Part shown: positions 1-64,000 of the stretch, piece by piece | Layout: each line of letters starts with the position of its first letter | How positions within the stretch are numbered: position 1 is the first letter of the stretch | Assembly (NCBI GenBank): GCA_009993605.1 | Contig: JAACTB010000011.1 | Coordinates: 1 to 64,000, forward strand | DNA: 64,000 bases | Reading direction: 5' to 3' | From: Erythrobacter sp. | GTDB lineage: Bacteria > Pseudomonadota > Alphaproteobacteria > Sphingomonadales > Sphingomonadaceae | Notes under the pieces: generated by a model | What the model was told of the DNA's origin: nothing | Databases searched by the model: none | Seen by the model: only the letters and a program-made list of their open reading frames with translations | Program-made: the position numbers and the translations under genes

Positions 1-37
1 TTGTCTGGCGTAGCAACGGCTAAGCTGCTCAGACATT

Positions 38-82
38 TTGCCAAGGTTGGGGTCGGGCGTTCGAATCGCCTCGCCCGCTCCA
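38..82 (+). other. 3' part of a tRNA-Gly(GCC) gene; probable attachment (att) site
   Basis: From position 38 the sequence reads as the 3' half of a tRNA-Gly with GCC anticodon: anticodon loop TTGCCAA, the 3' anticodon-stem strand GGTTG, a T arm GGGCG-TTCGAAT-CGCCT, the 3' acceptor strand CGCCCGC, discriminator T and an encoded CCA. The 5' half does not fit: the five bases before the anticodon loop cannot pair with GGTTG, and bases 4-10 match only 5 of 7 acceptor positions. Identity that starts inside the anticodon loop and runs to CCA is what tyrosine-recombinase elements leave when they integrate in tRNA genes. The alternative is a decayed tRNA pseudogene. No integrase is visible because the window begins here. 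Confidence 0.7.
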
Positions 83-120
83 TTTCCAGCATCATCGGAT
101 CAGGACGCGATCGCCCAGCG

Positions 121-145
121 GGGCGGCGCCGATCGGCGCACGCCC
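121..145 (-). terminator. GC-rich hairpin after the anion transporter gene
   Basis: A nearly perfect inverted repeat with a 14-bp self-complementary core, GCGCCGATCGGCGC, and GGGCG/CGCCC outer arms lies 11 bases beyond the stop codon of the leftward transporter gene. There is no clear T run after it, so it may act as a Rho-assisted terminator or only stabilise the 3' end. Confidence 0.4.
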
Positions 146-155
146 TCCCGCCTTC

Positions 156-1694
156 TCAATAGACGAGCCCCATCGCCCATCCGCCGAGTAGGTAGCAGAA
201 GCCCGTTATCAGCAGAATGCCGACCACGTTGAGCCAGATGCCGCCCTTGGCCATCTGCGCGATCGTGACCGATCCGGTGCCGAACACGATGGCATTGGGC
301 GGGGTTCCGACCGGCAGCATGAAGGCGCAGGTCGCCGCGAGCGCGACCGGGATGAGCAGGCTTATCTGATCCATGCCGATCCCCGCGGCCACCCCGCCCA
401 AAATGGGCACGAAGGTGGCGGCGGTCGCGGTGTTGCTGGTCACTTCGGTGAGGAAGATGGTGAGAGTCACCACCGCTCCCACGAGCAGGATGGCCGGCAG
501 CGCCTCCAGCCCAGCGACCTGCGCGCCGAACCATCCGTCGAGCCCGGTTGCGGCCACCGCGCTAGCTAGACTGAGCCCGCCACCGAACAGCAGCAGCACC
601 CCCCATGGCAGGCCGTCCTCCGCGTCGCGCCAGTCCAGCACCATTTCGTTCCGTCCGCGCGCGGGAATGAGAAACAGGGCGATCCCTGCCGCGATGGCGA
701 TGGCGGTATCGTCCAGATCGCCGATCCAGGGCACGGCGGCAGCGATGCTGGGAATATCGGCGAGGATGCCCGGAACGATCCACAGGAAAGCCGCAGCGCA
801 GAATACGAACAGGACCGCCTTTTCGCCCTGACCCATGGGGCCGAGCTTGCGCACTTCTGCCGCGATCATGTCACGCCCACCGGGAATTTCCGCCAGCGTA
901 AAGCTGTAGAGGAAGCGCGTCATCAGCACCCAGGACACGAGGATGAAGACGAGCGCCAGAGGCGCGCCGATCATCATCCATTCGAGAAAGCCGATATCGC
1001 GCCCCAATTCGTCCGCCGCATATCCCGCGACGATGGCGTTAGGCGGACTGCCGAGAAGCGTGCCCAATCCGCCGATACTGGCCGCCCAGGCGATGGCCAG
1101 CATCAGGCAGACACCGAAACGGCGGATATTCTCATCGGGCAGAGCGGCGATATCTTCGTGGCTCTGCAACGGCGAACCCTCGATGGTGGCGCTCTTTTCG
1201 ACCAGCAAGGCCAGCAGCGACAGCCCGATCGGCAGCATCATCAGCGTGGTCGCCGTGTTCGACACCCACATCGAGAGAAAGCCCGTTGCCAGCATCATGC
1301 CGAGCACGATCCGCCTCGGCTCCGCCCCGACGCGCCGGAGCGTCAGCAGCGCGATGCGGCGATGCAGCTGCCATTTCTCCATCGCGATGGCGATCAGGAA
1401 CCCGCCGAGAAACAGGAAGACGATCGAACTGGCATAAGGCGCCGTCGCCTCTCCCACGGTGATTGCCGTCAGGGCGGGGATCAGCACGATCGGCAGGAGC
1501 GATGTCGCGGCGAGCGGGATCGCTTCCGTCATCCACCAAATCGCCATCAGCGTCGCCACGGCTGCGACGATACGGGCATCGGGGGGCAGTCCCTCCGATC
1601 CGCCAAGTGCCAGCCAGACCAGGATCGCCGCCACCGGTCCCAACACGCGCAAACCCCACAGCAACGCCGCCGATCGCTTCCCGTCTTGAGCCAC
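156..1694 (-). CDS. SLC13/DASS-family sodium:anion (dicarboxylate/sulfate-type) symporter
   Basis: The 512-residue inner-membrane protein has the hydrophobic pattern of the divalent anion:Na+ symporter family, with a dozen or so membrane segments in two inverted halves. The family's paired SNT motifs are visible: MWVSNTATTLMMLPI near residue 140 and TSNTATAATFVPI near residue 415. GTPPNAIVFGTG follows the second and GSPPNAIVAGYA is its counterpart in the first half. Such carriers import succinate, malate, citrate or sulfate; the exact substrate cannot be read here. The start is a GTG at 1694 preceded by GGGAGAG at good spacing. It is divergent from the TonB receptor and ends close to the tRNA fragment. 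Confidence 0.9.
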   Translation of the reverse strand: MAQDGKRSAALLWGLRVLGPVAAILVWLALGGSEGLPPDARIVAAVATLMAIWWMTEAIPLAATSLLPIVLIPALTAITVGEATAPYASSIVFLFLGGFLIAIAMEKWQLHRRIALLTLRRVGAEPRRIVLGMMLATGFLSMWVSNTATTLMMLPIGLSLLALLVEKSATIEGSPLQSHEDIAALPDENIRRFGVCLMLAIAWAASIGGLGTLLGSPPNAIVAGYAADELGRDIGFLEWMMIGAPLALVFILVSWVLMTRFLYSFTLAEIPGGRDMIAAEVRKLGPMGQGEKAVLFVFCAAAFLWIVPGILADIPSIAAAVPWIGDLDDTAIAIAAGIALFLIPARGRNEMVLDWRDAEDGLPWGVLLLFGGGLSLASAVAATGLDGWFGAQVAGLEALPAILLVGAVVTLTIFLTEVTSNTATAATFVPILGGVAAGIGMDQISLLIPVALAATCAFMLPVGTPPNAIVFGTGSVTIAQMAKGGIWLNVVGILLITGFCYLLGGWAMGLVY

Positions 1695-1872
1695 GCATTC
1701 TCTCCCTCACGGCATCTATGCCGCTGCGGCCCAGCCCCGCAAAGCCTTTTCGAAAGCCCGCCATCACCCCGATGCGCGGCCCACGCCTCAACCTCGAAGT
1801 CGTTCGTCCGCGCCAAAAGCCATTCCGGCGAAAGAGTGCTTGCCCCGCGCCGGAGGATCGCTAGAGGGCCGC

Positions 1873-1890
1873 GTTATGTTGTATCATAAG
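1873..1890 (+). promoter_or_regulatory. Zur-like operator overlapping the start codon of the TonB receptor
   Basis: The 18-mer GTTATGTTGTATCATAAG contains the inverted repeat TTATG-N6-CATAA and resembles the ATGTTATAACAT core I recall for zinc-uptake-regulator (Zur) boxes in alphaproteobacteria (10 of 12 core positions). The ATG of the receptor is the one inside the left arm. Given the metal-binding loop of the receptor, zinc repression is a reasonable inference, but one site seen by eye could be chance. Confidence 0.4.
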
Positions 1891-4080
1891 CCCAATCCGC
1901 CGCGCTGTGTCGCATCTTCGCTCGTCGCTCTTGCCTTCTCCCTCGCCGCCGTGCCCGGCCTCGCCCAATCGGCCCCGGACACCGCCGATCCCGACGCGAC
2001 CGGCTCGTCCCGGTCCTCCCAGATCGAAGACGATCTCCACAATCGCAATGTCGATGGCTCCGGCCTGATTGTCGTAACCGCGCCCGGCCTCGAACAGCTC
2101 GACGTTCTTGCCGGGACCTCGCTGGTCGAGGGGCGCGAATTGCAGCGCGAGATGAACGGGCAGATCGGCGAAATCCTCGCAAAGCAGCCGGGCGTGTCCG
2201 CCACCAGCTTCTCGCCCGGTGCCTCGCGCCCGGTGCTGCGCGGCTTCGAAGGCGAGCGGGTCAAGGTGCTGATCGACGGGATCGGCGCGATCGACGTGTC
2301 TAACACCTCCGCCGACCACGCCGTTTCGGTCGAGCCGCTGACTGCCGAGCGGATCGAAATCCTGCGCGGCCCTGCGGTCCTTCTCTATGGAAGCCAGGCC
2401 ATCGGCGGTGCGGTCAACATCATCGACAAGCGCATCCCGACCCGCCGCCTCAACGAACCCTTCCATCTCGACGTCCTGGCCGAAGCCGACACCGCCTACG
2501 ATCTGAGAAGCGGGGCCGCCTCGCTCGATCTGCCGCTGGGCGAGTATTTCGTGGCCCATGTCGACGGGTCGTATCGCAATACCGGTGATTTGGAAGTGCC
2601 CGGCTTCACGCTCTCGCCCGCCTTACGCGCGGACATTCTCGCCGATGTGGCCGAGGAAACCGCCGAAGGTAATCTCGAAGAAGCAGCGGAATTGCAGGAA
2701 GCCGCTGACCAGCGCGGCATCCTCCCCAACAGCTATACCGAAACCTATTCGGTGAACGGTGGCCTCACCCTGTTCGCGGGCGAGAGCAATCTTGGCTTTT
2801 CGGCAGGCTATTATGACAGCACCTATGGTGTTCCGGGCCGTCCGGGCACCGGCCACGCGCATGGCGACGAAGGGGGCGAGGAAGGCGAAGGAGAAGGCGG
2901 CGAAGAGCAGGTCTCGATCGGGCTCAAGCAATTTCGCGCCGACATGCGCGGCGAACTCGCGCTCGGTGACGGCTTCTTCTCGATGCTGCGCACGCGGGTC
3001 GGCTATTCGGACTACACCCACACCGAATTCGAAGGGGACGAGGTCGGCACCGTGTTCGATGTCTCCGGCATCGAAGCGCGTGCGGAGCTGATTCAAAACG
3101 ACAGCGGGCGCCTCGGCGGTACTCTGGGCGCCCAATATTACTACCGCGATTTCGAAGCGATCGGGGACGAGGCCTTCGTTGCGCCGAACCGCACCGATCA
3201 GTTCGCGATCTTCGCGCTCCAGGAATACGATCTCGACTCTTTCCAGATCGAAGGCGCCGCGCGCTACGAAATGGCGAATATCGAATCGGTCCCACTGGGC
3301 GTCGAACGCGATTTCGACCTGTTCTCGGGCGCGCTGTCGCTGGTTTACGAGCCGGGCGGCGACGACCGCCTGCGCATCGGCATCACTGGATCGCGGGCCG
3401 AGCGCGCACCGGGCGGCGAGGAATTGTTCGCCAACGGCCCCCACATCGCCACTCAGGCCTTCGAGATCGGCAATGTCGATCTCACCAAGGAAAGCGCCTG
3501 GGGCCTCGAAGGCTTCGTGCGCGGCGAGGTCGGCCCGGCGACGGTATCAGTCTCGGTGTTCCAGAACTGGTTCGACGACTACATCTTTCTGCAAGCCACC
3601 GGCGCGGAAGAGGACGATCTGCCGGTCTTCCAGTATCTCCAGTCCGATGCCGACTATTTCGGGATCGAAGGAGAGGTGAAACTACCGCTGCTCCAGTCCG
3701 ATCGCTTCACGCTCGGCGCCGATCTGCGCGGATCGTATATCGAGGCCAAGCTCGACGATGGCACCCCGCTGCCGCGCATCCCGCCGTTCAGCGCGCTTGC
3801 GGCGCTCGATGCGGGGTTTGCCGGAATCGACGGGCGGGTCGAGGTGCAGTATTTCGGCGAACAGGACGAGATCGCGCCGTTCGAGACGACCACCGACGAC
3901 TTCACCTTCGTCAACGTCTCGCTGGCCTTCAGCCCGTTGCGCGGAAACGATCTGGTGCGCGTGATGGTGAAGGCGGACAATATCTTCGACGTCACCGGGC
4001 GCCGCCATGCCAGCTTCACCAAGGATTTCGTGCCGCTGGCAGGCCGCAATTTCAAGGTCAGCCTGCTCGCCAGTTTCTGA
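1876..4080 (+). CDS. TonB-dependent outer-membrane receptor, ZnuD-like (probable zinc uptake)
   Basis: A 734-residue TonB-dependent receptor. A signal peptide (hydrophobic VASSLVALAFSLAAV, cleavage near AQS) is followed by a plug domain with SATSFSPGASRPVLRGFEG and VEPLTAERIEILRGPAVLLYG, then a 22-strand-type barrel ending in the aromatic residue F. A long extracellular loop around residue 330 carries His residues followed by an almost purely Glu/Gly stretch (HAHGDEGGEEGEGEGGEE). Such His/acidic loops are typical of ZnuD-type zinc receptors. The ATG at 1876 has GAGGG 7 bases upstream and is preferred over a TTG at 1840. The product should pass a metal ion or chelate across the outer membrane using TonB-ExbBD. 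Confidence 0.85.
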   Translation: MLYHKPNPPRCVASSLVALAFSLAAVPGLAQSAPDTADPDATGSSRSSQIEDDLHNRNVDGSGLIVVTAPGLEQLDVLAGTSLVEGRELQREMNGQIGEILAKQPGVSATSFSPGASRPVLRGFEGERVKVLIDGIGAIDVSNTSADHAVSVEPLTAERIEILRGPAVLLYGSQAIGGAVNIIDKRIPTRRLNEPFHLDVLAEADTAYDLRSGAASLDLPLGEYFVAHVDGSYRNTGDLEVPGFTLSPALRADILADVAEETAEGNLEEAAELQEAADQRGILPNSYTETYSVNGGLTLFAGESNLGFSAGYYDSTYGVPGRPGTGHAHGDEGGEEGEGEGGEEQVSIGLKQFRADMRGELALGDGFFSMLRTRVGYSDYTHTEFEGDEVGTVFDVSGIEARAELIQNDSGRLGGTLGAQYYYRDFEAIGDEAFVAPNRTDQFAIFALQEYDLDSFQIEGAARYEMANIESVPLGVERDFDLFSGALSLVYEPGGDDRLRIGITGSRAERAPGGEELFANGPHIATQAFEIGNVDLTKESAWGLEGFVRGEVGPATVSVSVFQNWFDDYIFLQATGAEEDDLPVFQYLQSDADYFGIEGEVKLPLLQSDRFTLGADLRGSYIEAKLDDGTPLPRIPPFSALAALDAGFAGIDGRVEVQYFGEQDEIAPFETTTDDFTFVNVSLAFSPLRGNDLVRVMVKADNIFDVTGRRHASFTKDFVPLAGRNFKVSLLASF

Positions 4081-4094
4081 CGATAGCCGAGCCG

Positions 4095-4140
4095 AAAACC
4101 CGGCGCCGCCAATCCCGAAGGAAAGGCAGCGCCGGGTTTT
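4095..4140. terminator. Bidirectional intrinsic terminator
   Basis: A perfect 12-bp stem, AAAACCCGGCGC pairing with GCGCCGGGTTTT, encloses a 22-base loop between two convergent genes. The stem has an A run on one side and a T run on the other, so it can end transcription of both the TonB receptor and the leftward DoxX gene. Confidence 0.85.
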
Positions 4141-4148
4141 ACTCGTTA

Positions 4149-4607
4149 TTAGTCGGTCGGACGGTGGACTGCGCCTTCAGCCCGGCCTTCCGCACGGGCT
4201 GCCTTCAGCTCCGCCTCGATCCGCTTGTCACGCTCGCTCACCGCGCCGATCCGCCCGCGCACCTGGCCGTAGGCGAAAACCATCAACAACCCGCCGATGA
4301 TGGCGAGGTTCTTGAGCGCCGCCTGCGCCTGCGTGGGGTCGGTGACTTGAAAATGGAACAGCAGAATCGTCAGCACGGTGAAGCCGGCCAGGACCGCGGC
4401 GGCGAGCCGGGTCATGAAGCCGCTCGCCAAGATCAGCCCGGCGACGATCTCGAAAACACCGGTCGGCATGGCGAGACTGCCCGGAAGGGTGGTCTGCGCC
4501 GTGATGTATTCGGCGGTCGAGGCCGGATCCATGACCTTGTTGAGGCCCGCCAGAATGAACAGCAGCGCGATACAGATGCGCCCGACGATCGCCGCGATGG
4601 TAGCCAT
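4149..4607 (-). CDS. DoxX-family membrane protein
   Basis: This 152-residue protein has four hydrophobic segments and the DoxX N-terminal pattern (FILAGLNKVMDP at about residues 17-28). Family members are inner-membrane proteins tied loosely to quinone, sulfur or redox stress physiology; no specific reaction can be assigned. The C-terminal 40 residues are charged and rich in Arg, Glu and Ala. GGGGAGAG lies 5 bases before the ATG. It follows the saccharopine-dehydrogenase-like gene by 44 bases on the same strand and probably ends that transcript at the bidirectional terminator. Confidence 0.85.
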   Translation of the reverse strand: MATIAAIVGRICIALLFILAGLNKVMDPASTAEYITAQTTLPGSLAMPTGVFEIVAGLILASGFMTRLAAAVLAGFTVLTILLFHFQVTDPTQAQAALKNLAIIGGLLMVFAYGQVRGRIGAVSERDKRIEAELKAARAEGRAEGAVHRPTD

Positions 4608-4651
4608 GAAATCTCTCCCCGTTTGGTCTGAGGACAGTCATGCCACCGCGA

Positions 4652-5839
4652 TCAGCCTTTCTCCAACTGGAAAGTGAGCGCCGCGTGTTCGCGCAGGCGT
4701 TCGACGAGCGCTTCGCCGAGGAAGCTGCCCGGCGTCCCGACCCCGCCGGGCTCGTCGCATTCGAGCAAGGCCATCCCGGTTTCGCCCAGCATCCGGCTGG
4801 TCGACCCGTAGCCGGGATCGTAGCGGCCCTTGACCGCGTAATGCATCCGCTTCCCATCGGGCCATTCGCCTACGAAGACGAGATCGTAGAACCCGTTCTC
4901 GCGCTCCTCGGCGCTCGGCCCCTCGCCGGGCTTGGGCGGCTTGGCGCCGAAGGGGTTCTTCAGCATCTTCGTCACCGCATCGGCGGCGGCCTTGCCCGCC
5001 TCGCCCGGGCTGGTCAGCATCATCTCGTCGTAGCGGAAGTCCTTCCCATAAGGGTGGCCGCGCAGATAATTGGTGCGGTGGACGTTCTTCGTGTTGATCG
5101 AGGCCATGATGAAGGGGGCGGCCCATTTGCCCAGCTCGTCCTCGTAATGCGGGATCAGGCCATTGGGTTGGTCCGGCCCTTCGAAACCGGGCGTCAGGGC
5201 GAAGGGATCGTTGAGGATTTTAATCAGCGAAGGCTTCTTCGCCGCCGCCTTCATCGTCGCGCCGAGGCTCGCGGCGGTCCCGCCCGAAAACGTCCCCTGC
5301 ATCGCACGCACCCGGCCCTTCACACGGGGAGCGGGGCTGCCGTTCTGCGCCTTTCCTTCCTTCTGGAGCATCAGCACGCCGAGATCGAAGGGGATCGAGT
5401 CGAACCCGCTCGAAAAGCAGATGCGCGCGCCGGTCTTCCTGGCGGCCTCGTGATGGAGCGCGATCTGTTCGTGCATCCAGGCCGGCTCGCCGCACAGATC
5501 GGCATAATCGGTGCCCGCCTTGACGCAGGCCGCGACGAGGGCATCGCCATAGAGCTGGTAGGGGCCGACCGTGGAGAGAACGACGCGCGTGCGATCGCAC
5601 ATCGCTTCGAGCGAGGCGGTGTCATCGGCATCGGCGACGATCAGCGGGATGGAAGACGGCGCACCGATCTCGTCGCGCACCCGCTTGAGCTTGCCTGGAT
5701 CGCGGCCCGCCATCGCCCATTTCGGCGCATCGGCGGCGCTGCCATATACGCGGACGAAATGTTCGGCGACGAGGCGTCCCGTGTAACCGGTCGCCCCATA
5801 GACCACGATATCGAATTCGCGTGCGGATTTGCTCATCAT
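4652..5839 (-). CDS. Saccharopine dehydrogenase-family NAD(P)-binding oxidoreductase
   Basis: The 395-residue protein opens with a Rossmann motif, IVVYGATGYTGRLVAEH, and continues with the family's STVGPYQLYGDALVAAC and DYADLCGEP segments. It is closest in style to the trans-acting enoyl reductase / saccharopine reductase-like proteins (LOR/SDH superfamily) rather than true lysine-pathway saccharopine dehydrogenase. Substrate unknown; a lipid or other acyl intermediate is possible by family analogy. GGGAGA lies just upstream of two adjacent ATG codons, the second at better spacing. It lies 43 bases after dcd on the same strand. Confidence 0.8.
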   Translation of the reverse strand: MMSKSAREFDIVVYGATGYTGRLVAEHFVRVYGSAADAPKWAMAGRDPGKLKRVRDEIGAPSSIPLIVADADDTASLEAMCDRTRVVLSTVGPYQLYGDALVAACVKAGTDYADLCGEPAWMHEQIALHHEAARKTGARICFSSGFDSIPFDLGVLMLQKEGKAQNGSPAPRVKGRVRAMQGTFSGGTAASLGATMKAAAKKPSLIKILNDPFALTPGFEGPDQPNGLIPHYEDELGKWAAPFIMASINTKNVHRTNYLRGHPYGKDFRYDEMMLTSPGEAGKAAADAVTKMLKNPFGAKPPKPGEGPSAEERENGFYDLVFVGEWPDGKRMHYAVKGRYDPGYGSTSRMLGETGMALLECDEPGGVGTPGSFLGEALVERLREHAALTFQLEKG

Positions 5840-5882
5840 CGTTCTCCCTGTCGCGCCTGAATGCGCGCGGTGAGCTTTCGAG

Positions 5883-6437
5883 TCAAAGCCTCGGCAACGT
5901 CACTCCGCGCTGCCCCATATATTTGCCCGCCCGATCGCTGTAAGTGACTTCGGGCCGTTCATTGCCCTTGAGAAACAGGAACTGGCACGCGCCTTCATTG
6001 GCGTAGATTTTCGCGGGCAGCGGCGTGGTGTTTGAAAATTCCAGCGTCACATGCCCCTCCCAGCCCGGCTCCAGCGGCGTGACGTTCACGATGATCCCGC
6101 AGCGCGCATAGGTGCTCTTGCCGAGGCAGATGACCAGCACGTCTTCCGGCACGCGGAAATATTCGACCGTGCGGGCCAGCGCGAAGCTGTTGGGCGGGAT
6201 CACGCAGACATCGGTTTCGCGATCGACGAAGCTGTTGGCGGCGAAATCCTTGGGATCGACCACCGCGCTATCGACATTGGTGAAGATCTTGAATTCGGGC
6301 GCCACCCGCGCGTCGTAACCGAACGAGCTGAGCCCGTAGGATATGCAGCCGTCGCGCCGCTGCGCTTCGACGAAGGGCTCGATCATGCCCTCGTTCAGCG
6401 CCTTGTCGCGGATCCATTTGTCGGAGAGAATCGCCAT
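5883..6437 (-). CDS. dcd: dCTP deaminase
   Basis: Cytosolic dCTP deaminase makes dUTP from dCTP for dTMP synthesis. The 184-residue protein begins [14 protein letters not shown] and has the family's [18 protein letters not shown] and [17 protein letters not shown] blocks with the catalytic Glu (LEFSN). The C-terminal [14 protein letters not shown] is characteristic. An in-frame ATG at 6455 would add six residues, but the inner start gives the usual family length. Neither start has a clear ribosome-binding site. It is in a run of leftward genes with 40-55-base gaps. Confidence 0.95.
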
Positions 6438-6492
6438 GTGGGCGTGATCGCCCATGCTAGGCCGGCGGGCAAGCGCCGGCCATCAGTTACCC

Positions 6493-7020
6493 TCAGTCGA
6501 TCTGGGCGGCACCCAGTTGAGGGTTCATCGCGGTGACGTGATTGAGCCAGGCCTTGGGGCGGCGCAGCATGTTCTTCGGATAGTCGACCCGGACCCCCAC
6601 CATCTCGGCGATCGCACCGACGAAATGGATACAATTGCGCGTGTCGAGATCGTAATATTTCCCCGGCGCGTCGCGCCAGCGGAAGACCTCGCGCCGGATG
6701 TCGTGATATTTCGCATCGTCCACCGCCACAGTGAAATGGCGGTTGGTGGAGCGGACGTATTTGTCCTTCTCGGTCATCACGATATGCGTAACCGGTCCCG
6801 CGAGCACGGCAGGGCCGGCGCTCTTGGCGGAGAAGCCGTAATTCTCCTTCACCGGGGTGCCGTCATCCAGCGTGCCCTCCATCGAAATGAAGGTGTGCGG
6901 ATAGCGCCCGAACAGCACCGACCCGTCGAAGCTGTGGAAGGTCACCCGCACCTCGGCTTGCGCGGCGGCGGCCCAGAAAAGGGCGGTCAGGGCGAGAACG
7001 AACTGGGTCAAGATACGCAT
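6493..7020 (-). CDS. Secreted hypothetical protein, possible permuted papain-like (PPPDE/NlpC-P60-type) fold
   Basis: The 175-residue protein has a clear signal peptide (MRILTQFVLALTALFWAAAAQA). The mature part has a His in PHTFISMEG (about residue 43), an ENYGF turn, and late in the chain YYDLDTRNCIHFVGAIA with a Cys after Asn (about residue 135). His-before-Cys order with an NCxxFV motif is the layout of permuted papain-like families such as PPPDE, LRAT-like and permuted NlpC/P60 proteins. That fold and any peptidase activity are inferences from motif layout only. It probably starts the dcd transcript, 55 bases upstream of it. Confidence 0.6.
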   Translation of the reverse strand: MRILTQFVLALTALFWAAAAQAEVRVTFHSFDGSVLFGRYPHTFISMEGTLDDGTPVKENYGFSAKSAGPAVLAGPVTHIVMTEKDKYVRSTNRHFTVAVDDAKYHDIRREVFRWRDAPGKYYDLDTRNCIHFVGAIAEMVGVRVDYPKNMLRRPKAWLNHVTAMNPQLGAAQID

Positions 7021-7069
7021 GATGCGCGTCCTAACCCGTTCGTGTTTGAACCTTCAATGAAAAGGCGCG

Positions 7070-10000
7070 TCAGAGCGATGCGAGCAGCGTCGCATTGCCG
7101 CCCGCCGCCGTGGTGTCGATGCAGACCACGCGCTCGGTCGCGAAGCGCGCGACATAATGCGGGCCGCCCGCCTTGGGACCACTGCCCGACATGCCTTCGC
7201 CGCCGAAGGGCTGGCTTTCGACGACTGCGCCGATCTGGTTGCGGTTCACGTAAAAATTGCCGACCCGCGCCCTCGCCTCGACGAATTCGCGCGTTGCTTC
7301 CAAGCGGCTATGGAGGCCCATCGTCAGCCCGTAGCCTGTCGAATTGATATCCTCGACCACCTGGCCCAATTGGTCGGCGCGATAGCGGACGACGTGCAGG
7401 ATCGGCCCGAAATTCTCGCGCTTCAAATCGAGAATGGAGTCCATCTCGATAATCGTCGGCGCGACGAAGCATCCGGCGGCCAGCCCCTTGTTGAGCTTGC
7501 GCCGCCAGACCTGGCGTCCGTTCTTCTTGCGCCGGGCGACATGGCGTTCGAGCGCGGCCTTGGCGTCGGGATCGATCACCGGGCCGACATCGGTGGCGAG
7601 ATCCTGCGGATCGCCGATCGTCAGCGCTTCGAAGGCGCCGCGGATCATCGTCAGCATCTCGTCCGCAACGTCTTCCTGGATATAGAGCGTGCGCAGCGCC
7701 GAACAGCGCTGGCCCGCGCTCTGGAACGCGCTTGCAACGACATCGCGCGTGACCTGCTCGGGCAGGGCCGTCGAATCGATGATCATCGCGTTCTGCCCGC
7801 CGGTTTCCGCAATCAAGGTGGCGATCGGCCCTTCGCGCGCGGCGAGGCCGCGATTGATCGCCTGCGCAGTGGCGGTCGATCCGGTGAAGGCGACGCCCGC
7901 GATGCGCGGGTCGGACGTGATCATCTCGCCCACCTCGCCCGCGCCGGGCAGTAGCTGGAACACCTCGGGGGGAATTCCCGCCTCATGACACAGCCTTACC
8001 GCGAAGGCGGCGATCAGCGGCGTCTGCGGCGCGGGCTTGGCGACGACGGTGTTGCCTGCTGCGAGAGCCGCGGCGGCAGGGCCGATGAAGATCGCGAGCG
8101 GGAAGTTCCACGGGCTGATCGTGGCGAAGACGCCGCGCCCCGCCATGGTCAGCCGGTTCTCTTCACCCGTGGGCCCTGGCAGCATGATCGGCTCGGCGAA
8201 TTGGCGCCGCGCCTCGACCGCGTAATAGCGCAGGAAATCGACCGCTTCGCGCAGTTCGAGCACGGCGTCGGGCAGGGTCTTGCCCGCCTCGCGCTGGCAG
8301 AGCGAGAGGAATTCGTCGGTGTGCTCCTCGAACAGGTCGGCCGCTTCTTCCAGCAAGAGCGCACGCCGCTCGCCGCCGAAGGCGTTCCAGCGCGGCTGGA
8401 TTTCGCGCGCGCGGGTGATTGCATCCTCGACCTCGTGCGGCAGCGCATCGCGCCGCGTTCCGACCTCGTCGTTCAAATCGTGCGGCTTGTCGATCGGGGC
8501 GATCTCGCCCTCCTCGTCGCTCATGAAGGTGGGCTGGGCGTGCCAGTGCTTTTCATCGAGCGCTTCGAGCCGTTCCAGCAGCGGCTCGCGCACCAGCGGA
8601 TCGGCGAGGTCGATCCCGGCGCTGTTCCGGCGATTGGGGAAGATATCCTTGGGCAGCGGGATATCGGGATTGCGGCGCGGCGCGAGCGCGGCCAGCTCCG
8701 CGACCGGATCGGTGGCGAGATCTTCGGCCGGCACATCCACGTCTGCCATGCGGTTGACGAAGCTGGAATTGGCCCCGTTCTCGAGCAAGCGCCGCACCAG
8801 ATAGGCGAGCAGATCCTTGTGCGTGCCGACCGGCGCGTAAATCCGCACGGGGGTGCGCGCATTGCCCTCTTCCTGCGCCAGCGCGCCATAGATGTCCTCG
8901 CCCATGCCGTGGAGGCGCTGGAACTCGAACTTGCCCATCCTCTGCTCGCGTTCGGCCAGCGAAACGATCGCGCCGACCGTATAGGCGTTGTGCGTGGCGA
9001 AGGCGGGATAGACCAGATCGCCCGCCGCCAGCAGCCGTTCGGCGCAGGCGAGATAGGACACGTCGGTCGCGATCTTGCGGGTGAAGACGGGGAAATCCTT
9101 GTAGCCACCGACCTGACTCAATTTGACTTCGGTATCCCAATACGCGCCCTTGACCAGGCGCACGAACAGCTTGCGCCCATGGCGCCGCGCCAGCTTGGCG
9201 GTCCAGTCGCACAAGGGAACGCCGCGCTTCTGATAGGCCTGAATGGCCAGGCCGAAGCCAGTCCAGCCGCTCGACGTGCCGTTCGCGAACAGGCTGTCAT
9301 CGGCCACCAGCGCTTCGAACACGTCGAGCGAGAGATCGAGCCGTTCGGCTTCTTCCGCATCGATGGTGAAATGCATGTCGGCATCGCGCGCCCGGCTCGC
9401 CAGAGCGTGGACGATCGGCACCAAAGCGGCGACCGCGGCATCGGCATGCATGAAGTCGTATTTGGGATAGAGCGCGGACAGCTTGACCGAGATGCCTGGC
9501 GAGGCCGTGAGGCCCGCACCGGTTTCGCGCGAGAGGCGATCGATCGCCTGTTCGTAGGAGACGCGATAGCGTTCGGCATCGGCAAAGGTCATTGCCGCTT
9601 CGCCGAGCATGTCGAAGCTGTGCGTGAGGCCCCGCGCGCGTTCGGGCTGGGCACGCTTCAGCGCCTCGTCGATGGTGCGGCCGAACACGAACTGGCCGCC
9701 GAGGATACGCATCGCCTGAAGCGTGGCCTTGCGGATCACCGGCTCGCCGAGGCGATTGACAGTCGCCTTCAGAGTGCGACGCATCCCCTTCTGGCTTTCC
9801 AGCGGGCGCTCCAGCACCTCGCCGGTCAGCATCAGCGAGAAGGTCGCGGCGTTGACGAAGGTGGAGCTGCTCTCGCCGAGATGTTCGCGCCAGTCGATAT
9901 CGCCGATCTTGTCGCGGATCAGCGCATCGGCGGTCTGCGCATCGGGCACGCGCAGCAGCGCTTCGGCGAGACACATCAACGCGATGCCTTCTTCCGTGGC

Positions 10001-10258
10001 GAGGCCGAATTGCTGCAGGAAGGCGTCGATTCCGCTCGCCTTGCGCTTGCGCGCGCCTTCGACCAGCCGGACCGCGAGCGCCGCCGATTTATCGTGCGCC
10101 TGACTTACCGCGCGTGCCTGGTCGAGTCGCTCGGCGATGCAGGCTTCTTCCTCCATCCGGTAGGCCTGTCGCAGCGTGGTCCTGTCGAGAGGATCAGCGG
10201 CGATCGCGCGGGTGGAGGCGGCGGAAGAGGCGGACAGGGGCTGAGAATGGGCGTTCAT
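7070..10258 (-). CDS. putA: Bifunctional proline dehydrogenase / L-glutamate-gamma-semialdehyde dehydrogenase PutA
   Basis: PutA oxidises proline to glutamate with FAD and NAD+. The 1062-residue protein has a FAD-dependent proline dehydrogenase half (KLSALYPKYDF, FVRLVKGAYWDTEVK, FATHNAYT) followed by the aldehyde dehydrogenase half with VAFTGSTATAQAI, the AETGGQNAMI segment and catalytic Cys in SAGQRCSALR. It lacks the ribbon-helix-helix repressor domain found at the N terminus of enterobacterial PutA, so it is not expected to regulate its own gene. The ATG at 10258 is preferred to a TTG at 10294; neither has a strong ribosome-binding site. The gene is 51 bases after glpD. Confidence 0.95.
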   Translation of the reverse strand: MNAHSQPLSASSAASTRAIAADPLDRTTLRQAYRMEEEACIAERLDQARAVSQAHDKSAALAVRLVEGARKRKASGIDAFLQQFGLATEEGIALMCLAEALLRVPDAQTADALIRDKIGDIDWREHLGESSSTFVNAATFSLMLTGEVLERPLESQKGMRRTLKATVNRLGEPVIRKATLQAMRILGGQFVFGRTIDEALKRAQPERARGLTHSFDMLGEAAMTFADAERYRVSYEQAIDRLSRETGAGLTASPGISVKLSALYPKYDFMHADAAVAALVPIVHALASRARDADMHFTIDAEEAERLDLSLDVFEALVADDSLFANGTSSGWTGFGLAIQAYQKRGVPLCDWTAKLARRHGRKLFVRLVKGAYWDTEVKLSQVGGYKDFPVFTRKIATDVSYLACAERLLAAGDLVYPAFATHNAYTVGAIVSLAEREQRMGKFEFQRLHGMGEDIYGALAQEEGNARTPVRIYAPVGTHKDLLAYLVRRLLENGANSSFVNRMADVDVPAEDLATDPVAELAALAPRRNPDIPLPKDIFPNRRNSAGIDLADPLVREPLLERLEALDEKHWHAQPTFMSDEEGEIAPIDKPHDLNDEVGTRRDALPHEVEDAITRAREIQPRWNAFGGERRALLLEEAADLFEEHTDEFLSLCQREAGKTLPDAVLELREAVDFLRYYAVEARRQFAEPIMLPGPTGEENRLTMAGRGVFATISPWNFPLAIFIGPAAAALAAGNTVVAKPAPQTPLIAAFAVRLCHEAGIPPEVFQLLPGAGEVGEMITSDPRIAGVAFTGSTATAQAINRGLAAREGPIATLIAETGGQNAMIIDSTALPEQVTRDVVASAFQSAGQRCSALRTLYIQEDVADEMLTMIRGAFEALTIGDPQDLATDVGPVIDPDAKAALERHVARRKKNGRQVWRRKLNKGLAAGCFVAPTIIEMDSILDLKRENFGPILHVVRYRADQLGQVVEDINSTGYGLTMGLHSRLEATREFVEARARVGNFYVNRNQIGAVVESQPFGGEGMSGSGPKAGGPHYVARFATERVVCIDTTAAGGNATLLASL

Positions 10259-10309
10259 TCGCGGGCATGTGGACCGCTTGGCAGGCGCATTCAAGCGAAG
10301 TCGACTCCC

Positions 10310-11821
10310 TCAGGGCGACTTCTCCGCCTCAGCCGCCGCGCCTTCTGTACGATGGGCGGCGAACCATGCCTCGATCCGCGATGCCGCAGCGTCCGGCAGG
10401 TGCAGGCCGAGCTTGCTGCGCCGCCACAGCACGTCTTCGGCGCTCTGCGCGAATTCCTCACGGGCAAGATAGCGCAGTTCCGCTTCGTAGAGGTCGCCGC
10501 CGAAATGTTCGCCGAGCCGGTCCATCCCGTCCGCCGTGCCGATCACCCGGTCGATCCGCGTCCCGTAAGCACGGCAGAGGCGGCGCAAGAGCTTCGGCGG
10601 CAGCCAGGAATGCCGCTCGCCCGCGCGCTTCAGAAACGCTTCGAAATCGGCCATGTCGCCGCCGGGCAGCGGCGCGTCCTTGGTCCAGGCCTCGCGCATC
10701 GGCAGGTGATCGGAGAGTTTTTCGAGCGCGTGTTCGGCGAGCTTGCGGAAGGTGGTGATCTTGCCGCCATAGATCGACAGGATCGGCGCGGCGCCATCGT
10801 CGGCATCCAGCTCAAAGACGTAATCGCGCGTGACCGTGGAATTGCTGTCGGCATGATCGTCGTAGAGCGGCCGCACGCCCGCATAGGTCGAGACGATATC
10901 CTCCTCCGCGATGGCCGTGCGGAAATAGCCGCCGACCGCCTCGCGCAGATAGGCGCGCTCTTCCGGCGAGATCGCGACCGTCCCCGGATCGCCTTCGAAG
11001 AGTTCGTCGGTCGTTCCGATCAGCGTGAAATCATGTTCGTAGGGAATCGCGAACACGATCCGCCCGTCTTCCTGCTGGAAGATATAGGCGTGACTCCCCT
11101 GATAGAGGCGCGGGACGATGATATGGCTCCCCTTGACCAGACGCAGCCGCGCCGGGGTTCCCCTGCCGAGCCCCAATCCGGCGATCCCGTCCACCCACGG
11201 GCCGGCGGCGTTGACGACGGCGCGCGCCTCGACCACGCGCTCGCTTCCGTCCGGCCGGCGCAGCGCGGCGATCCAGCCATCCGCGGTCCGCTCCAGCCCG
11301 ATACATTCGGTGCGCGTGAGGATTTCCGCACCCAGCTCGCGCGCATCCATCGCGGCGAGGACAACCATGCGCGAATCCTCGATCCAGCAATCGGAATATT
11401 CGAATCCGCGGGTCAGTCGGTCTTTCAGGATCGCGCGATGCGGCGCTTTGCGCAGGTCGACGCCATGGCTCCCCGGCAGAGTGCGCCGCCCACCGATCCG
11501 ATCGTAGAGGAACAGGCCCAGCCGGAGCATCCAGCGCGGGCGCAGATTCCTGTCATGCGGAAGGACGAAGCGCAGCGGCCAGACGATGTGGGGCGCGGCC
11601 TTCAACAGAACTTCGCGCTCACGCAGGGATTCGGCGACGAGGCGGAATTCGTAGGTTTCGAGATAGCGCAAGCCGCCATGCACCAGCTTGGTGCTGGCGG
11701 ACGACGTATGGGCGGCGAGATCGTCTTTCTCGCACAGGGTCACCGTCAGCCCGCGCCCGGCGGCATCGCGGGCGATCCCCGCGCCGTTGATCCCCCCGCC
11801 GATGACGAGCAGATCGCGCAA
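10310..11821 (-). CDS. glpD: Aerobic glycerol-3-phosphate dehydrogenase
   Basis: The membrane-associated flavoprotein oxidises glycerol-3-phosphate to dihydroxyacetone phosphate and feeds the quinone pool. The 503-residue protein starts MRDLLVIGGGINGAGIARDA, a dinucleotide-binding motif typical of GlpD, and contains STKLVHGGLRYLETYEFRLV and TYAGVRPLYDD. The only possible start is TTG at 11821, since an in-frame stop lies just upstream and no ATG or GTG intervenes; AGGGA precedes it at good spacing. It begins two bases after the mtnP stop codon, so translation is probably coupled. No glpK or glpR is in the window. Confidence 0.95.
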   Translation of the reverse strand: MRDLLVIGGGINGAGIARDAAGRGLTVTLCEKDDLAAHTSSASTKLVHGGLRYLETYEFRLVAESLREREVLLKAAPHIVWPLRFVLPHDRNLRPRWMLRLGLFLYDRIGGRRTLPGSHGVDLRKAPHRAILKDRLTRGFEYSDCWIEDSRMVVLAAMDARELGAEILTRTECIGLERTADGWIAALRRPDGSERVVEARAVVNAAGPWVDGIAGLGLGRGTPARLRLVKGSHIIVPRLYQGSHAYIFQQEDGRIVFAIPYEHDFTLIGTTDELFEGDPGTVAISPEERAYLREAVGGYFRTAIAEEDIVSTYAGVRPLYDDHADSNSTVTRDYVFELDADDGAAPILSIYGGKITTFRKLAEHALEKLSDHLPMREAWTKDAPLPGGDMADFEAFLKRAGERHSWLPPKLLRRLCRAYGTRIDRVIGTADGMDRLGEHFGGDLYEAELRYLAREEFAQSAEDVLWRRSKLGLHLPDAAASRIEAWFAAHRTEGAAAEAEKSP

Positions 11822-11823
11822 CG

Positions 11824-12701
11824 CTATCCCTGCCCCCTGTTCAGCACGCGGCCCGCCACCGCGTCGAGCCGCGCCATGACCGCGTTATCGCGCTGGTCGG
11901 GCGCCGTGATGATCGCATATTCCAGCGCGGTGTCGATCGGCGATGCTTCGCGGCGTTCGGGCAGGAGAGCGCACAGTTTCTCGACCGCCTTCCTCGCGAT
12001 CTCGCCATTGGCGTGCATGGTTTCGAGGATGTCGGAGACATCGACGGCGGCCTCCTTGTCGCGCCAGCTGTCGTAATCGGTGACCATGGCCATCAGGGCA
12101 TAGGGCAGCTCCGCCTCGCGGGCGAGCTTGGCTTCAGGCATGCCGGTCATGCCGATCACCTCGGCACCCCAGCTGCGATAGAGCTTGCTTTCGGCGCGTG
12201 TCGAGAATTGCGGGCCTTCCATCGCCAGATAGGTCGCGCCGCGCCGCACCTTGCCGCCTGCCCGCTCGACCGCATCGGCGGCAAATCCCGACAGGCGCGG
12301 ACAGACCGGATCGCCCATCGAGACATGGGCGACGAGGCCGCTGTCGAAAAAGGTGGAGGGGCGGCCCTGGGTTCTGTCGATGAACTGGTCGACTGCCGCG
12401 AAATGGCCAGGCGCAAGCGATTCCGACAGCGAACCGACCGCCGAAATCGCCAGCAGATCGGTGCAGCCCGCGCGCTTCATCGCGTCCACATTGGCGCGCG
12501 CGTTCAATTGGCCGGGAAGGATGCGGTGGCCGCGCCCGTGGCGGGGCAGGAAACGCACCTTCACGCCCGCGATCCGCCCGCACAGGATCGCGTCGGACGG
12601 ATCGCCGAACGGGGATTTCACCTCGATCCATTGCGCATCCTCCAGCGCATCGATCTCGTAGAGGCCCGATCCGCCGATGATGCCGATGACCCATTCCTCG
12701 C

Positions 12702-12705
<4 letters not shown>
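11824..12705 (-). CDS. mtnP: S-methyl-5'-thioadenosine phosphorylase
   Basis: MtnP cleaves methylthioadenosine, a by-product of polyamine and acyl-homoserine-lactone synthesis, to adenine and 5-methylthioribose-1-phosphate. The 293-residue protein has the PNP/MTAP family motifs [15 protein letters not shown] (phosphate binding), LAISAVGSL, and [19 protein letters not shown] with [10 protein letters not shown]. Its ATG overlaps the acs stop as ATGA, placing it in the acs-mtnP-glpD transcript. The usual salvage genes (mtnA, mtnB and so on) are not in the window. Confidence 0.93.
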
Positions 12706-14666
<1,961 letters not shown>

Positions 14667-14792
14667 CGCTTGCTCCATCCTGTCGTTTTTGCGCTGGGTG
14701 AGGGGGAACCGCAAACCGCTGGTCGGGTCAAGCACTGGATAAATCCCTATCCTCCCTTTGCCTCGCGCGCGCGGGCCTCTATCCGGTGTCGC

Positions 14793-16268
14793 GTGAGGGC
14801 GCAGATCGAAATCGGCAGGCAGGCGGGCGGGCAAATGGTCCCCGTGGACGTGGAGGAACTCCTCGCCACGCGGCTGCTCGTCCAGGGCAATTCGGGCTCG
14901 GGGAAGTCGCACCTTCTGCGCCGCCTGCTCGAACAGAGCGCGGGGTTGGTCCAGCAGGTGGTGATCGACCCGGAAGGCGATTTCACCAGCCTGGCGGACG
15001 AATTCGGCCATATCGTAATCGATGGCGGGGCGCACACCTCGCGCGAGATCGAGACGCTGGCCGCGCGCATCCGCCAGCACCGCGCCTCGGTCGTGCTGGC
15101 GCTGGACGAGCTGGAGGTCGAGCAGCAGATCCGCTGCGCCGCCCTGTTCCTGACCGCTTTGTTCGATGCCCCGCGCGAGCATTGGTATCCCGCGCTCGTG
15201 GTGGTGGACGAAGCGCAGATGTTCGCGCCCGCCGCCGCTGGCGAGATGGCGGAGGATACGCGGCGCATGACTCTGTCCGCCATGACGAACCTGATGTGCC
15301 GGGGCAGGAAGCGGGGCCTCGCCGGGATCGTCGCGACGCAGCGGCTGGCCAAGCTCGCCAAGAACGTCGCCGCCGAAGCATCGAACTTCCTGATGGGCCG
15401 CACCTTTCTCGACATCGACATGCAGCGCGCCGCCGATCTCCTCGGTATGGACCGCCGGCAGGCCGAACGTATCCGCGATTTGCAGCGCGGCCATTTCCTC
15501 GGCCTCGGCCCCGCGATCAGCCGCAGCCCGGTCGCGGTCGAGATCGGATCGGTGAAGACGGGCGGCAAGAATGCGTCCGAAGGGCTGATGCCGTTACCCG
15601 ATGCGAGCGGGGGCGAATTGGAAGCGCTGCTCCACACCGATCTTGCCCAGGCTGCCGCCGAACCCGCGCCGCCGCCGCGCCCCGCCGCCCCTCCCCGCGC
15701 TTCGGTGGAGATCGAACAAGCGATCGTGGCGAGCACCGTCGTGGAGCGACCGGCACCCAACGATGACGAGGCGCCGGATGCCGCCTCGGCAGCTCCGCCC
15801 CCTTCGCCGGAAGACGCCGACGAAGGGCTCGAGCGGATCGTGCGCGAGCTGGCGATGGAGGATGGCGCGACCTTCCAGTCCACCACGGCGCTGTTCCGCA
15901 ATTTCGCGGTCCGCTGCCGCCAGGCGGGCGTGCCGAGCGCACATGTCGACATGATGCAGTTCCGCCGCCTGTTCGCCTATGCCAGCACCGGTCTCGACCG
16001 GCTGGAAGCGGGCAAGCGCGAAACGATCGAGGAACTCGCACAGGCCGTGCCCGAAGACGTCCTCGCGCCCTATCTCACGCTCGCAGTCAACGCGGCGCTG
16101 GGCCGCACCGCGCCCGACGAGGACGAGCTGGCGCGCGCGTATGGCAGCTCCTCGCCCAGCCGCATCCGCCGCCTGCTCGACCATCTCGAACGGCAGGGCC
16201 TGATCGTGGTGCGCGAGGATTTCGGCGGCGAGCGCACGGTGACGGTGGCAGGGCTGGAGACTGCTTGA
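14793..16268 (+). CDS. HerA/FtsK-like P-loop ATPase (DUF853/DUF87-type ATP-binding protein)
   Basis: The 491-residue protein has Walker [14 protein letters not shown] near residue 40 and Walker [12 protein letters not shown] near residue 140, followed by [19 protein letters not shown], which is the sensor region of HerA-like helicases. A disordered Pro/Ala-rich linker (about residues 285-350) leads to a C-terminal region that looks like a small winged-helix unit ([26 protein letters not shown]). HerA-like proteins move DNA, but some members of this subgroup have no known role. GTG at 14793 is chosen because it keeps an N-terminal beta strand; an ATG at 14835 is possible. Base composition matches its neighbours, so it looks resident. 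Confidence 0.8.
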
Positions 16269-16303
16269 TGAAGATTCTAGAAATTCTCGCGACGTAGCAG
16301 AAT

Positions 16304-17218
16304 CTATCTTCGTGAATGCGGCTGATAAATTTCTTGAAGAGTTGGTATCACTTTCCAACGCGTGTCAGCAGCACGTAAGATGCTCTTAGGCACTGTCCGA
16401 GTTGCATACGGCGTGTGAAACAAATTTTCGAATTCATTTATCGCAAAGTCGTTCGATACGAGACTGTCTGCGGCAAGATGGCAATCCCTGTAGCGCTTGC
16501 CTGAATCGCAACCGCACCACTCGTCTGGCAGGAATTCCTGTCTACGGTAATGTGCACCTACGCCTATTTGCCTCCCCGGCCAGCGGCCTAAGAGCCAGCG
16601 ATGCCAGCTTTTCACCGCCCAAAGGGAATAATGGTCGGCCAGGGGCAAAATTCCGTCATCCGGCGTCCACGCCTTACTTTCTCGAGTAAACGCGCAAATA
16701 GAGGCGTCGGGAAAATTGGTGTGCTTGAGCGGGAACGGCTGGCGCCTGCCGTTTGCTACGCTGAAAGCCCAGGCTTTCGGCCAGATTTCCTTCCTCAATG
16801 GAAGCGCGATGACAAAGTGGGCTTGTGGGCCATCTGACCCCAGAGGTCGGGTTTTGATGACGACCCACAAGCCCTTTTCGTCCTCATAGCTTATAGCTTT
16901 GTAGTGACGAACCAGAAGCCGAAATCCAGTTCCGTAAGCCGCTTCGATGGCAGCGGAGCTGAAGGGCTCGGCTTCACCGGTCGGCCTTGAGCGGGACGAC
17001 GTGGACCGTCGTTTCCGCGATCGGGTTGCGGGTCTGTCCCGGGTATATGTTGAGGGGGCATCGTAAATCACCTCGCTTTCAGTTGGCGGGTTGAGTCCAA
17101 CGAAGCCATCATCGAAAACGAGAGGAGAGGCGCCATGATCAATCGCTCTCCCCAAGTGGGCCAAGCGACTGATAGTGCTTTTGGAAAATGCGGGCTTTCC
17201 ACAGTCTTTCAACAGCAT
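16304..17218 (-). CDS. Orphan E2 (ubiquitin-conjugating enzyme)-like protein with C-terminal SEC-C motif
   Basis: The 304-residue protein is not a standard housekeeping enzyme. Residues 85-215 read like a bacterial E2/UBC-fold domain: strands VVIKTRPLG and HFVIALPLRK, then KHTNFPDASICAFTRESKAW with candidate catalytic Cys175 preceded by His166 and FPD, then WTP and a helix-rich SLWAVKSWHRWLLGRWPG. The H-x(n)-FPDxxxC-x(n)-W...W...RWPG pattern is the one I know from prokaryotic E2 families. A SEC-C zinc motif (CGCDSGKRYRDCH, residues 235-247) follows. The first 80 residues look disordered and basic. AAGGAG lies 8 bases before the ATG. Base composition is visibly AT-richer than the neighbours, suggesting transfer. 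No E1, JAB or ubiquitin-like gene is nearby. Confidence 0.6.
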   Translation of the reverse strand: MLLKDCGKPAFSKSTISRLAHLGRAIDHGASPLVFDDGFVGLNPPTESEVIYDAPSTYTRDRPATRSRKRRSTSSRSRPTGEAEPFSSAAIEAAYGTGFRLLVRHYKAISYEDEKGLWVVIKTRPLGSDGPQAHFVIALPLRKEIWPKAWAFSVANGRRQPFPLKHTNFPDASICAFTRESKAWTPDDGILPLADHYSLWAVKSWHRWLLGRWPGRQIGVGAHYRRQEFLPDEWCGCDSGKRYRDCHLAADSLVSNDFAINEFENLFHTPYATRTVPKSILRAADTRWKVIPTLQEIYQPHSRR

Positions 17219-17279
17219 CCTCACGGCTCCTTCCGCTCGAAATCATGCGACTTCGAGTTGACCTGACCGCCGGTTGATG

Positions 17280-17442
17280 CGAGGCAAGACTTGCATGCGG
17301 GCCTCGAACGCTCCGGCGTTCAGCTTGCAGGGGGGCGGGGTTCTTAGCGGGAACCTGCCCCCCAATTATTTTGGCGAGCCAACGACTCGCATTCATCTTC
17401 CTAGCCTATAGTCTTAATCGACCCGAGTCCGGGTCTGCTAGG
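17280..17442. other. Hairpin-rich spacer between nrdA and the E2-like gene
   Basis: The 238-base gap between the E2-like start and the nrdA stop holds four consecutive inverted repeats: CGAGGC/GCCTCG (17280-17306), GAACGC/GCGTTC with a 4-base loop (17306-17321), a bulged stem starting GGGGGGC and ending GCCCCCC (17330-17363) followed on the + strand by AATTATTTT, and GACCCG/CGGGTC with a 4-base loop (17420-17435) flanked by CCTAGC/GCTAGG. The last may be the nrdA terminator. The third has the form of a + strand terminator, although no + strand gene precedes it. The rest could be a structured leader of the E2-like gene or a small RNA. Confidence 0.45.
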
Positions 17443-17451
17443 TTATCCACA
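17443..17451 (+). promoter_or_regulatory. Perfect single DnaA-box-like 9-mer
   Basis: TTATCCACA, the strong DnaA-box consensus, lies 5 bases beyond the nrdA stop codon. A lone copy has no clear role and may be chance. Confidence 0.25.
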
Positions 17452-17456
17452 TTTGC

Positions 17457-19538
17457 TTACTGACAGGCGAGGCATTCCTCGTAATCGGTCTGTTCGCCCG
17501 CGCCCGCCATCAGCTCGTATTTGGCGGCGTCGGCGGTGTTGTCAGTTTCGACTCCGCCCGCGAAGCCCGCGCGCTGCACGCTCTTGGAACGCAGGTAATA
17601 GAGCGACTTGATGCCCTTCTCCCATGCCTGGAAGTGGAGCATCATCAGGTCCCACTTGTCGACATCGGCGGGGATGAACAAGTTCAGCGACTGCGCCTGA
17701 TCGATGAAGGGCGCACGGTCGGCGGCGAATTCCAAGAGCCAGCGCTGATCGATCTCGAAGCTGGTCTTGTAGGTCGCCTTTTCTTCTGCGCTCAGGAAGT
17801 CGAGATGCTGGACCGATCCGCCCTTTTCGAGGATCGAATTCCACACATTGGTCGAATCCTTGGATTTCTCGCGCAGCAGCTTTTCGAGATACGGGTTCTT
17901 CACCACGAAGCTGCCCGACAGCGTCTTGTGCGTGTAGATATTGGCCGGGATCGGCTCGATGCAGGCGCTGGTGCCGCCGCAGATGATCGAGATCGACGCG
18001 GTCGGCGCGATCGCCATCTTGCAGCTGAAGCGCTCCATCGCACCCATTTCTTCCGCATCCGGGCACGGGCCGCGTTCCTTGGCGAGGACCATGCTGGCCT
18101 CTTCCGCCTTCGCGCTGACGTGTTTGAACATCTTCAGGTTCCAGACCTTGGCCATCGGGCTTTCGAAGCCGATGCCCTTCTGCTGGAGGAAGGAGTGGTA
18201 GCCCATGACGCCGAGGCCCACGCTGCGTTCGCGGCTGGCGGAATATTTGGCGCGCGCCATCTCGTCGGGCGCACGGTCGATATAGTCCTGAAGCACGTTG
18301 TCTAGGAAGCGCATCACATCCTCGATGAACTGCTTGTCGCCGTTCCACTCGTCCCACTTTTCGAGGTTGAGCGAGCTGAGGCAGCAGACCGCGGTGCGAT
18401 CGTTGCCGAGATGGTCGCGGCCGGTCGGCAGCGTGATTTCCGAACACAGGTTCGAGGTCGAGACCTTGAGGCCGAGATCGCGGTGATGCTTGGGCATCAT
18501 CCGGTTCACCGTGTCGGAGAAGACGATATAGGGCTCGCCCGTCGCGAGGCGGGTTTCGACCAGCTTCTGGAACAGCGAACGCGCATCCACGGTCTTGCGG
18601 ACCGATCCGTCCTTGGGGCTGACGAGATCGAAGGATTCGCCCGCACGGACGGCTTCCATGAATTCGTCGGTCAGCAGCACGCCGTGATGCAGGTTCAACG
18701 CCTTGCGGTTGAAATCGCCAGACGGTTTGCGGATTTCGAGGAATTCCTCGATCTCGGGGTGCGACACGTCGAGATAGCAGGCGGCCGAGCCGCGCCGCAG
18801 CGAGCCCTGCGAAATCGCGAGGGTCAGCGAATCCATCACGCGCACGAAGGGGATGATCCCGCTGGTCTTGCCGTTCAAGCCCACCGGCTCGCCGATGCCG
18901 CGCACTTGGCCCCAATAGGTGCCGATGCCGCCGCCGCGCGAAGCCAGCCAGACGTTCTCGTTCCAGGTGCCGACGATTCCTTCGAGGCTGTCCTCGACGC
19001 TGTTCAAATAGCACGAGATCGGCAGGCCGCGATTGGTGCCGCCGTTCGACAGCACGGGCGTGGCGGGCATGAACCACAGCTTCGAGATCGCGTCGTAGAG
19101 CCGCTGGGCGTGATCCTGATCGTCGGCATAGGCATCCGCCACGCGGGCGAACAGGTCTTGGAAATCCTCGCCGGGAAGCAGGTAACGGTCGATCAGCGTT
19201 TCCTTGCCGAATTCGGTCAGCAGCGCATCGCGGCTGCTGTCGGTGACGACATCGAAGCGGCGGTCGTTGATCTTCTTGGAATCATCGGCAGGCGCCGCCG
19301 AGGCCTTCACCGCTTCCATCATCGCGCCGGCGAGCGCGGCATCGGCCTTTTCGGAGATCGCCGATTCGCTCACCAGCTCGTCGCTGCCGCTGTCGCTTGC
19401 CTGCATGTCGATTGCCTTTCCGCCCGTTTGTTCGGGCGCTTTCTTGGGCGCGGGGCTGGAGGCGGGCGCGTCCGAGACAGTCGCCGTGTCGTCCTGCGTC
19501 ATGTCCAGTTCCATCGCGTCCTCGTTCCTGAAATCCAT
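17457..19538 (-). CDS. nrdA: Ribonucleoside-diphosphate reductase (class I) large subunit
   Basis: The catalytic subunit reduces ribonucleotides for DNA synthesis together with a small radical subunit. The 693-residue protein has the active-site LPISCYLNSVEDS, STSNLCSEITLP (Asn, Cys, Glu), the second redox Cys in TAVCCLSSLNL, and the C-terminal shuttle pair in EECLACQ. The first 85 or so residues are low-complexity (PASSPAPKKAPEQ) and show no ATP-cone, which normally provides overall activity control by dATP. The chosen ATG at 19538 has AGGACGAG upstream; a longer frame reaches back to 19721 but looks non-coding. The small-subunit gene nrdB is not adjacent. Confidence 0.92.
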   Translation of the reverse strand: MDFRNEDAMELDMTQDDTATVSDAPASSPAPKKAPEQTGGKAIDMQASDSGSDELVSESAISEKADAALAGAMMEAVKASAAPADDSKKINDRRFDVVTDSSRDALLTEFGKETLIDRYLLPGEDFQDLFARVADAYADDQDHAQRLYDAISKLWFMPATPVLSNGGTNRGLPISCYLNSVEDSLEGIVGTWNENVWLASRGGGIGTYWGQVRGIGEPVGLNGKTSGIIPFVRVMDSLTLAISQGSLRRGSAACYLDVSHPEIEEFLEIRKPSGDFNRKALNLHHGVLLTDEFMEAVRAGESFDLVSPKDGSVRKTVDARSLFQKLVETRLATGEPYIVFSDTVNRMMPKHHRDLGLKVSTSNLCSEITLPTGRDHLGNDRTAVCCLSSLNLEKWDEWNGDKQFIEDVMRFLDNVLQDYIDRAPDEMARAKYSASRERSVGLGVMGYHSFLQQKGIGFESPMAKVWNLKMFKHVSAKAEEASMVLAKERGPCPDAEEMGAMERFSCKMAIAPTASISIICGGTSACIEPIPANIYTHKTLSGSFVVKNPYLEKLLREKSKDSTNVWNSILEKGGSVQHLDFLSAEEKATYKTSFEIDQRWLLEFAADRAPFIDQAQSLNLFIPADVDKWDLMMLHFQAWEKGIKSLYYLRSKSVQRAGFAGGVETDNTADAAKYELMAGAGEQTDYEECLACQ

Positions 19539-19935
19539 CGCTCGTCCTCGCCCTTCGTCTCGTGTCGCGTCCGATCGTGCGTGAGCCGATGTTCCGCATG
19601 TGTTCGATTCGGCGAGCCACACCCGCCTAGCAATATTCGAAGGCCTTAGGGGCATGAAACTTATCCCCTTTTTTGCCCACAGGGCCCAACCATGACCGAA
19701 CGGGAACGCCGCCCGCCCCATATGGGTCCGGCGGCGGCAATCGCTAGGTCTAGTGGGTCCCCCCGGGTGCCCGACTACCAGATACTGAATCAGACCGGGT
19801 CGGGGCGCAAGAGGGTGAAGAGGGATTTAACGTGTCCCGGACCCGCTGGACGGCGGTGTGTCGTCCGACTGCAACGCAGCGACGCGTGGACCAAGCTGGA
19901 CTTGTCGTCAGCGCAAGAGCGAAAATGAATCCGTG
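19539..19935. other. Intergenic region upstream of nrdA, no recognised gene
   Basis: The nearly 400 bases before nrdA and after the hydrolase terminator hold no convincing protein gene; a 78-codon open frame on the + strand (19692-19928) lacks a ribosome-binding site and resembles nothing known. A perfect 10-bp palindrome, CCCATATGGG, lies at 19717-19726. I could not find a convincing pair of NrdR boxes, the expected regulator sites for this gene. The nrdA promoter must be here. Confidence 0.5.
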
Positions 19936-20000
19936 AAAAAATTTTTGCGGGCAAAAGCGGTATGCAGGCGGTTGCGCAGCGATCGAATCCGCGCCCGCAA
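19936..20000 (-). terminator. Probable terminator of the nadB/hydrolase transcript
   Basis: On the - strand, just after the hydrolase stop codon, TTGCGGGC (20000-19993) can pair with GCCCGCAA (19952-19945) across a 40-base loop, followed by AAATTTTTT. The stem and T run fit an intrinsic terminator, although the loop is long. On the other strand the A6T5 tract may be a local bend. Confidence 0.5.
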
Positions 20001-20009
20001 TTATCGAAT

Positions 20010-20909
20010 CTAGGCGGGCGCTCCGGCTGCCTCATGCGCGTGTCCGGCGATCGCGTCGGCAAGCTCGTCCACCAGTTCCAGCGGCAGGTCATGCCCCCAA
20101 CCTGGCAGAGTGCGAATTGCGGCGCCGGGAATGCAGGCGGCGGTATCGCGCCCGCCCTCGCAAGGGACCAACGGATCGTCCTCGCCATGCAGGACGAGCG
20201 TCGGCACGGCAATCTCGCGCACCATCTTACGCCGGTCCCCGTCCGCCAGGATCGCGGCAAGATGGCGGGTGCCGCCTTCGGGATAGAAGCTGCGCCGGAT
20301 GCTCGCCTCGACCCGCTCGCGCAGGCGCTCCTCCTCGGCGGGGTAGGCCGGGCTGCCTATCGTGCGCGCCAGATGCATCCCGTGGGCGACCAGCGCGGCT
20401 TCCTCGGTGCTGTCGGGCCGCTTGACCAGCGCCTGCAGCGCCTCCTTGCGCGCGGCCGGAAGCTTGGGGTTGCCGGTGGTCGAGAAAACCTGCGTGAAGC
20501 TGAGGCAGCGATCGGCGTGTTTCGACGCGACATGCTGCGCGATCATGCCGCCCATGCTCGCGCCGACGATATGCGCGCGCTCGATATGGAGCGCATCCAT
20601 CAGCCCGACCGCATCCTCGGCCATATCGGCGAGAGTGTAGGGGACCTTGGGCGTCAGCCCGATCTTCGACAGCAGCGTCAGTTTGACCGGGCCGGGCGCC
20701 TTCTGCCCGGTGAATTTCTGGCTGAGCCCGACATCGCGATTATCGTAGCGGATCACCCGGAAGCCGTGCCCGACCAGCGCCTCGACCAGCTCGTCCGGCC
20801 ACAGGGTCAGCTGCGCACCGAAGCCCATGATGAGCAGCATGACAGGATCGGACGATTTGCCGTGATCCTCATAATGGATCGTGACGCCATTGGCCTGGGT
20901 TTCGGGCAT
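20010..20909 (-). CDS. Alpha/beta hydrolase-fold protein
   Basis: The 299-residue cytosolic protein has the fold's oxyanion-side segment LLIMGFGAQLTLW, the nucleophile elbow GASMGGMIAQ with Ser, the acid region VLHGEDDPLVP and the catalytic His in PGWGHDLPLEL. This subgroup (IRYDNRDVGLS) is common in sphingomonads and resembles esterases or aclacinomycin-methylesterase-like enzymes; no substrate can be given. GGAGAG lies a few bases before the ATG. It starts 15 bases after the nadB stop codon, so the two are likely co-transcribed. Confidence 0.88.
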   Translation of the reverse strand: MPETQANGVTIHYEDHGKSSDPVMLLIMGFGAQLTLWPDELVEALVGHGFRVIRYDNRDVGLSQKFTGQKAPGPVKLTLLSKIGLTPKVPYTLADMAEDAVGLMDALHIERAHIVGASMGGMIAQHVASKHADRCLSFTQVFSTTGNPKLPAARKEALQALVKRPDSTEEAALVAHGMHLARTIGSPAYPAEEERLRERVEASIRRSFYPEGGTRHLAAILADGDRRKMVREIAVPTLVLHGEDDPLVPCEGGRDTAACIPGAAIRTLPGWGHDLPLELVDELADAIAGHAHEAAGAPA

Positions 20910-20924
20910 TCGCTCTCTCCTGCG

Positions 20925-22517
20925 TTAAGGTACCAGCACCGTATCGCGCGCAATCGGATCGGTCTCGGGATAGTCCAGCGTGAAATGCAGCCCCCGGCTT
21001 TCGTGCCGCTTCAGCGCGCTCTTCACGATCAGTTCGGCCGCCTGCAACAGATTGCGCAATTCGATGAGATCGGTCGTCACGCGAAAGGCGCCGTAATAAT
21101 CCTCGATCTCCTGCTTCAGCATGGCGATGCGGTTCTGCGCGCGCTCGAGACGTTTCGTGGTGCGCACGATGCCGACATAATTCCACATGAAGCGCCGGAT
21201 TTCGGTCCAGTTCTGCTTGATGACGACCTCTTCGTCCGAATCGGTGACCTGCGTATCGTCCCATTCGCGGATCGCGGGCGGTTCTTCGAGCTTGTCCCAG
21301 CGCGCCAGAATGTCCTTCGCCGCCGCCTCGCCGAAGACGAAGCATTCGAGCAGGGAGTTCGAGGCAAGCCGATTGGCGCCGTGCAGGCCGCTCTCTGTGC
21401 ATTCCCCCGCCGCCCAAAGGCCCGGCAGGTCGGTGCGCGCGTCGAGATCCACGACGACTCCGCCGCAGGTGTAATGCTGTGCGGGGACGACCGGGATCGG
21501 CTGCGTCGTCATGTCGATGCCGAGGCCGGACAGCTTCTCGTCGATCGTCGGGAAATGCTCGCGTACGAATTCGGGCGGCATATGGCTGATGTCGAGATGG
21601 ACGTAGTCGAGGCCGAAGCGCTTGATCTCCGCATCGATCGCTCTCGCCACAACGTCGCGCGGGGCCAATTCCATCCGTTCGGGGTCGTAGAATTCCATGA
21701 AGCGCTTGCCGGTGCGCGGATTGATCAGCCGCCCGCCCTCGCCCCTGACCGCCTCGGTGATGAGGAAATTCTTGACCTCGAGATTGTAGAGGCAGGTCGG
21801 GTGGAACTGCATCATCTCCATGTTGGAGACGCGGGCACCGGCGCGCCAGGCCATCGCGATCCCGTCGCCCGTGGCGCCGCGCGGCGCGGTGGAGAAGAGG
21901 TAACAACGCCCTGCCCCGCCCGCGGCCAGCACGGTGGCGCGCGCGACATGGCGTTCGACCGCGCCGGTTTCCTCGTTCAGCGCATAGGCGCCCCAGACGC
22001 GCCCGCCGCCGGAGAATTTCTCGGCATTGCGCCCGGTGATGAAATCCACGCAGCTCCGCCCCGGCAGCAGGGTAATGTTGGGATTGGCCTTCGCCGCGTT
22101 CAACAACGCTTCCTGCACCGCCCAGCCGGTCGCATCGTCGACATGGACGATGCGGCGATGGCTGTGCCCGCCCTCGCGCGTCAGATGGAGATGGTCGCTT
22201 TCGCGGTTGAAGGGGACGCCCAGCTCGCTCAGCCGGTCGATGCTGGCGGGCGCGCGTTCGATCACGAATTCGACCGTCTCGCGATCGTTCAGCCCCGCGC
22301 CCGCGATCATCGTGTCGCGGACATGATTTTCGAACGTGTCGCCCGCATCCAGTACGGCGGCGATGCCCCCTTGCGCCCAGGCAGTCGATCCGCCGGTGAG
22401 CGAGCCCTTCGCCAGCACCACCACCTTGCGAGTTTCGGCAAGCGCAAGCGCGGCGGTCAGCCCGGCGGCGCCGGACCCGATGACGAGGATGTCGTGCTGG
22501 TAAGGATGCGTGGCCAT
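20925..22517 (-). CDS. nadB: L-aspartate oxidase
   Basis: NadB oxidises L-aspartate to iminoaspartate, the first step of de novo NAD synthesis. The 530-residue flavoprotein has the FAD-binding ILVIGSGAAGLTAALALAE at its start, GSTAWAQGGIAAVL, EGGHSHRRIVHVDDATGW and the substrate-loop QHYTCGGVVVDLDARTD that mark the succinate dehydrogenase/NadB family, and the C-terminal helical domain. The ATG at 22517 matches the usual family start; a TTG at 22553 would add 12 residues. nadA and nadC are not adjacent. Confidence 0.94.
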   Translation of the reverse strand: MATHPYQHDILVIGSGAAGLTAALALAETRKVVVLAKGSLTGGSTAWAQGGIAAVLDAGDTFENHVRDTMIAGAGLNDRETVEFVIERAPASIDRLSELGVPFNRESDHLHLTREGGHSHRRIVHVDDATGWAVQEALLNAAKANPNITLLPGRSCVDFITGRNAEKFSGGGRVWGAYALNEETGAVERHVARATVLAAGGAGRCYLFSTAPRGATGDGIAMAWRAGARVSNMEMMQFHPTCLYNLEVKNFLITEAVRGEGGRLINPRTGKRFMEFYDPERMELAPRDVVARAIDAEIKRFGLDYVHLDISHMPPEFVREHFPTIDEKLSGLGIDMTTQPIPVVPAQHYTCGGVVVDLDARTDLPGLWAAGECTESGLHGANRLASNSLLECFVFGEAAAKDILARWDKLEEPPAIREWDDTQVTDSDEEVVIKQNWTEIRRFMWNYVGIVRTTKRLERAQNRIAMLKQEIEDYYGAFRVTTDLIELRNLLQAAELIVKSALKRHESRGLHFTLDYPETDPIARDTVLVP

Positions 22518-22612
22518 ATCCCGCGCTTGAACACGCGGCGCGCCGTTAGGCAAGGGCGCTAGGGCGCTAAGGGGGGGGCGAGAGGCACAGGCAGTCCCTC
22601 GCTCCCGTCAGG

Positions 22613-23173
22613 TCAGAGCAGCATCTCGAGATTGCGGCGTTCCGAGCCCGCGAACTGCGCGGTGAAGGCTGCCATCAGTTCGGCAATATCGGGCCGGTCG
22701 ACTGCCTGCTTTTGCTCAGGAGCCCGTTCGAGCCTTCCGGCGGCAAGGACGCTTGCGGTCCGTTCGGTGATCGTGCCGCCCGGACCGCTGGAGATCGAGA
22801 AGCGTGCGGGCGCCGCCTCGGGCGTCGATGCTGTCGGTGCCGCGGTCGGTGCAGCTATCGGTACAGCAGCGGGCTGGTTTCCGGGAGGGGCGGCGGAATA
22901 GGTCACCGGCTCGCTCGGCGCGGGAGCCGGCTGGTAGGTCACGCCCGGCTCGTTCGCAGGGGTTGATGTGCTGCCACCGCTCGACGTAGTCTGCGTATTC
23001 GTCGTGGTCTGTCCACTGTCGGAAGGCGATTGCGTCCCGGTCGTGGTGCCCGAACCGCTCGTCGCAGTCGGCTCGCCCGAGGGTGCGGGTGAGGGCGCCG
23101 GGGCTGGTGTCGGCGCCGGTGTGGGGGCCGGGCTGGGCTTGGGAGCCAGGCCGATACTCGAAAGCAAAGTCAT
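22613..23173 (-). CDS. Proline/alanine/threonine-rich hypothetical protein
   Basis: I do not recognise this 186-residue protein. Residues 11-33 are PA(P/S)-type repeats (PSPAPTPAPTPAPAPSPAP), residues 36-70 are Ser/Thr/Gly-rich, and only the last 70 residues look foldable (AELMAAFTAQFAGSERRNLEMLL). No signal peptide or membrane segment is clear. No ribosome-binding site precedes the ATG at 23173, so the start is uncertain. Its upstream region contains a 16-bp perfect palindrome and related half-sites (23252-23287), suggesting regulated expression. It is leftward, before nadB, with a 95-base gap. Confidence 0.55.
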   Translation of the reverse strand: MTLLSSIGLAPKPSPAPTPAPTPAPAPSPAPSGEPTATSGSGTTTGTQSPSDSGQTTTNTQTTSSGGSTSTPANEPGVTYQPAPAPSEPVTYSAAPPGNQPAAVPIAAPTAAPTASTPEAAPARFSISSGPGGTITERTASVLAAGRLERAPEQKQAVDRPDIAELMAAFTAQFAGSERRNLEMLL

Positions 23174-23271
23174 AGTAAGGGTATCCGTATGGGGGGTAGA
23201 TGCCTCCCCTATGGACCGTGCTTCGTGCCTGTTTCCTCATCGAAACCGGATAATGCGAGCTTACGCAACAC

Positions 23272-23287
23272 TACGCATTAATGCGTA
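23272..23287. promoter_or_regulatory. Perfect 16-bp palindrome, candidate operator
   Basis: TACGCATTAATGCGTA is a perfect inverted repeat. Two related half-sites, AATGCG at 23252-23257 and TTACGCA at 23261-23267, lie just before it. The cluster is in the short gap between the ABC ATPase stop and the proline-rich gene, about 100 bases upstream of the latter's start on the - strand. The binding protein is unknown. Confidence 0.45.
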
Positions 23288-23300
23288 ATTTGCAAAAATA

Positions 23301-24239
23301 TCAGACCGCCGCCGTTAACTGGACGAAAACGTCTTCGAGATCCGCCTCGCGCGTGGTCACGTCCTCGATGGCATAGCCATGTTGCTGAATCAGCGAGAGA
23401 ACCTGCCCCGCCGTGGTCGCGTCGCGATCATAGGTCACGTCGAGCCTGCGGGGATCGACCACCTCGGATTTGACGAAGGCTTCCTCCATGATCGGCCCGG
23501 CCAAATCCTTGTCGACCGAAACCGATACGATTTTCTCGCGCGCCATCCCGATCAGCTCGCGCGTGGGTTTGTTGGCGATCAGCTCGCCGTGATTGATGAT
23601 CGCGATCCGCTCGCACAATTCCTCGGCTTCTTCGAGGTAGTGGGTGGTGAGGACGATGGTGACGCCCTGCTCGTTGAGTTCGGTGACCAATTCCCACAAT
23701 TGGCGGCGCAATTCGACATCGACCCCCGCCGTCGGCTCGTCCAGCACCAGGATCGGGGGGGAATGCACCATCGCCTTGGCGATCAGCAGCCGCCGCTTCA
23801 TGCCGCCCGACAAAGTGCGGGCATAGGCGTCGCGCTTGTCCGACAGGCGCACCGCTTCCAGCAATTCCTCGCTGCGCCGCTCCGCTTTGGGAATGCCATA
23901 GAACCCGGCTTGGTTCTCCAGCACCTCGAACGGGGTGAAGAAGGGATCGAAGACGATTTCCTGCGGCACGATCCCGATCGAGCGTTTCGCGTTGCGGCGA
24001 TTCCGGTCGATATCGAAACCCCAGATCTCGGCGCCGCCATCGGTCTTGTCGACCAGCCCGGCGAGGATGTTGATCAGCGTGGACTTGCCCGCCCCGTTGG
24101 GGCCGAGCAGGCCGAAGATCCCGCCCTGGGGCACGTCGAAGCTGACGCCCTTCAGCGCCAGCTTGCCTCCACCCTCTTCGTTTTTCGCGCCGTAACGCTT
24201 GACGAGATTGTCGATGCGGATTGCGGGTTGGGTGTCCAT
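23301..24239 (-). CDS. ABC transporter ATP-binding protein (ABC-2/drug-export type)
   Basis: The 312-residue nucleotide-binding protein has Walker A GLLGPNGAGKSTLIN, Q-loop IGIVPQEIVFDPFFT, signature TLSGGMKRRLLIAKAM, Walker B ILVLDEPTAGVD and switch His in VLTTHYLEEAEEL. The C-terminal 80 residues resemble the extra domain of DrrA-like ATPases that pair with ABC-2 permeases for export of drugs, lipids or polysaccharides. No permease gene is adjacent in this window, so the partner must be elsewhere. The ATG at 24239 gives a standard N terminus; a longer frame upstream looks non-coding. Confidence 0.9.
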   Translation of the reverse strand: MDTQPAIRIDNLVKRYGAKNEEGGGKLALKGVSFDVPQGGIFGLLGPNGAGKSTLINILAGLVDKTDGGAEIWGFDIDRNRRNAKRSIGIVPQEIVFDPFFTPFEVLENQAGFYGIPKAERRSEELLEAVRLSDKRDAYARTLSGGMKRRLLIAKAMVHSPPILVLDEPTAGVDVELRRQLWELVTELNEQGVTIVLTTHYLEEAEELCERIAIINHGELIANKPTRELIGMAREKIVSVSVDKDLAGPIMEEAFVKSEVVDPRRLDVTYDRDATTAGQVLSLIQQHGYAIEDVTTREADLEDVFVQLTAAV

Positions 24240-24315
24240 GGACAGGTCACATAAGCGCCCCCGTCCGTTCGCGCCACCTTGCGCGCGGGGAGGCGAGCAA
24301 TTATCGGCAGTCGCC

Positions 24316-24576
24316 ATGAACACCGCGCCCCCCGAGATCGTGAAAGTCGAAACCAAGCGCGTCTGGTGCGACGGCGCCAGCGACATTCGCGGCGGCCCGA
24401 ACTACCGCCCGGCGGCGCTCGGCCATCCCAAGATCTATCTCGAGATCGACGAGCATGGCTATGTCGATTGCGGCTATTGCGACCGGCGCTTCGTCCTTAC
24501 CGGCGGCCCGGCGGATGGGGTCGACCCGGCAAGCCTCAAGGATATTTCCGAAGGCGGCGATCCGGGCCATCGCTGA
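24316..24576 (+). CDS. CHCC-type zinc-finger protein (NDUFS6-like)
   Basis: The 86-residue protein has the zf-CHCC layout: VWCDG, then GHPKIYLEIDEHGYVDCGYCDRRFVL, with Cys, His and the CxxC pair as likely zinc ligands. Related proteins include the mitochondrial complex I accessory subunit NDUFS6, and alphaproteobacteria carry it as a small soluble protein possibly associated with NADH dehydrogenase. It is divergent from the ABC ATPase, with 76 bases between starts, and 24 bases ahead of tldD. Confidence 0.88.
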   Translation: MNTAPPEIVKVETKRVWCDGASDIRGGPNYRPAALGHPKIYLEIDEHGYVDCGYCDRRFVLTGGPADGVDPASLKDISEGGDPGHR

Positions 24577-24600
24577 GTTTATCTCGGCTTGAAAGGTGAC

Positions 24601-26064
24601 GTGGCGGACCCGAGTGCCTATCTCGGGCCGATGACGTCCGACACCGACCCGCACGCGCTTCTCTATCGCCAGATCGATCCCGACGGCGCGCTGCGCCTGA
24701 CATCGGACCTGCTCGGCAAATGCGACGATGGGGAGCTCTATCTCCAATTCTCGGCCTCCGAAGCCTTTGCCTTCGATGACGGGCGATTGAAGACCGCCGA
24801 TTATTCGCGCGATTCGGGTTTCGGCCTGCGCGGGGTTTCGGGCGAAACCACCGGCTTCGCCCACGCGAACGAGATCAGCCACAAGGCCATCGCGCGGGCG
24901 GGCGAGACGCTGCAAGTGCTCGATCCGGGCAGGCAGACGGGGATCGTCCCGCCCGAGCGCACCAATCGCCATCTTTATACCGATCTGTGCCCGCTCGATC
25001 TCGTGCCGTTCGCCGAAAAGGTCGCGCTGCTGGAAAAGATCGACGCGGTCGCCCGTGCGAAGGACCCGCGTGTCGCGCAGGTCAGTGCCAGCCTGCTGGC
25101 GAGCTGGAGCGTGGTCGACATCCTGCGCCCCGATGGCTTCACCGCGCGCGACATCCGCCCGCTGGTCCGCCTCAATATCGGTATCGTCGCCGAAGCGAAC
25201 GGACGGAGGGAAAGCGGCAGTTTCGGTATCGGGGGGCGCTATCTCTACGATCGCCTGTTCGATGCCAAAGACGATGGGGCACAGTGGATGCGCGGCATCG
25301 ACGAGGCGGTGCGCCAGGCGCTGGTCAATCTCGAAAGCGTTGCCGCCCCGGCCGGCGAGACCACCGTACTGCTCGGCCCCGGCTGGCCCGGCGTGTTGCT
25401 GCACGAGGCGGTGGGCCACGGGCTCGAAGGCGATTTCAACCGCAAGGGCACCAGCGCCTTTTCGGGCCGCATCGGCGAGCGGGTCGCAGCGCCGGGCGTC
25501 ACCGTGGTCGACGATGGCAGCATCGCCGAACGGCGCGGATCGCTCTCGATCGACGACGAGGGCACGCCCACGCGCGAGACCGTGCTGATCGAGGACGGAA
25601 TCCTCAAGGGCTATATGCAGGACCGGCTGAATGCGCGCCTGATGAGGGTGGAGCCGACCGGAAACGGCCGCCGCCAGAGCTACGAACACGCACCCATGCC
25701 GCGCATGACCAACACGTTCATGCGCAGCGGCGAAGACGATCCCGCCGAGCTGCTATCCCGCGTCAAGGACGGCATCTACGCCACCAGCTTCGGCGGCGGG
25801 CAGGTCGATATCGTCAGCGGCAAATTCGTCTTCGCCTGCACCGAAGCCTACAAGGTCGAGAACGGCAAGATCGTCGCCCCGATCAAGGGCGCGACGTTGA
25901 TCGGCGACGGGCCGAGCGTGCTGACCCGCGTATCGGGCATCGGCGACGACATGACGCTCGACGAAGGCGTCGGGATATGCGGAAAAGGGGGGCAGAGCGT
26001 GCCTGCTGGCGTGGGCCAGCCGACTCTGCTGATCGACCGTCTGACGGTCGGCGGCACCGGGTGA
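24601..26064 (+). CDS. tldD: TldD metalloprotease
   Basis: TldD works with TldE/PmbA as a heterodimeric zinc peptidase that degrades unfolded peptides and matures some small modified peptides. The protein (487 residues from the GTG at 24601, 477 from an ATG at 24631) has the family motif LLHEAVGHGLEGDFNRKG with the zinc-binding HExxxH, plus ERRGSLSIDDEGTPT and MPRMTNTFMRSG. AAAGG precedes the GTG at short spacing, so the start is not settled. The partner pmbA is not in the window. The gene follows the CHCC protein on the same strand. Confidence 0.93.
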   Translation: MADPSAYLGPMTSDTDPHALLYRQIDPDGALRLTSDLLGKCDDGELYLQFSASEAFAFDDGRLKTADYSRDSGFGLRGVSGETTGFAHANEISHKAIARAGETLQVLDPGRQTGIVPPERTNRHLYTDLCPLDLVPFAEKVALLEKIDAVARAKDPRVAQVSASLLASWSVVDILRPDGFTARDIRPLVRLNIGIVAEANGRRESGSFGIGGRYLYDRLFDAKDDGAQWMRGIDEAVRQALVNLESVAAPAGETTVLLGPGWPGVLLHEAVGHGLEGDFNRKGTSAFSGRIGERVAAPGVTVVDDGSIAERRGSLSIDDEGTPTRETVLIEDGILKGYMQDRLNARLMRVEPTGNGRRQSYEHAPMPRMTNTFMRSGEDDPAELLSRVKDGIYATSFGGGQVDIVSGKFVFACTEAYKVENGKIVAPIKGATLIGDGPSVLTRVSGIGDDMTLDEGVGICGKGGQSVPAGVGQPTLLIDRLTVGGTG

Positions 26065-26082
26065 GAGCCCCAGCCGACAGAC

Positions 26083-26110
26083 GGAAACTCAGCCCGGGTT
26101 CAGACGTTTT
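26083..26110 (+). promoter_or_regulatory. Candidate EcfG-type (general stress response) promoter
   Basis: GGAAAC (26083-26088) and CGTTTT (26105-26110), separated by 16 bases, resemble the GGAAC-N16/17-CGTT promoters used by the alphaproteobacterial EcfG sigma factor. Transcription would begin about 25-30 bases before the start codon of the small secreted protein. The -35 match has an extra A, so this is a candidate only. Confidence 0.35.
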
Positions 26111-26143
26111 AAGATAAATATCGCTTCCATAGGAGAATCGATC

Positions 26144-26548
26144 ATGTCCCGCCTGTCCTCGCTCGCCATCGCCGCTGCTGCTGTAACCCTCGTCGCTACC
26201 CCCGCGTCCGCCGAGCGCAAATCGGGCGAAGAGAAGCTGGCCGAATTGATCGACGGCCGGGTCGCGGGCGAACCGCAAAGCTGCATCAACACCTTCAACA
26301 GCCGCCCGCTGACCGTGATCGACGACACTGCGATCGTCTATCGGAGCGGCGATACGGTGTATGTAAATCGCACGCGGGCACCGGAAACGCTCGACGACGA
26401 CGACATTCTGGTGATCCGCAAGTTCGGAACGGGCAGCCGCCTTTGCCGCCTCGACCAGATCACGACGCGCGACCGTTTCAGCGGGTTTTACAGCGGCAAT
26501 GTCTTTCTGACCGATTTCGTCCCCTATCGCCGCGTCGGGACCGACTGA
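26144..26548 (+). CDS. Small secreted hypothetical protein
   Basis: A 134-residue protein with a clear signal peptide (MSRLSSLAIAAAAVTLVATP, cleavage after ASA). The mature protein has two Cys residues (QSCINTF and SRLCRL) that could form a disulfide, and a DTAIVYRSGDTVYVNRT hairpin. It looks like the small periplasmic proteins widespread in Erythrobacteraceae that have no assigned function. AGGAGA lies at good spacing before the ATG. A possible stress promoter precedes it. DUF924 starts six bases after its stop, so the two may be co-transcribed. Confidence 0.75.
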   Translation: MSRLSSLAIAAAAVTLVATPASAERKSGEEKLAELIDGRVAGEPQSCINTFNSRPLTVIDDTAIVYRSGDTVYVNRTRAPETLDDDDILVIRKFGTGSRLCRLDQITTRDRFSGFYSGNVFLTDFVPYRRVGTD

Positions 26549-26554
26549 CTGGGT

Positions 26555-27106
26555 ATGGCGGCTGCGGTGAGGCCGTGGGCTCGCGAGTTGCTCCATGTCT
26601 GGTTCGAACGCCTCGGCCCCGCCGACTGGTTCGGCGGGGGCGAGGACGTCGATGCGCTTCTTCGGCGGCGCTTCGAAGATACGCTTCATGCAATGGGCAG
26701 CAGACCGCCCCATGAAGTCCTGACCGACCGCACGACCGCGCGTGCGGCCATCCTTCTCTTTGATCAGATCCCGCGTAATCTCCATCGCGACAGCGCACGG
26801 GCTTTCGCTTGGGATGGGCTTGCCCTGGCACTGACGCACGGTTTCCTGAACCGCAATTGGCTGGCGGGATTGTCGCGCGATCAGAAGCAATTCGTCCTCA
26901 TGCCGCTTATGCACAGCGAGGCAATTGCCGACCAGGAATTGAGCCTGCGCCTCTTCGCACGCCACGCACCCGACGCACTGAATTTTGCGCGTAGCCATCA
27001 CCGCATGATCGCGCGTTTCGGGCGTTTTCCGCATCGCAATGAAACGCTGGGGCGCGAAAGCTCGGCGGCGGAGAAGCGCGCCGTCGCCAACGGCTTCAGC
27101 TGTTAG
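26555..27106 (+). CDS. DUF924 family protein
   Basis: The 183-residue all-helical protein has the DUF924 hallmarks: VWFERLGPADWFGGG near the N terminus, AILLFDQIPRNLHRDSARAFAWD in the middle and a late HHRMIARFGRFPHRNE. The function of the family is not established; it has a TPR-like helical fold. The ATG is six bases after the previous gene, and its 3' end overlaps the convergent nth gene by 11 bases. Confidence 0.88.
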   Translation: MAAAVRPWARELLHVWFERLGPADWFGGGEDVDALLRRRFEDTLHAMGSRPPHEVLTDRTTARAAILLFDQIPRNLHRDSARAFAWDGLALALTHGFLNRNWLAGLSRDQKQFVLMPLMHSEAIADQELSLRLFARHAPDALNFARSHHRMIARFGRFPHRNETLGRESSAAEKRAVANGFSC

Positions 27107-27752
27107 CCCGCGTCGCGGCGTAGAATTCGCAAACATCGTTGACCGGGCAGGTCGGGCATTTCGGTGCGCGGGCCGTGCAGACGCGCTTGCCGAACTGGAT
27201 CAGCCAGAAATGCCCATCGCGCAGCGCCCATTCGGGTGTGCGCTCCTCCAATTGCTGCGCGGTCCGGTCCGCCGTCTTCGCATTGGTCAATCCGATGCGG
27301 TTGCAGACCCGGTGCACATGGGTATCGACCGCGATCACATCCTTCCCGAAGGTGAAGCTCATCACGATATCGGCGCATTTGCGACCGATGCCGGGCAGGC
27401 TCATCAGCCCCTCGCGCGTGTCGGGCACCACGCCGCCATGCTCCGCCAACAGGGTCTCGCAGAATTTGCGGATCGAGCGGGTCTTGTTGTTGTAGAGCCC
27501 GCACGGCTTGATGGCGGCGGCGATGTCCCGGTCGTCCAGCTCCAGCATCGCCTCCGGCGTCGTCGCCAGCGCGAACACTGCCCTGCTCGCTTTCGCCGTA
27601 TTGCGGTCGAGCGACTGGGCGGACAGCATGCACGAAATGCAGGACCGGAACGCGTCGGGCTGTCCTTTCGGGCCCTTCGCGTCCGGTGTACGCCCCGGCA
27701 TTTCGTGCGAGAGGATGCGATAGACGCTTTCTACCGCTTCATCGTCCAACAT
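27096..27752 (-). CDS. nth: Endonuclease III (DNA glycosylase/AP lyase)
   Basis: Nth removes oxidised pyrimidines and nicks the abasic site in base-excision repair. The 218-residue protein has LSAQSLDRNTAKA, the helix-hairpin-helix LPGIGRKCADIV, catalytic Asp in VDTHVHRVCNR, and a 4Fe-4S loop with Cys spacing C-x6-C-x2-C-x5-C (VCTARAPKCPTCPVNDVC). The usual catalytic Lys is expected in the HhH segment and appears as GRKCA. It begins three bases after the reductase stop codon. A second HhH-GPD protein is encoded 1.2 kb upstream on the same strand. Confidence 0.95.
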   Translation of the reverse strand: MLDDEAVESVYRILSHEMPGRTPDAKGPKGQPDAFRSCISCMLSAQSLDRNTAKASRAVFALATTPEAMLELDDRDIAAAIKPCGLYNNKTRSIRKFCETLLAEHGGVVPDTREGLMSLPGIGRKCADIVMSFTFGKDVIAVDTHVHRVCNRIGLTNAKTADRTAQQLEERTPEWALRDGHFWLIQFGKRVCTARAPKCPTCPVNDVCEFYAATRANS

Positions 27753-27755
27753 GGC

Positions 27756-28889
27756 TCAGGCCGGGAGAGGATCTTCGACCTGCTCCAGGCTCGGATAATC
27801 CGTATAACCCTCGGCCCCGCCGCCATAGAACGTGCTTTCGTCGGGTTCGTTATAGGGGCCATCCTGGGCGATCCGCTTTGGAAGGTCGGGATTGGCGAGA
27901 AACAGGCGGCCGAAGGCGACCGCATCGGCATGGCCCTTCTCGATCCATTCGGCGGCTTCGGCAGGTTCGAAATTGCCATTGGCGATGAACGTGCCGTCGA
28001 AGGCTTCGCGCATCGTCTTCAGGATTGCGTCGCCGCTCTGGTCCTTGCCCTCGCCGGTATGCGAATTGGGGCGGATGACGTGGAGATAGGCGAGCCCCTT
28101 TCCGGCCAGCGCCTTCGCGGCGGCGGGGTAAGTCTCGTCCGGATTCGCATCCTCGGTGCCGCCGGGCCCGCCCTGGGGCGACAGGCGCACGCCTACGCGA
28201 TCTGCGGGCAGTTCCTCGCACACCGCCGAGACGACTTCGCGCATCAGGCGCAAGCGATTGTCGAGGCTGCCACCATAGTCGTCGTCGCGGTTATTGGTTT
28301 CGGATCGGATAAACTGGTCGATCAGGTAATTGTTGGCGCAATGGACCTCGACCCCGTCGAACCCGGCCTTCGCGGCGCAGCGGGCGGCGTGGCGGTAATC
28401 CTCGATAAGGCTGGGGATCTCGTCAGTGCGCAGGGCGCGCGCTTTTTCGAAGGGGATTTGCGGGCCATCCTCGTGGCGATCGCCGACGAAAGCCTCGCCC
28501 TCGGGTGTCCAGGCGCTGGCGGAGACGGGCTGGCCGCCATCGGGCTGGAACACCGAATGGCTGATCGCACCGACATGCCATAACTGGCAGAATATCCTTC
28601 CGCCCGCCTCGTGCACTGCGTCAGTCACCACCTTCCAGCTTTCGACCTGGCTGTGGGTGAAGATGCCCGGCGTCCAGGCATAGCCCTGGCCCTGCTGGCT
28701 GATCTGCGTGGCTTCGCCCACGATCAGCCCCGCACCTGCACGCTGGGCGTAATAGAGCGCGTGGAGGCCGGTCTGTTCGTTGGTCTTCGCTTCGGACCGG
28801 CTGCGGGTGAGCGGCGCCATCACGATCCGGTTGGGCGCTTCGAACGCACCGAATGTGACGGTGTCGAAAAGGGGGGCATTGCTGGGCAT
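27756..28889 (-). CDS. Old-yellow-enzyme family alkene reductase (NemA-like)
   Basis: The 377-residue FMN protein reduces activated C=C bonds of electrophiles such as enones, maleimides or nitro-esters with NAD(P)H. It has IVMAPLTRSRS, QLWHVGAISHS, GVEVHCANNYLIDQFIRSETNNRDDDYGGS with the substrate-binding His/Asn, and the C-terminal FGRLFLANPDLPKRI and TFYGGGAEGYTDYP. It matches N-ethylmaleimide reductase/xenobiotic reductase proteins in length. It lies between two DNA repair genes on one strand, with gaps of 58 and three bases, so co-transcription is likely. Confidence 0.93.
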   Translation of the reverse strand: MPSNAPLFDTVTFGAFEAPNRIVMAPLTRSRSEAKTNEQTGLHALYYAQRAGAGLIVGEATQISQQGQGYAWTPGIFTHSQVESWKVVTDAVHEAGGRIFCQLWHVGAISHSVFQPDGGQPVSASAWTPEGEAFVGDRHEDGPQIPFEKARALRTDEIPSLIEDYRHAARCAAKAGFDGVEVHCANNYLIDQFIRSETNNRDDDYGGSLDNRLRLMREVVSAVCEELPADRVGVRLSPQGGPGGTEDANPDETYPAAAKALAGKGLAYLHVIRPNSHTGEGKDQSGDAILKTMREAFDGTFIANGNFEPAEAAEWIEKGHADAVAFGRLFLANPDLPKRIAQDGPYNEPDESTFYGGGAEGYTDYPSLEQVEDPLPA

Positions 28890-28947
28890 GGAAACTCCGT
28901 TGATTGTCGGTCACTCAACGGTGCAATCGCCCAGAGCGTTCCGGTGC

Positions 28948-29658
28948 TCAGGTCCGGGCCAGCCCCGTCGCGCAGAGCGAGCAGGCGGCGCAGGCCGCAC
29001 AATCGGGCGCGCTGGGTCTGCACCATGTCTGGCCGAGCTTTTTCATCAGCAGGTGATGCTCGTCGAAATCCGCGCCCGACCACTCCTCCGGCATGGCGGG
29101 CATGATCGCATCGAAAGCGCGCGCGGTGGTCGCCTTGGGCGGCACGAGGCCCATGCGCTGGAGAATGCGGGTGTGGTGCGAATCGAGGACGATGGCGCGC
29201 CGGTCGAGCGTGCTGGCGTTCATGATGCCCGCCGCGATCTTGCGGCCGATGCCGGGCAATCGCTCGAGCCAGTCCATCGCCTCGCCCGTTTCCATCTCCG
29301 CCAGATGCGACAGGTCGACTGCCCCGCGCTGTTCGATCAGCGCGGTGAGGCTGGCCTTAAGGCGCTCGGCGGCGATGTTGGGATAGGTCTGCGTCGAAAG
29401 CTCCGCCTGCAAGTCCTGAAGCGGCGCCTCGGCCACCTTCTCCCACGAACCGTAGCGCGTCAGGAGGCGGTCGGTCGCCTCGTTCGAGACCGGCGATTTC
29501 GTGCGCGCGCCGATCACGCCCTGCACCAGCACCCATTCGGGCTCTCGCCAAGCTGCCGCCGCCCGCTCGATCCGCCCGAAACGCTGGATCAGCAGCGCCT
29601 GAAGGCGGCGCAGCGTCTCGGTGCGGGGATCGGCACCGAGGGGGAGTTCGCCTGTCAG
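28948..29658 (-). CDS. HhH-GPD/endonuclease III-like Fe-S protein, probable CTG start
   Basis: This second HhH-GPD protein has a hairpin LERLPGIGRKIAAGIM, the catalytic-type Asp in VLDSHHTRIL and a Cys-rich end (WCRPSAPDCAACAACSLC) fitting an iron-sulfur cluster. From GTG at 29532 it would be 194 residues and lack its first helix. The frame stays open upstream and encodes LQALLIQRFGRI and REPEWVLVQGVIG, which belong to the family. No ATG, GTG or TTG exists there, but CTG at 29658 overlaps the previous stop as CTGA, giving 236 residues. I therefore take CTG as the start. The likely role is base-excision repair; the exact lesion is unknown. Confidence 0.75.
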   Translation of the reverse strand: MTGELPLGADPRTETLRRLQALLIQRFGRIERAAAAWREPEWVLVQGVIGARTKSPVSNEATDRLLTRYGSWEKVAEAPLQDLQAELSTQTYPNIAAERLKASLTALIEQRGAVDLSHLAEMETGEAMDWLERLPGIGRKIAAGIMNASTLDRRAIVLDSHHTRILQRMGLVPPKATTARAFDAIMPAMPEEWSGADFDEHHLLMKKLGQTWCRPSAPDCAACAACSLCATGLART

Positions 29659-29873
29659 GTCCGGCCCCGGAAAAGTGTCTCGAAGACCGCCTCGCGCTCG
29701 GCCTTTTTCATGCCCGCCGTCTCCTCGACGAAGCGGTTGCGGTCCTCGCGCGTTTCGAACACCCAGACGCAGACGCTGTCGGGTCCGTGGTAGATCGCCT
29801 TCAGCTCGTCATCCACGGCGCAGAGGTCCTGCGGCATGGCGACCGGAATGCAGAGCGAGGTCGGAGGGGTCAT
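29655..29873 (-). CDS. Small hypothetical protein coupled to guaA
   Basis: This gene encodes 72 residues from an ATG that overlaps the guaA stop codon as ATGA, and its own stop overlaps the next gene's probable CTG start as CTGA. The sequence has a compact centre ([19 protein letters not shown]) and a charged helix ([20 protein letters not shown]). I do not recognise a family. The double overlap strongly supports that it is a real, translated gene. Its function is not apparent. Confidence 0.7.
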
Positions 29874-31444
29874 TCCCATTCGATCGTGCCCGGCGGCTTC
29901 GACGTGTAGTCGTAGGTCACGCGGTTGATGCCCTTCACCTCGTTGACGATCCGCGTGGCGCACTGAGTCAGGAAGCTCGCATCGAACGGGTAGACGTCCG
30001 CCGTCATCCCGTCCGTGCTGGTCACCGCGCGCAGGGCGCAGACGCTGTCATAGGTGCGGTGGTCGCCCATCACCCCCACGGTCCTGACCGGGAGCAGCAC
30101 GGCGAAGGCCTGCCAGATCGCATCGTAAAGCCCGGCCTTGCGGATCTCGTCGAGATAGATCGCGTCCGCCTTTCTCAGGATATCGCAACGCTCCTTGGTC
30201 ACCTCGCCCGGAATGCGGATGGCGAGGCCGGGGCCGGGGAAGGGATGGCGACCGACGAAGATTTCGGGCAGGCCCAGCTCGCGCCCCAGCTCACGCACCT
30301 CGTCCTTGAACAGTTCGCGCAAGGGTTCGACGAGCTTCATGTTCATCCGCTCGGGCAGGCCGCCGACATTGTGGTGGCTCTTGATCGTGACCGAGGGGCC
30401 GCCGGTGAAGCTGACGCTTTCGATCACGTCGGGATAGAGCGTCCCCTGCGCGAGGAAATCCGCGCCGCCGATCTTCTTCGCCTCTTCCTCGAACAGGTCG
30501 ATGAAGGCGCCGCCGATGAATTTGCGCTTCTTTTCGGGATCGGTCTGGCCCGCGAGGCCCGAAAGGAACATCTCTTCCGCGTCCACATGGACGAGCGGGA
30601 TGTTGTAATGGTCGCGGAACAGGGTGACGACCTGTTCGGCCTCGTTCATCCGCATGAGGCCGTGATCGACGAAAACGCAGGTGAGCTGGTCGCCAATCGC
30701 TTCGTGGATGAGAACCGCGGCGACGGCGGAATCGACGCCGCCCGACAGGCCGCAGATGACTTTGCCGTCGCCAACCTGTTCGCGGATTTCGGCAATCTTG
30801 GTGGCGCGGAATTCGGCCATCGTCCAGTCGCCCGCCATCCCGCAGACATGGCGCGCGAAATTGGCGATCAGCTTCGCCCCATCGGGCGTGTGGACGACTT
30901 CGGGATGGAACTGGACGCCGTAATATCTGCGCGCCTCGTCCGCGATCACCGCGAAGGGCGCGCCATCGCTGGTGGCGACGATCTCGAACCCCTCGGCAAA
31001 GCGCGTGACCTTGTCGCCATGGCTCATCCACACCTGGTGCCGCTCGCGGACTTCCCACAACCCGTCGAACAGGGCGCAGGGTTTGGTGACTGTGAGGAAA
31101 GCGCGACCGAATTCGCCCCCTTCTCCCGTCTCGTGCCCGGGCCGGACCTCCCCGCCCAATTGGTGCGTCATGACCTGTTGGCCATAACAGATGCCCAGGA
31201 TCGGCAGGCCGCTGTCGAACAGGCATTGCGGTGCGCGCGGGCTTCCTTCCTCGGGCACGCTGGCGGGCGATCCCGACAGGATGATGCCCTTGGGCCGCAT
31301 CCGCTCAAAGGCTTCTTCCGCCATCGTATAGGGCGCGATTTCGGAATAGACGCCCGCCTCGCGCACACGGCGCGCGATCAGCTGGGTGACCTGGCTGCCG
31401 AAATCGACGATGAGGATGGAGTCGGGGAGATGCTCTTTGTCCAT
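29870..31444 (-). CDS. guaA: GMP synthase (glutamine-hydrolysing)
   Basis: GuaA converts XMP to GMP using glutamine and ATP. The 524-residue protein has the class I amidotransferase start [20 protein letters not shown], catalytic Cys in [11 protein letters not shown], His/Glu in [11 protein letters not shown], the PP-loop [13 protein letters not shown], and the dimerisation domain ending [11 protein letters not shown]. The length is that of E. coli GuaA. No strong ribosome-binding site precedes the ATG. It is followed by a 72-residue protein and an HhH-GPD protein by 4-base overlaps. guaB is not in the window. Confidence 0.97.
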
Positions 31445-31837
31445 GCGCGGAGCCGTTACCGCCAAGGCGGAGGCCGGTCCAGAGCGGCTGGCGAGGCGGG
31501 CGGAGATGCGCACCCGATACCGTTGCGCAAAACGCAACCCAACTTGGCGTTTTCTCACTTTCGTTCGCTGCGCCGCAACATTATTTCGGACACCAGACGC
31601 CGATCCGGTCCTCCCACCGCATCGGTCGACGCAGGAAATGCCGCTCTTCGGTGCATCGCGCCGACGGCATCCTGGCCCTCCCTTGCGGGGCATTCACGGT
31701 CGGAGCGCTCCTCTCCCCCCCTGATGCCCGACCGGCCCTGCAAGGCGCTAGGCAGCGAGTAGAGACGCGGCCGCCGAAACCTCTCCCCCCTACCCTATCG
31801 GCGCCGCGTCTCGAAAGCACGCTGCGGCAGGCTTTTT
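31445..31837. other. Intergenic region upstream of guaA with two inverted repeats, no gene seen
   Basis: The 393 bases between the acyl-CoA ligase stop and guaA contain no convincing coding sequence. An inverted repeat GTTGCG-CAAAA-CGCAAC lies at 31522-31538, about 80 bases upstream of guaA. A longer one, GAGACGCGGC (31762-31771) with GCCGCGTCTC (31803-31812), can extend inwards with a one-base bulge; it has no T run, so it may be a Rho-type end for the ligase gene or a structured RNA. Tracts of pyrimidines (CTCTCCCCCC) lie in its loop. Confidence 0.5.
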
Positions 31838-33394
31838 TCAGTCCGGCAGACCCCGCCGTTCCGCCTCTTCGCGCAGATCGGTCTTCAATATTTTTCCGAT
31901 ATGGCTGCGCGGCATCTCTTCGATTGCGTGCAACTGTGCCAGCCTTTGCGTCTTGCCGAGGCGAGAATTGACGGCCGCGAGAATCGCATCGGTGCTCGCG
32001 CCGTCATCCACCAGACGGACGAAGCCCACCGGCGTCTCCCCCCATTTGCGCGAGGGCACGCCGATGACGGCGGCCTCCGCCACACCGGCTTCCTTTTCCA
32101 GCTCGGTTTCGAGATCGACCGGATAGATGTTGAAGCCGCCCGAAATGATCATGTCCTTCGCGCGGCCCACCAGTTCCACGAACCCGTCAGCGTCGACGCG
32201 GCCGATATCGCCCATCCGCTGCCACACTTCGCCCGTTTCCGGGTCGGTCCAGTACCCATCCTGCGTCTTGCCCGGCTGGTTCCTGTATCCGCTCATCATC
32301 GTGGCGCTGCGGCCCACCAGATTGCCGGGCGTGCCGGCCGCGACCTCGCGATCCTCGTCGTCCAGCACCTTGATCTCGCTGCCCGGCGCGGGGCGACCGA
32401 CCGTGTGCAGCTTGTCGGAAAATTCATGCGCGGGCAGCAGGCAGACGAGGCCGCCTTCGGTCATCGAATAAATCTCGATGAGGGCGCCGGGCATTCGATC
32501 CAAGACCTCGCGCTTTAGAGCGGGCGAGAAGGGCGCGCTGGTGCAGTATTTGAGGCGCAGCGCGGACAGGTCGGCACCGTCCAGCCCCAGCGCATCCATC
32601 AGCCGCTGATACTGAACCGGGACCAGCATGGTGAGCGTGGTCCGGTCCTTCTCGGCATGTTGCAGCCAGCGCGCGGCGTCGAATTTCCCCATCACCCGCA
32701 CCAATCCACCCGCCAGCAGCGGGGCGAGGAAAGCGACCATGGTGGTGTTGGAATAGAGCGGCGTCGAAGCGAGCGCGCGCACCTCCAACCCGCTGGCGCG
32801 ATAGGAACTGGCGGTGGAGGCGAACTGGGTCCAGCGCATCCCGTGCGAATGGACGATGCCCTTGGGCGTGCCGGTGGTGCCGCTCGAATAGATGATGTTG
32901 AAGGGATCGCTGCGCTCGGGCGTGAAATCGGGCGCGCGGGTTCCGGCCGGGGCCATCCATGCGTCGAGTTCCTCGTCGAGCAGGATCCGGGTGAGGCCTT
33001 TGAAGCTGCCCTCCCCGAGTTCGGTCAGTTTCGCGCGGTCGATGAAGATATAATCCGCCCCCGAATCGCGCGCCATTTCCTCCAGCTGGTCCGCACTGGC
33101 GCTGGTGGTGAGCGGCGCGGCGACACCGCCCGCGCGGACCGCGGCGAGAAACACCAGCGCATAGGGGATCGAGGATGCGCCGAGGATCGCGACCGCCTGC
33201 CCGCGCTCCAATCCCTCTTCGACGAGGCGTGCCGCGATCCGCTCGATCCGGTCGGCCATCTCATCCCATGTCAGCGCGCCTAGTTCGTCGCGCAGGGCGA
33301 TCGCATCGGGTTGCGCCGTGGCCCAGGCGGCAAGCGTGGTGGAGAAATCGCCATAGGGTTCGGCGAGGCGGGTGGCGATGTCGCTGGCGTTCAT
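31838..33394 (-). CDS. AMP-dependent acyl-CoA ligase
   Basis: A 518-residue class I adenylate-forming enzyme. Motifs visible are FNIIYSSGTTGTPKGIVHSH (ATP/P-loop), IEIYSMTEGGLVCLLP (A5), WQRMGDIGRVDADGFVELVGRAKDMI (A7/A8) and the C-terminal catalytic Lys region RSHIGKILKTDLREEA. It makes an acyl-CoA from a free carboxylic acid; chain length or aromatic preference cannot be read. It stands alone, followed by a 393-base gap before guaA and preceded by a 64-base gap from the ZIP gene. Confidence 0.88.
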   Translation of the reverse strand: MNASDIATRLAEPYGDFSTTLAAWATAQPDAIALRDELGALTWDEMADRIERIAARLVEEGLERGQAVAILGASSIPYALVFLAAVRAGGVAAPLTTSASADQLEEMARDSGADYIFIDRAKLTELGEGSFKGLTRILLDEELDAWMAPAGTRAPDFTPERSDPFNIIYSSGTTGTPKGIVHSHGMRWTQFASTASSYRASGLEVRALASTPLYSNTTMVAFLAPLLAGGLVRVMGKFDAARWLQHAEKDRTTLTMLVPVQYQRLMDALGLDGADLSALRLKYCTSAPFSPALKREVLDRMPGALIEIYSMTEGGLVCLLPAHEFSDKLHTVGRPAPGSEIKVLDDEDREVAAGTPGNLVGRSATMMSGYRNQPGKTQDGYWTDPETGEVWQRMGDIGRVDADGFVELVGRAKDMIISGGFNIYPVDLETELEKEAGVAEAAVIGVPSRKWGETPVGFVRLVDDGASTDAILAAVNSRLGKTQRLAQLHAIEEMPRSHIGKILKTDLREEAERRGLPD

Positions 33395-33458
33395 CGCGCC
33401 ACCCTAGATGCGCCGCGCGCAATGTCGAGAGTTGGGTCGAGAGTGGTGTCGAGAGCGA

Positions 33459-34160
33459 TCAGCCGCCCAGATTGCCGAGCACGAAGGCGAGGATCACGCC
33501 GAGCGCAGTCGCGATCCCGCTCAGATAGTGATCGTCCTTATAGGCTTTGGGGAAGACTTCGGTGGCGAGGCTGGCGACCACGGCGCCCGCGGCAAAGCAG
33601 CGGATTATGGCCAGCGTGCCTTCGCCCACCCCGGCCAGCAGGAAATTGCCCGCGATCGCGGCTACCGACAGCAAGGCGGCAGTCGCGGCCCACAAAAGCA
33701 TGACCCGCGCTTTCGAGCGCCCGCCGCTCGCCATGCTGCGCGCGCCGCCCGCCGCTTCGGGAAGGTTCGAAAGGAGGATCGATCCGGCCAGCGCCGCTAC
33801 CTCAAGCCCTCCCGCACCGATCAGTGCGACCCCGAGAGCGAGGTTCTCAGGTATCCCGTCGAGCGTGATCGCCGCGAGCAGTCCGCCACCGGAATTGGAA
33901 CCCCATTTCTCGTCGATCAGATAATCGAACCCGCAGAACACGATTGCACCCGCCGCCACGCCCAGCATGGCGTGGAACACGCTGCTCTTGTCGATCGAGG
34001 GTTCGATCAGCTCGGTCGTCACCGACAGCAGCAGGGCGCCTCCCGCCATCGCGACGAGGAAGCCTTCCAACCTGTCGGGCAGCCTGCCGTAAATGCCCCA
34101 GGCGGCCCCGGCGATCAGCGCGCCCGAGACCACCAGCACCACGGCAAACACAATCAGCAT
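33459..34160 (-). CDS. ZIP-family metal transporter
   Basis: The 233-residue membrane protein has seven or eight hydrophobic segments and the ZIP pattern LDGIPENLALGVALIG in the fourth and NLPEAAGGARS in the fifth. In most ZIP carriers the first motif is HNxPEG, so Asp replaces the metal-binding His here, which may change metal preference. It probably imports a divalent ion such as zinc, iron or manganese. Its ATG overlaps the sdaA stop by seven bases, so the two genes are likely translated together. Confidence 0.82.
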   Translation of the reverse strand: MLIVFAVVLVVSGALIAGAAWGIYGRLPDRLEGFLVAMAGGALLLSVTTELIEPSIDKSSVFHAMLGVAAGAIVFCGFDYLIDEKWGSNSGGGLLAAITLDGIPENLALGVALIGAGGLEVAALAGSILLSNLPEAAGGARSMASGGRSKARVMLLWAATAALLSVAAIAGNFLLAGVGEGTLAIIRCFAAGAVVASLATEVFPKAYKDDHYLSGIATALGVILAFVLGNLGG

Positions 34161-35539
34161 TCGATGACGTTCACGGCCAGCCCGCCCTGGCTGGTCTCCT
34201 TGTATTTGGTCGACATGTCGAGCCCGGTCTGGCGCATGGTCTCGATCACCTGGTCGAGCGTGACGCAGCTTTCCGCCGCCGTGCGGTGGAGCGCGAGACG
34301 CGCGGCGTTGACCGCCTTGACCGCGCCGATGGCGTTTCGCTCGATGCAAGGCACTTGCACCAGCCCCGCAACCGGGTCGCATGTCAGGCCCAAATTGTGT
34401 TCCATCCCGATTTCCGCAGCGCTGGCGACCTGTTCGGGCGTCCCGCCCCACAGCGCCGCCAATCCGCCCGCCGCCATCGAGCACGCCACGCCGACCTCGC
34501 CCTGACAGCCCATTTCCGCGCCCGAGATGCTGGCGCGCTGTTTGTAGAGCAGCCCGATCGCGCCCGAGGTCAGGAGGAAAGTGCGGCGGCTCTCCTTGCA
34601 ATCCTCCTCGTCGGCGGTCTTGCAATAGAAACGCATCACCGCCGGGATGATTCCCGCCGCCCCATTGGTGGGCGCGGTGACGACGCGGCCTCCGGCGGCA
34701 TTCTCCTCGTTTACCGCCATGGCATAGCAATTGAGCCAGTCGAAGAGAGATTCGCGCTCGTTAGACTGGGGTTGGGCGGACAGTTTGTCCCACAGATCGG
34801 GCGCGCGGCGCCGGACCTTGAGGCCGCCGGGCAGGATGCCGCGCTGCGACAGGCCGCGGTCGATGCAGCCGTCCATCGCCTCGGCAATGCGGTCGAGCCC
34901 CGCCATGGTCTCGTCGCGCGGGCGCATCGCGTCCTCATTGGCCAGCACCAGATCGGCGATCGCCAGCTCGTGCGCCTCGCAGAGCGCCAATAGCTCCGCC
35001 GCCGATCCAAAAGCATGGGGCACGGGCGATCCGGTGCGCACGCGATCGTCCTTGGGCTTGCGCGCGAGCTGGGCCGCGCTCGCTACGAAACCGCCCCCGG
35101 TCGAATAATAGGTCCGCTCGAGCAGGATACCGCCCCCTGGATCGCAGGCGACGAGATGCATCCCGTTGGGGTGGAGATCGGGAATGATGTGTCCGGCCAG
35201 ATCGATATCGCGTGCCTTGTCGAAGGCGATTGCGTGCTTGCCCAGCAATTCGAGCCGCCCGGTTTCCTGGATCCTCGCGAGCGCCGCAGCGGCATCGTCG
35301 GGATCGGTACGGTCGGGGCGGAAGCCCGCAAGGCCGAGGATGGTCGCATCGACCGTGCCATGCCCCACGCCGGTCAGCGCCAGCGAACCTTGCAGTTCGA
35401 CCGCGATCCTTGTCGTCCGCTCCAGAACGCTCGCCTTTTCAAGCGCGCGCACGAAGCGCACCGCGATCCGCATCGGGCCGACGGTGTGCGAACTGGAGGG
35501 GCCGATGCCGATGCGAAAGATGTCGAGAATGGAAAGCAT
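34154..35539 (-). CDS. sdaA: L-serine ammonia-lyase (iron-sulfur, single chain)
   Basis: The enzyme deaminates L-serine to pyruvate. The 461-residue single chain starts [23 protein letters not shown], the classic beta-domain signature, and the alpha domain has [31 protein letters not shown] and [12 protein letters not shown], supplying Cys ligands for the 4Fe-4S cluster. The ATG at 35539 gives the standard N terminus. It is divergent from gyrB, with 122 bases between starts, and overlaps the ZIP transporter gene downstream. Confidence 0.95.
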
Positions 35540-35622
35540 GCCGTAGCGGCACGTGGCCGTACGGAGGCGCCCGGTCAAGCGATCCCGTCCGCATTGCGGC
35601 AAGATGGGGAAAAGGCCCCTGA

Positions 35623-38950
<3,328 letters not shown>

Positions 38951-38954
38951 TTGC

Positions 38955-39620
38955 TCAATCGGGGCGGATGGGACGGCCGTTCGATGTCATGCTGACCGTG
39001 TCGGCGTCGCCGAAACTGGTGCCATCCCGGGTGTCGGCATCGTTCAACGGAACGCCGGGAACAGTCCCGTCAGCCGCGTCCGCCTCTTCGGTCTCGCTCA
39101 CCAATTCCTCGAACAGCTTTTCATAGTGGTTGATGGCGCGGCGCATTTCCTCGGTGGTGGCGTCCCCGCGCTTTTCGGCGATGTCGTGCCCCTCGCGATA
39201 ATGCTTCGCCACCGACGCATGATCGACGGTCAGATCCTCGTAGCGGCGGTCGAAATCGCCCACCGGAAATCCGCGCGCTTCCATCATCGTGCCGAGCAGG
39301 CGGTCCGCGCGCAGCACGGCTTCGGGCGGGCTGTCGACGAACAGGGTCTTCACCTCGCGCCATTCCTCGCCAAACCGGTCGCGCTCCGCCGTGGTGAGCG
39401 GTCGGATATCGAATTCGGCCACGCGCCGCTCGCGCTCTTCGAGATTGCGTTCGGCGCTGCTGCGCCCGCCGACGCTGTCGACGGTGCGGTCATATTCCTC
39501 GCCGAACTTGTCGCGCAGATGAGCGGTCTTGCGGCGGCGCATCACGAACCAGACGACGGCGAACAGCACGATCACAATCGCGATCACGACGAGCAGCTGG
39601 ATCAGCTGGGCTTCCTGCAT
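38955..39620 (-). CDS. Hypothetical protein with N-terminal membrane anchor
   Basis: The 221-residue protein has one N-terminal membrane helix (LLVVIAIVIVLFAVVWFVM) followed by basic residues, then a helical domain with LRDKFGEEYDRTV, RPLTTAERDRFGEEW and YREGHDIAEKRGDATTEEMRRAI, and an acidic disordered tail. The pattern RFGEEYDRTV...ERxRFxxxW...FVDxPxxAVxxADRL is a recurrent uncharacterised family in alpha- and other proteobacteria. Function unknown. GGAG precedes the ATG. It lies downstream of the membrane protein at 39732 on the same strand. Confidence 0.7.
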   Translation of the reverse strand: MQEAQLIQLLVVIAIVIVLFAVVWFVMRRRKTAHLRDKFGEEYDRTVDSVGGRSSAERNLEERERRVAEFDIRPLTTAERDRFGEEWREVKTLFVDSPPEAVLRADRLLGTMMEARGFPVGDFDRRYEDLTVDHASVAKHYREGHDIAEKRGDATTEEMRRAINHYEKLFEELVSETEEADAADGTVPGVPLNDADTRDGTSFGDADTVSMTSNGRPIRPD

Positions 39621-39731
39621 GGCATTTCTCCTCGCGCGCCACGGTCCCTCGGACCCGCCTTCTCGGCGCCTGGGAGCAATACGCGCGATCGGGGCGGAGC
39701 GTTCCGCCAGCCCCGTCCAGGCTTTGGCGTA

Positions 39732-40325
39732 TCAGCGGCGGCGCAGGGCCAGCCAGGTCGCCAGGATCGGGCCGATCACGGTCCACGCGACGACCCACCA
39801 GCCAGCACTGGCGGCGGCGATCCAAAAGCCCCACCAGACAAGGGCCATGCCCCAGCGAGCCCCGGCTTTGCGGATGCGCAGCGCGTCGAGCAGGAAACCG
39901 AGTACATAGACGCCCAGCCCGACGAGGGAGAGCCCGCTGACCGGCTCGACCGAGGAGGCCTGGAGCACCCCGTACTGGATCGGGCTGGCGACGAGAAACA
40001 AGAGCAGAGCGCCTCCTAACACGCGCAGAACCGCCTGCATCATGGGCAGATCGGTGCGCGATGGAGCGAAGTCCGGCGCTGCGGATGCCGGGCTGGCGAT
40101 GCGAGACGAGACCATGACCCACAGGCCCCAGGCCAGCCCCATCCCGGCGATCTGGTTGGCGAGCGGCGCGGGCACGGCCAGCTGGAGCCAGCTTGCCAAG
40201 GTCAGCACGACGATCCCGGCGCCCCAGGCCAGCTTCCCGCTTGCAAGGCGCGGCGCGAACACACCCAGGATCAGCGCCAGACCGAACAGGATCGCCGCAT
40301 TCGCAGCCACGGATTCAACTATCAT
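39732..40325 (-). CDS. Membrane protein related to DUF1295, missing its conserved loop
   Basis: The 197-residue protein has six or seven hydrophobic segments. The C-terminal part resembles DUF1295/steroid-5-alpha-reductase-like proteins: VGLGVYVLGFLLDALR, then directly WWGFWIAAASAGWW and IGPILATWLALR. The family's RHPNYFGE loop, normally between these two blocks, is absent, a gap of about 30 residues, so it may be a relic or have lost NADPH-dependent activity. ATG 40325 is used; a GTG at 40334 is possible. Its start overlaps the end of the acyltransferase gene by 11 bases. Confidence 0.6.
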   Translation of the reverse strand: MIVESVAANAAILFGLALILGVFAPRLASGKLAWGAGIVVLTLASWLQLAVPAPLANQIAGMGLAWGLWVMVSSRIASPASAAPDFAPSRTDLPMMQAVLRVLGGALLLFLVASPIQYGVLQASSVEPVSGLSLVGLGVYVLGFLLDALRIRKAGARWGMALVWWGFWIAAASAGWWVVAWTVIGPILATWLALRRR

Positions 40326-40956
40326 CTGCCCCACCCCCGCCGTTACCGGCTTTCATCTCGCCGACCGTGCGCGTGGTCGCTTCCAGAGCGACGAATCGCG
40401 CGCAGTCGGGCCGCTTCTCTCTGTAGAATGCTGCCAGTTTTGCAAGGTCGGCGCGATAATCCCCGCTCGGCCATAACGGCTCGCCAATGCCGCCGCGCAT
40501 CCTTTCGTGATCGACCCAGGCGGGGATGATGGGAACGTTCGCCGCCGTCGCGATGTGGTAGAAACCGCTCTTCCATTCGCCCGATCCGCTGCGAGACCCT
40601 TCTGGCGCGATCACCAGCGCCAGCTCCTCGGCCCGATCGAAGGCGTCGGCGATCTGCTGGACGTAATTCGCATCGCGCTTGCGGCGATCGATCGAAATAC
40701 CGCCCATGTCGCGCATGAAGCCGCCCATCGGCCATTTGAACAGCGTATGCTTGCCGATGAAGCCGGGCGGAATCCCGATCCTGTGCGCCGCACCGAGCAC
40801 GAAGATAAAATCCCAGTTCGAGGTATGCGGCGCGCCGAGAATCACGCATTTGCGCACATCCGGCATCGCCCCCTCGAACCGCCAGCCCTTCCGGCGATAG
40901 AGCCAAAGCAATATCCGCCAGACGAGGCGAGAGAGCAGCGAGGGTTTGACGGTCAA
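40315..40956 (-). CDS. 1-acyl-sn-glycerol-3-phosphate acyltransferase-like protein
   Basis: The roughly 213-residue protein belongs to the PlsC/LPLAT superfamily: the catalytic HTSNWD (His-x4-Asp), GKHTLFKWPMGGFMRDMGGI around the acceptor pocket, IAPEGSRSGSGEWKSGFYHIA and PIIPAWVD. It should move an acyl group onto lysophosphatidic acid or a related lipid at the inner membrane. TTG at 40956 is the best start; the frame is open further back only as a shadow of the carboxylase gene. No ribosome-binding site is clear, so the N terminus is uncertain. It is 32 bases after the mccB stop. Confidence 0.82.
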   Translation of the reverse strand: MTVKPSLLSRLVWRILLWLYRRKGWRFEGAMPDVRKCVILGAPHTSNWDFIFVLGAAHRIGIPPGFIGKHTLFKWPMGGFMRDMGGISIDRRKRDANYVQQIADAFDRAEELALVIAPEGSRSGSGEWKSGFYHIATAANVPIIPAWVDHERMRGGIGEPLWPSGDYRADLAKLAAFYREKRPDCARFVALEATTRTVGEMKAGNGGGGADDS

Positions 40957-40988
40957 CGACGCGGCCCGGCGCGACGGTTCATCTGCGC

Positions 40989-42596
40989 CTACATCCTGAA
41001 CACGCCGAAGGCCGGGCGTTCGGCGATCGGGGCTTCGAGGCTGGCGGCGAGTGCGAGGCCGAGGACGTCGCGGGTCTGGGCCGGGTCGATCACGCCATCG
41101 TCCCACAGGCGGGCGGTGGCGTAATAGGGATTGCCCTCGTCCTCGTATTTCTGGCGGATCGGGGCCTTGAAGGCTTCGGCCTCTTCCTCGCTCCAGCTGT
41201 CGGCGTCGCGGTGGACGGTGGCGAGAACGCTTGCCGCCTGTTCGCCGCCCATCACCGAAATGCGCGCATTGGGCCAGGTGAAGAGGAAACGCGGGGAATA
41301 GGCGCGGCCGCACATGCCGTAATTGCCCGCGCCGAACGATCCGCCGATGACGACGGTCAGCTTGGGCACGGTCGCGGTGGCAACCGCAGTCACCAGCTTG
41401 GCGCCATGCTTGGCGATGCCTTCCGCTTCGTATTTCCCACCGACCATGAAGCCGCTGATATTCTGAAGGAACAGCAGCGGGATGCGGCGCTGGCAGGCGA
41501 GCTCGATGAAATGCGCGCCCTTCTGCGCGCTCTCGCTGAACAGCACGCCGTTATTGGCCAGAATCGCGACCGGCATTCCCCAGACATGCGCGAAGCCGCA
41601 GACAAGGGTGCTTCCATACTGTGCCTTGAACTCGTGGAACTCGCTGCCGTCGACGAGCCGCGCGATGACCTCGTGCACATCATAGGGCGCGCGCACGTCC
41701 TCGGGGATAAGGGCGTAGAGGTCTTCCGCATCGAATTTGGGCGCGCGCGGTTCCTTGAACGCGACATCCTTTGCCGCCGCTGTATTGGCGCCGAGATGCG
41801 ACACGATATCGCGCACGATGGTAAGCGCGTGTTCGTCGTTCTCGGCGAGGTGATCGACCACGCCGCTCTTCTTCGCGTGGAGGTCCCCGCCGCCAAGGTC
41901 TTCGGCGCTGATCTCTTCGCCCGTCGCGGCCTTTACCAAAGGCGGCCCGGCCAGGAAGATCGTGCCCTGTTCGCGCACGATCACCGTCTCGTCGCTCATC
42001 GCGGGCACATAGGCCCCGCCCGCCGTACACGATCCCATGACGCAGGCGATCTGCGGAATGCCGAGCGCGGACATATTGGCCTGGTTGAAGAAGATGCGCC
42101 CGAAATGGTCGCGGTCGGGGAAAACCTCGGCCTGATAGGGCAGGTTCGCGCCGCCGCTGTCGACGAGATAGATGCAGGGCAGGCGGTTCTGTTCGGCGAT
42201 CTCCTGCGCGCGGAGATGCTTCTTGACCGTCATCGGGTAATAGCTGCCGCCCTTCACCGTCGGATCGTTGCAGACGATCATCACCTGCCGCCCGGAAACG
42301 CGCCCGATCCCGCAGATCATCGAGGCGCCGGACACATCGCCCTCATACATCCCGTTCGCGGCCAGTTGCCCGATTTCGAGGAAGGGCGAGCCGGGATCGA
42401 GCAGCCGCTCGACGCGCTCGCGCGGAAGCAGCTTGCCGCGCGAGACATGCCGCTCGCGATGCCGTTCGGACCCGCCAAGAGCCGCTTCGGCGACCTTGGC
42501 GCGCAGGTCTTCGGCGAGCGACCGGTTGTGATCGAAGCGCGCCTTCGCATCGGGCGCCTCACGGTCGAGCTTGGTGGTGAGAGTGGGTGCGGTCAT
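40989..42596 (-). CDS. mccB: Methylcrotonyl-CoA carboxylase beta subunit
   Basis: The carboxyltransferase half of 3-methylcrotonyl-CoA carboxylase in leucine breakdown. The 535-residue protein has [60 protein letters not shown] and the second-half block [20 protein letters not shown] with [13 protein letters not shown]. The MCC-type signature ([11 protein letters not shown]) separates it from propionyl-CoA carboxylase. It lies after an isovaleryl-CoA dehydrogenase gene in the same direction, which supports the assignment, with a methyltransferase gene between them. The biotin subunit gene is not in the window. Confidence 0.93.
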
Positions 42597-43297
42597 GCCC
42601 CATCCTTTCCGAGCGATTTGGATTGCAGGCGAGTGTTTTCTTCGCGCCCCATAACGGTGGGAAGCGGTTCGCTTCTCTCGCCACGCTTATCGCGTTTCCT
42701 GAATTTGCTTTGATATTCCCGGCGTTGCTTCGTCACTTCATAGAGAACAATGCCCGAAGATGTAGCTAAATTCAGACTTTCGATTATTCCAAACATCGGG
42801 ATGGCCAAACAAGCATCGCTTCGCTCCACGGCACGATCGCTGATGCCGCGTTTTTCGTTACCGAACCAGACAGCGAGCTTAGCGTGCTCCGTAAAATCGC
42901 CTTCGTGAAGCCAGATGTTGGTCTGCCCCTTTAAATGCGGAGAGGTCACCACGGAGTGAAAATTGTTTCGCTCCAGATGATCGAAGCAATCATCGGTACT
43001 GTCGAAACGCTTCACGAAACTCCATTTGACAGCGGAAACCGAGGTGGCGGAAAGTGACCGCTGCTCGCGCATTTCCTGCCAATCATCCGGAAGGGCGCGC
43101 CTCGGATCAACCACATAGATTTTTTCGCAGCCAAGCGCGTTGACGTTGCGGATGACCGTGCCGATGTTTTTAATGTCGGACGGTGCTTCGATCACCGCGA
43201 TAAGGTTCTTACACACGAACGGCTTGATGGCATTCGCCCGATTTCGAACCGAAGGCTTGGACTTCTTGCGTACCGCTTCTCCTGCAACGACCGGCAT
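42593..43297 (-). CDS. TrmH-family (SPOUT) RNA 2'-O-methyltransferase
   Basis: The 234-residue protein has the three SPOUT motifs: [16 protein letters not shown] (motif 1), [13 protein letters not shown] (motif 2) and [23 protein letters not shown] (motif 3 knot). It transfers a methyl group from SAM to a ribose 2'-OH in tRNA or rRNA; the target position cannot be told. It sits inside the ivd-mccB transcript: its ATG overlaps the ivd TAA by one base, and its TGA overlaps the mccB ATG as ATGA. Its codon use is visibly AT-richer than both neighbours. The C-terminal 45 residues are basic and variable. Confidence 0.88.
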
Positions 43298-44466
43298 TAC
43301 CCAGCCGCCCCGATCAGTTCGCGGCCGATCAGCATCCGCCTGATCTCGTTCGTGCCCGCGCCGATGTCGAGCAGCTTGGCATCGCGCATATAGCGTTCGA
43401 CCGGCCAGTCGAGCGTATAGCCCGCCCCGCCCAGCGCCTGGACGCTTTCGGCGGCCACGCGGAAGGCGTTCTCGCTCGCCAGCAGGATCGCGCCCGCCGC
43501 ATCGAAGCGCGTGGTCTTTTCCGCGTCGCAGTTCTTGGCGACTGCGTAGGTATAAGCGCGTGCCGACTGGAGCGCGACATACATGTCCGCGACCTTGGCC
43601 TGCATCAGTTGGAAGCTGCCGAGCGGTTTCCCGAACTGGGTGCGTTCGCGCAGGTATGGGATCACCGTGTCGAGGCAGGCCTGCATCACGCCCAATTGCA
43701 ATCCGGCGAGCACCACGCGCTCGTAATCGAGCCCGCTCATCAACACGCCGACGCCGCCGTTTTCCGGGCCCATCACGTTTGCGTCCGGCACGAAGCAATC
43801 GTCGAACACCAGCTCGCTCGTCGGCGAGCCGCGCATCCCGACCTTTTCGATCTTCTGCCCGATCGAGAAGCCTTCGAAATCCTTTTCGATCAGGAAGGTG
43901 GTGATGCCCCGGCTGCCCGCGTCCGGGTTGGTTTTGCCGTAGACGACCAGCGTATCGGCATAGGGCGCGTTGGTGATCCAGAACTTGGTGCCGTTGAGCA
44001 CGTAACCGCCATCGACCTTTTCGGCCTTCATCTTCATCGAGACGACGTCCGATCCCGCGCTCGCCTCGCTCATCGCCAGCGATCCGACATGTTCGCCGCT
44101 GATCAGCTTGGGCAGATATTTCGCCTTCTGCTCTTCATTGCCCCAGCGCGCGATCTGGTTGATGCAGAGATTGGAATGGGCGCCGTAGCTCAATCCGACA
44201 GAAGCGCTCGCCCGGCTGACCTCCTCGACCGCGATGACATGTTCGAGATAGCCGAGGCCTAATCCGCCATCTGCCTCGCTCACCGTGATCCCGTGCAGGC
44301 CCAGCTCGCCCATCGCCTGCCAGAGATCCTCGCGCGGAAACCAATCCTCGCGATCGACCTTCTCGGCCAGCGGCGCGATCTGTTCGTCCGCGAAGCGCGC
44401 GACGGTGTCGCGGATCATCTCGCCGCTTTCGCCGAGCTGGAAATCGAAATCGGGGGTGGCGCGCAT
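43297..44466 (-). CDS. ivd: Isovaleryl-CoA dehydrogenase
   Basis: The FAD enzyme oxidises isovaleryl-CoA to 3-methylcrotonyl-CoA in leucine degradation. The 389-residue protein has ACAD motifs YGAHSNLCINQI, LAMSEASAGSDVVSM, FWITNAPYADTLVVYGKT, and RDAKLLDIGAGTNEIRRMLIGRE. A Glu in GLDYERVVLAG is at the catalytic place typical of isovaleryl-CoA dehydrogenases rather than short-chain enzymes. GGAGAG lies five bases before the ATG. It starts a leftward operon with a TrmH-type gene and mccB and is divergent from the HWE kinase. Confidence 0.92.
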   Translation of the reverse strand: MRATPDFDFQLGESGEMIRDTVARFADEQIAPLAEKVDREDWFPREDLWQAMGELGLHGITVSEADGGLGLGYLEHVIAVEEVSRASASVGLSYGAHSNLCINQIARWGNEEQKAKYLPKLISGEHVGSLAMSEASAGSDVVSMKMKAEKVDGGYVLNGTKFWITNAPYADTLVVYGKTNPDAGSRGITTFLIEKDFEGFSIGQKIEKVGMRGSPTSELVFDDCFVPDANVMGPENGGVGVLMSGLDYERVVLAGLQLGVMQACLDTVIPYLRERTQFGKPLGSFQLMQAKVADMYVALQSARAYTYAVAKNCDAEKTTRFDAAGAILLASENAFRVAAESVQALGGAGYTLDWPVERYMRDAKLLDIGAGTNEIRRMLIGRELIGAAG

Positions 44467-44598
44467 GCTCTCTCCTGACGCGTGGTCTCTCTGGCGGGGG
44501 GTCTACCGCCCTCGTTTGGTCAGAGCCGATAGCCGAGCCGCGCATGACGGGCAAACCCCTTGCGAAGTCACGCCCTTAGTCTAAGTCGTGCAACCAAG

Positions 44599-46137
44599 AT
44601 GAAGCTCAGCCGCTATCCCCTCTGGCCCGCTTACCAGGCCGCCGATCCGTCCCTCACCGACGAAGGGCTGCGCAGCCGCGTGATTGCCGCCTATGGCGCG
44701 GATGCGGTGCAGGACGATCGCGAACTGGTCCAGATCGTCGAATTCGCGGCGCGCCTGTGCGACGTGCCCGTGGCGCTGATCACGCTGGTCGAGGAACATC
44801 GCCAGCGTTTCGTGGCGCGCAAGGGTCTCGCAAAGGAAGAGACGCCCCGCTCCACCAGCCTGTGCTCCCATGCGATGGCCGGCCAGGGCCCGCTGGTCGT
44901 TCCCGATGCGAGCGCGGACGAGCGATTCGCCGAAATGGAATTGGTGGCGGGCGATAACGGCATTCGCTTCTACGCGGGCCATCCCCTCGTCTCCAGCGAA
45001 GGGGTCCCCCTCGGTGCGCTGTGCGTGATCGATCGCGAGGTCCGGCCCGAGGGCCTCAACGCCCTGCAACGCGAAGGGCTGGAGGTTCTGAGCCGCGCGG
45101 TCATGCGCAGGCTGACTTCGGAACGCGACGCGGCCTACGCCGAAAGCCAGATCGAGGTCAGCGAGTTGCGAACGCGCCAGCTTGCGGAAAACCTGCCCGT
45201 CTATGCCTGGGCCGCGAACACCGAAGGCGCGGTCGAATACGCCAATCCCGCGCTCTACGAATTCCTCGGCGCCGAAGACCTTTCCGATTTCGATTTCGAC
45301 AAGCTCGTTCATCCCGACGATGCCGAAGATCTGAGCGCCGCGCGCACGGATTCGCGCCATCGCAAGGAACGCTGGGAGGCCAAGGCGCGGATGAAACGCG
45401 CGGACGGGGTCTATCGCTGGATGATCCTGCGCGCATGGCCCTTCGTCACGGGCAACGAGGAGCCGGAGACCTGGTTCGGTGCCGCCGTCGATATCGACGA
45501 TCTCCAGACCGTTTCGGATTCGCGCGACCTGCTTGCGCGGGAACTCTCGCACCGGATCAAGAACATCTTTGCCGTCATCAACGGGCTGATCTCGCTCCAG
45601 GGGCGCAAGCATCCCGGCGCCGAGGAATTGGTCAAGGAATTGTCGAGCACGATCCGCACGCTGGGCAAGGCGCACGATTTCGTCCGCCCCTTTGCCGGGC
45701 GGACCGAAAGCTCGCTGAACGGCCTCATCGGCGAACTGCTGACGCCCTATGGCAGGATCGGCGGAGAGCGTATCGCGATCAGCGGATGCGGGTGCCCGAT
45801 CGGCGAGAAGGCGGCGACGCCGCTGGCCCTCATCTTCCACGAACTGGCGACGAATTCCGCCAAATACGGGGCGCTGTCGCATTCCGATGGCCAGCTCGCG
45901 GTGGAGATCATCGATCGCGGTTCCGATGTCGCGGTCACCTGGCGCGAAACCGGCCTTCGGCCGCAGGACACTATCGCGGATGCGGAGGCTCGCGGGGAAG
46001 AAACGGGCGAAGGCTTCGGTTCGCGCCTGCTGCGCACTGCCGTCGAAGGCCAGCTGACCGGCAAGTTCACCCGCCGCATCACCGAGGATACGCTCGAGGT
46101 CGAACTGCTGCTGCCATGCGAGAAACTGGAAGCATGA
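44599..46137 (+). CDS. HWE-family sensor histidine kinase with GAF and PAS domains
   Basis: The 512-residue soluble protein has a GAF domain (about residues 40-170, ALITLVEEHRQRFVARKGL), a PAS domain with PAC (about 185-300, YAWAANTEGAVEYANPALYEFLG), then the phosphoacceptor ARELSHRIKNIFAVINGL near residue 315 and the HATPase part with FHELATNSAKYGALS near residue 412. The HRxxN box and FHELATNSAKYGA are those of HWE/HisKA_2 kinases, often light, redox or stress sensors. There is no membrane segment. A cognate response regulator is not adjacent. Its stop overlaps the next gene's start as ATGA, linking it to a lipoprotein and an osmoprotectant-type importer. No strong ribosome-binding site precedes the ATG. 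Confidence 0.85.
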   Translation: MKLSRYPLWPAYQAADPSLTDEGLRSRVIAAYGADAVQDDRELVQIVEFAARLCDVPVALITLVEEHRQRFVARKGLAKEETPRSTSLCSHAMAGQGPLVVPDASADERFAEMELVAGDNGIRFYAGHPLVSSEGVPLGALCVIDREVRPEGLNALQREGLEVLSRAVMRRLTSERDAAYAESQIEVSELRTRQLAENLPVYAWAANTEGAVEYANPALYEFLGAEDLSDFDFDKLVHPDDAEDLSAARTDSRHRKERWEAKARMKRADGVYRWMILRAWPFVTGNEEPETWFGAAVDIDDLQTVSDSRDLLARELSHRIKNIFAVINGLISLQGRKHPGAEELVKELSSTIRTLGKAHDFVRPFAGRTESSLNGLIGELLTPYGRIGGERIAISGCGCPIGEKAATPLALIFHELATNSAKYGALSHSDGQLAVEIIDRGSDVAVTWRETGLRPQDTIADAEARGEETGEGFGSRLLRTAVEGQLTGKFTRRITEDTLEVELLLPCEKLEA

Positions 46138-46664
46138 GCGCGGGGCGCGTTTTCCTGGCGCTTGCCGTCCTGACCCTCACGGTCGCCTGTTCGCCGGACA
46201 CGCCGGAGAACGAGAGCGCCGCAAACGACGCGCTGCAATCCGCCGAAGGGGCAGCCATGGGCGAACAGGGCGGCGGCGGTAGCCCCGCGGAGGACGCCGA
46301 TCCGGCGCTCAACGATGAAGATATTCCCGCCGATTTCGCGCGCACCGCCTGGCGGATCGAGGATGCGGAGGGCGCACGCTACACCACCTATCTCGACGAT
46401 GGCGGCCGGTATCGCGATTTTCGCAATGGCGACCTCTGGCATTCGGGAAGCTGGGAGGTGGACGATGAAAGACGGCTCTGCCTTACCCCCGAAGCCGACG
46501 AGACGTCCGACGACACCGCTCCCGTCACCTGCTGGAGCCCTCGAGGGATGGACGGGGATAGCGGCATGATCGTCCAGGCGAGCAGCGGCAAGCGGGTGCG
46601 TCTGCAACAGGTGGAATACCGGGCGGCGGAAGACGCTGCTGCGGAGGCGTCCGCGCCGGCATGA
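46134..46664 (+). CDS. Hypothetical lipoprotein
   Basis: A 176-residue protein with a lipoprotein signal (hydrophobic VFLALAVLTLTVAC, lipobox ending VAC, Cys19). The mature part starts acidic and disordered (about residues 20-65) and then has a compact region with YTTYLDDGGRYRDFRNGDLWHSGSW and RRLCLTPEADETSDDTAPVTC, two Cys likely joined. It may be a small beta-sandwich lipoprotein facing the periplasm. No family was recognised. ATGA overlaps at both ends place it in a four-gene coupled unit with the kinase and the ABC importer. Confidence 0.75.
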   Translation: MSAGRVFLALAVLTLTVACSPDTPENESAANDALQSAEGAAMGEQGGGGSPAEDADPALNDEDIPADFARTAWRIEDAEGARYTTYLDDGGRYRDFRNGDLWHSGSWEVDDERRLCLTPEADETSDDTAPVTCWSPRGMDGDSGMIVQASSGKRVRLQQVEYRAAEDAAAEASAPA

Positions 46665-47437
46665 GCGGGGGCGAAGTCGCCCTCCGTTTCGACCAGGTCG
46701 GCCGCCATTACGGCGATCTGCGCGCGGTCGACGATGTGTCGCTTTCGATTCCCAACGGCCAGTTCGTCGCGCTTGTCGGGGCATCGGGTTCGGGCAAATC
46801 GACCTTGCTCAAGACCGTCAATCGCCTGACCCTGCCCGATACCGGACGTGTGCTGATCCAGGGCGAGGATGCGGCGGACCTCCCGGTCGCGGCCCTGCGC
46901 CGCCGCATCGGCTACGTCTTCCAGGGGATCGGCCTGTTCCCGCATATGAGCGTGGCCGAAAACATCGCCATCGGGCCGCGCCTTTCCGGCGAGCGGTTGA
47001 GCGAGGCGCGGATCCGCGAATTGCTGGCTCTCGTCGAACTCGACGCCGCGATGGCGCAGCGGATGCCCGACGCCCTGTCGGGCGGGCAGCGCCAGCGCGT
47101 CGGCGTGGCGCGTGCGCTGGCGGGGGAGCCGGACCTGCTCTTGATGGACGAACCCTTCGGTGCGCTCGATCCGATCACGCGCGATGCACTGGGCGAGCGC
47201 GTCAAAGCCCTGCACTCCGATCTCGGGCTCACCACGGTGATGGTGACGCACGACATGGCCGAAGCGCTGCTGCTGGCCGAGCGCGTGCTCGTTATGGATC
47301 GCGGCCGGATCGTCGCGGACGAAACGCCGCTGGCCTTGCTCGAAGGCGCGGGCGGATCGATCGCCCAAGGGCTCGTCGCGGTGCCGCGCGAGCAGGCGCG
47401 GCGTCTGGCGGACATTCCGGGCCGGGGTTCGGCATGA
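46661..47437 (+). CDS. ABC transporter ATPase, glycine betaine/choline (OpuCA/ProV-like) type
   Basis: The 258-residue ATPase has Walker A LVGASGSGKSTLLKTVNRL, Q-loop IGYVFQGIGLFPHMSVAEN, signature ALSGGQRQRVGVARAL, Walker B LLMDEPFGALDPITR and switch His in VMVTHDMAEALLLAERV. KTVNRL after Walker A and GIGLFPHMSVAENI are typical of quaternary-amine (osmoprotectant) importers. It has no C-terminal CBS pair, as is common in YehX-type members. It overlaps its neighbours as ATGA on both sides. Confidence 0.9.
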   Translation: MSGGEVALRFDQVGRHYGDLRAVDDVSLSIPNGQFVALVGASGSGKSTLLKTVNRLTLPDTGRVLIQGEDAADLPVAALRRRIGYVFQGIGLFPHMSVAENIAIGPRLSGERLSEARIRELLALVELDAAMAQRMPDALSGGQRQRVGVARALAGEPDLLLMDEPFGALDPITRDALGERVKALHSDLGLTTVMVTHDMAEALLLAERVLVMDRGRIVADETPLALLEGAGGSIAQGLVAVPREQARRLADIPGRGSA

Positions 47438-48981
47438 GCGGGTTCTGGCCGACCTTGTTCGGACTGGGCGACAAGCTCGCCGCCCATGTCGTCCTGTCGG
47501 CGAGCGCGATCGCTCTCGGCATCGCGGTGGCCTTACCGCTGGCGGTCTGGGCCAGCCGCTCGCGCACCGTTGCACGCGCCGCGCTGGGCTTTGCAAGCCT
47601 GGTGCAGACCATTCCCGCCCTTGCCCTGTTGGCGCTGTTCTTCCCGATCCTGTTGAGCCTGCGCGCCGTCTTCGGTGAGGATTTGCCGACGCTCGGCTTC
47701 CTGCCCGCGCTGCTCGCGCTCGCGCTCTATGCCCTGCTGCCGATCCTGCGCAACGCCGTGACCGCGCAGGCCAATCTCGATCCGGGCGTCATGGAAGCGG
47801 CGGACGGGGTGGGGATGAGCGCGTGGCAGAGATTGCGCCTCGTCGAAGCGCCGCTGGCCGCGCCCTTCGTAATGGCGGGCATCCGCACTGCCGCGGTCTG
47901 GACAATCGGTGCGGCCACGCTTTCGACCACGATCGGCCAGCCGAGCCTTGGCGATCCGATCTTCGCCGGATTGCAGACGCAGAACTGGGTGCTGGTGCTG
48001 GCGGGCTGTTTCGCGAGCGCCGCGCTGGCACTGGCCGCGGACCTGCTGCTCGGCCTGATCGAACGTGGCTTTGCCCTGCGCAAGCGGGCGTTTTGGCTCG
48101 GCGGCATGGTGGCCGTCTCGCTCGGCGTAGGCGCTGCCCTGTTCGCGCAATTCGCGCCCGGCTGGCGCGGCGAGGCGCGCGACACGATCGTGATCGGGGC
48201 GAAGAGCTTTTCGGAGCAATACATCCTCGCCCGGCTGATCGGGCAGAGATTGGAAGAAGCGGGCTATCGCGTGGAATATCGCGACGGCTTGGGGTCCGCT
48301 GTGGTTCACCGCGCGGTGACGACGGGGGCGATCGACATCAGCGTCGATTACACCGGCACGCTCTGGGCGAACGAATTGGGGCGCGACGACAATCCGGGGC
48401 GTGAGGCCATGTATCGCGAAATCGTCGACTGGAAGAAACGCACCAGCGATGCGCGCATTTTCGGACGGCTCGGTTTCGAGAACGCCTATGCCTTCGCCAT
48501 GCGGAGCGACCGGGCACGCGAACTCGGTGTGACTTCGCTGACCGATCTCGCGCGCGTTGCCCCGCGCCTGACCGTGGGGGGCGATCCCGAATTCTTCGAG
48601 CGCCCCGAATGGATCGCGGTGCGCGATGCCTATGGGCTGCGTTTCGCCGAAGCCCGCAATTTCTCGCCCACCTTCATGTACGACGCGCTGCAATCGGGCG
48701 AGGCGGACGTCATCAGCGCCTATACGTCGGATGGGCGCATCGCCGCCGATCGCCTGACCGTGCTCGCAGATCCCGAAGAGGCCCTGCCGAGTTACGACGC
48801 GCTGATCGTCCTGAGTCCGAAGGCCAGCCGCGACGAAAGGCTGCGCACCGCGCTCAAGCCTCTGCTGGGCGCGATCGACGTCGCGCGGATGCAGGCGGCG
48901 AATTACGCGGTCGACCGGACCGAGGACAAGCGCACTCCCGACCAGGCCGCCGAAGAGCTGGCGAACGCGATCGGGTTGTGA
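47434..48981 (+). CDS. Fused ABC permease and substrate-binding protein, glycine betaine/choline type
   Basis: The 515-residue protein joins an OpuBC/ProW-like permease (about residues 1-220, with LALYALLPILRNAVTAQANLDPGVMEAADGVGMSAWQRLRLVEAPL) and an OpuBC substrate-binding domain (about 245-515, starting TIVIGAKSFSEQYILARLIGQ with RDGLGSAVVHRAV). One polypeptide therefore gives both the channel and the receptor, as in other OpuF-like importers. Aromatic residues for quaternary-amine binding are expected in the binding part but were not mapped. The gene is coupled to the ATPase by ATGA and ends just before a convergent gene. Confidence 0.88.
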   Translation: MSGFWPTLFGLGDKLAAHVVLSASAIALGIAVALPLAVWASRSRTVARAALGFASLVQTIPALALLALFFPILLSLRAVFGEDLPTLGFLPALLALALYALLPILRNAVTAQANLDPGVMEAADGVGMSAWQRLRLVEAPLAAPFVMAGIRTAAVWTIGAATLSTTIGQPSLGDPIFAGLQTQNWVLVLAGCFASAALALAADLLLGLIERGFALRKRAFWLGGMVAVSLGVGAALFAQFAPGWRGEARDTIVIGAKSFSEQYILARLIGQRLEEAGYRVEYRDGLGSAVVHRAVTTGAIDISVDYTGTLWANELGRDDNPGREAMYREIVDWKKRTSDARIFGRLGFENAYAFAMRSDRARELGVTSLTDLARVAPRLTVGGDPEFFERPEWIAVRDAYGLRFAEARNFSPTFMYDALQSGEADVISAYTSDGRIAADRLTVLADPEEALPSYDALIVLSPKASRDERLRTALKPLLGAIDVARMQAANYAVDRTEDKRTPDQAAEELANAIGL

Positions 48982-48984
48982 CCG

Positions 48985-49404
48985 TCAGTTCGCGCGGGTC
49001 CAGTTCTGGGTCTTGCAGAACGGGCCGATACAGCCCTGCACTTCAAGCTTCGATGCGGATGTGCGGCGAATGACCGAGCGATAGTCTTTGCCCGATTTGG
49101 GATCGTAGATCCGCCCACGCCACAGATCGCCATCCTCGCTGAACGAGGTCAGCACCGGCGTACCGAGCAGCTTGCGGCTGCGCTTCGCCTTGTCGGGATT
49201 GTTGATGTCGCGCTGGTCCACGCCCTGAGGCGGCGCGACCAGGAATTTGCTGATCTTGCCACAAAGGCTGGCACCGCAGGGAGCGATCGTGATGACGGCA
49301 TCGCGATCTTCGGTGATCCAGCGTCCGGTGATCGGATTGGCGGCCGAAGCGGGCACGGCGAGAGCCATGGCGACCCCGGCAAGGGTGAAAGCGGCGCGTT
49401 TCAT
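48985..49404 (-). CDS. DUF2147 domain secreted protein
   Basis: The 139-residue protein has a signal peptide (MKRAAFTLAGVAMALAVPAS, cleavage after ASA) and the DUF2147 pattern: ITGRWITEDRDAVITIAPCGASLCGKI near the start of the mature chain, GDLWRGRIYDPKSGKDYRS and the ending CIGPFCKTQNWTR. Family members are small periplasmic lipocalin-like proteins of unknown function in many alphaproteobacteria. AAGGAG lies seven bases before the ATG at 49404, which is preferred over an upstream frame start at 49473. It is convergent with the ABC importer. Confidence 0.88.
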   Translation of the reverse strand: MKRAAFTLAGVAMALAVPASAANPITGRWITEDRDAVITIAPCGASLCGKISKFLVAPPQGVDQRDINNPDKAKRSRKLLGTPVLTSFSEDGDLWRGRIYDPKSGKDYRSVIRRTSASKLEVQGCIGPFCKTQNWTRAN

Positions 49405-49450
49405 CGAAATCTCCTTCGGAAGGGTCAACGGTGGGGGAGCCGAGTTGTTT

Positions 49451-50518
49451 CTATAAGGAACCGAAACCGGCACCGGCAGGCCAGCCCCCGCCCCCGAGCG
49501 CCATCACCTTGAACAGATCGCCCATTTCGTCGGCGTGAACGAGGCGGCGGAGATCGCGCGTAAGGGCCGCGCCGCCCAAAGCTGCCGCCCGCGCTTCGAT
49601 CCCCAGTGCGCGCAACCACGCTCCCTGCGTTGTCGCGGACAACCACTCGGCGCCGCCCATTTGCGCGATTTCAGCGAGCGCCGCGAAATCGACCAGCGCG
49701 GTGAGGTCGGCGCTGCCGGGAAAGGCGAGCGGATCGACCTTGCGGTGGCCCTTCACCGCCTGGAGCGTCGATCCGAAACGCGGCGCGAGATAGCCGTAAT
49801 CGATGAACAAAGCCGCCCCGCCCTGATGAGAGAGTCGCCGCACGACCTCGCCCATCACTGCCGCCGCGCCCGGATTGGTCTCGATGATCGTCCCCGGTTC
49901 GGCCATTCGGCGATCGTCAGGCACGGCCTCGTCCATCGGGTTGGGTCCTGCGGCGAAGACGAAATCGTCATTTGCGTCCAGCGCGATCATCCGTTCGCGC
50001 CAGCCGGTGTCGGTGCGGACGAGCTGGCGAACGGGAAGCGCATCGAGAAATTCATTGGCGACGAGCAATATGGGAGCATCTTCGGGCACGCTCCCCAGAT
50101 CGTCGTGGAGTTGCGCTCCGGGCAGCGCCGCGCGCTGCTTCTCCCGCAGGACCGGTGAGCCTTCGCCCAGATGGATACGCGGCGCGAGGCCGTGTCGCTC
50201 CATCACCCGCAGCGCGTCGCTCGCCAGCGTACCCCGCCCGGGTCCAAGCTCGACGTAGAGAATGTCCTGCGGGTGCCCGGCGCGCATCCACAAATCGGCG
50301 CACCACACGCCGACCATTTCGCCGAACATCTGACTGATATCGGGCGCGGTGACGAAATCGCCGCCGCTCTCGGCTTCGGGACCGGGCGCGCCCAACGGAT
50401 CGCGGCTCGCATAATAGCGGGCGTTGCTCTCCCCCATGAAGCGCGCCACCGGCATCGGCCCGTGGCTGCGGATCAGGCGCCGGAAGCGGGCGCCAAGATC
50501 GTCCGTCGCTCCGCTCAC
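49451..50518 (-). CDS. SAM-dependent methyltransferase, MidA/NDUFAF7 family
   Basis: The 355-residue protein has DFVTAPDISQMFGEMVGVWCADLW and the SAM-binding VELGPGRGTLASDALRV, then VANEFLDALPVRQLV, which marks the MidA family. The human homologue methylates an arginine of a complex I subunit during assembly; a role in NADH dehydrogenase biogenesis is a reasonable family-based inference. The GTG start overlaps the lgt stop codon as GTGA, so both are probably one transcription unit. The C terminus is Gly-rich (LGGGGWPAGAGF). Confidence 0.88.
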   Translation of the reverse strand: MSGATDDLGARFRRLIRSHGPMPVARFMGESNARYYASRDPLGAPGPEAESGGDFVTAPDISQMFGEMVGVWCADLWMRAGHPQDILYVELGPGRGTLASDALRVMERHGLAPRIHLGEGSPVLREKQRAALPGAQLHDDLGSVPEDAPILLVANEFLDALPVRQLVRTDTGWRERMIALDANDDFVFAAGPNPMDEAVPDDRRMAEPGTIIETNPGAAAVMGEVVRRLSHQGGAALFIDYGYLAPRFGSTLQAVKGHRKVDPLAFPGSADLTALVDFAALAEIAQMGGAEWLSATTQGAWLRALGIEARAAALGGAALTRDLRRLVHADEMGDLFKVMALGGGGWPAGAGFGSL

Positions 50519-51375
50519 GCCGCCCTTGGTTCGCGCGGCGTGGCGGGGGCGGGCTGGCGCGTCAGGCTGTAGGCAATCACGGCAAGGCCGATTGCGATCA
50601 TCGGGATAGTCAGCCATTGCCCGCGGCTGAGCCCGGTTTCCGCGACGACATAGGCGAGATGGGCGTCGGGCTCGCGGAAGAATTCGTTGACGAAGCGCGC
50701 CAGCGAAATCCCTACGGTGAACACCCCGACCAGCAGGCCCGGACGATAACGGGCGCGGGTATACCAGAACAGCGGCAGCAGGATCGCGATCATCAGCGCG
50801 CCTTCCAGCGCGGCCTGATACAGCTGGCTGGGATGCCGCGCGAGGCCGAGCGGATCGGACGGGAACACCATGGCCCAACTGACATCGGTCGGACGACCGT
50901 ACAATTCCCCGTTCACGAAATTGGCGAGGCGGCCGAACATCATCCCGAACGGCACGTTGACCGCGATATAATCGCACACCCGCAGCCAGTTCAGCCCGCC
51001 GCGCCAGGCGACCCAGGCGATCGCGATCAGCACGCCGAGCACCCCGCCATGGAAGCTCATCCCCCCGGTCCACAATTTGAACAGAGCGAGGCTGCCGAAC
51101 AGTTCGGGCTGGTAGAAGGCGGCATAGCCCAGCCGTCCGCCGAGGATGATGCCGAGCGTGCAGTAGAAGAACAGGTCGTCCACATGCCGCTGCGCCATCG
51201 GGGCGCCGGGGCTCTTGACCATTTTGGAGAGGTGCCAATAGCCCAAGAGGATACCGGCGAGATAAGCGAGGCTGTACCACCGCAGCGTGAAGAAGCCGAG
51301 ATCGATCCCCGGCGTCAGGCCGAGCTCGGCCCACTGGATCGGGTCCGCGCCAGCATTCGCGAGTAGTGACAGCAC
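50515..51375 (-). CDS. lgt: Prolipoprotein diacylglyceryl transferase
   Basis: Lgt adds diacylglycerol from phosphatidylglycerol to the lipobox Cys of prolipoproteins in the inner membrane. The 286-residue protein has seven membrane segments, the Lgt hallmark GRLANFVNGELYGRPTD, and WTGGMSFHGGVLG. The GTG at 51375 has AAGGGA seven bases upstream. The next gene's start overlaps its stop. It is needed for maturation of the lipoprotein encoded at 46134. The promoter lies in the 144 bases shared with the divergent acyl-CoA ligase. Confidence 0.96.
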   Translation of the reverse strand: MLSLLANAGADPIQWAELGLTPGIDLGFFTLRWYSLAYLAGILLGYWHLSKMVKSPGAPMAQRHVDDLFFYCTLGIILGGRLGYAAFYQPELFGSLALFKLWTGGMSFHGGVLGVLIAIAWVAWRGGLNWLRVCDYIAVNVPFGMMFGRLANFVNGELYGRPTDVSWAMVFPSDPLGLARHPSQLYQAALEGALMIAILLPLFWYTRARYRPGLLVGVFTVGISLARFVNEFFREPDAHLAYVVAETGLSRGQWLTIPMIAIGLAVIAYSLTRQPAPATPREPRAA

Positions 51376-51519
51376 TGGGTTATCCCTTATAGATGGAGCG
51401 AAAGCCGCCACCTGGCGACCTCGTCGGAGGGCGGCTTTTGGCACAGCCCGGCGATGCGCGAAAGCCTGCACGCTGCGCTGTCTGCCTTCGGAGACTTTTG
51501 GAGAGGATAGCCGCAACCC

Positions 51520-53208
51520 ATGCAAACCGATCTCGACCGCGACATTACCCGGATCACCGACGCGGTGACCGCCGATGGGCAGATGTTCGCCCTCAAGACC
51601 GTAACCCGCCGCGGCGTGGACATGCCGGCCTTCGTCAACGCACCGCCGAGCCTGGCGCATTATTTCGCCCATTTCTGCAATCAGAACAAGGATGCGCTGT
51701 TTCTGGTCGATGGCGACCAGCGCCTGTCTTTCGGCGAGGTCTATACCCTTGCCGCGAAGGTGGCGGACGGGTTGGTGACCGGTCAGGGCCTGAAGAAAGG
51801 CGACCGGGTCGGGATCGCGGCGCGCAATTCGGCCCAATGGGCGATCGCCTATATGGGCACGCTGATGGCGGGCGGCTGCGCCACACTGCTCAATGGCTGG
51901 TGGACGGGCGAGGAACTCGCCTACGGGATCGACCTGTGCGAATGTTCGCTGGTGCTCGCCGATGCGCCGCGCGCCGCCCGGCTCGACGGGATCGACCACA
52001 AGGCGAAGATCGTCGTCTTCGACCATAGCGAGGAAGGCCTCGCCCCGATCATGGCCGATGGCGACACCGCCCAGCGAATGCTCGGCGAGCTGGGGCCGGA
52101 CGATCTGGCGACGATCCTGTATACGTCCGGTTCGACCGGCAATCCCAAGGGTGCCTATTCCGACCATCTCGGCGTCGTATCGGGCACGATGAACTATATC
52201 TGCCAGACCGCGATGGTGCTGCAATTGCTGACAGAGCGTGGCGATGCGCCGACCGTGCAGCCGAGCGCGCTGGTCGCGGTGCCGCTGTTCCACGTCACGG
52301 GCGAAATCCCAGTCTTCCTCCAGTCCATCGCCATCGGGCGCAAGCTGGTGCTGATGCCCAAATGGGACGCGCGCGAGGCGCTGCGCCTCCTCGACGAAGA
52401 AAAGGTGACCTATTTCGTCGGCGTGCCGCTGATGAGCTACGAGATGGCGACTCATCCCGATCGCGACCAGTTCGACCTCTCGCAATGCAAGAGCTTCGCC
52501 GCCGGCGGCGCGCCGCGCCCCGTCGAGCACGTCACCAAGATCAAGGAATCCTTCCCCAACGGTTTCCCGCTGCTGGGATACGGCCTTACCGAAACGAACG
52601 CGGTCGGCGCGGGGAATCTCAACGAGAACTATCTCGCCAAGCCCGGATCGACCGGCATGGCCTCGCGCCCGCTGGTCGATATGGCGATCCTCGACGATGC
52701 GGGCAATGCGCTGGCGCAGGGCGAGGTGGGCGAGATCTCGATCCGCTCCGTCGCCAATTTCCTAGGCTACTGGAAGGACGAGGACGCGACGAAGGCGGCC
52801 TATACCGACGATGCCTATTTCCGCACCGGCGATCTCGGCTATCTCGACCCGGAAGGCTATCTCTATATCGTCGATCGCAAGAAGGACATCATCATCCGCG
52901 GGGGCGAGAACATCGCCTGTATCGAGGTGGAGGATGCGATCTACGCCCACCCGGCGGTGGCGGAATGTTCGGTCTTCGGCCTGCCCGACGAGCGGATGGG
53001 CGAGATTCCGGCGGCGGTCTATCTGACCCAGCCGGGCGAAACCCTGTCGCCGCAGGACCTCCAGGCCTATCTCGCCGAGCATATCGCGCATTTCAAGATT
53101 CCCGCGCGGCTGTGGCAGGCGGAGGAGCAATTGCCGCGCCTCGGCACGCAGAAGGTCGACAAGCGCGCGGTGAAGGCGCTCTATGCGAAGGATAGCGCCG
53201 CGGCGTGA
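51520..53208 (+). CDS. AMP-dependent acyl-CoA ligase, class I adenylate-forming
   Basis: The 562-residue enzyme has [19 protein letters not shown] (P-loop), PLLGYGLTETNAVG (A5), FRTGDLGYLDPEGYLYIVDRKKDIIIRGGENIACIEVED (A7/A8) and the ending IARLWQAEEQLPRLGTQKVDK-like region with the catalytic Lys. It probably makes a medium- or long-chain acyl-CoA. It is divergent from lgt, and its stop overlaps the glnD GTG as GTGA, an unusual pairing. A purine run GAGAGGA lies upstream of the ATG, but at somewhat long spacing. Confidence 0.88.
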   Translation: MQTDLDRDITRITDAVTADGQMFALKTVTRRGVDMPAFVNAPPSLAHYFAHFCNQNKDALFLVDGDQRLSFGEVYTLAAKVADGLVTGQGLKKGDRVGIAARNSAQWAIAYMGTLMAGGCATLLNGWWTGEELAYGIDLCECSLVLADAPRAARLDGIDHKAKIVVFDHSEEGLAPIMADGDTAQRMLGELGPDDLATILYTSGSTGNPKGAYSDHLGVVSGTMNYICQTAMVLQLLTERGDAPTVQPSALVAVPLFHVTGEIPVFLQSIAIGRKLVLMPKWDAREALRLLDEEKVTYFVGVPLMSYEMATHPDRDQFDLSQCKSFAAGGAPRPVEHVTKIKESFPNGFPLLGYGLTETNAVGAGNLNENYLAKPGSTGMASRPLVDMAILDDAGNALAQGEVGEISIRSVANFLGYWKDEDATKAAYTDDAYFRTGDLGYLDPEGYLYIVDRKKDIIIRGGENIACIEVEDAIYAHPAVAECSVFGLPDERMGEIPAAVYLTQPGETLSPQDLQAYLAEHIAHFKIPARLWQAEEQLPRLGTQKVDKRAVKALYAKDSAAA

Positions 53209-55964
53209 ACCGCTCCCCCGTTCCGAACCAGCGCGCGATCATAGACCGGCGGCTCCTCGCCGGACGGATCGCCGAACTCGTGACGGAGCATGGCAGCAAG
53301 GCGCGCCCGCAGATCGTCCAGGCCCTTAAAGAGGCGCTGGATACGGGCCGCGCCGAGCTGACCCGGCGGCTGTGCGAGCGCCCGTCCGCGGGCCATGCCT
53401 GCACGCGCGGCTATGCCTTCCTGATCGATCAGCTGGTGCGGGTGCTCTACGATCACGTCACCGCCGATCTCTACCCCGCCCCCAATCGCAGCAGCGCGGA
53501 GCGGCTCGCGATCATGGCGGTGGGCGGTTACGGGCGCGCGGAGATGGCGCCGCATTCGGACGTCGATATCGCCTTCCTGACCGCGCAGCGCCACACACCG
53601 TGGTGCGAGCAGGTGATCGAGGCGATGCTCTATCTGATGTGGGATCTCGGCCTCAAGGTCGGGCATTCCAGCCGCACGATCGAGGATTCGATGCGTCTCG
53701 CGCGCGAGGATCTGACGATCCGCACCAGCCTCCTGGAAGCCCGCTACGTCTGGGGAGACGAGGCCCTGTACGATGAAGCCTCGCGTCGGTTCTGGAGCGA
53801 GGTGGCCCGCGGGACCGAGCGGCAGTTCGTGGTCGAGAAACTGGCCGAGAGAAACGCGCGGCACAAACGGATGGGCGACAGCCGCTATGTCGTCGAACCC
53901 AATATCAAGGACGGCAAGGGCGGCCTGCGCGATCTGCAGACGCTCTATTGGATCGGGAAATACACCCATCAGGTCAGGAGCGCGAAGGAGCTTGTCGATA
54001 TCGGCCTGTTGACCAAGGCCGAATATAGGGGCTTCCGCCGGGCCGAGCGGTTTTTGTTGGCAGTGCGTTGTCACCTCCACCAGATCACCGGTCGCGCCGA
54101 AGACCGGTTGACCTTCGATTTCCAGCGCCAGATCGCGGAGCGGATGAATTTCGCCGATCGCCCGGGCAAGAGCGCGGTCGAACGGTTCATGCAGTTCTAT
54201 TTCCTCCAGGCCAAGCGGGTTGGCAGCCTGACGGGCGTGTTCCTCGCCCAGCTGGACGAGGAATTCGCGCAGAAAAGCGCCAAGCGCGGCTTCTTCGCCG
54301 GGTTCCGCAGCCGTCCGCGCGAAGTGAAGGGCTATGTCGTCCATGGCGGCAAGATCGCCGCGCCTTCGGACGATTGGTTCCGCAAGGATCCGGTGCGCCT
54401 GATCGAGGTGTTCCAGCTGGCCGAGGCGGAGGAGCTGGAGGTCCATCCGCGCACAATGCGCCAGGCCGCGCGCGACGCGAAGACGATCGATCACGCGGTC
54501 CGCCACGATGTCCGCGCCAATGCCCTGTTCCTCGACCTGCTATGCGGTCGCAACGACCCTGCAAGCGTGCTGCGATGGATGAACGAGGCGGGCGTGATGG
54601 GCCGCTTCGTGCCCGATTTCGGCCGCGTCAACGCGCAGATGCAGTTCAACATGTATCACCACTACACGGTGGACGAACACACCATCCGCGCGATCGGATT
54701 GCTGTCGCGGATCGAGAAGGGCGAATTGAAGGACGATCACCCGCGCGCCACGCGGCTGATCCACAAGATCGCCAGCCGCCGGGTCGCCTATGTCGCGGCT
54801 TTGCTCCACGATATCGCCAAGGGGCGTAAGGGCGACCATTCGATCCTGGGCGCGGAGGTCGCGCGCGATCTGTGCCCCCGTTTCGGCCTGTCGGACAGCG
54901 AGACCGAGCTGGTCGCCTGGCTGGTGCTCCACCATCTGCTGATGAGCCACACCGCGCAGAAGCGCGACCTGACCGATCCCAAGACCGTGGAGGATTTCGT
55001 CAACACCGTGCAGGGCGTCGAACGGCTGCGCCATCTCGCGATCCTGACCGCAGTCGATATCCGCGCGGTGGGACCGGGGACGTGGAACAGCTGGAAGGGC
55101 CAGCTGCTGGGCGAATTGTTCGATCTGTCGCAGGAACGCCTCAGGCTCGGCCATGCCCGCCACGGGCGCCGCGAGCGGGTCGAGGCGAAGCGGGCCGAGG
55201 TGTCGGAACGACTCGGCGAGCGCAGCGATCTGGTCACGAGCGTCGGCGGGCGGCTGGACGATGCCTATTGGATCGCCGAGCCTGCGGACATCGCCGCAAT
55301 CAACCTCGTCCATTACCACGCCGCGCGCGAGGCCGATCACGCGCTTTCGATCCACTGCGAATTCTACGAGGAGCGTGGGGCAACCTTGGTGACGGTCATC
55401 GCCGCCGACCATCCCGGCCTCTTCTACCGCATCGCGGGCGGCATCCATCTGGCGGGCGGAAACATCATCGACGCGCGCATCCACACCTCGCGCGATGGCT
55501 GGGCGGTCGACAATTTCCTGGTGCAGGACCCGCACGGGCGGCCCTTCATGGAGGAGGGACAGCTCGACCGGTTGAAAAAATCGATCGGCGATGCGCTCGC
55601 CAACCGGATCGATCTCGAACCCCGCCTCGCGCAGCGGCCCCTGCCCCACAGCCGCTCCAAGGCGTTCGACGTCGATCCGCGCATCGTGTTCGACAACAAG
55701 GCCTCGAACCGCTTCACCGTGATCGAAGTCAATGCGCGCGACCGCTCGGCCTTGCTGAACCGCTTGAGCCGCTCGCTGTTCGAAGAAGGGCTGGTGGTCC
55801 ACTCCGCCCATGTCACCGCCTATGGGGAGCGTGCGGTGGATACGTTCTACGTAACCGATGTCACCGGCTCCAAAATCACCGGCGAAGCCCGCCTCGCGCG
55901 CATCGAAGGATCGCTGCTCGTCGCCGCGAGTGATGCATTACAGGCACAATTGGAAGACGCATGA
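53205..55964 (+). CDS. glnD: [Protein-PII] uridylyltransferase / uridylyl-removing enzyme
   Basis: GlnD senses glutamine and controls nitrogen assimilation by modifying PII proteins. The 919-residue protein has the nucleotidyltransferase motif AVGGYGRAEMAPHSDVDIAFL (Gly and Asp pair, near residue 105), a GlnD-specific helical region, the HD hydrolase LLHDIAKGRKGDHS near residue 533, and two C-terminal ACT domains (about residues 735-810 and 845-919) for glutamine sensing. The GTG start overlaps the ligase stop as GTGA. The whole bifunctional architecture is intact. Confidence 0.97.
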   Translation: MNRSPVPNQRAIIDRRLLAGRIAELVTEHGSKARPQIVQALKEALDTGRAELTRRLCERPSAGHACTRGYAFLIDQLVRVLYDHVTADLYPAPNRSSAERLAIMAVGGYGRAEMAPHSDVDIAFLTAQRHTPWCEQVIEAMLYLMWDLGLKVGHSSRTIEDSMRLAREDLTIRTSLLEARYVWGDEALYDEASRRFWSEVARGTERQFVVEKLAERNARHKRMGDSRYVVEPNIKDGKGGLRDLQTLYWIGKYTHQVRSAKELVDIGLLTKAEYRGFRRAERFLLAVRCHLHQITGRAEDRLTFDFQRQIAERMNFADRPGKSAVERFMQFYFLQAKRVGSLTGVFLAQLDEEFAQKSAKRGFFAGFRSRPREVKGYVVHGGKIAAPSDDWFRKDPVRLIEVFQLAEAEELEVHPRTMRQAARDAKTIDHAVRHDVRANALFLDLLCGRNDPASVLRWMNEAGVMGRFVPDFGRVNAQMQFNMYHHYTVDEHTIRAIGLLSRIEKGELKDDHPRATRLIHKIASRRVAYVAALLHDIAKGRKGDHSILGAEVARDLCPRFGLSDSETELVAWLVLHHLLMSHTAQKRDLTDPKTVEDFVNTVQGVERLRHLAILTAVDIRAVGPGTWNSWKGQLLGELFDLSQERLRLGHARHGRRERVEAKRAEVSERLGERSDLVTSVGGRLDDAYWIAEPADIAAINLVHYHAAREADHALSIHCEFYEERGATLVTVIAADHPGLFYRIAGGIHLAGGNIIDARIHTSRDGWAVDNFLVQDPHGRPFMEEGQLDRLKKSIGDALANRIDLEPRLAQRPLPHSRSKAFDVDPRIVFDNKASNRFTVIEVNARDRSALLNRLSRSLFEEGLVVHSAHVTAYGERAVDTFYVTDVTGSKITGEARLARIEGSLLVAASDALQAQLEDA

Positions 55965-55999
55965 CGGTTGTCCGTCGATAGATTGTTGCAAGTTTGCCG

Positions 56000-56013
56000 T
56001 GCATAGCTATGCA
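56000..56013. promoter_or_regulatory. Perfect 14-bp palindrome upstream of the TonB receptor gene
   Basis: TGCATAGCTATGCA is a perfect inverted repeat 36 bases before the receptor start codon. It may be an operator that overlaps the promoter; the regulator is unknown. Confidence 0.35.
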
Positions 56014-56048
56014 ATCGTGTCATAACCATAAAACTCAGGAGAGAGTGC

Positions 56049-58775
56049 ATGAAATCCCAGTTCGCGTCGCTGCGCGTGCTTGCCCTGCTCGGGGCCGGTG
56101 CGGCTCTGGCTCCCCAGGCCGCCTTCGCCCAAAATCAGGCGTCGGAAAGCCAACTCGAAAATGCCGATGTCGAGGATAACGCAGTCATTATCGTGACGGC
56201 GCAGGGCCGCGCGCAGGTGCTGGCCGACGTGCCGGTCGCCGTCTCCGCGGTTTCTGGCGAGACCTTGCAGAATTCGGGCACCAGCGACATTCGCGAACTG
56301 AATCAGGTCGCCCCTTCGCTCCTCGTCTCCTCGACGGGCAACGAAGCGAATGGATCGGCGCGTATCCGCGGCATCGGTACGGTGGGTGACAATCCCGGCC
56401 TCGAAAGCTCGGTCGCGGTGTTCGTCGACGGGGTCTATCGCTCGCGTTCGGGCAGCGCGCTCTCCGAGCTCGGCCCGCTCGACCGGGTCGAAATCCTGCG
56501 CGGGCCGCAGGGCACGCTCGGCGGCCGCAACGCGTCTGCCGGCCTGATCAGCATCTACACCGCCCCGCCCGAATTCCAGTTCTCGGGCTACGGCGCGTTC
56601 ACGTACGGGAATTACGACGCGATTAAGGCCGAAGGCGGCGTCAACGTGCCGCTCGGCGATACGATCGCGGCGCGCGTGGACGGCGTCTATTTCAAGCGTG
56701 ACGGCTTCTACACCGACGTCGTCAACGATGTGAAGATCAACAACCGCGACCGGTATCTGGTGCGCGGGCAGCTGCTGTTCGAACCGACCGAGGATCTGAC
56801 CTTCCGCCTCGTCGGCGATTATTCGAAGAAGGACGAGGCGTGCTGTACCGCGACCTTCGTACAGCCCGATTTCGCGCCGCTCGCGCGCGTCTCGCCCGGC
56901 CTCGACCCGTTCACGCGCCCGGTCGGCGGTTCGCCCGCGCTGACCAGCCCCGGCAACCCGATCACCAACATTCTGCTGGGTCTCGGCCAGAACCGCAATG
57001 CCTTTACCCAGTCGACCTTCGACCGCGATGTCTACATCACGCCCGGTCGCACCTATGAAGGCGAGACCGAGGATTACGGGATTTCGGGCGAGCTGAACTG
57101 GGATTTCGGCAATGTCTCGCTGACCTCGATCACCGGCTATCGCGAATATTCGAACTTCCAGGGTTCGGACACCGATTACACCCAGGTCGACCTGCTCTAT
57201 CGCGCGCCCAACGAATTCGGCGGCGCGCGGGCCTTCGAGACCTTTACCCAGGAACTGCGCCTGGCGGGCACGGTCTTCAACGATCGGCTCGACTGGCTGG
57301 TCGGCGGTTATTACGCCAATGAAGATCTGACGGTTAAGGACAATCTGCGGTTCGGTACGCAATACGGCACCTTCGCCAATTGCCGTATCGCTCTCGCGAT
57401 CAACCCCGCGCTCGCCAATCCGGGTGCCACCAACTGCTTCGGCCCCAATATCGCGGCGCTGACGCTCGCGAATGGCGGTGCTGGCGCCTTCGGCCCTGCG
57501 ACGCCGCTGATCGTGGGTGCGATCAACAATCTCGCCCAGGTCCGCGATCGCGGTTCGACCGGCGACCAGTACAATCAGAACAGCGAAAACTTCGCGCTGT
57601 TCACGCACAACATCCTGCACATCACCGACAATATCGATCTGACGCTGGGCCTTCGTTACACCAACGAAACCAAGACGCTGGACGCGACCTTCGGCAATGA
57701 CAACGTGTTCTGTCCGGCCAACCGCGCCCTGCTGCGTCCGCTGCTCACCAACCCGGCGCTGGGCGGTCTGGCCGGTGGCCTCTTGGCCCTGTCCTGCCAG
57801 GGGAATTCGACCTCCGAGCTCAACGGCGTCTCGATCGCCGACGAGCGCGACGAGGACGAATTCACCGGCACCGCGATCCTGAGCTGGAAGCCGACCGACG
57901 ATTTGATGACCTACGCGTCCTATTCGCGCGGGTACAAGGCGGGCGGCTTCAACCTCGATCGCTCGGCGCTGTCGAACCCAGTGCTGTTCAACGCCGCCGC
58001 GATCAATCCGTCGGTCCTGCAATTCGCCGAAGAGACGGTGAACGCCTACGAAGTCGGTGCGAAATACTCGACCCGCGAATTCGGCGTCAGCGTCGCGGCG
58101 TTCCGCCAGGAATTCACCAATTTCCAGTTGAACACCTTCAACGGCTCGGTCTTCCTGGTGCAGAACGTCAATTCCTGTGACGACGATCTGGGCGGTGCCG
58201 ATCGCGATGCCAGCGCAGCGACCGGGGCCTGCAACCCCGATGCGGTGGCTCCGGGCGTGATCGCGCAGGGTATCGAAGTGGAAGCGACGGTCAATCCGGC
58301 CACCGATCTGGGCTTCACCTTCGGCTTCACCTATTCGGACACCAGCTACGAGAACAATCTGATCGGGAACGACAGCGGCGTGCCGCTCGACCCGGCGCTG
58401 CGCCTCCTGCCGAACGACAATCTGTCGAACGCGCCGGAGATCGTGGCGACCTCCTCGGTCACCTGGACCCCGCCGCTTGGCAATAGCGGGATGGAAGGCC
58501 TGGTCTTCTTCAACGTCCGCCTGACCAGCGACTACAACACCGGTTCGGACCTGCTCTACGGCAAGGAACAGGACGGGTTTGCGATCGTGAACGGTCGTAT
58601 CGGTGTCACCAACATCGCGGATCGCTTCGCGGTGGAAGGCTGGGTGCAGAACCTGTTCGACGTGGATTACACGCAGGTCGCGTTCAACACCCCGTTCGTG
58701 GCGCCGCAGCAGACCTATTCGGCCTTCCTCGCCGAACCGCGGACCTACGGCATCACGGTGCGCGGCAAGTTCTGA
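56049..58775 (+). CDS. TonB-dependent outer-membrane receptor
   Basis: The 908-residue receptor has a signal peptide (MKSQFASLRVLALLGAGAAL, cleavage near AFA), a TonB box-like VIIVTAQGR, the plug domain (ADVPVAVSAVSGETLQNSG to LDRVEILRGPQGTLGGRNASAG) and a barrel whose last residue is F. This SusC-unrelated, sphingomonad-type subfamily takes up siderophores, plant compounds or polymer fragments; the ligand is unknown. Two Cys pairs occur in extracellular loops (EACCTATF and NSCDDDLGG...GACNPD). AGGAGAG precedes the ATG at proper spacing. No cognate transporter or sensor is adjacent. Confidence 0.88.
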   Translation: MKSQFASLRVLALLGAGAALAPQAAFAQNQASESQLENADVEDNAVIIVTAQGRAQVLADVPVAVSAVSGETLQNSGTSDIRELNQVAPSLLVSSTGNEANGSARIRGIGTVGDNPGLESSVAVFVDGVYRSRSGSALSELGPLDRVEILRGPQGTLGGRNASAGLISIYTAPPEFQFSGYGAFTYGNYDAIKAEGGVNVPLGDTIAARVDGVYFKRDGFYTDVVNDVKINNRDRYLVRGQLLFEPTEDLTFRLVGDYSKKDEACCTATFVQPDFAPLARVSPGLDPFTRPVGGSPALTSPGNPITNILLGLGQNRNAFTQSTFDRDVYITPGRTYEGETEDYGISGELNWDFGNVSLTSITGYREYSNFQGSDTDYTQVDLLYRAPNEFGGARAFETFTQELRLAGTVFNDRLDWLVGGYYANEDLTVKDNLRFGTQYGTFANCRIALAINPALANPGATNCFGPNIAALTLANGGAGAFGPATPLIVGAINNLAQVRDRGSTGDQYNQNSENFALFTHNILHITDNIDLTLGLRYTNETKTLDATFGNDNVFCPANRALLRPLLTNPALGGLAGGLLALSCQGNSTSELNGVSIADERDEDEFTGTAILSWKPTDDLMTYASYSRGYKAGGFNLDRSALSNPVLFNAAAINPSVLQFAEETVNAYEVGAKYSTREFGVSVAAFRQEFTNFQLNTFNGSVFLVQNVNSCDDDLGGADRDASAATGACNPDAVAPGVIAQGIEVEATVNPATDLGFTFGFTYSDTSYENNLIGNDSGVPLDPALRLLPNDNLSNAPEIVATSSVTWTPPLGNSGMEGLVFFNVRLTSDYNTGSDLLYGKEQDGFAIVNGRIGVTNIADRFAVEGWVQNLFDVDYTQVAFNTPFVAPQQTYSAFLAEPRTYGITVRGKF

Positions 58776-58800
58776 TCGGTTTTTCGATTGGAGAGGAGAG

Positions 58801-58826
58801 GGGCGTCCCGCGAGGGGCGCCCTTTT
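58801..58826 (+). terminator. Intrinsic terminator after the TonB receptor gene
   Basis: A 9-bp stem with one G-U pair, GGGCGTCCC and GGGGCGCCC, closes a GCGA tetraloop and is followed by TTTT, 25 bases beyond the stop codon. Confidence 0.8.
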
Positions 58827-58872
58827 CCGTTTGGGGAAGGCAGCGTCCCGTTACTCGCGGATGAGGCGGCAA

Positions 58873-59544
58873 TCAGTCCCGGGGACCGAACAGCGCCGTT
58901 CCCACGCGCACATGCGTCGCGCCGAGCATGATCGCGGTCTCGTAATCCCCGCTCATCCCCATGCTGAGATCGGCCAGTCCGTGATCCATGGCGAGCTTGC
59001 CCAGCAGCGCGAAAAACGGCGCCGGTTCGATATCGGCGGGCGGCAGGCACATCAGCCCGCGCACCGGAATATCGGCCTCGCGCGCAAGCTTTAGCAGGGC
59101 AGGCAAATCGGCGACCGGGCACCCGCCCTTCTGCTTCTCGTCCCCCACATCGACTTGGACGAAGCACGGCACGCGCCGCGCGGTCTTGTCGAACGCCTTG
59201 CCAAGCGCCTTGACGAGGCTCGGCCGGTCGAGCGCGTGGATGCAGTCGAACAGCTCTGCCGCATCCTCAGCCTTGTTCGATTGCAGCTGGCCGATCAGAT
59301 GCAGTTGGGTGTCGGGAAAACGCTCGCGCAGCTCCGGCCATTTCGCCTGCGCTTCCTGCACCCGGTTTTCGCCGAACGCGCGCTGGCCCTGTTCCAGCAG
59401 CGGCAGAATGTCCTCGGCGGAGCGGGTCTTGCTGACCGCGATCAGCGTCACATCGTCGGGCTCGCGGCGAGCGATCTTGCAGGTGTGGGCGATCGTCTCG
59501 CGAACGAGAGCGAGCGGCGTGGAAACGGGGGCGCGTTCGGTCAT
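58873..59544 (-). CDS. yggS: YggS/PLPBP-family pyridoxal-phosphate homeostasis protein
   Basis: The 223-residue protein binds pyridoxal 5'-phosphate through the Lys in LIAVSKTRSAEDI and has FGENRVQEAQAKWPELR, LHLIGQLQSNKAED, and the ending LSMGMSGDYETAIMLGATHVRVGTALFG. Family members keep PLP levels steady and influence amino-acid pools. The ATG at 59544 is divergent from the TenI-like gene, with 21 bases between starts. Confidence 0.94.
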   Translation of the reverse strand: MTERAPVSTPLALVRETIAHTCKIARREPDDVTLIAVSKTRSAEDILPLLEQGQRAFGENRVQEAQAKWPELRERFPDTQLHLIGQLQSNKAEDAAELFDCIHALDRPSLVKALGKAFDKTARRVPCFVQVDVGDEKQKGGCPVADLPALLKLAREADIPVRGLMCLPPADIEPAPFFALLGKLAMDHGLADLSMGMSGDYETAIMLGATHVRVGTALFGPRD

Positions 59545-59565
59545 GGCGCGCGCTATAGCGGCTTG

Positions 59566-60129
59566 GTGACCGCATGCCAGCCTTCCGCCCCCCTGCCGCT
59601 CCTGTGGCTGCTCTCCGATGCGCGCAACGATGCGAGGCTCGAAGAAACGCTCGATCGCCTGCCGCCGGAATCGGGCTTCGTGTATCGGCATTATCACCTC
59701 GACCCGCAGGCGCGCGCTGCCCGGTTTGCGGAACTGGCAGAGCGGGCGCGCAGACATGGCCATCGCGCCATCCTGTCGGGCACCTCCGAACAGGCAAGCG
59801 AATGGGGGGCCGACGGGATCTACGGCGCGCCCTCCCGCCTCAGCCCATCCCGTGCCGGTCTGTTGCGCCTCGCCACGGCGCACGACGCTGCGCAACTGCG
59901 CGAAGCCGAGCGCGCCGGGGCCGATGGCGTCTTTGTGTCGCCGGTCTTTCCCACCCGCTCGCACGAAGGCGGCGCAACGCTGGGCGTCGATGGCTTTCGC
60001 GCGCTCGCGCAGGCGACTGCCCTCCCCGTGATCGCTCTGGGCGGAATGACGCCGGAGCGCGCCACGGCGCTCGATTGGCCGCGCTGGGGCGCGATCGACG
60101 GGCTGAGCCGTTCGCCGAACAGCGCTTGA
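59566..60129 (+). CDS. Thiamine phosphate synthase/TenI-family protein
   Basis: The 187-residue TIM-barrel protein has GVFVSPVFPTRSHEGGATLGVDGFRAL (phosphate-binding loop) and the ending VIALGGMTPERA, matching the ThiE/TenI superfamily. The early substrate-pocket residues are weak and it is shorter than typical ThiE (about 210), so it may be a TenI-like regulator or aromatase rather than a true thiamine-phosphate synthase. GTG at 59566 is the likely start. It is divergent from yggS and 68 bases ahead of ftsK. Confidence 0.75.
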   Translation: MTACQPSAPLPLLWLLSDARNDARLEETLDRLPPESGFVYRHYHLDPQARAARFAELAERARRHGHRAILSGTSEQASEWGADGIYGAPSRLSPSRAGLLRLATAHDAAQLREAERAGADGVFVSPVFPTRSHEGGATLGVDGFRALAQATALPVIALGGMTPERATALDWPRWGAIDGLSRSPNSA

Positions 60130-60197
60130 CCTCGGACTCCTGCCCCACTCATAACAGTACCGAGCCGCAAGTGGGGTCGCGGCGGGAAGGATCGACC

Positions 60198-62546
60198 ATG
60201 GCAAGCCAGGCATTGACGGTAACCGACTGGAAGGCCGCCTTCCGGCGTTCGCTGCGGCGCGCCGGTCAGATCGCGGGCGCCGCCGTGCTGAGCATTGCGA
60301 CGCTGTTCCTCGCGCTGTCGCTGGCGAGCTATGCGCAGACCGATCCCAGCCAGTCCACCGCCGCCGCCGATAGCGACATCGCCAATTGGATGGGCTCGAG
60401 CGGCGCCTGGGCGGCGGAACGCGCCCTCTACTGGTTCGGCCTGACCGCCATCCTGCTGCTGCCGCTGCTCTATATTTCCGCACGCCGGTTATGGCGCGGG
60501 ATCGAGACCGACAGTTCGGCCGATGAAGGCCGCTGGTGGCGCCCCTTCGCCATGCTGCTGGCCGCCATGGTCCTGCTCGCCACGGTGCTGGCCTTGATAT
60601 TCGAAGGCAGCGCCAACGGCCTTCCCGCCGGGTTCGGGGGCCTTGCGGGCCTGTTGGGTGCGGGCGGGATCGAGGCGGTGGCGGGCCGGTTCCCCGCGGG
60701 CGCATCGGGCTGGATCATCGCGCTAGCCGGGATCGTCGCGCTGTTCGGCGGGGCGGCGCTGGTCACCCGCGTCTTCGCGATCGACTGGGCGCAATTCCTC
60801 ACGCTCCCCGAATTCATGCACCGCGCCCCGCGCCTCGCGGACAAGCTCGCCGATAGCGACATCCTGCCCCTTCCCCGCCGCAAGGAACGCCGCGCCCGCG
60901 CCGAAGAGGCCGCCGAACCGCTTGCGGAAGAGCCCGCTTCGCCCCGCCGCGCGCCCGAAATTTCCGACCCGACTTCCGCGCCGCGCCGCGCCGAACCTGC
61001 CGCCAAGCCGCGCCAGCGCGACATGTTCGCCCAATACGACCTGCCCAGCCTCGACCTGCTCACCGATCCGGGCGAACAAAAGGTGGCGAAGCTCGACAAG
61101 ATGGCGCTCGAAAGGAACGCCCGCCTGCTCGAAAACGTGCTCGACGATTTCAACGTCAAGGGCGAGATCGTGGCAGTGCGCGCCGGGCCGGTGGTGACCA
61201 TGTACGAATTGGAACCCGCGCCGGGGATCAAGGCCAGCCGGGTCGTGGGCCTAGCCGAAGATATCGCCCGCAACATGTCCGCGATCAGCGCGCGCGTCTC
61301 GCCCATCCCGGGCAAGACCGTGATCGGCATCGAACTGCCCAATGCCGACCGCCAGACGGTCGCCTTCAAGGAATTGGTCGAATCGGAGGATTTCGCGGAG
61401 GCCAAGGGCAGCCTCCCGATGATCCTCGGCAAGGATATCGCGGGCGAACCGATCATCGCCGACCTTGCCGCCATGCCGCACCTGCTCGTCGCGGGCACGA
61501 CCGGATCGGGCAAGTCGGTGGGGCTGAACTGTATTCTGCTGTCGCTGCTCTACCGCTTCACGCCGACCGAGTGCCGCCTGATCCTGATCGATCCCAAGGT
61601 GCTGGAGCTGAAAAGCTACGACGATATCCCGCATCTCCTCTCGCCGGTCGTTACCGAACCGCACAAATCGGTGCGCGCGCTCAAATGGGCGGTGGGCGAG
61701 ATGGAGAAACGCTATCGCATGATGTCGAGCGTGAATTCGCGCAACATCCATTCGTTCAACGAGAAGATCAAAGCCTCGATCGCCAAGGGGGCGCCGCTGG
61801 GCCGCCGCGTCCAGACCGGCTTCGACCCCGAGACGGGGGAGGAGATCTACGAGGAAGAACAGCTCGATTACGAGGTCCTGCCCCAGATCGTGCTGATCGT
61901 CGACGAACTGGCCGATCTGATGGTCACCGTCGGCAAGGAGATCGAAGTGCTGATCCAGCGTCTCAGCCAGAAGAGCCGCGCGGCGGGCATCCACCTGATC
62001 ATGGCGACGCAGCGCCCCTCGGTCGACGTCATCACCGGCGTCATCAAGGCGAACCTGCCGACGCGCATCAGCTTCAAGGTGACCAGCCGGATCGATTCGC
62101 GCACCATTCTGGGCGAACAGGGATCGGAGCAGCTGCTGGGCAAGGGCGACATGCTCTACAAGCCCAACACCGGCGCGATGGTGCGCGTGCACGGCCCGTT
62201 CGTCAGCGACGAAGAGGTCGAGGCGGTGGCCGATCACTGGCGCGGCCAGGGGAGCCCGGATTATGTCGATGCGGTCACCGAGGAGCCCGAAGAAGGCGGC
62301 AGCTTCGGCTTCGACGACGAACTGACGGCGAGCGACGATCCCGAAGAACGCAAATATCGCCAGGCCTGCCAGATCGTGTTCGAGAACCAGAAGGCGAGCG
62401 GATCGTGGCTCCAGCGCCAGATGGGCGTGGGCTACAACACGGCGGCGAAATGGATCGAGCGGATGGAGGGCGAAGGCCTCGTCAGCGGAGCGGATCACGT
62501 CGGGCGCCGCGAGATCTTCCGCGATCGCGACGGGAATCCGATCTGA
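60198..62546 (+). CDS. ftsK: DNA translocase FtsK
   Basis: FtsK links division to chromosome segregation and resolves dimers with XerCD at dif. The 782-residue protein has four N-terminal membrane segments (within residues 25-205), a charged linker rich in Ala, Arg and Glu (about 225-290), the alpha-beta motor with Walker A VAGTTGSGKSVGLN near residue 433, Walker B QIVLIVDELADLMVTVGKE, and a gamma winged-helix domain (about 725-782, SWLQRQMGVGYNTAAKWIERME). The start ATG has AAGGA upstream. It follows a TenI-like gene on the same strand by 68 bases. Confidence 0.96.
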   Translation: MASQALTVTDWKAAFRRSLRRAGQIAGAAVLSIATLFLALSLASYAQTDPSQSTAAADSDIANWMGSSGAWAAERALYWFGLTAILLLPLLYISARRLWRGIETDSSADEGRWWRPFAMLLAAMVLLATVLALIFEGSANGLPAGFGGLAGLLGAGGIEAVAGRFPAGASGWIIALAGIVALFGGAALVTRVFAIDWAQFLTLPEFMHRAPRLADKLADSDILPLPRRKERRARAEEAAEPLAEEPASPRRAPEISDPTSAPRRAEPAAKPRQRDMFAQYDLPSLDLLTDPGEQKVAKLDKMALERNARLLENVLDDFNVKGEIVAVRAGPVVTMYELEPAPGIKASRVVGLAEDIARNMSAISARVSPIPGKTVIGIELPNADRQTVAFKELVESEDFAEAKGSLPMILGKDIAGEPIIADLAAMPHLLVAGTTGSGKSVGLNCILLSLLYRFTPTECRLILIDPKVLELKSYDDIPHLLSPVVTEPHKSVRALKWAVGEMEKRYRMMSSVNSRNIHSFNEKIKASIAKGAPLGRRVQTGFDPETGEEIYEEEQLDYEVLPQIVLIVDELADLMVTVGKEIEVLIQRLSQKSRAAGIHLIMATQRPSVDVITGVIKANLPTRISFKVTSRIDSRTILGEQGSEQLLGKGDMLYKPNTGAMVRVHGPFVSDEEVEAVADHWRGQGSPDYVDAVTEEPEEGGSFGFDDELTASDDPEERKYRQACQIVFENQKASGSWLQRQMGVGYNTAAKWIERMEGEGLVSGADHVGRREIFRDRDGNPI

Positions 62547-62563
62547 TTTCGGGGACCGGACCG

Positions 62564-62995
62564 ATGCGCGATGGCGCGCAGATGCCGATCCTCGCGGGGG
62601 CAGTGCTGTTCCTGCTGGGTCTCATCGAAGGCGGCCTAGTCCAGACCTTCGTCAACCCGCGCATGGCCCTCTCCGCGCATCTCACCGCCGTGCAGAGCGG
62701 CATGGCGCTGATGATCTTCGGGGTCGTCTGGCGCTGGACCGATCTTTCTGCCTTCTGGTCGCTGGTGAGCCGGTGGGGTGTGACGATAGGCACGTATCTC
62801 CTATGGGCCGGACTGACTCTCTCCGCCGCCACGGGCGCGGGCGAAAGCCTGCCGATCGCGGGCGCGGGCTATACCGCCGGGCCGGTGGCACAGACTAGCG
62901 TTTCTGCGCTCGTTCTCGGCGGCAGCGTCGCGATGACGGTGGGCTGGGCGCTGTTCGTGGTCGGGCTGGCGAGGCACCGCGGCGCAAGTCACTGA
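62564..62995 (+). CDS. Four-helix membrane protein, hydroxylaminobenzene mutase-like
   Basis: The 143-residue protein has four hydrophobic segments and starts MRDGAQMPILAGAVLFLLGLIEGGLVQTF. It resembles HabA/HabB-type membrane proteins, in which the family name is based on a nitroaromatic mutase reaction; whether this member does that is not known. GGGGA lies upstream of the ATG. It begins 17 bases after the ftsK stop codon and so is likely co-transcribed. Confidence 0.7.
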   Translation: MRDGAQMPILAGAVLFLLGLIEGGLVQTFVNPRMALSAHLTAVQSGMALMIFGVVWRWTDLSAFWSLVSRWGVTIGTYLLWAGLTLSAATGAGESLPIAGAGYTAGPVAQTSVSALVLGGSVAMTVGWALFVVGLARHRGASH

Positions 62996-63027
62996 CGGCA
63001 CCCCTCGCAAACCCACCAGCAAGGGAT

Positions 63028-63055
63028 TTGACGCTCGCCTCCGCTCCTGTATTAC
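63028..63055 (+). promoter_or_regulatory. Sigma-70-like promoter of the S9 peptidase gene
   Basis: TTGACG (63028-63033) and TATTAC (63050-63055) are separated by 16 bases, giving a start site near 63062 and a leader of about 58 bases. Confidence 0.45.
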
Positions 63056-63080
63056 TCTTGCAACACAGGGCTGCGACAGG

Positions 63081-63105
63081 TGCAGCCTGACATTTGCAGC
63101 CTGAC
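63081..63105 (+). repeat. Tandem 11-bp direct repeat in the S9 peptidase leader
   Basis: TGCAGCCTGAC occurs at 63081-63091 and again at 63095-63105, a 14-base period, just ahead of the ribosome-binding site. Confidence 0.6.
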
Positions 63106-63119
63106 CGGGGGAACCTCAT

Positions 63120-64000
63120 ATGACCATGCTTCGTAAAGCCAGCCTATTCGCTCTTGCCGCGGGGCTGATGTCCGCCGCGCCCGTTGCCAGCCAGGAATCC
63201 TCGATGACCTCACCCGCTTCCCCTGCAAGCACCACTGGACAGGACCTCTCCGCCTATCCGCTGATCGCGCGCGATGCCTTGTTCGGCAATCCCACCCGCG
63301 CCTCTGCGCAGATCAGCCCCGATGGGGAGTATCTGACGTGGCTCGCGCCCAAGGACGGCGTGCTCAACGTCTGGCTCGCCCCCGCCGATAATCCCGATCA
63401 GGCGCGCGCCATCACCGCATCGACGGACCGGCCGATTCCCCAGTATTTCTGGGCGCCGGACGGTAAGAGCGTGCTCTACGTCCAGGACAAGGGCGGGGAC
63501 GAGAATTATCTGCTCTACGGCGTGAACGTCGCGACGGGCGAGGAAACCGTGCTGACCCCGTTCGAAGATACGCGGGTCCAGCTGATCGGCGCCTCGACCA
63601 CGATCAAGGATGCGGTCCTCGTCGGCCTCAACAATCGCGATGCGCGCTTCCACGATGTCTATCGCCTCGATCTCGGCACGGGCGAGCTGACCCAGCTGAT
63701 CGAGAACAATGGCTATGCCGGGTTCATGGCGGACGACAATCTCGATGTGCGCATGGCGATCAGGCCCAACCAGGCGGGCGGCATGGATTTCTTCAAGGTC
63801 ACCGATAACGAGATCGCCGACGAACCGTTCAGCGCCACCGCGATGGAAGATTCGCTGACCACGAATCCGGCCGGTTTCACCACCGACGGCAAGACCATGT
63901 ATTGGTATGACAGCCGGGGGCGGAACACCGCCGCCCTCGTCGCGATGGATGTCGATACGGGCGAGACGCGCGTGATCGCCGAGGACGAGCGCGCCGATAT
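63120..64000 (+). CDS. Prolyl oligopeptidase-family (S9) serine peptidase, 5' part only
   Basis: The frame begins at ATG 63120 with GGGGGAA upstream and runs past the right edge, so only about 293 residues are visible. A signal peptide (SLFALAAGLMSAAPVAS) is followed by a beta-propeller-type repeat region (ASAQISPDGEYLTWLAPKDG, PQYFWAPDGKSVLYVQDKGG, NPAGFTTDGKTMYWYDSRG) typical of S9C/dipeptidyl-peptidase-like proteins. The catalytic domain with the Ser-Asp-His triad would lie beyond the window. It probably degrades peptides in the periplasm. Confidence 0.9.
   Translation, partial: MTMLRKASLFALAAGLMSAAPVASQESSMTSPASPASTTGQDLSAYPLIARDALFGNPTRASAQISPDGEYLTWLAPKDGVLNVWLAPADNPDQARAITASTDRPIPQYFWAPDGKSVLYVQDKGGDENYLLYGVNVATGEETVLTPFEDTRVQLIGASTTIKDAVLVGLNNRDARFHDVYRLDLGTGELTQLIENNGYAGFMADDNLDVRMAIRPNQAGGMDFFKVTDNEIADEPFSATAMEDSLTTNPAGFTTDGKTMYWYDSRGRNTAALVAMDVDTGETRVIAEDERAD

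Follow-up and report, generated by a model that had tools for sequence, protein, structure and literature searches.

An E2-like gene of Erythrobacter sp. with a conserved small gene nested in its +1 frame

The stretch of 64,000 nt from Erythrobacter sp. analysed here (contig JAACTB010000011.1, hereafter the window) carries a gene for an E2-like protein. The gene is coded on the minus strand; an alternative GTG start at 17224 would extend the product to 306 aa. The plus-strand frame over 16304-17218 has stops throughout. The features of the locus are as follows.

16304..17218, minus strand: gene of the E2-like/SEC-C protein, 304 aa from ATG 17218 in frame 0
17138..17182, minus strand: N-terminal helix, residues 13-27 of the E2-like protein (structure model)
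17070..17074, minus strand: GAGGT, Shine-Dalgarno-like, 5' of the nested ATG (sequence)
16891..17061, minus strand: small gene of 56 aa and a stop, +1 frame, nested where the E2-like gene codes for the linker
16574..16963, minus strand: predicted UBC-like domain, about residues 86-215 (model and structural re-alignment; limits approximate)
16694..16696, minus strand: codon of Cys175, candidate catalytic residue after HTN166-168 (invariant in 47/47)
16469..16522, minus strand: SEC-C-type motif, residues 233-250 (profile below cut-off; pattern in 55/55)
17457..19721, minus strand: nrdA-type ribonucleotide reductase gene, the upstream neighbour (named by reading; context, outside the module)

The E2-like protein and its relatives

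The motifs named in the initial annotation, KHTNFPDASIC with Cys175, WTP, RWPG, and CGCDSGKRYRDCH, are all present in the minus-strand product. The gene has G+C content of 54.4%, as compared with 69.4% at 15000-16268, 62.1% in nrdA, and 64.8% in the window, so that its base composition is unlike that of both neighbours, as had been noticed before. Only one of 631 intervals (915 nt long, taken every 100 nt) was as low in G+C as the gene, and this one may overlap it. Another AT-richer dip is located at 42001-43500 of the window, with G+C content of 57.7% at 42501-43500.

An alignment of 12 proteins was used to search a genome collection and recovered 65 loci, which together with three plasmids carrying a relative make a total of 68. 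Most of the 65 are from alphaproteobacteria, others from beta-, gamma-, and deltaproteobacteria and from one MAG labelled Flavobacteriales. Relatives were found in nine of the 397 genomes of the window's family, the window included, and the gene is therefore regarded as an accessory one; with relatives in these genomes and in 65 loci of the collection, it is not a chance ORF. It is rare in the phylum sample, where only two of 398 genomes matched, one being the window itself and the other a weak match of 25 residues. In four genera, Thalassovita, Maritimibacter, Pseudodonghicola, and Shimia (loci L039, L040, L041, and L047), a cassette of about 4 kb with unrelated flanks shows no difference in any of its 200-nt samples, thus pointing to recent transfer. 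Phage origin was considered and dismissed, as no match was found in phage records or viral contigs.

The E2-like protein is laid out as an N-terminal helix, a flexible linker, a UBC-like domain with HTN...Cys, and a SEC-C-type zinc motif. Its predicted structure is UBC-like, with pLDDT 86. After structural re-alignment, rows 1-15 of the matches were all UBC, UEV, or RWD folds (counting among them Knl1, which we take to belong here), with a CBASS E2 as the best match; Foldseek alone gave no match under E 0.001. By prediction, the protein thus has the UBC-like fold that had been proposed for it. The cysteine suggested as catalytic is also conserved: HTN-x6-C is kept in 55/55 sequences, with threonine in place of the proline of HPN. 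Neither of the two outcomes that the initial annotation had named as refuting it was thus obtained. Among 47 aligned proteins, 25 columns are invariant, including H166, T167, N168, C175, W184, C235, C237, and C246. As for the SEC-C motif, its cysteine pattern C-x-C-x(5-8)-[YF]-x2-C-[CH] is kept in 55/55 sequences, but the window protein scored 11.8 bits with Pfam SEC-C (PF02810), below the cut-off of 20.4, and only three of the 47 members matched this family at E up to 0.01. That part of the earlier description is supported as to a SEC-C-type motif, which, as proposed there, might bind the target.

The Pfam Prok-E2 families, to which the initial annotation had pointed, matched none of the 47 members at E up to 0.01, nor the window protein alone; NCBIfam gave no match to the window protein, and searches of PDB sequences nothing significant. 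PADLOC 'E2' matches to it were weak and covered the SEC-C part only. The protein might be read as a non-catalytic scaffold, with a UEV/RWD-like binding domain, a structural cysteine, and the product of the nested gene as ligand, and the UEV and RWD folds among the best structural matches would agree with this, as would the absence of any E1, ubiquitin-like gene, or JAB around the window gene and of any Pfam E2 family. Cys175 and HTN are, however, invariant in 47/47 proteins and the best structural match is a CBASS E2, and such a scaffold is rather unlikely.

A second gene in the +1 frame

When the first loci were translated in three frames, a short, conserved ORF became visible over the linker, in the +1 frame; this second gene is absent from the initial annotation. 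In a profile search, it was found in the +1 frame of 55/55 sequences (54 loci and the window). Left out of this count were 14 of the 68 loci, namely ten near-duplicates and L057, L058, L082, and L085, in which the E2 frame is cut, split, or decayed; leaving out the broken loci favours the count of open E2 frames. The E2 gene of L058 is interrupted near the linker, its two halves lying in different frames, and that of L082 is interrupted within the UBC domain; these may be assembly errors. The nested ORF was seen by eye in L057, L058, and L082, and it is absent from the decayed L085. Its product is, for example, MSNKDREDPKPDHGKGPPDGKGRPTDHGRPVEPHRSSAQVFVKTTKQN in L033 and MPPQHIPGTDPQPDRGNDGPRRPAQGRPVKPSPSAPLPSKRLTELDFGFWFVTTKL in the window; it has 56 aa in the window and 48 aa at the Sulfitobacter plasmid locus.

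The profile was built from most of the same 55 sequences, and independent checks therefore weigh more. A profile of the small protein, run over the 397 genomes of the family, matched with E 1.5e-10 or better in eight of the nine carriers and with 1.4e-4 or worse elsewhere; three of these eight (G227, G229, and G285) are outside the profile. The remaining carrier, G009 (L004), has the E2-like gene and no match to the nested profile, and a divergent nested ORF was seen there by eye. The nested consensus found no match on plasmids, although those of R. etli and Sulfitobacter contain the frame, for which reason the miss is probably due to the low-complexity filter.

The coding tests were made with 54 sequences, L032 being excluded from the 55. 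Where downstream divergence was 30-40% (49 pairs), the overlap had mismatches of 0.48, 0.16, and 0.20 at positions 1, 2, and 3 of the E2 codons, respectively, versus 0.28, 0.23, and 0.59 downstream, and the same shift was seen in the other bins (19, 19, and 1037 pairs). The position varying freely in the overlap is the third of the nested frame. Over the overlap codons, identity averages 0.49 in the nested frame versus 0.28 in the E2 frame. Of 1431 pairs, which are not independent of one another, 1421 are more alike in the nested frame. In 52 of 54 loci, a Shine-Dalgarno-like 4-mer precedes the nested ATG by 5-16 nt; among 850 other ATGs in these ORFs, 86 have one. The linker DNA thus holds a nested gene that is under selection. 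Selection also acts on the E2 frame: with the nested codons as given, it stayed open in 0.21 of the shuffles per locus on average, yet it is open in 54/54, while stops interrupt the third frame in 42 of 54 loci.

The length of the open +1 frame was tried as a proof in itself and abandoned, because in codon permutation a frame of such length is not rare (median p 0.42, window 0.39); the case for the gene therefore rests on conservation, start sites, and profile matches. This permutation result would suit the reading of the nested frame as a composition artefact or an RNA structure. Such a reading is scarcely credible in view of the shifted codon periodicity, the start sites, and profile matches that are confined to carriers as far as the break in E values from 1.5e-10 to 1.4e-4; Rfam also gave no match in the window stretch, i.e., no known RNA. 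A programmed frameshift yielding a product of the N-terminal helix and the nested tail, or a leader-like regulator of E2 translation, is in some agreement with the frame-0 N-terminal part being kept in the relatives too, just before the overlap. This is nevertheless very improbable, as the ATG and the Shine-Dalgarno-like site stand at the same place in 52/54, conservation at the amino-acid level extends across the entire small ORF, and in eight of 54 loci, the window included, only one or two codons lie between a +1 stop and the nested ATG, so that a frameshift would have little space there.

Pro, Gly, Asp, and Lys/Arg abound in the nested protein, as does His in that of several betaproteobacteria. 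In L055, L066, L076, L078, L080, and L082 it is unusually His-rich, as if metal-binding. No family matches were obtained for the four nested proteins tested in Pfam and the 48 in NCBIfam. The structure model is of low confidence (pLDDT 68.5, pTM 0.22) and mostly coil, Foldseek against PDB found no match to it at E up to 10, and the C-terminus varies among loci. A beta-grasp ubiquitin-like modifier was rejected in view of this mostly coil (low-confidence) model, of the missing Foldseek match, and of the variable C-terminus, which has no conserved glycine end; a model of such low confidence would by itself count for little. Pup, the actinobacterial modifier, is likewise small and unfolded; the nested protein differs from it in having no conserved C-terminal GGQ/GGE and in being overprinted on a putative enzyme. 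In the R. etli plasmid record (L011, 7668-8651), the nested gene is annotated (WP_157700430.1) and the E2-like gene is annotated only as its last 155 residues (WP_157700429.1). Neither product is among the PLSDB entries listed for the Sulfitobacter plasmid.

Regulators, neighbours, and the E1 question

Regulators were surveyed in 57 loci, which remained after 11 near-duplicate or broken ones were removed and still include some close pairs. A divergent regulator of the HTH/M78 or WYL type is directly upstream in 47 of these 57 related loci. In 24 loci it consists of HTH_3 and Peptidase_M78, fused in 21 and split in three according to the gene calls of this analysis; in 10 it is a WYL regulator (10/10 proteins); and in 13 there are separate genes for Peptidase_M78 (13 proteins) and HTH (12). 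The ten loci without such a regulator are L021, L022, L023, L025, and L026 (the window's clade), L028, L057, L076, L083, and L084; an apparent HTH and M78 pair in the other orientation was seen by eye in L076. No HTH + M78 or WYL regulator adjoins the window gene, and the only M78 match in the window's genome is away from it.

In the 24 HTH_3 and M78 loci, the region 5' of the E2 gene has a GTGC...CAC repeat beside TTGACAC in 19 and TGTGC...ACAG..CGCAC in 17. Neither repeat occurs elsewhere in the 296 kb of these loci or in the window; the patterns were drawn up after inspecting 20 of the loci, and the counts are descriptive. A promoter-like site 5' of the window's E2-like gene was looked for and none was found. 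CapW and CapH+CapP are reported to control adjoining immune operons upon DNA damage (PMC13373217), and in CBASS promoters the palindromes bound by CapW lie over the -10 sites (PMC9122588). From their domain types, the regulators found here may behave like CapW and CapH+CapP. They share the HTH and Peptidase_M78 or the WYL domains with these and are likewise divergent and directly upstream, but here they stand beside an E2-like gene with a nested gene, and they are absent from the window's clade.

The neighbours of the gene in the window were read as nrdA and a HerA/FtsK-like ATPase, so the earlier statement that E1, JAB, and ubiquitin-like genes are not adjacent holds. Likewise, no CD-NTase and effector operon of short type II CBASS is present there. 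The further claim of a stand-alone orphan was correct as to these missing partners and not as to the locus, given the conserved nested gene in the +1 frame and the divergent regulator in 47/57 loci. The nrdA gene is upstream of the E2-like gene also in L021, L022, and L025. In 11/11 genus mates with the same nrdA, no relative was found behind it within 1.5 kb (once 0.5 kb). The DNA behind nrdA differs in the genus mates (L112-L123), which makes the place a variable spot.

Neighbours of the relatives were scanned as 117 of 162 picked proteins, from loci up to L070 and with three of L057 excluded. Among the families listed for them were GajB (at least two), Fic (at least three), HipA (at least two), DruA (at least one), and phage integrase (at least six); no CD-NTase was among the 25 families listed in each of the two tables. 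A gene for a Gabija-type GajB helicase is located a few kb downstream in L010 and L050, which are near-identical and plasmid-like. In L031, L042, L049, and L075, a conserved protein of 239 aa with a TIR-like stretch (by reading) is directly downstream, at about +1040 from the E2-like ORF.

The initial annotation also considered a partner system elsewhere in the genome. One ThiF-family protein was found in seven of the eight other carriers and two in the eighth; since a single one is present in 7/8, a general need for a dedicated E1 is unlikely, and a dedicated E1 elsewhere was discarded as a candidate and appears unlikely in general. The E2-like protein may use a housekeeping ThiF/MoeB-type protein. 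The window's genome has two ThiF-family proteins; the second, located behind the end of a CD-NTase-like gene, was read as an E2-E1 fusion like those of CBASS. It is a Cap2-type fusion of 668 aa (by reading), coded at 1246-3252 on the minus strand of L089 (contig C4; also L091), and this region is a probable type II CBASS elsewhere in the genome.

Overlapping genes, tight co-inheritance, HTH and M78 regulators, and a mobile, patchy spread are what would be expected of a toxin-antitoxin-like pair, in which one of the overlapping products harms the cell, the other restrains it, and the regulator adds control, with no conjugation involved. The catalytic-type HTN-x6-C is, however, invariant, and this is not needed for a mere binding partner; we consider such a pair improbable.

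Proposed mechanism and relation to known systems

The reading preferred here, to which we give a probability of roughly one half, is an accessory two-product module of an E1-less E2-like enzyme and a nested partner, inducible by damage or phage. Frame 0 would give the E2-like protein, and the linker DNA, read in the +1 frame from its own start site, a small unfolded protein. In most relatives the pair would be under the divergent HTH and M78 or WYL regulator, and because these are of the CapH+CapP and CapW domain types, it is probably produced upon DNA damage or phage attack. The E2-like protein would act without a dedicated E1, as the E2 of short type II CBASS does. The nested protein would be its built-in partner, most likely a chain loaded on Cys175 or attached, or alternatively a protein that restrains it, and would take the place that the CD-NTase has in the short type II CBASS model. 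We infer every step of this chemistry. The boldest form of the idea is doubtful: an E1-independent conjugation pathway serving bacterial stress response or phage defence, in which the gene of the conjugating enzyme would itself encode the modifier, a small unfolded protein, in another reading frame.

By structure, the closest known system is the short type II CBASS E2 (Serratia marcescens CdnG-E2, PDB 8yjy/8hsb), with 15% identity in the structural alignment. The window differs from it by having no adjoining CD-NTase and by having the nested small gene, the N-terminal helix, and the long linker. The Bil and Bub operons (bacterial ISG15-like and ubiquitination-like) have an E2-like protein in common with the window, but E1, ubiquitin-like, and JAB genes are not adjacent here, and the small protein is predicted to be mostly coil, not beta-grasp. 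A likeness to Bub is seen in the 219 of 544 Bub operons that stand beside CapW or CapH+CapP (PMC13373217). A UBC-like domain and a conserved cysteine are shared with the prokaryotic E2 operon types 6a-6e of Iyer, Burroughs and Aravind 2006 (PMC1779556), which carry E1 and JAB; the window has neither, and none of the 47 members has a Prok-E2 match. The E2-like part is a variant of a known E2-type protein, and the nested protein is without a known relative in the libraries searched. No description of the E2-like/SEC-C family or of the nested gene was found in the open-access literature searched.

The gene pair is obscured by annotation, as on the plasmids of R. etli and Sulfitobacter. It is unusual for a nested gene to keep to one frame in several classes of proteobacteria, and the two frames here are separately testable. 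The module would link a new E1-less E2-like protein to regulators of the types by which immune operons are switched upon DNA damage, and it would offer a small, tractable system for studying the action or control of E2-type enzymes in the absence of E1.
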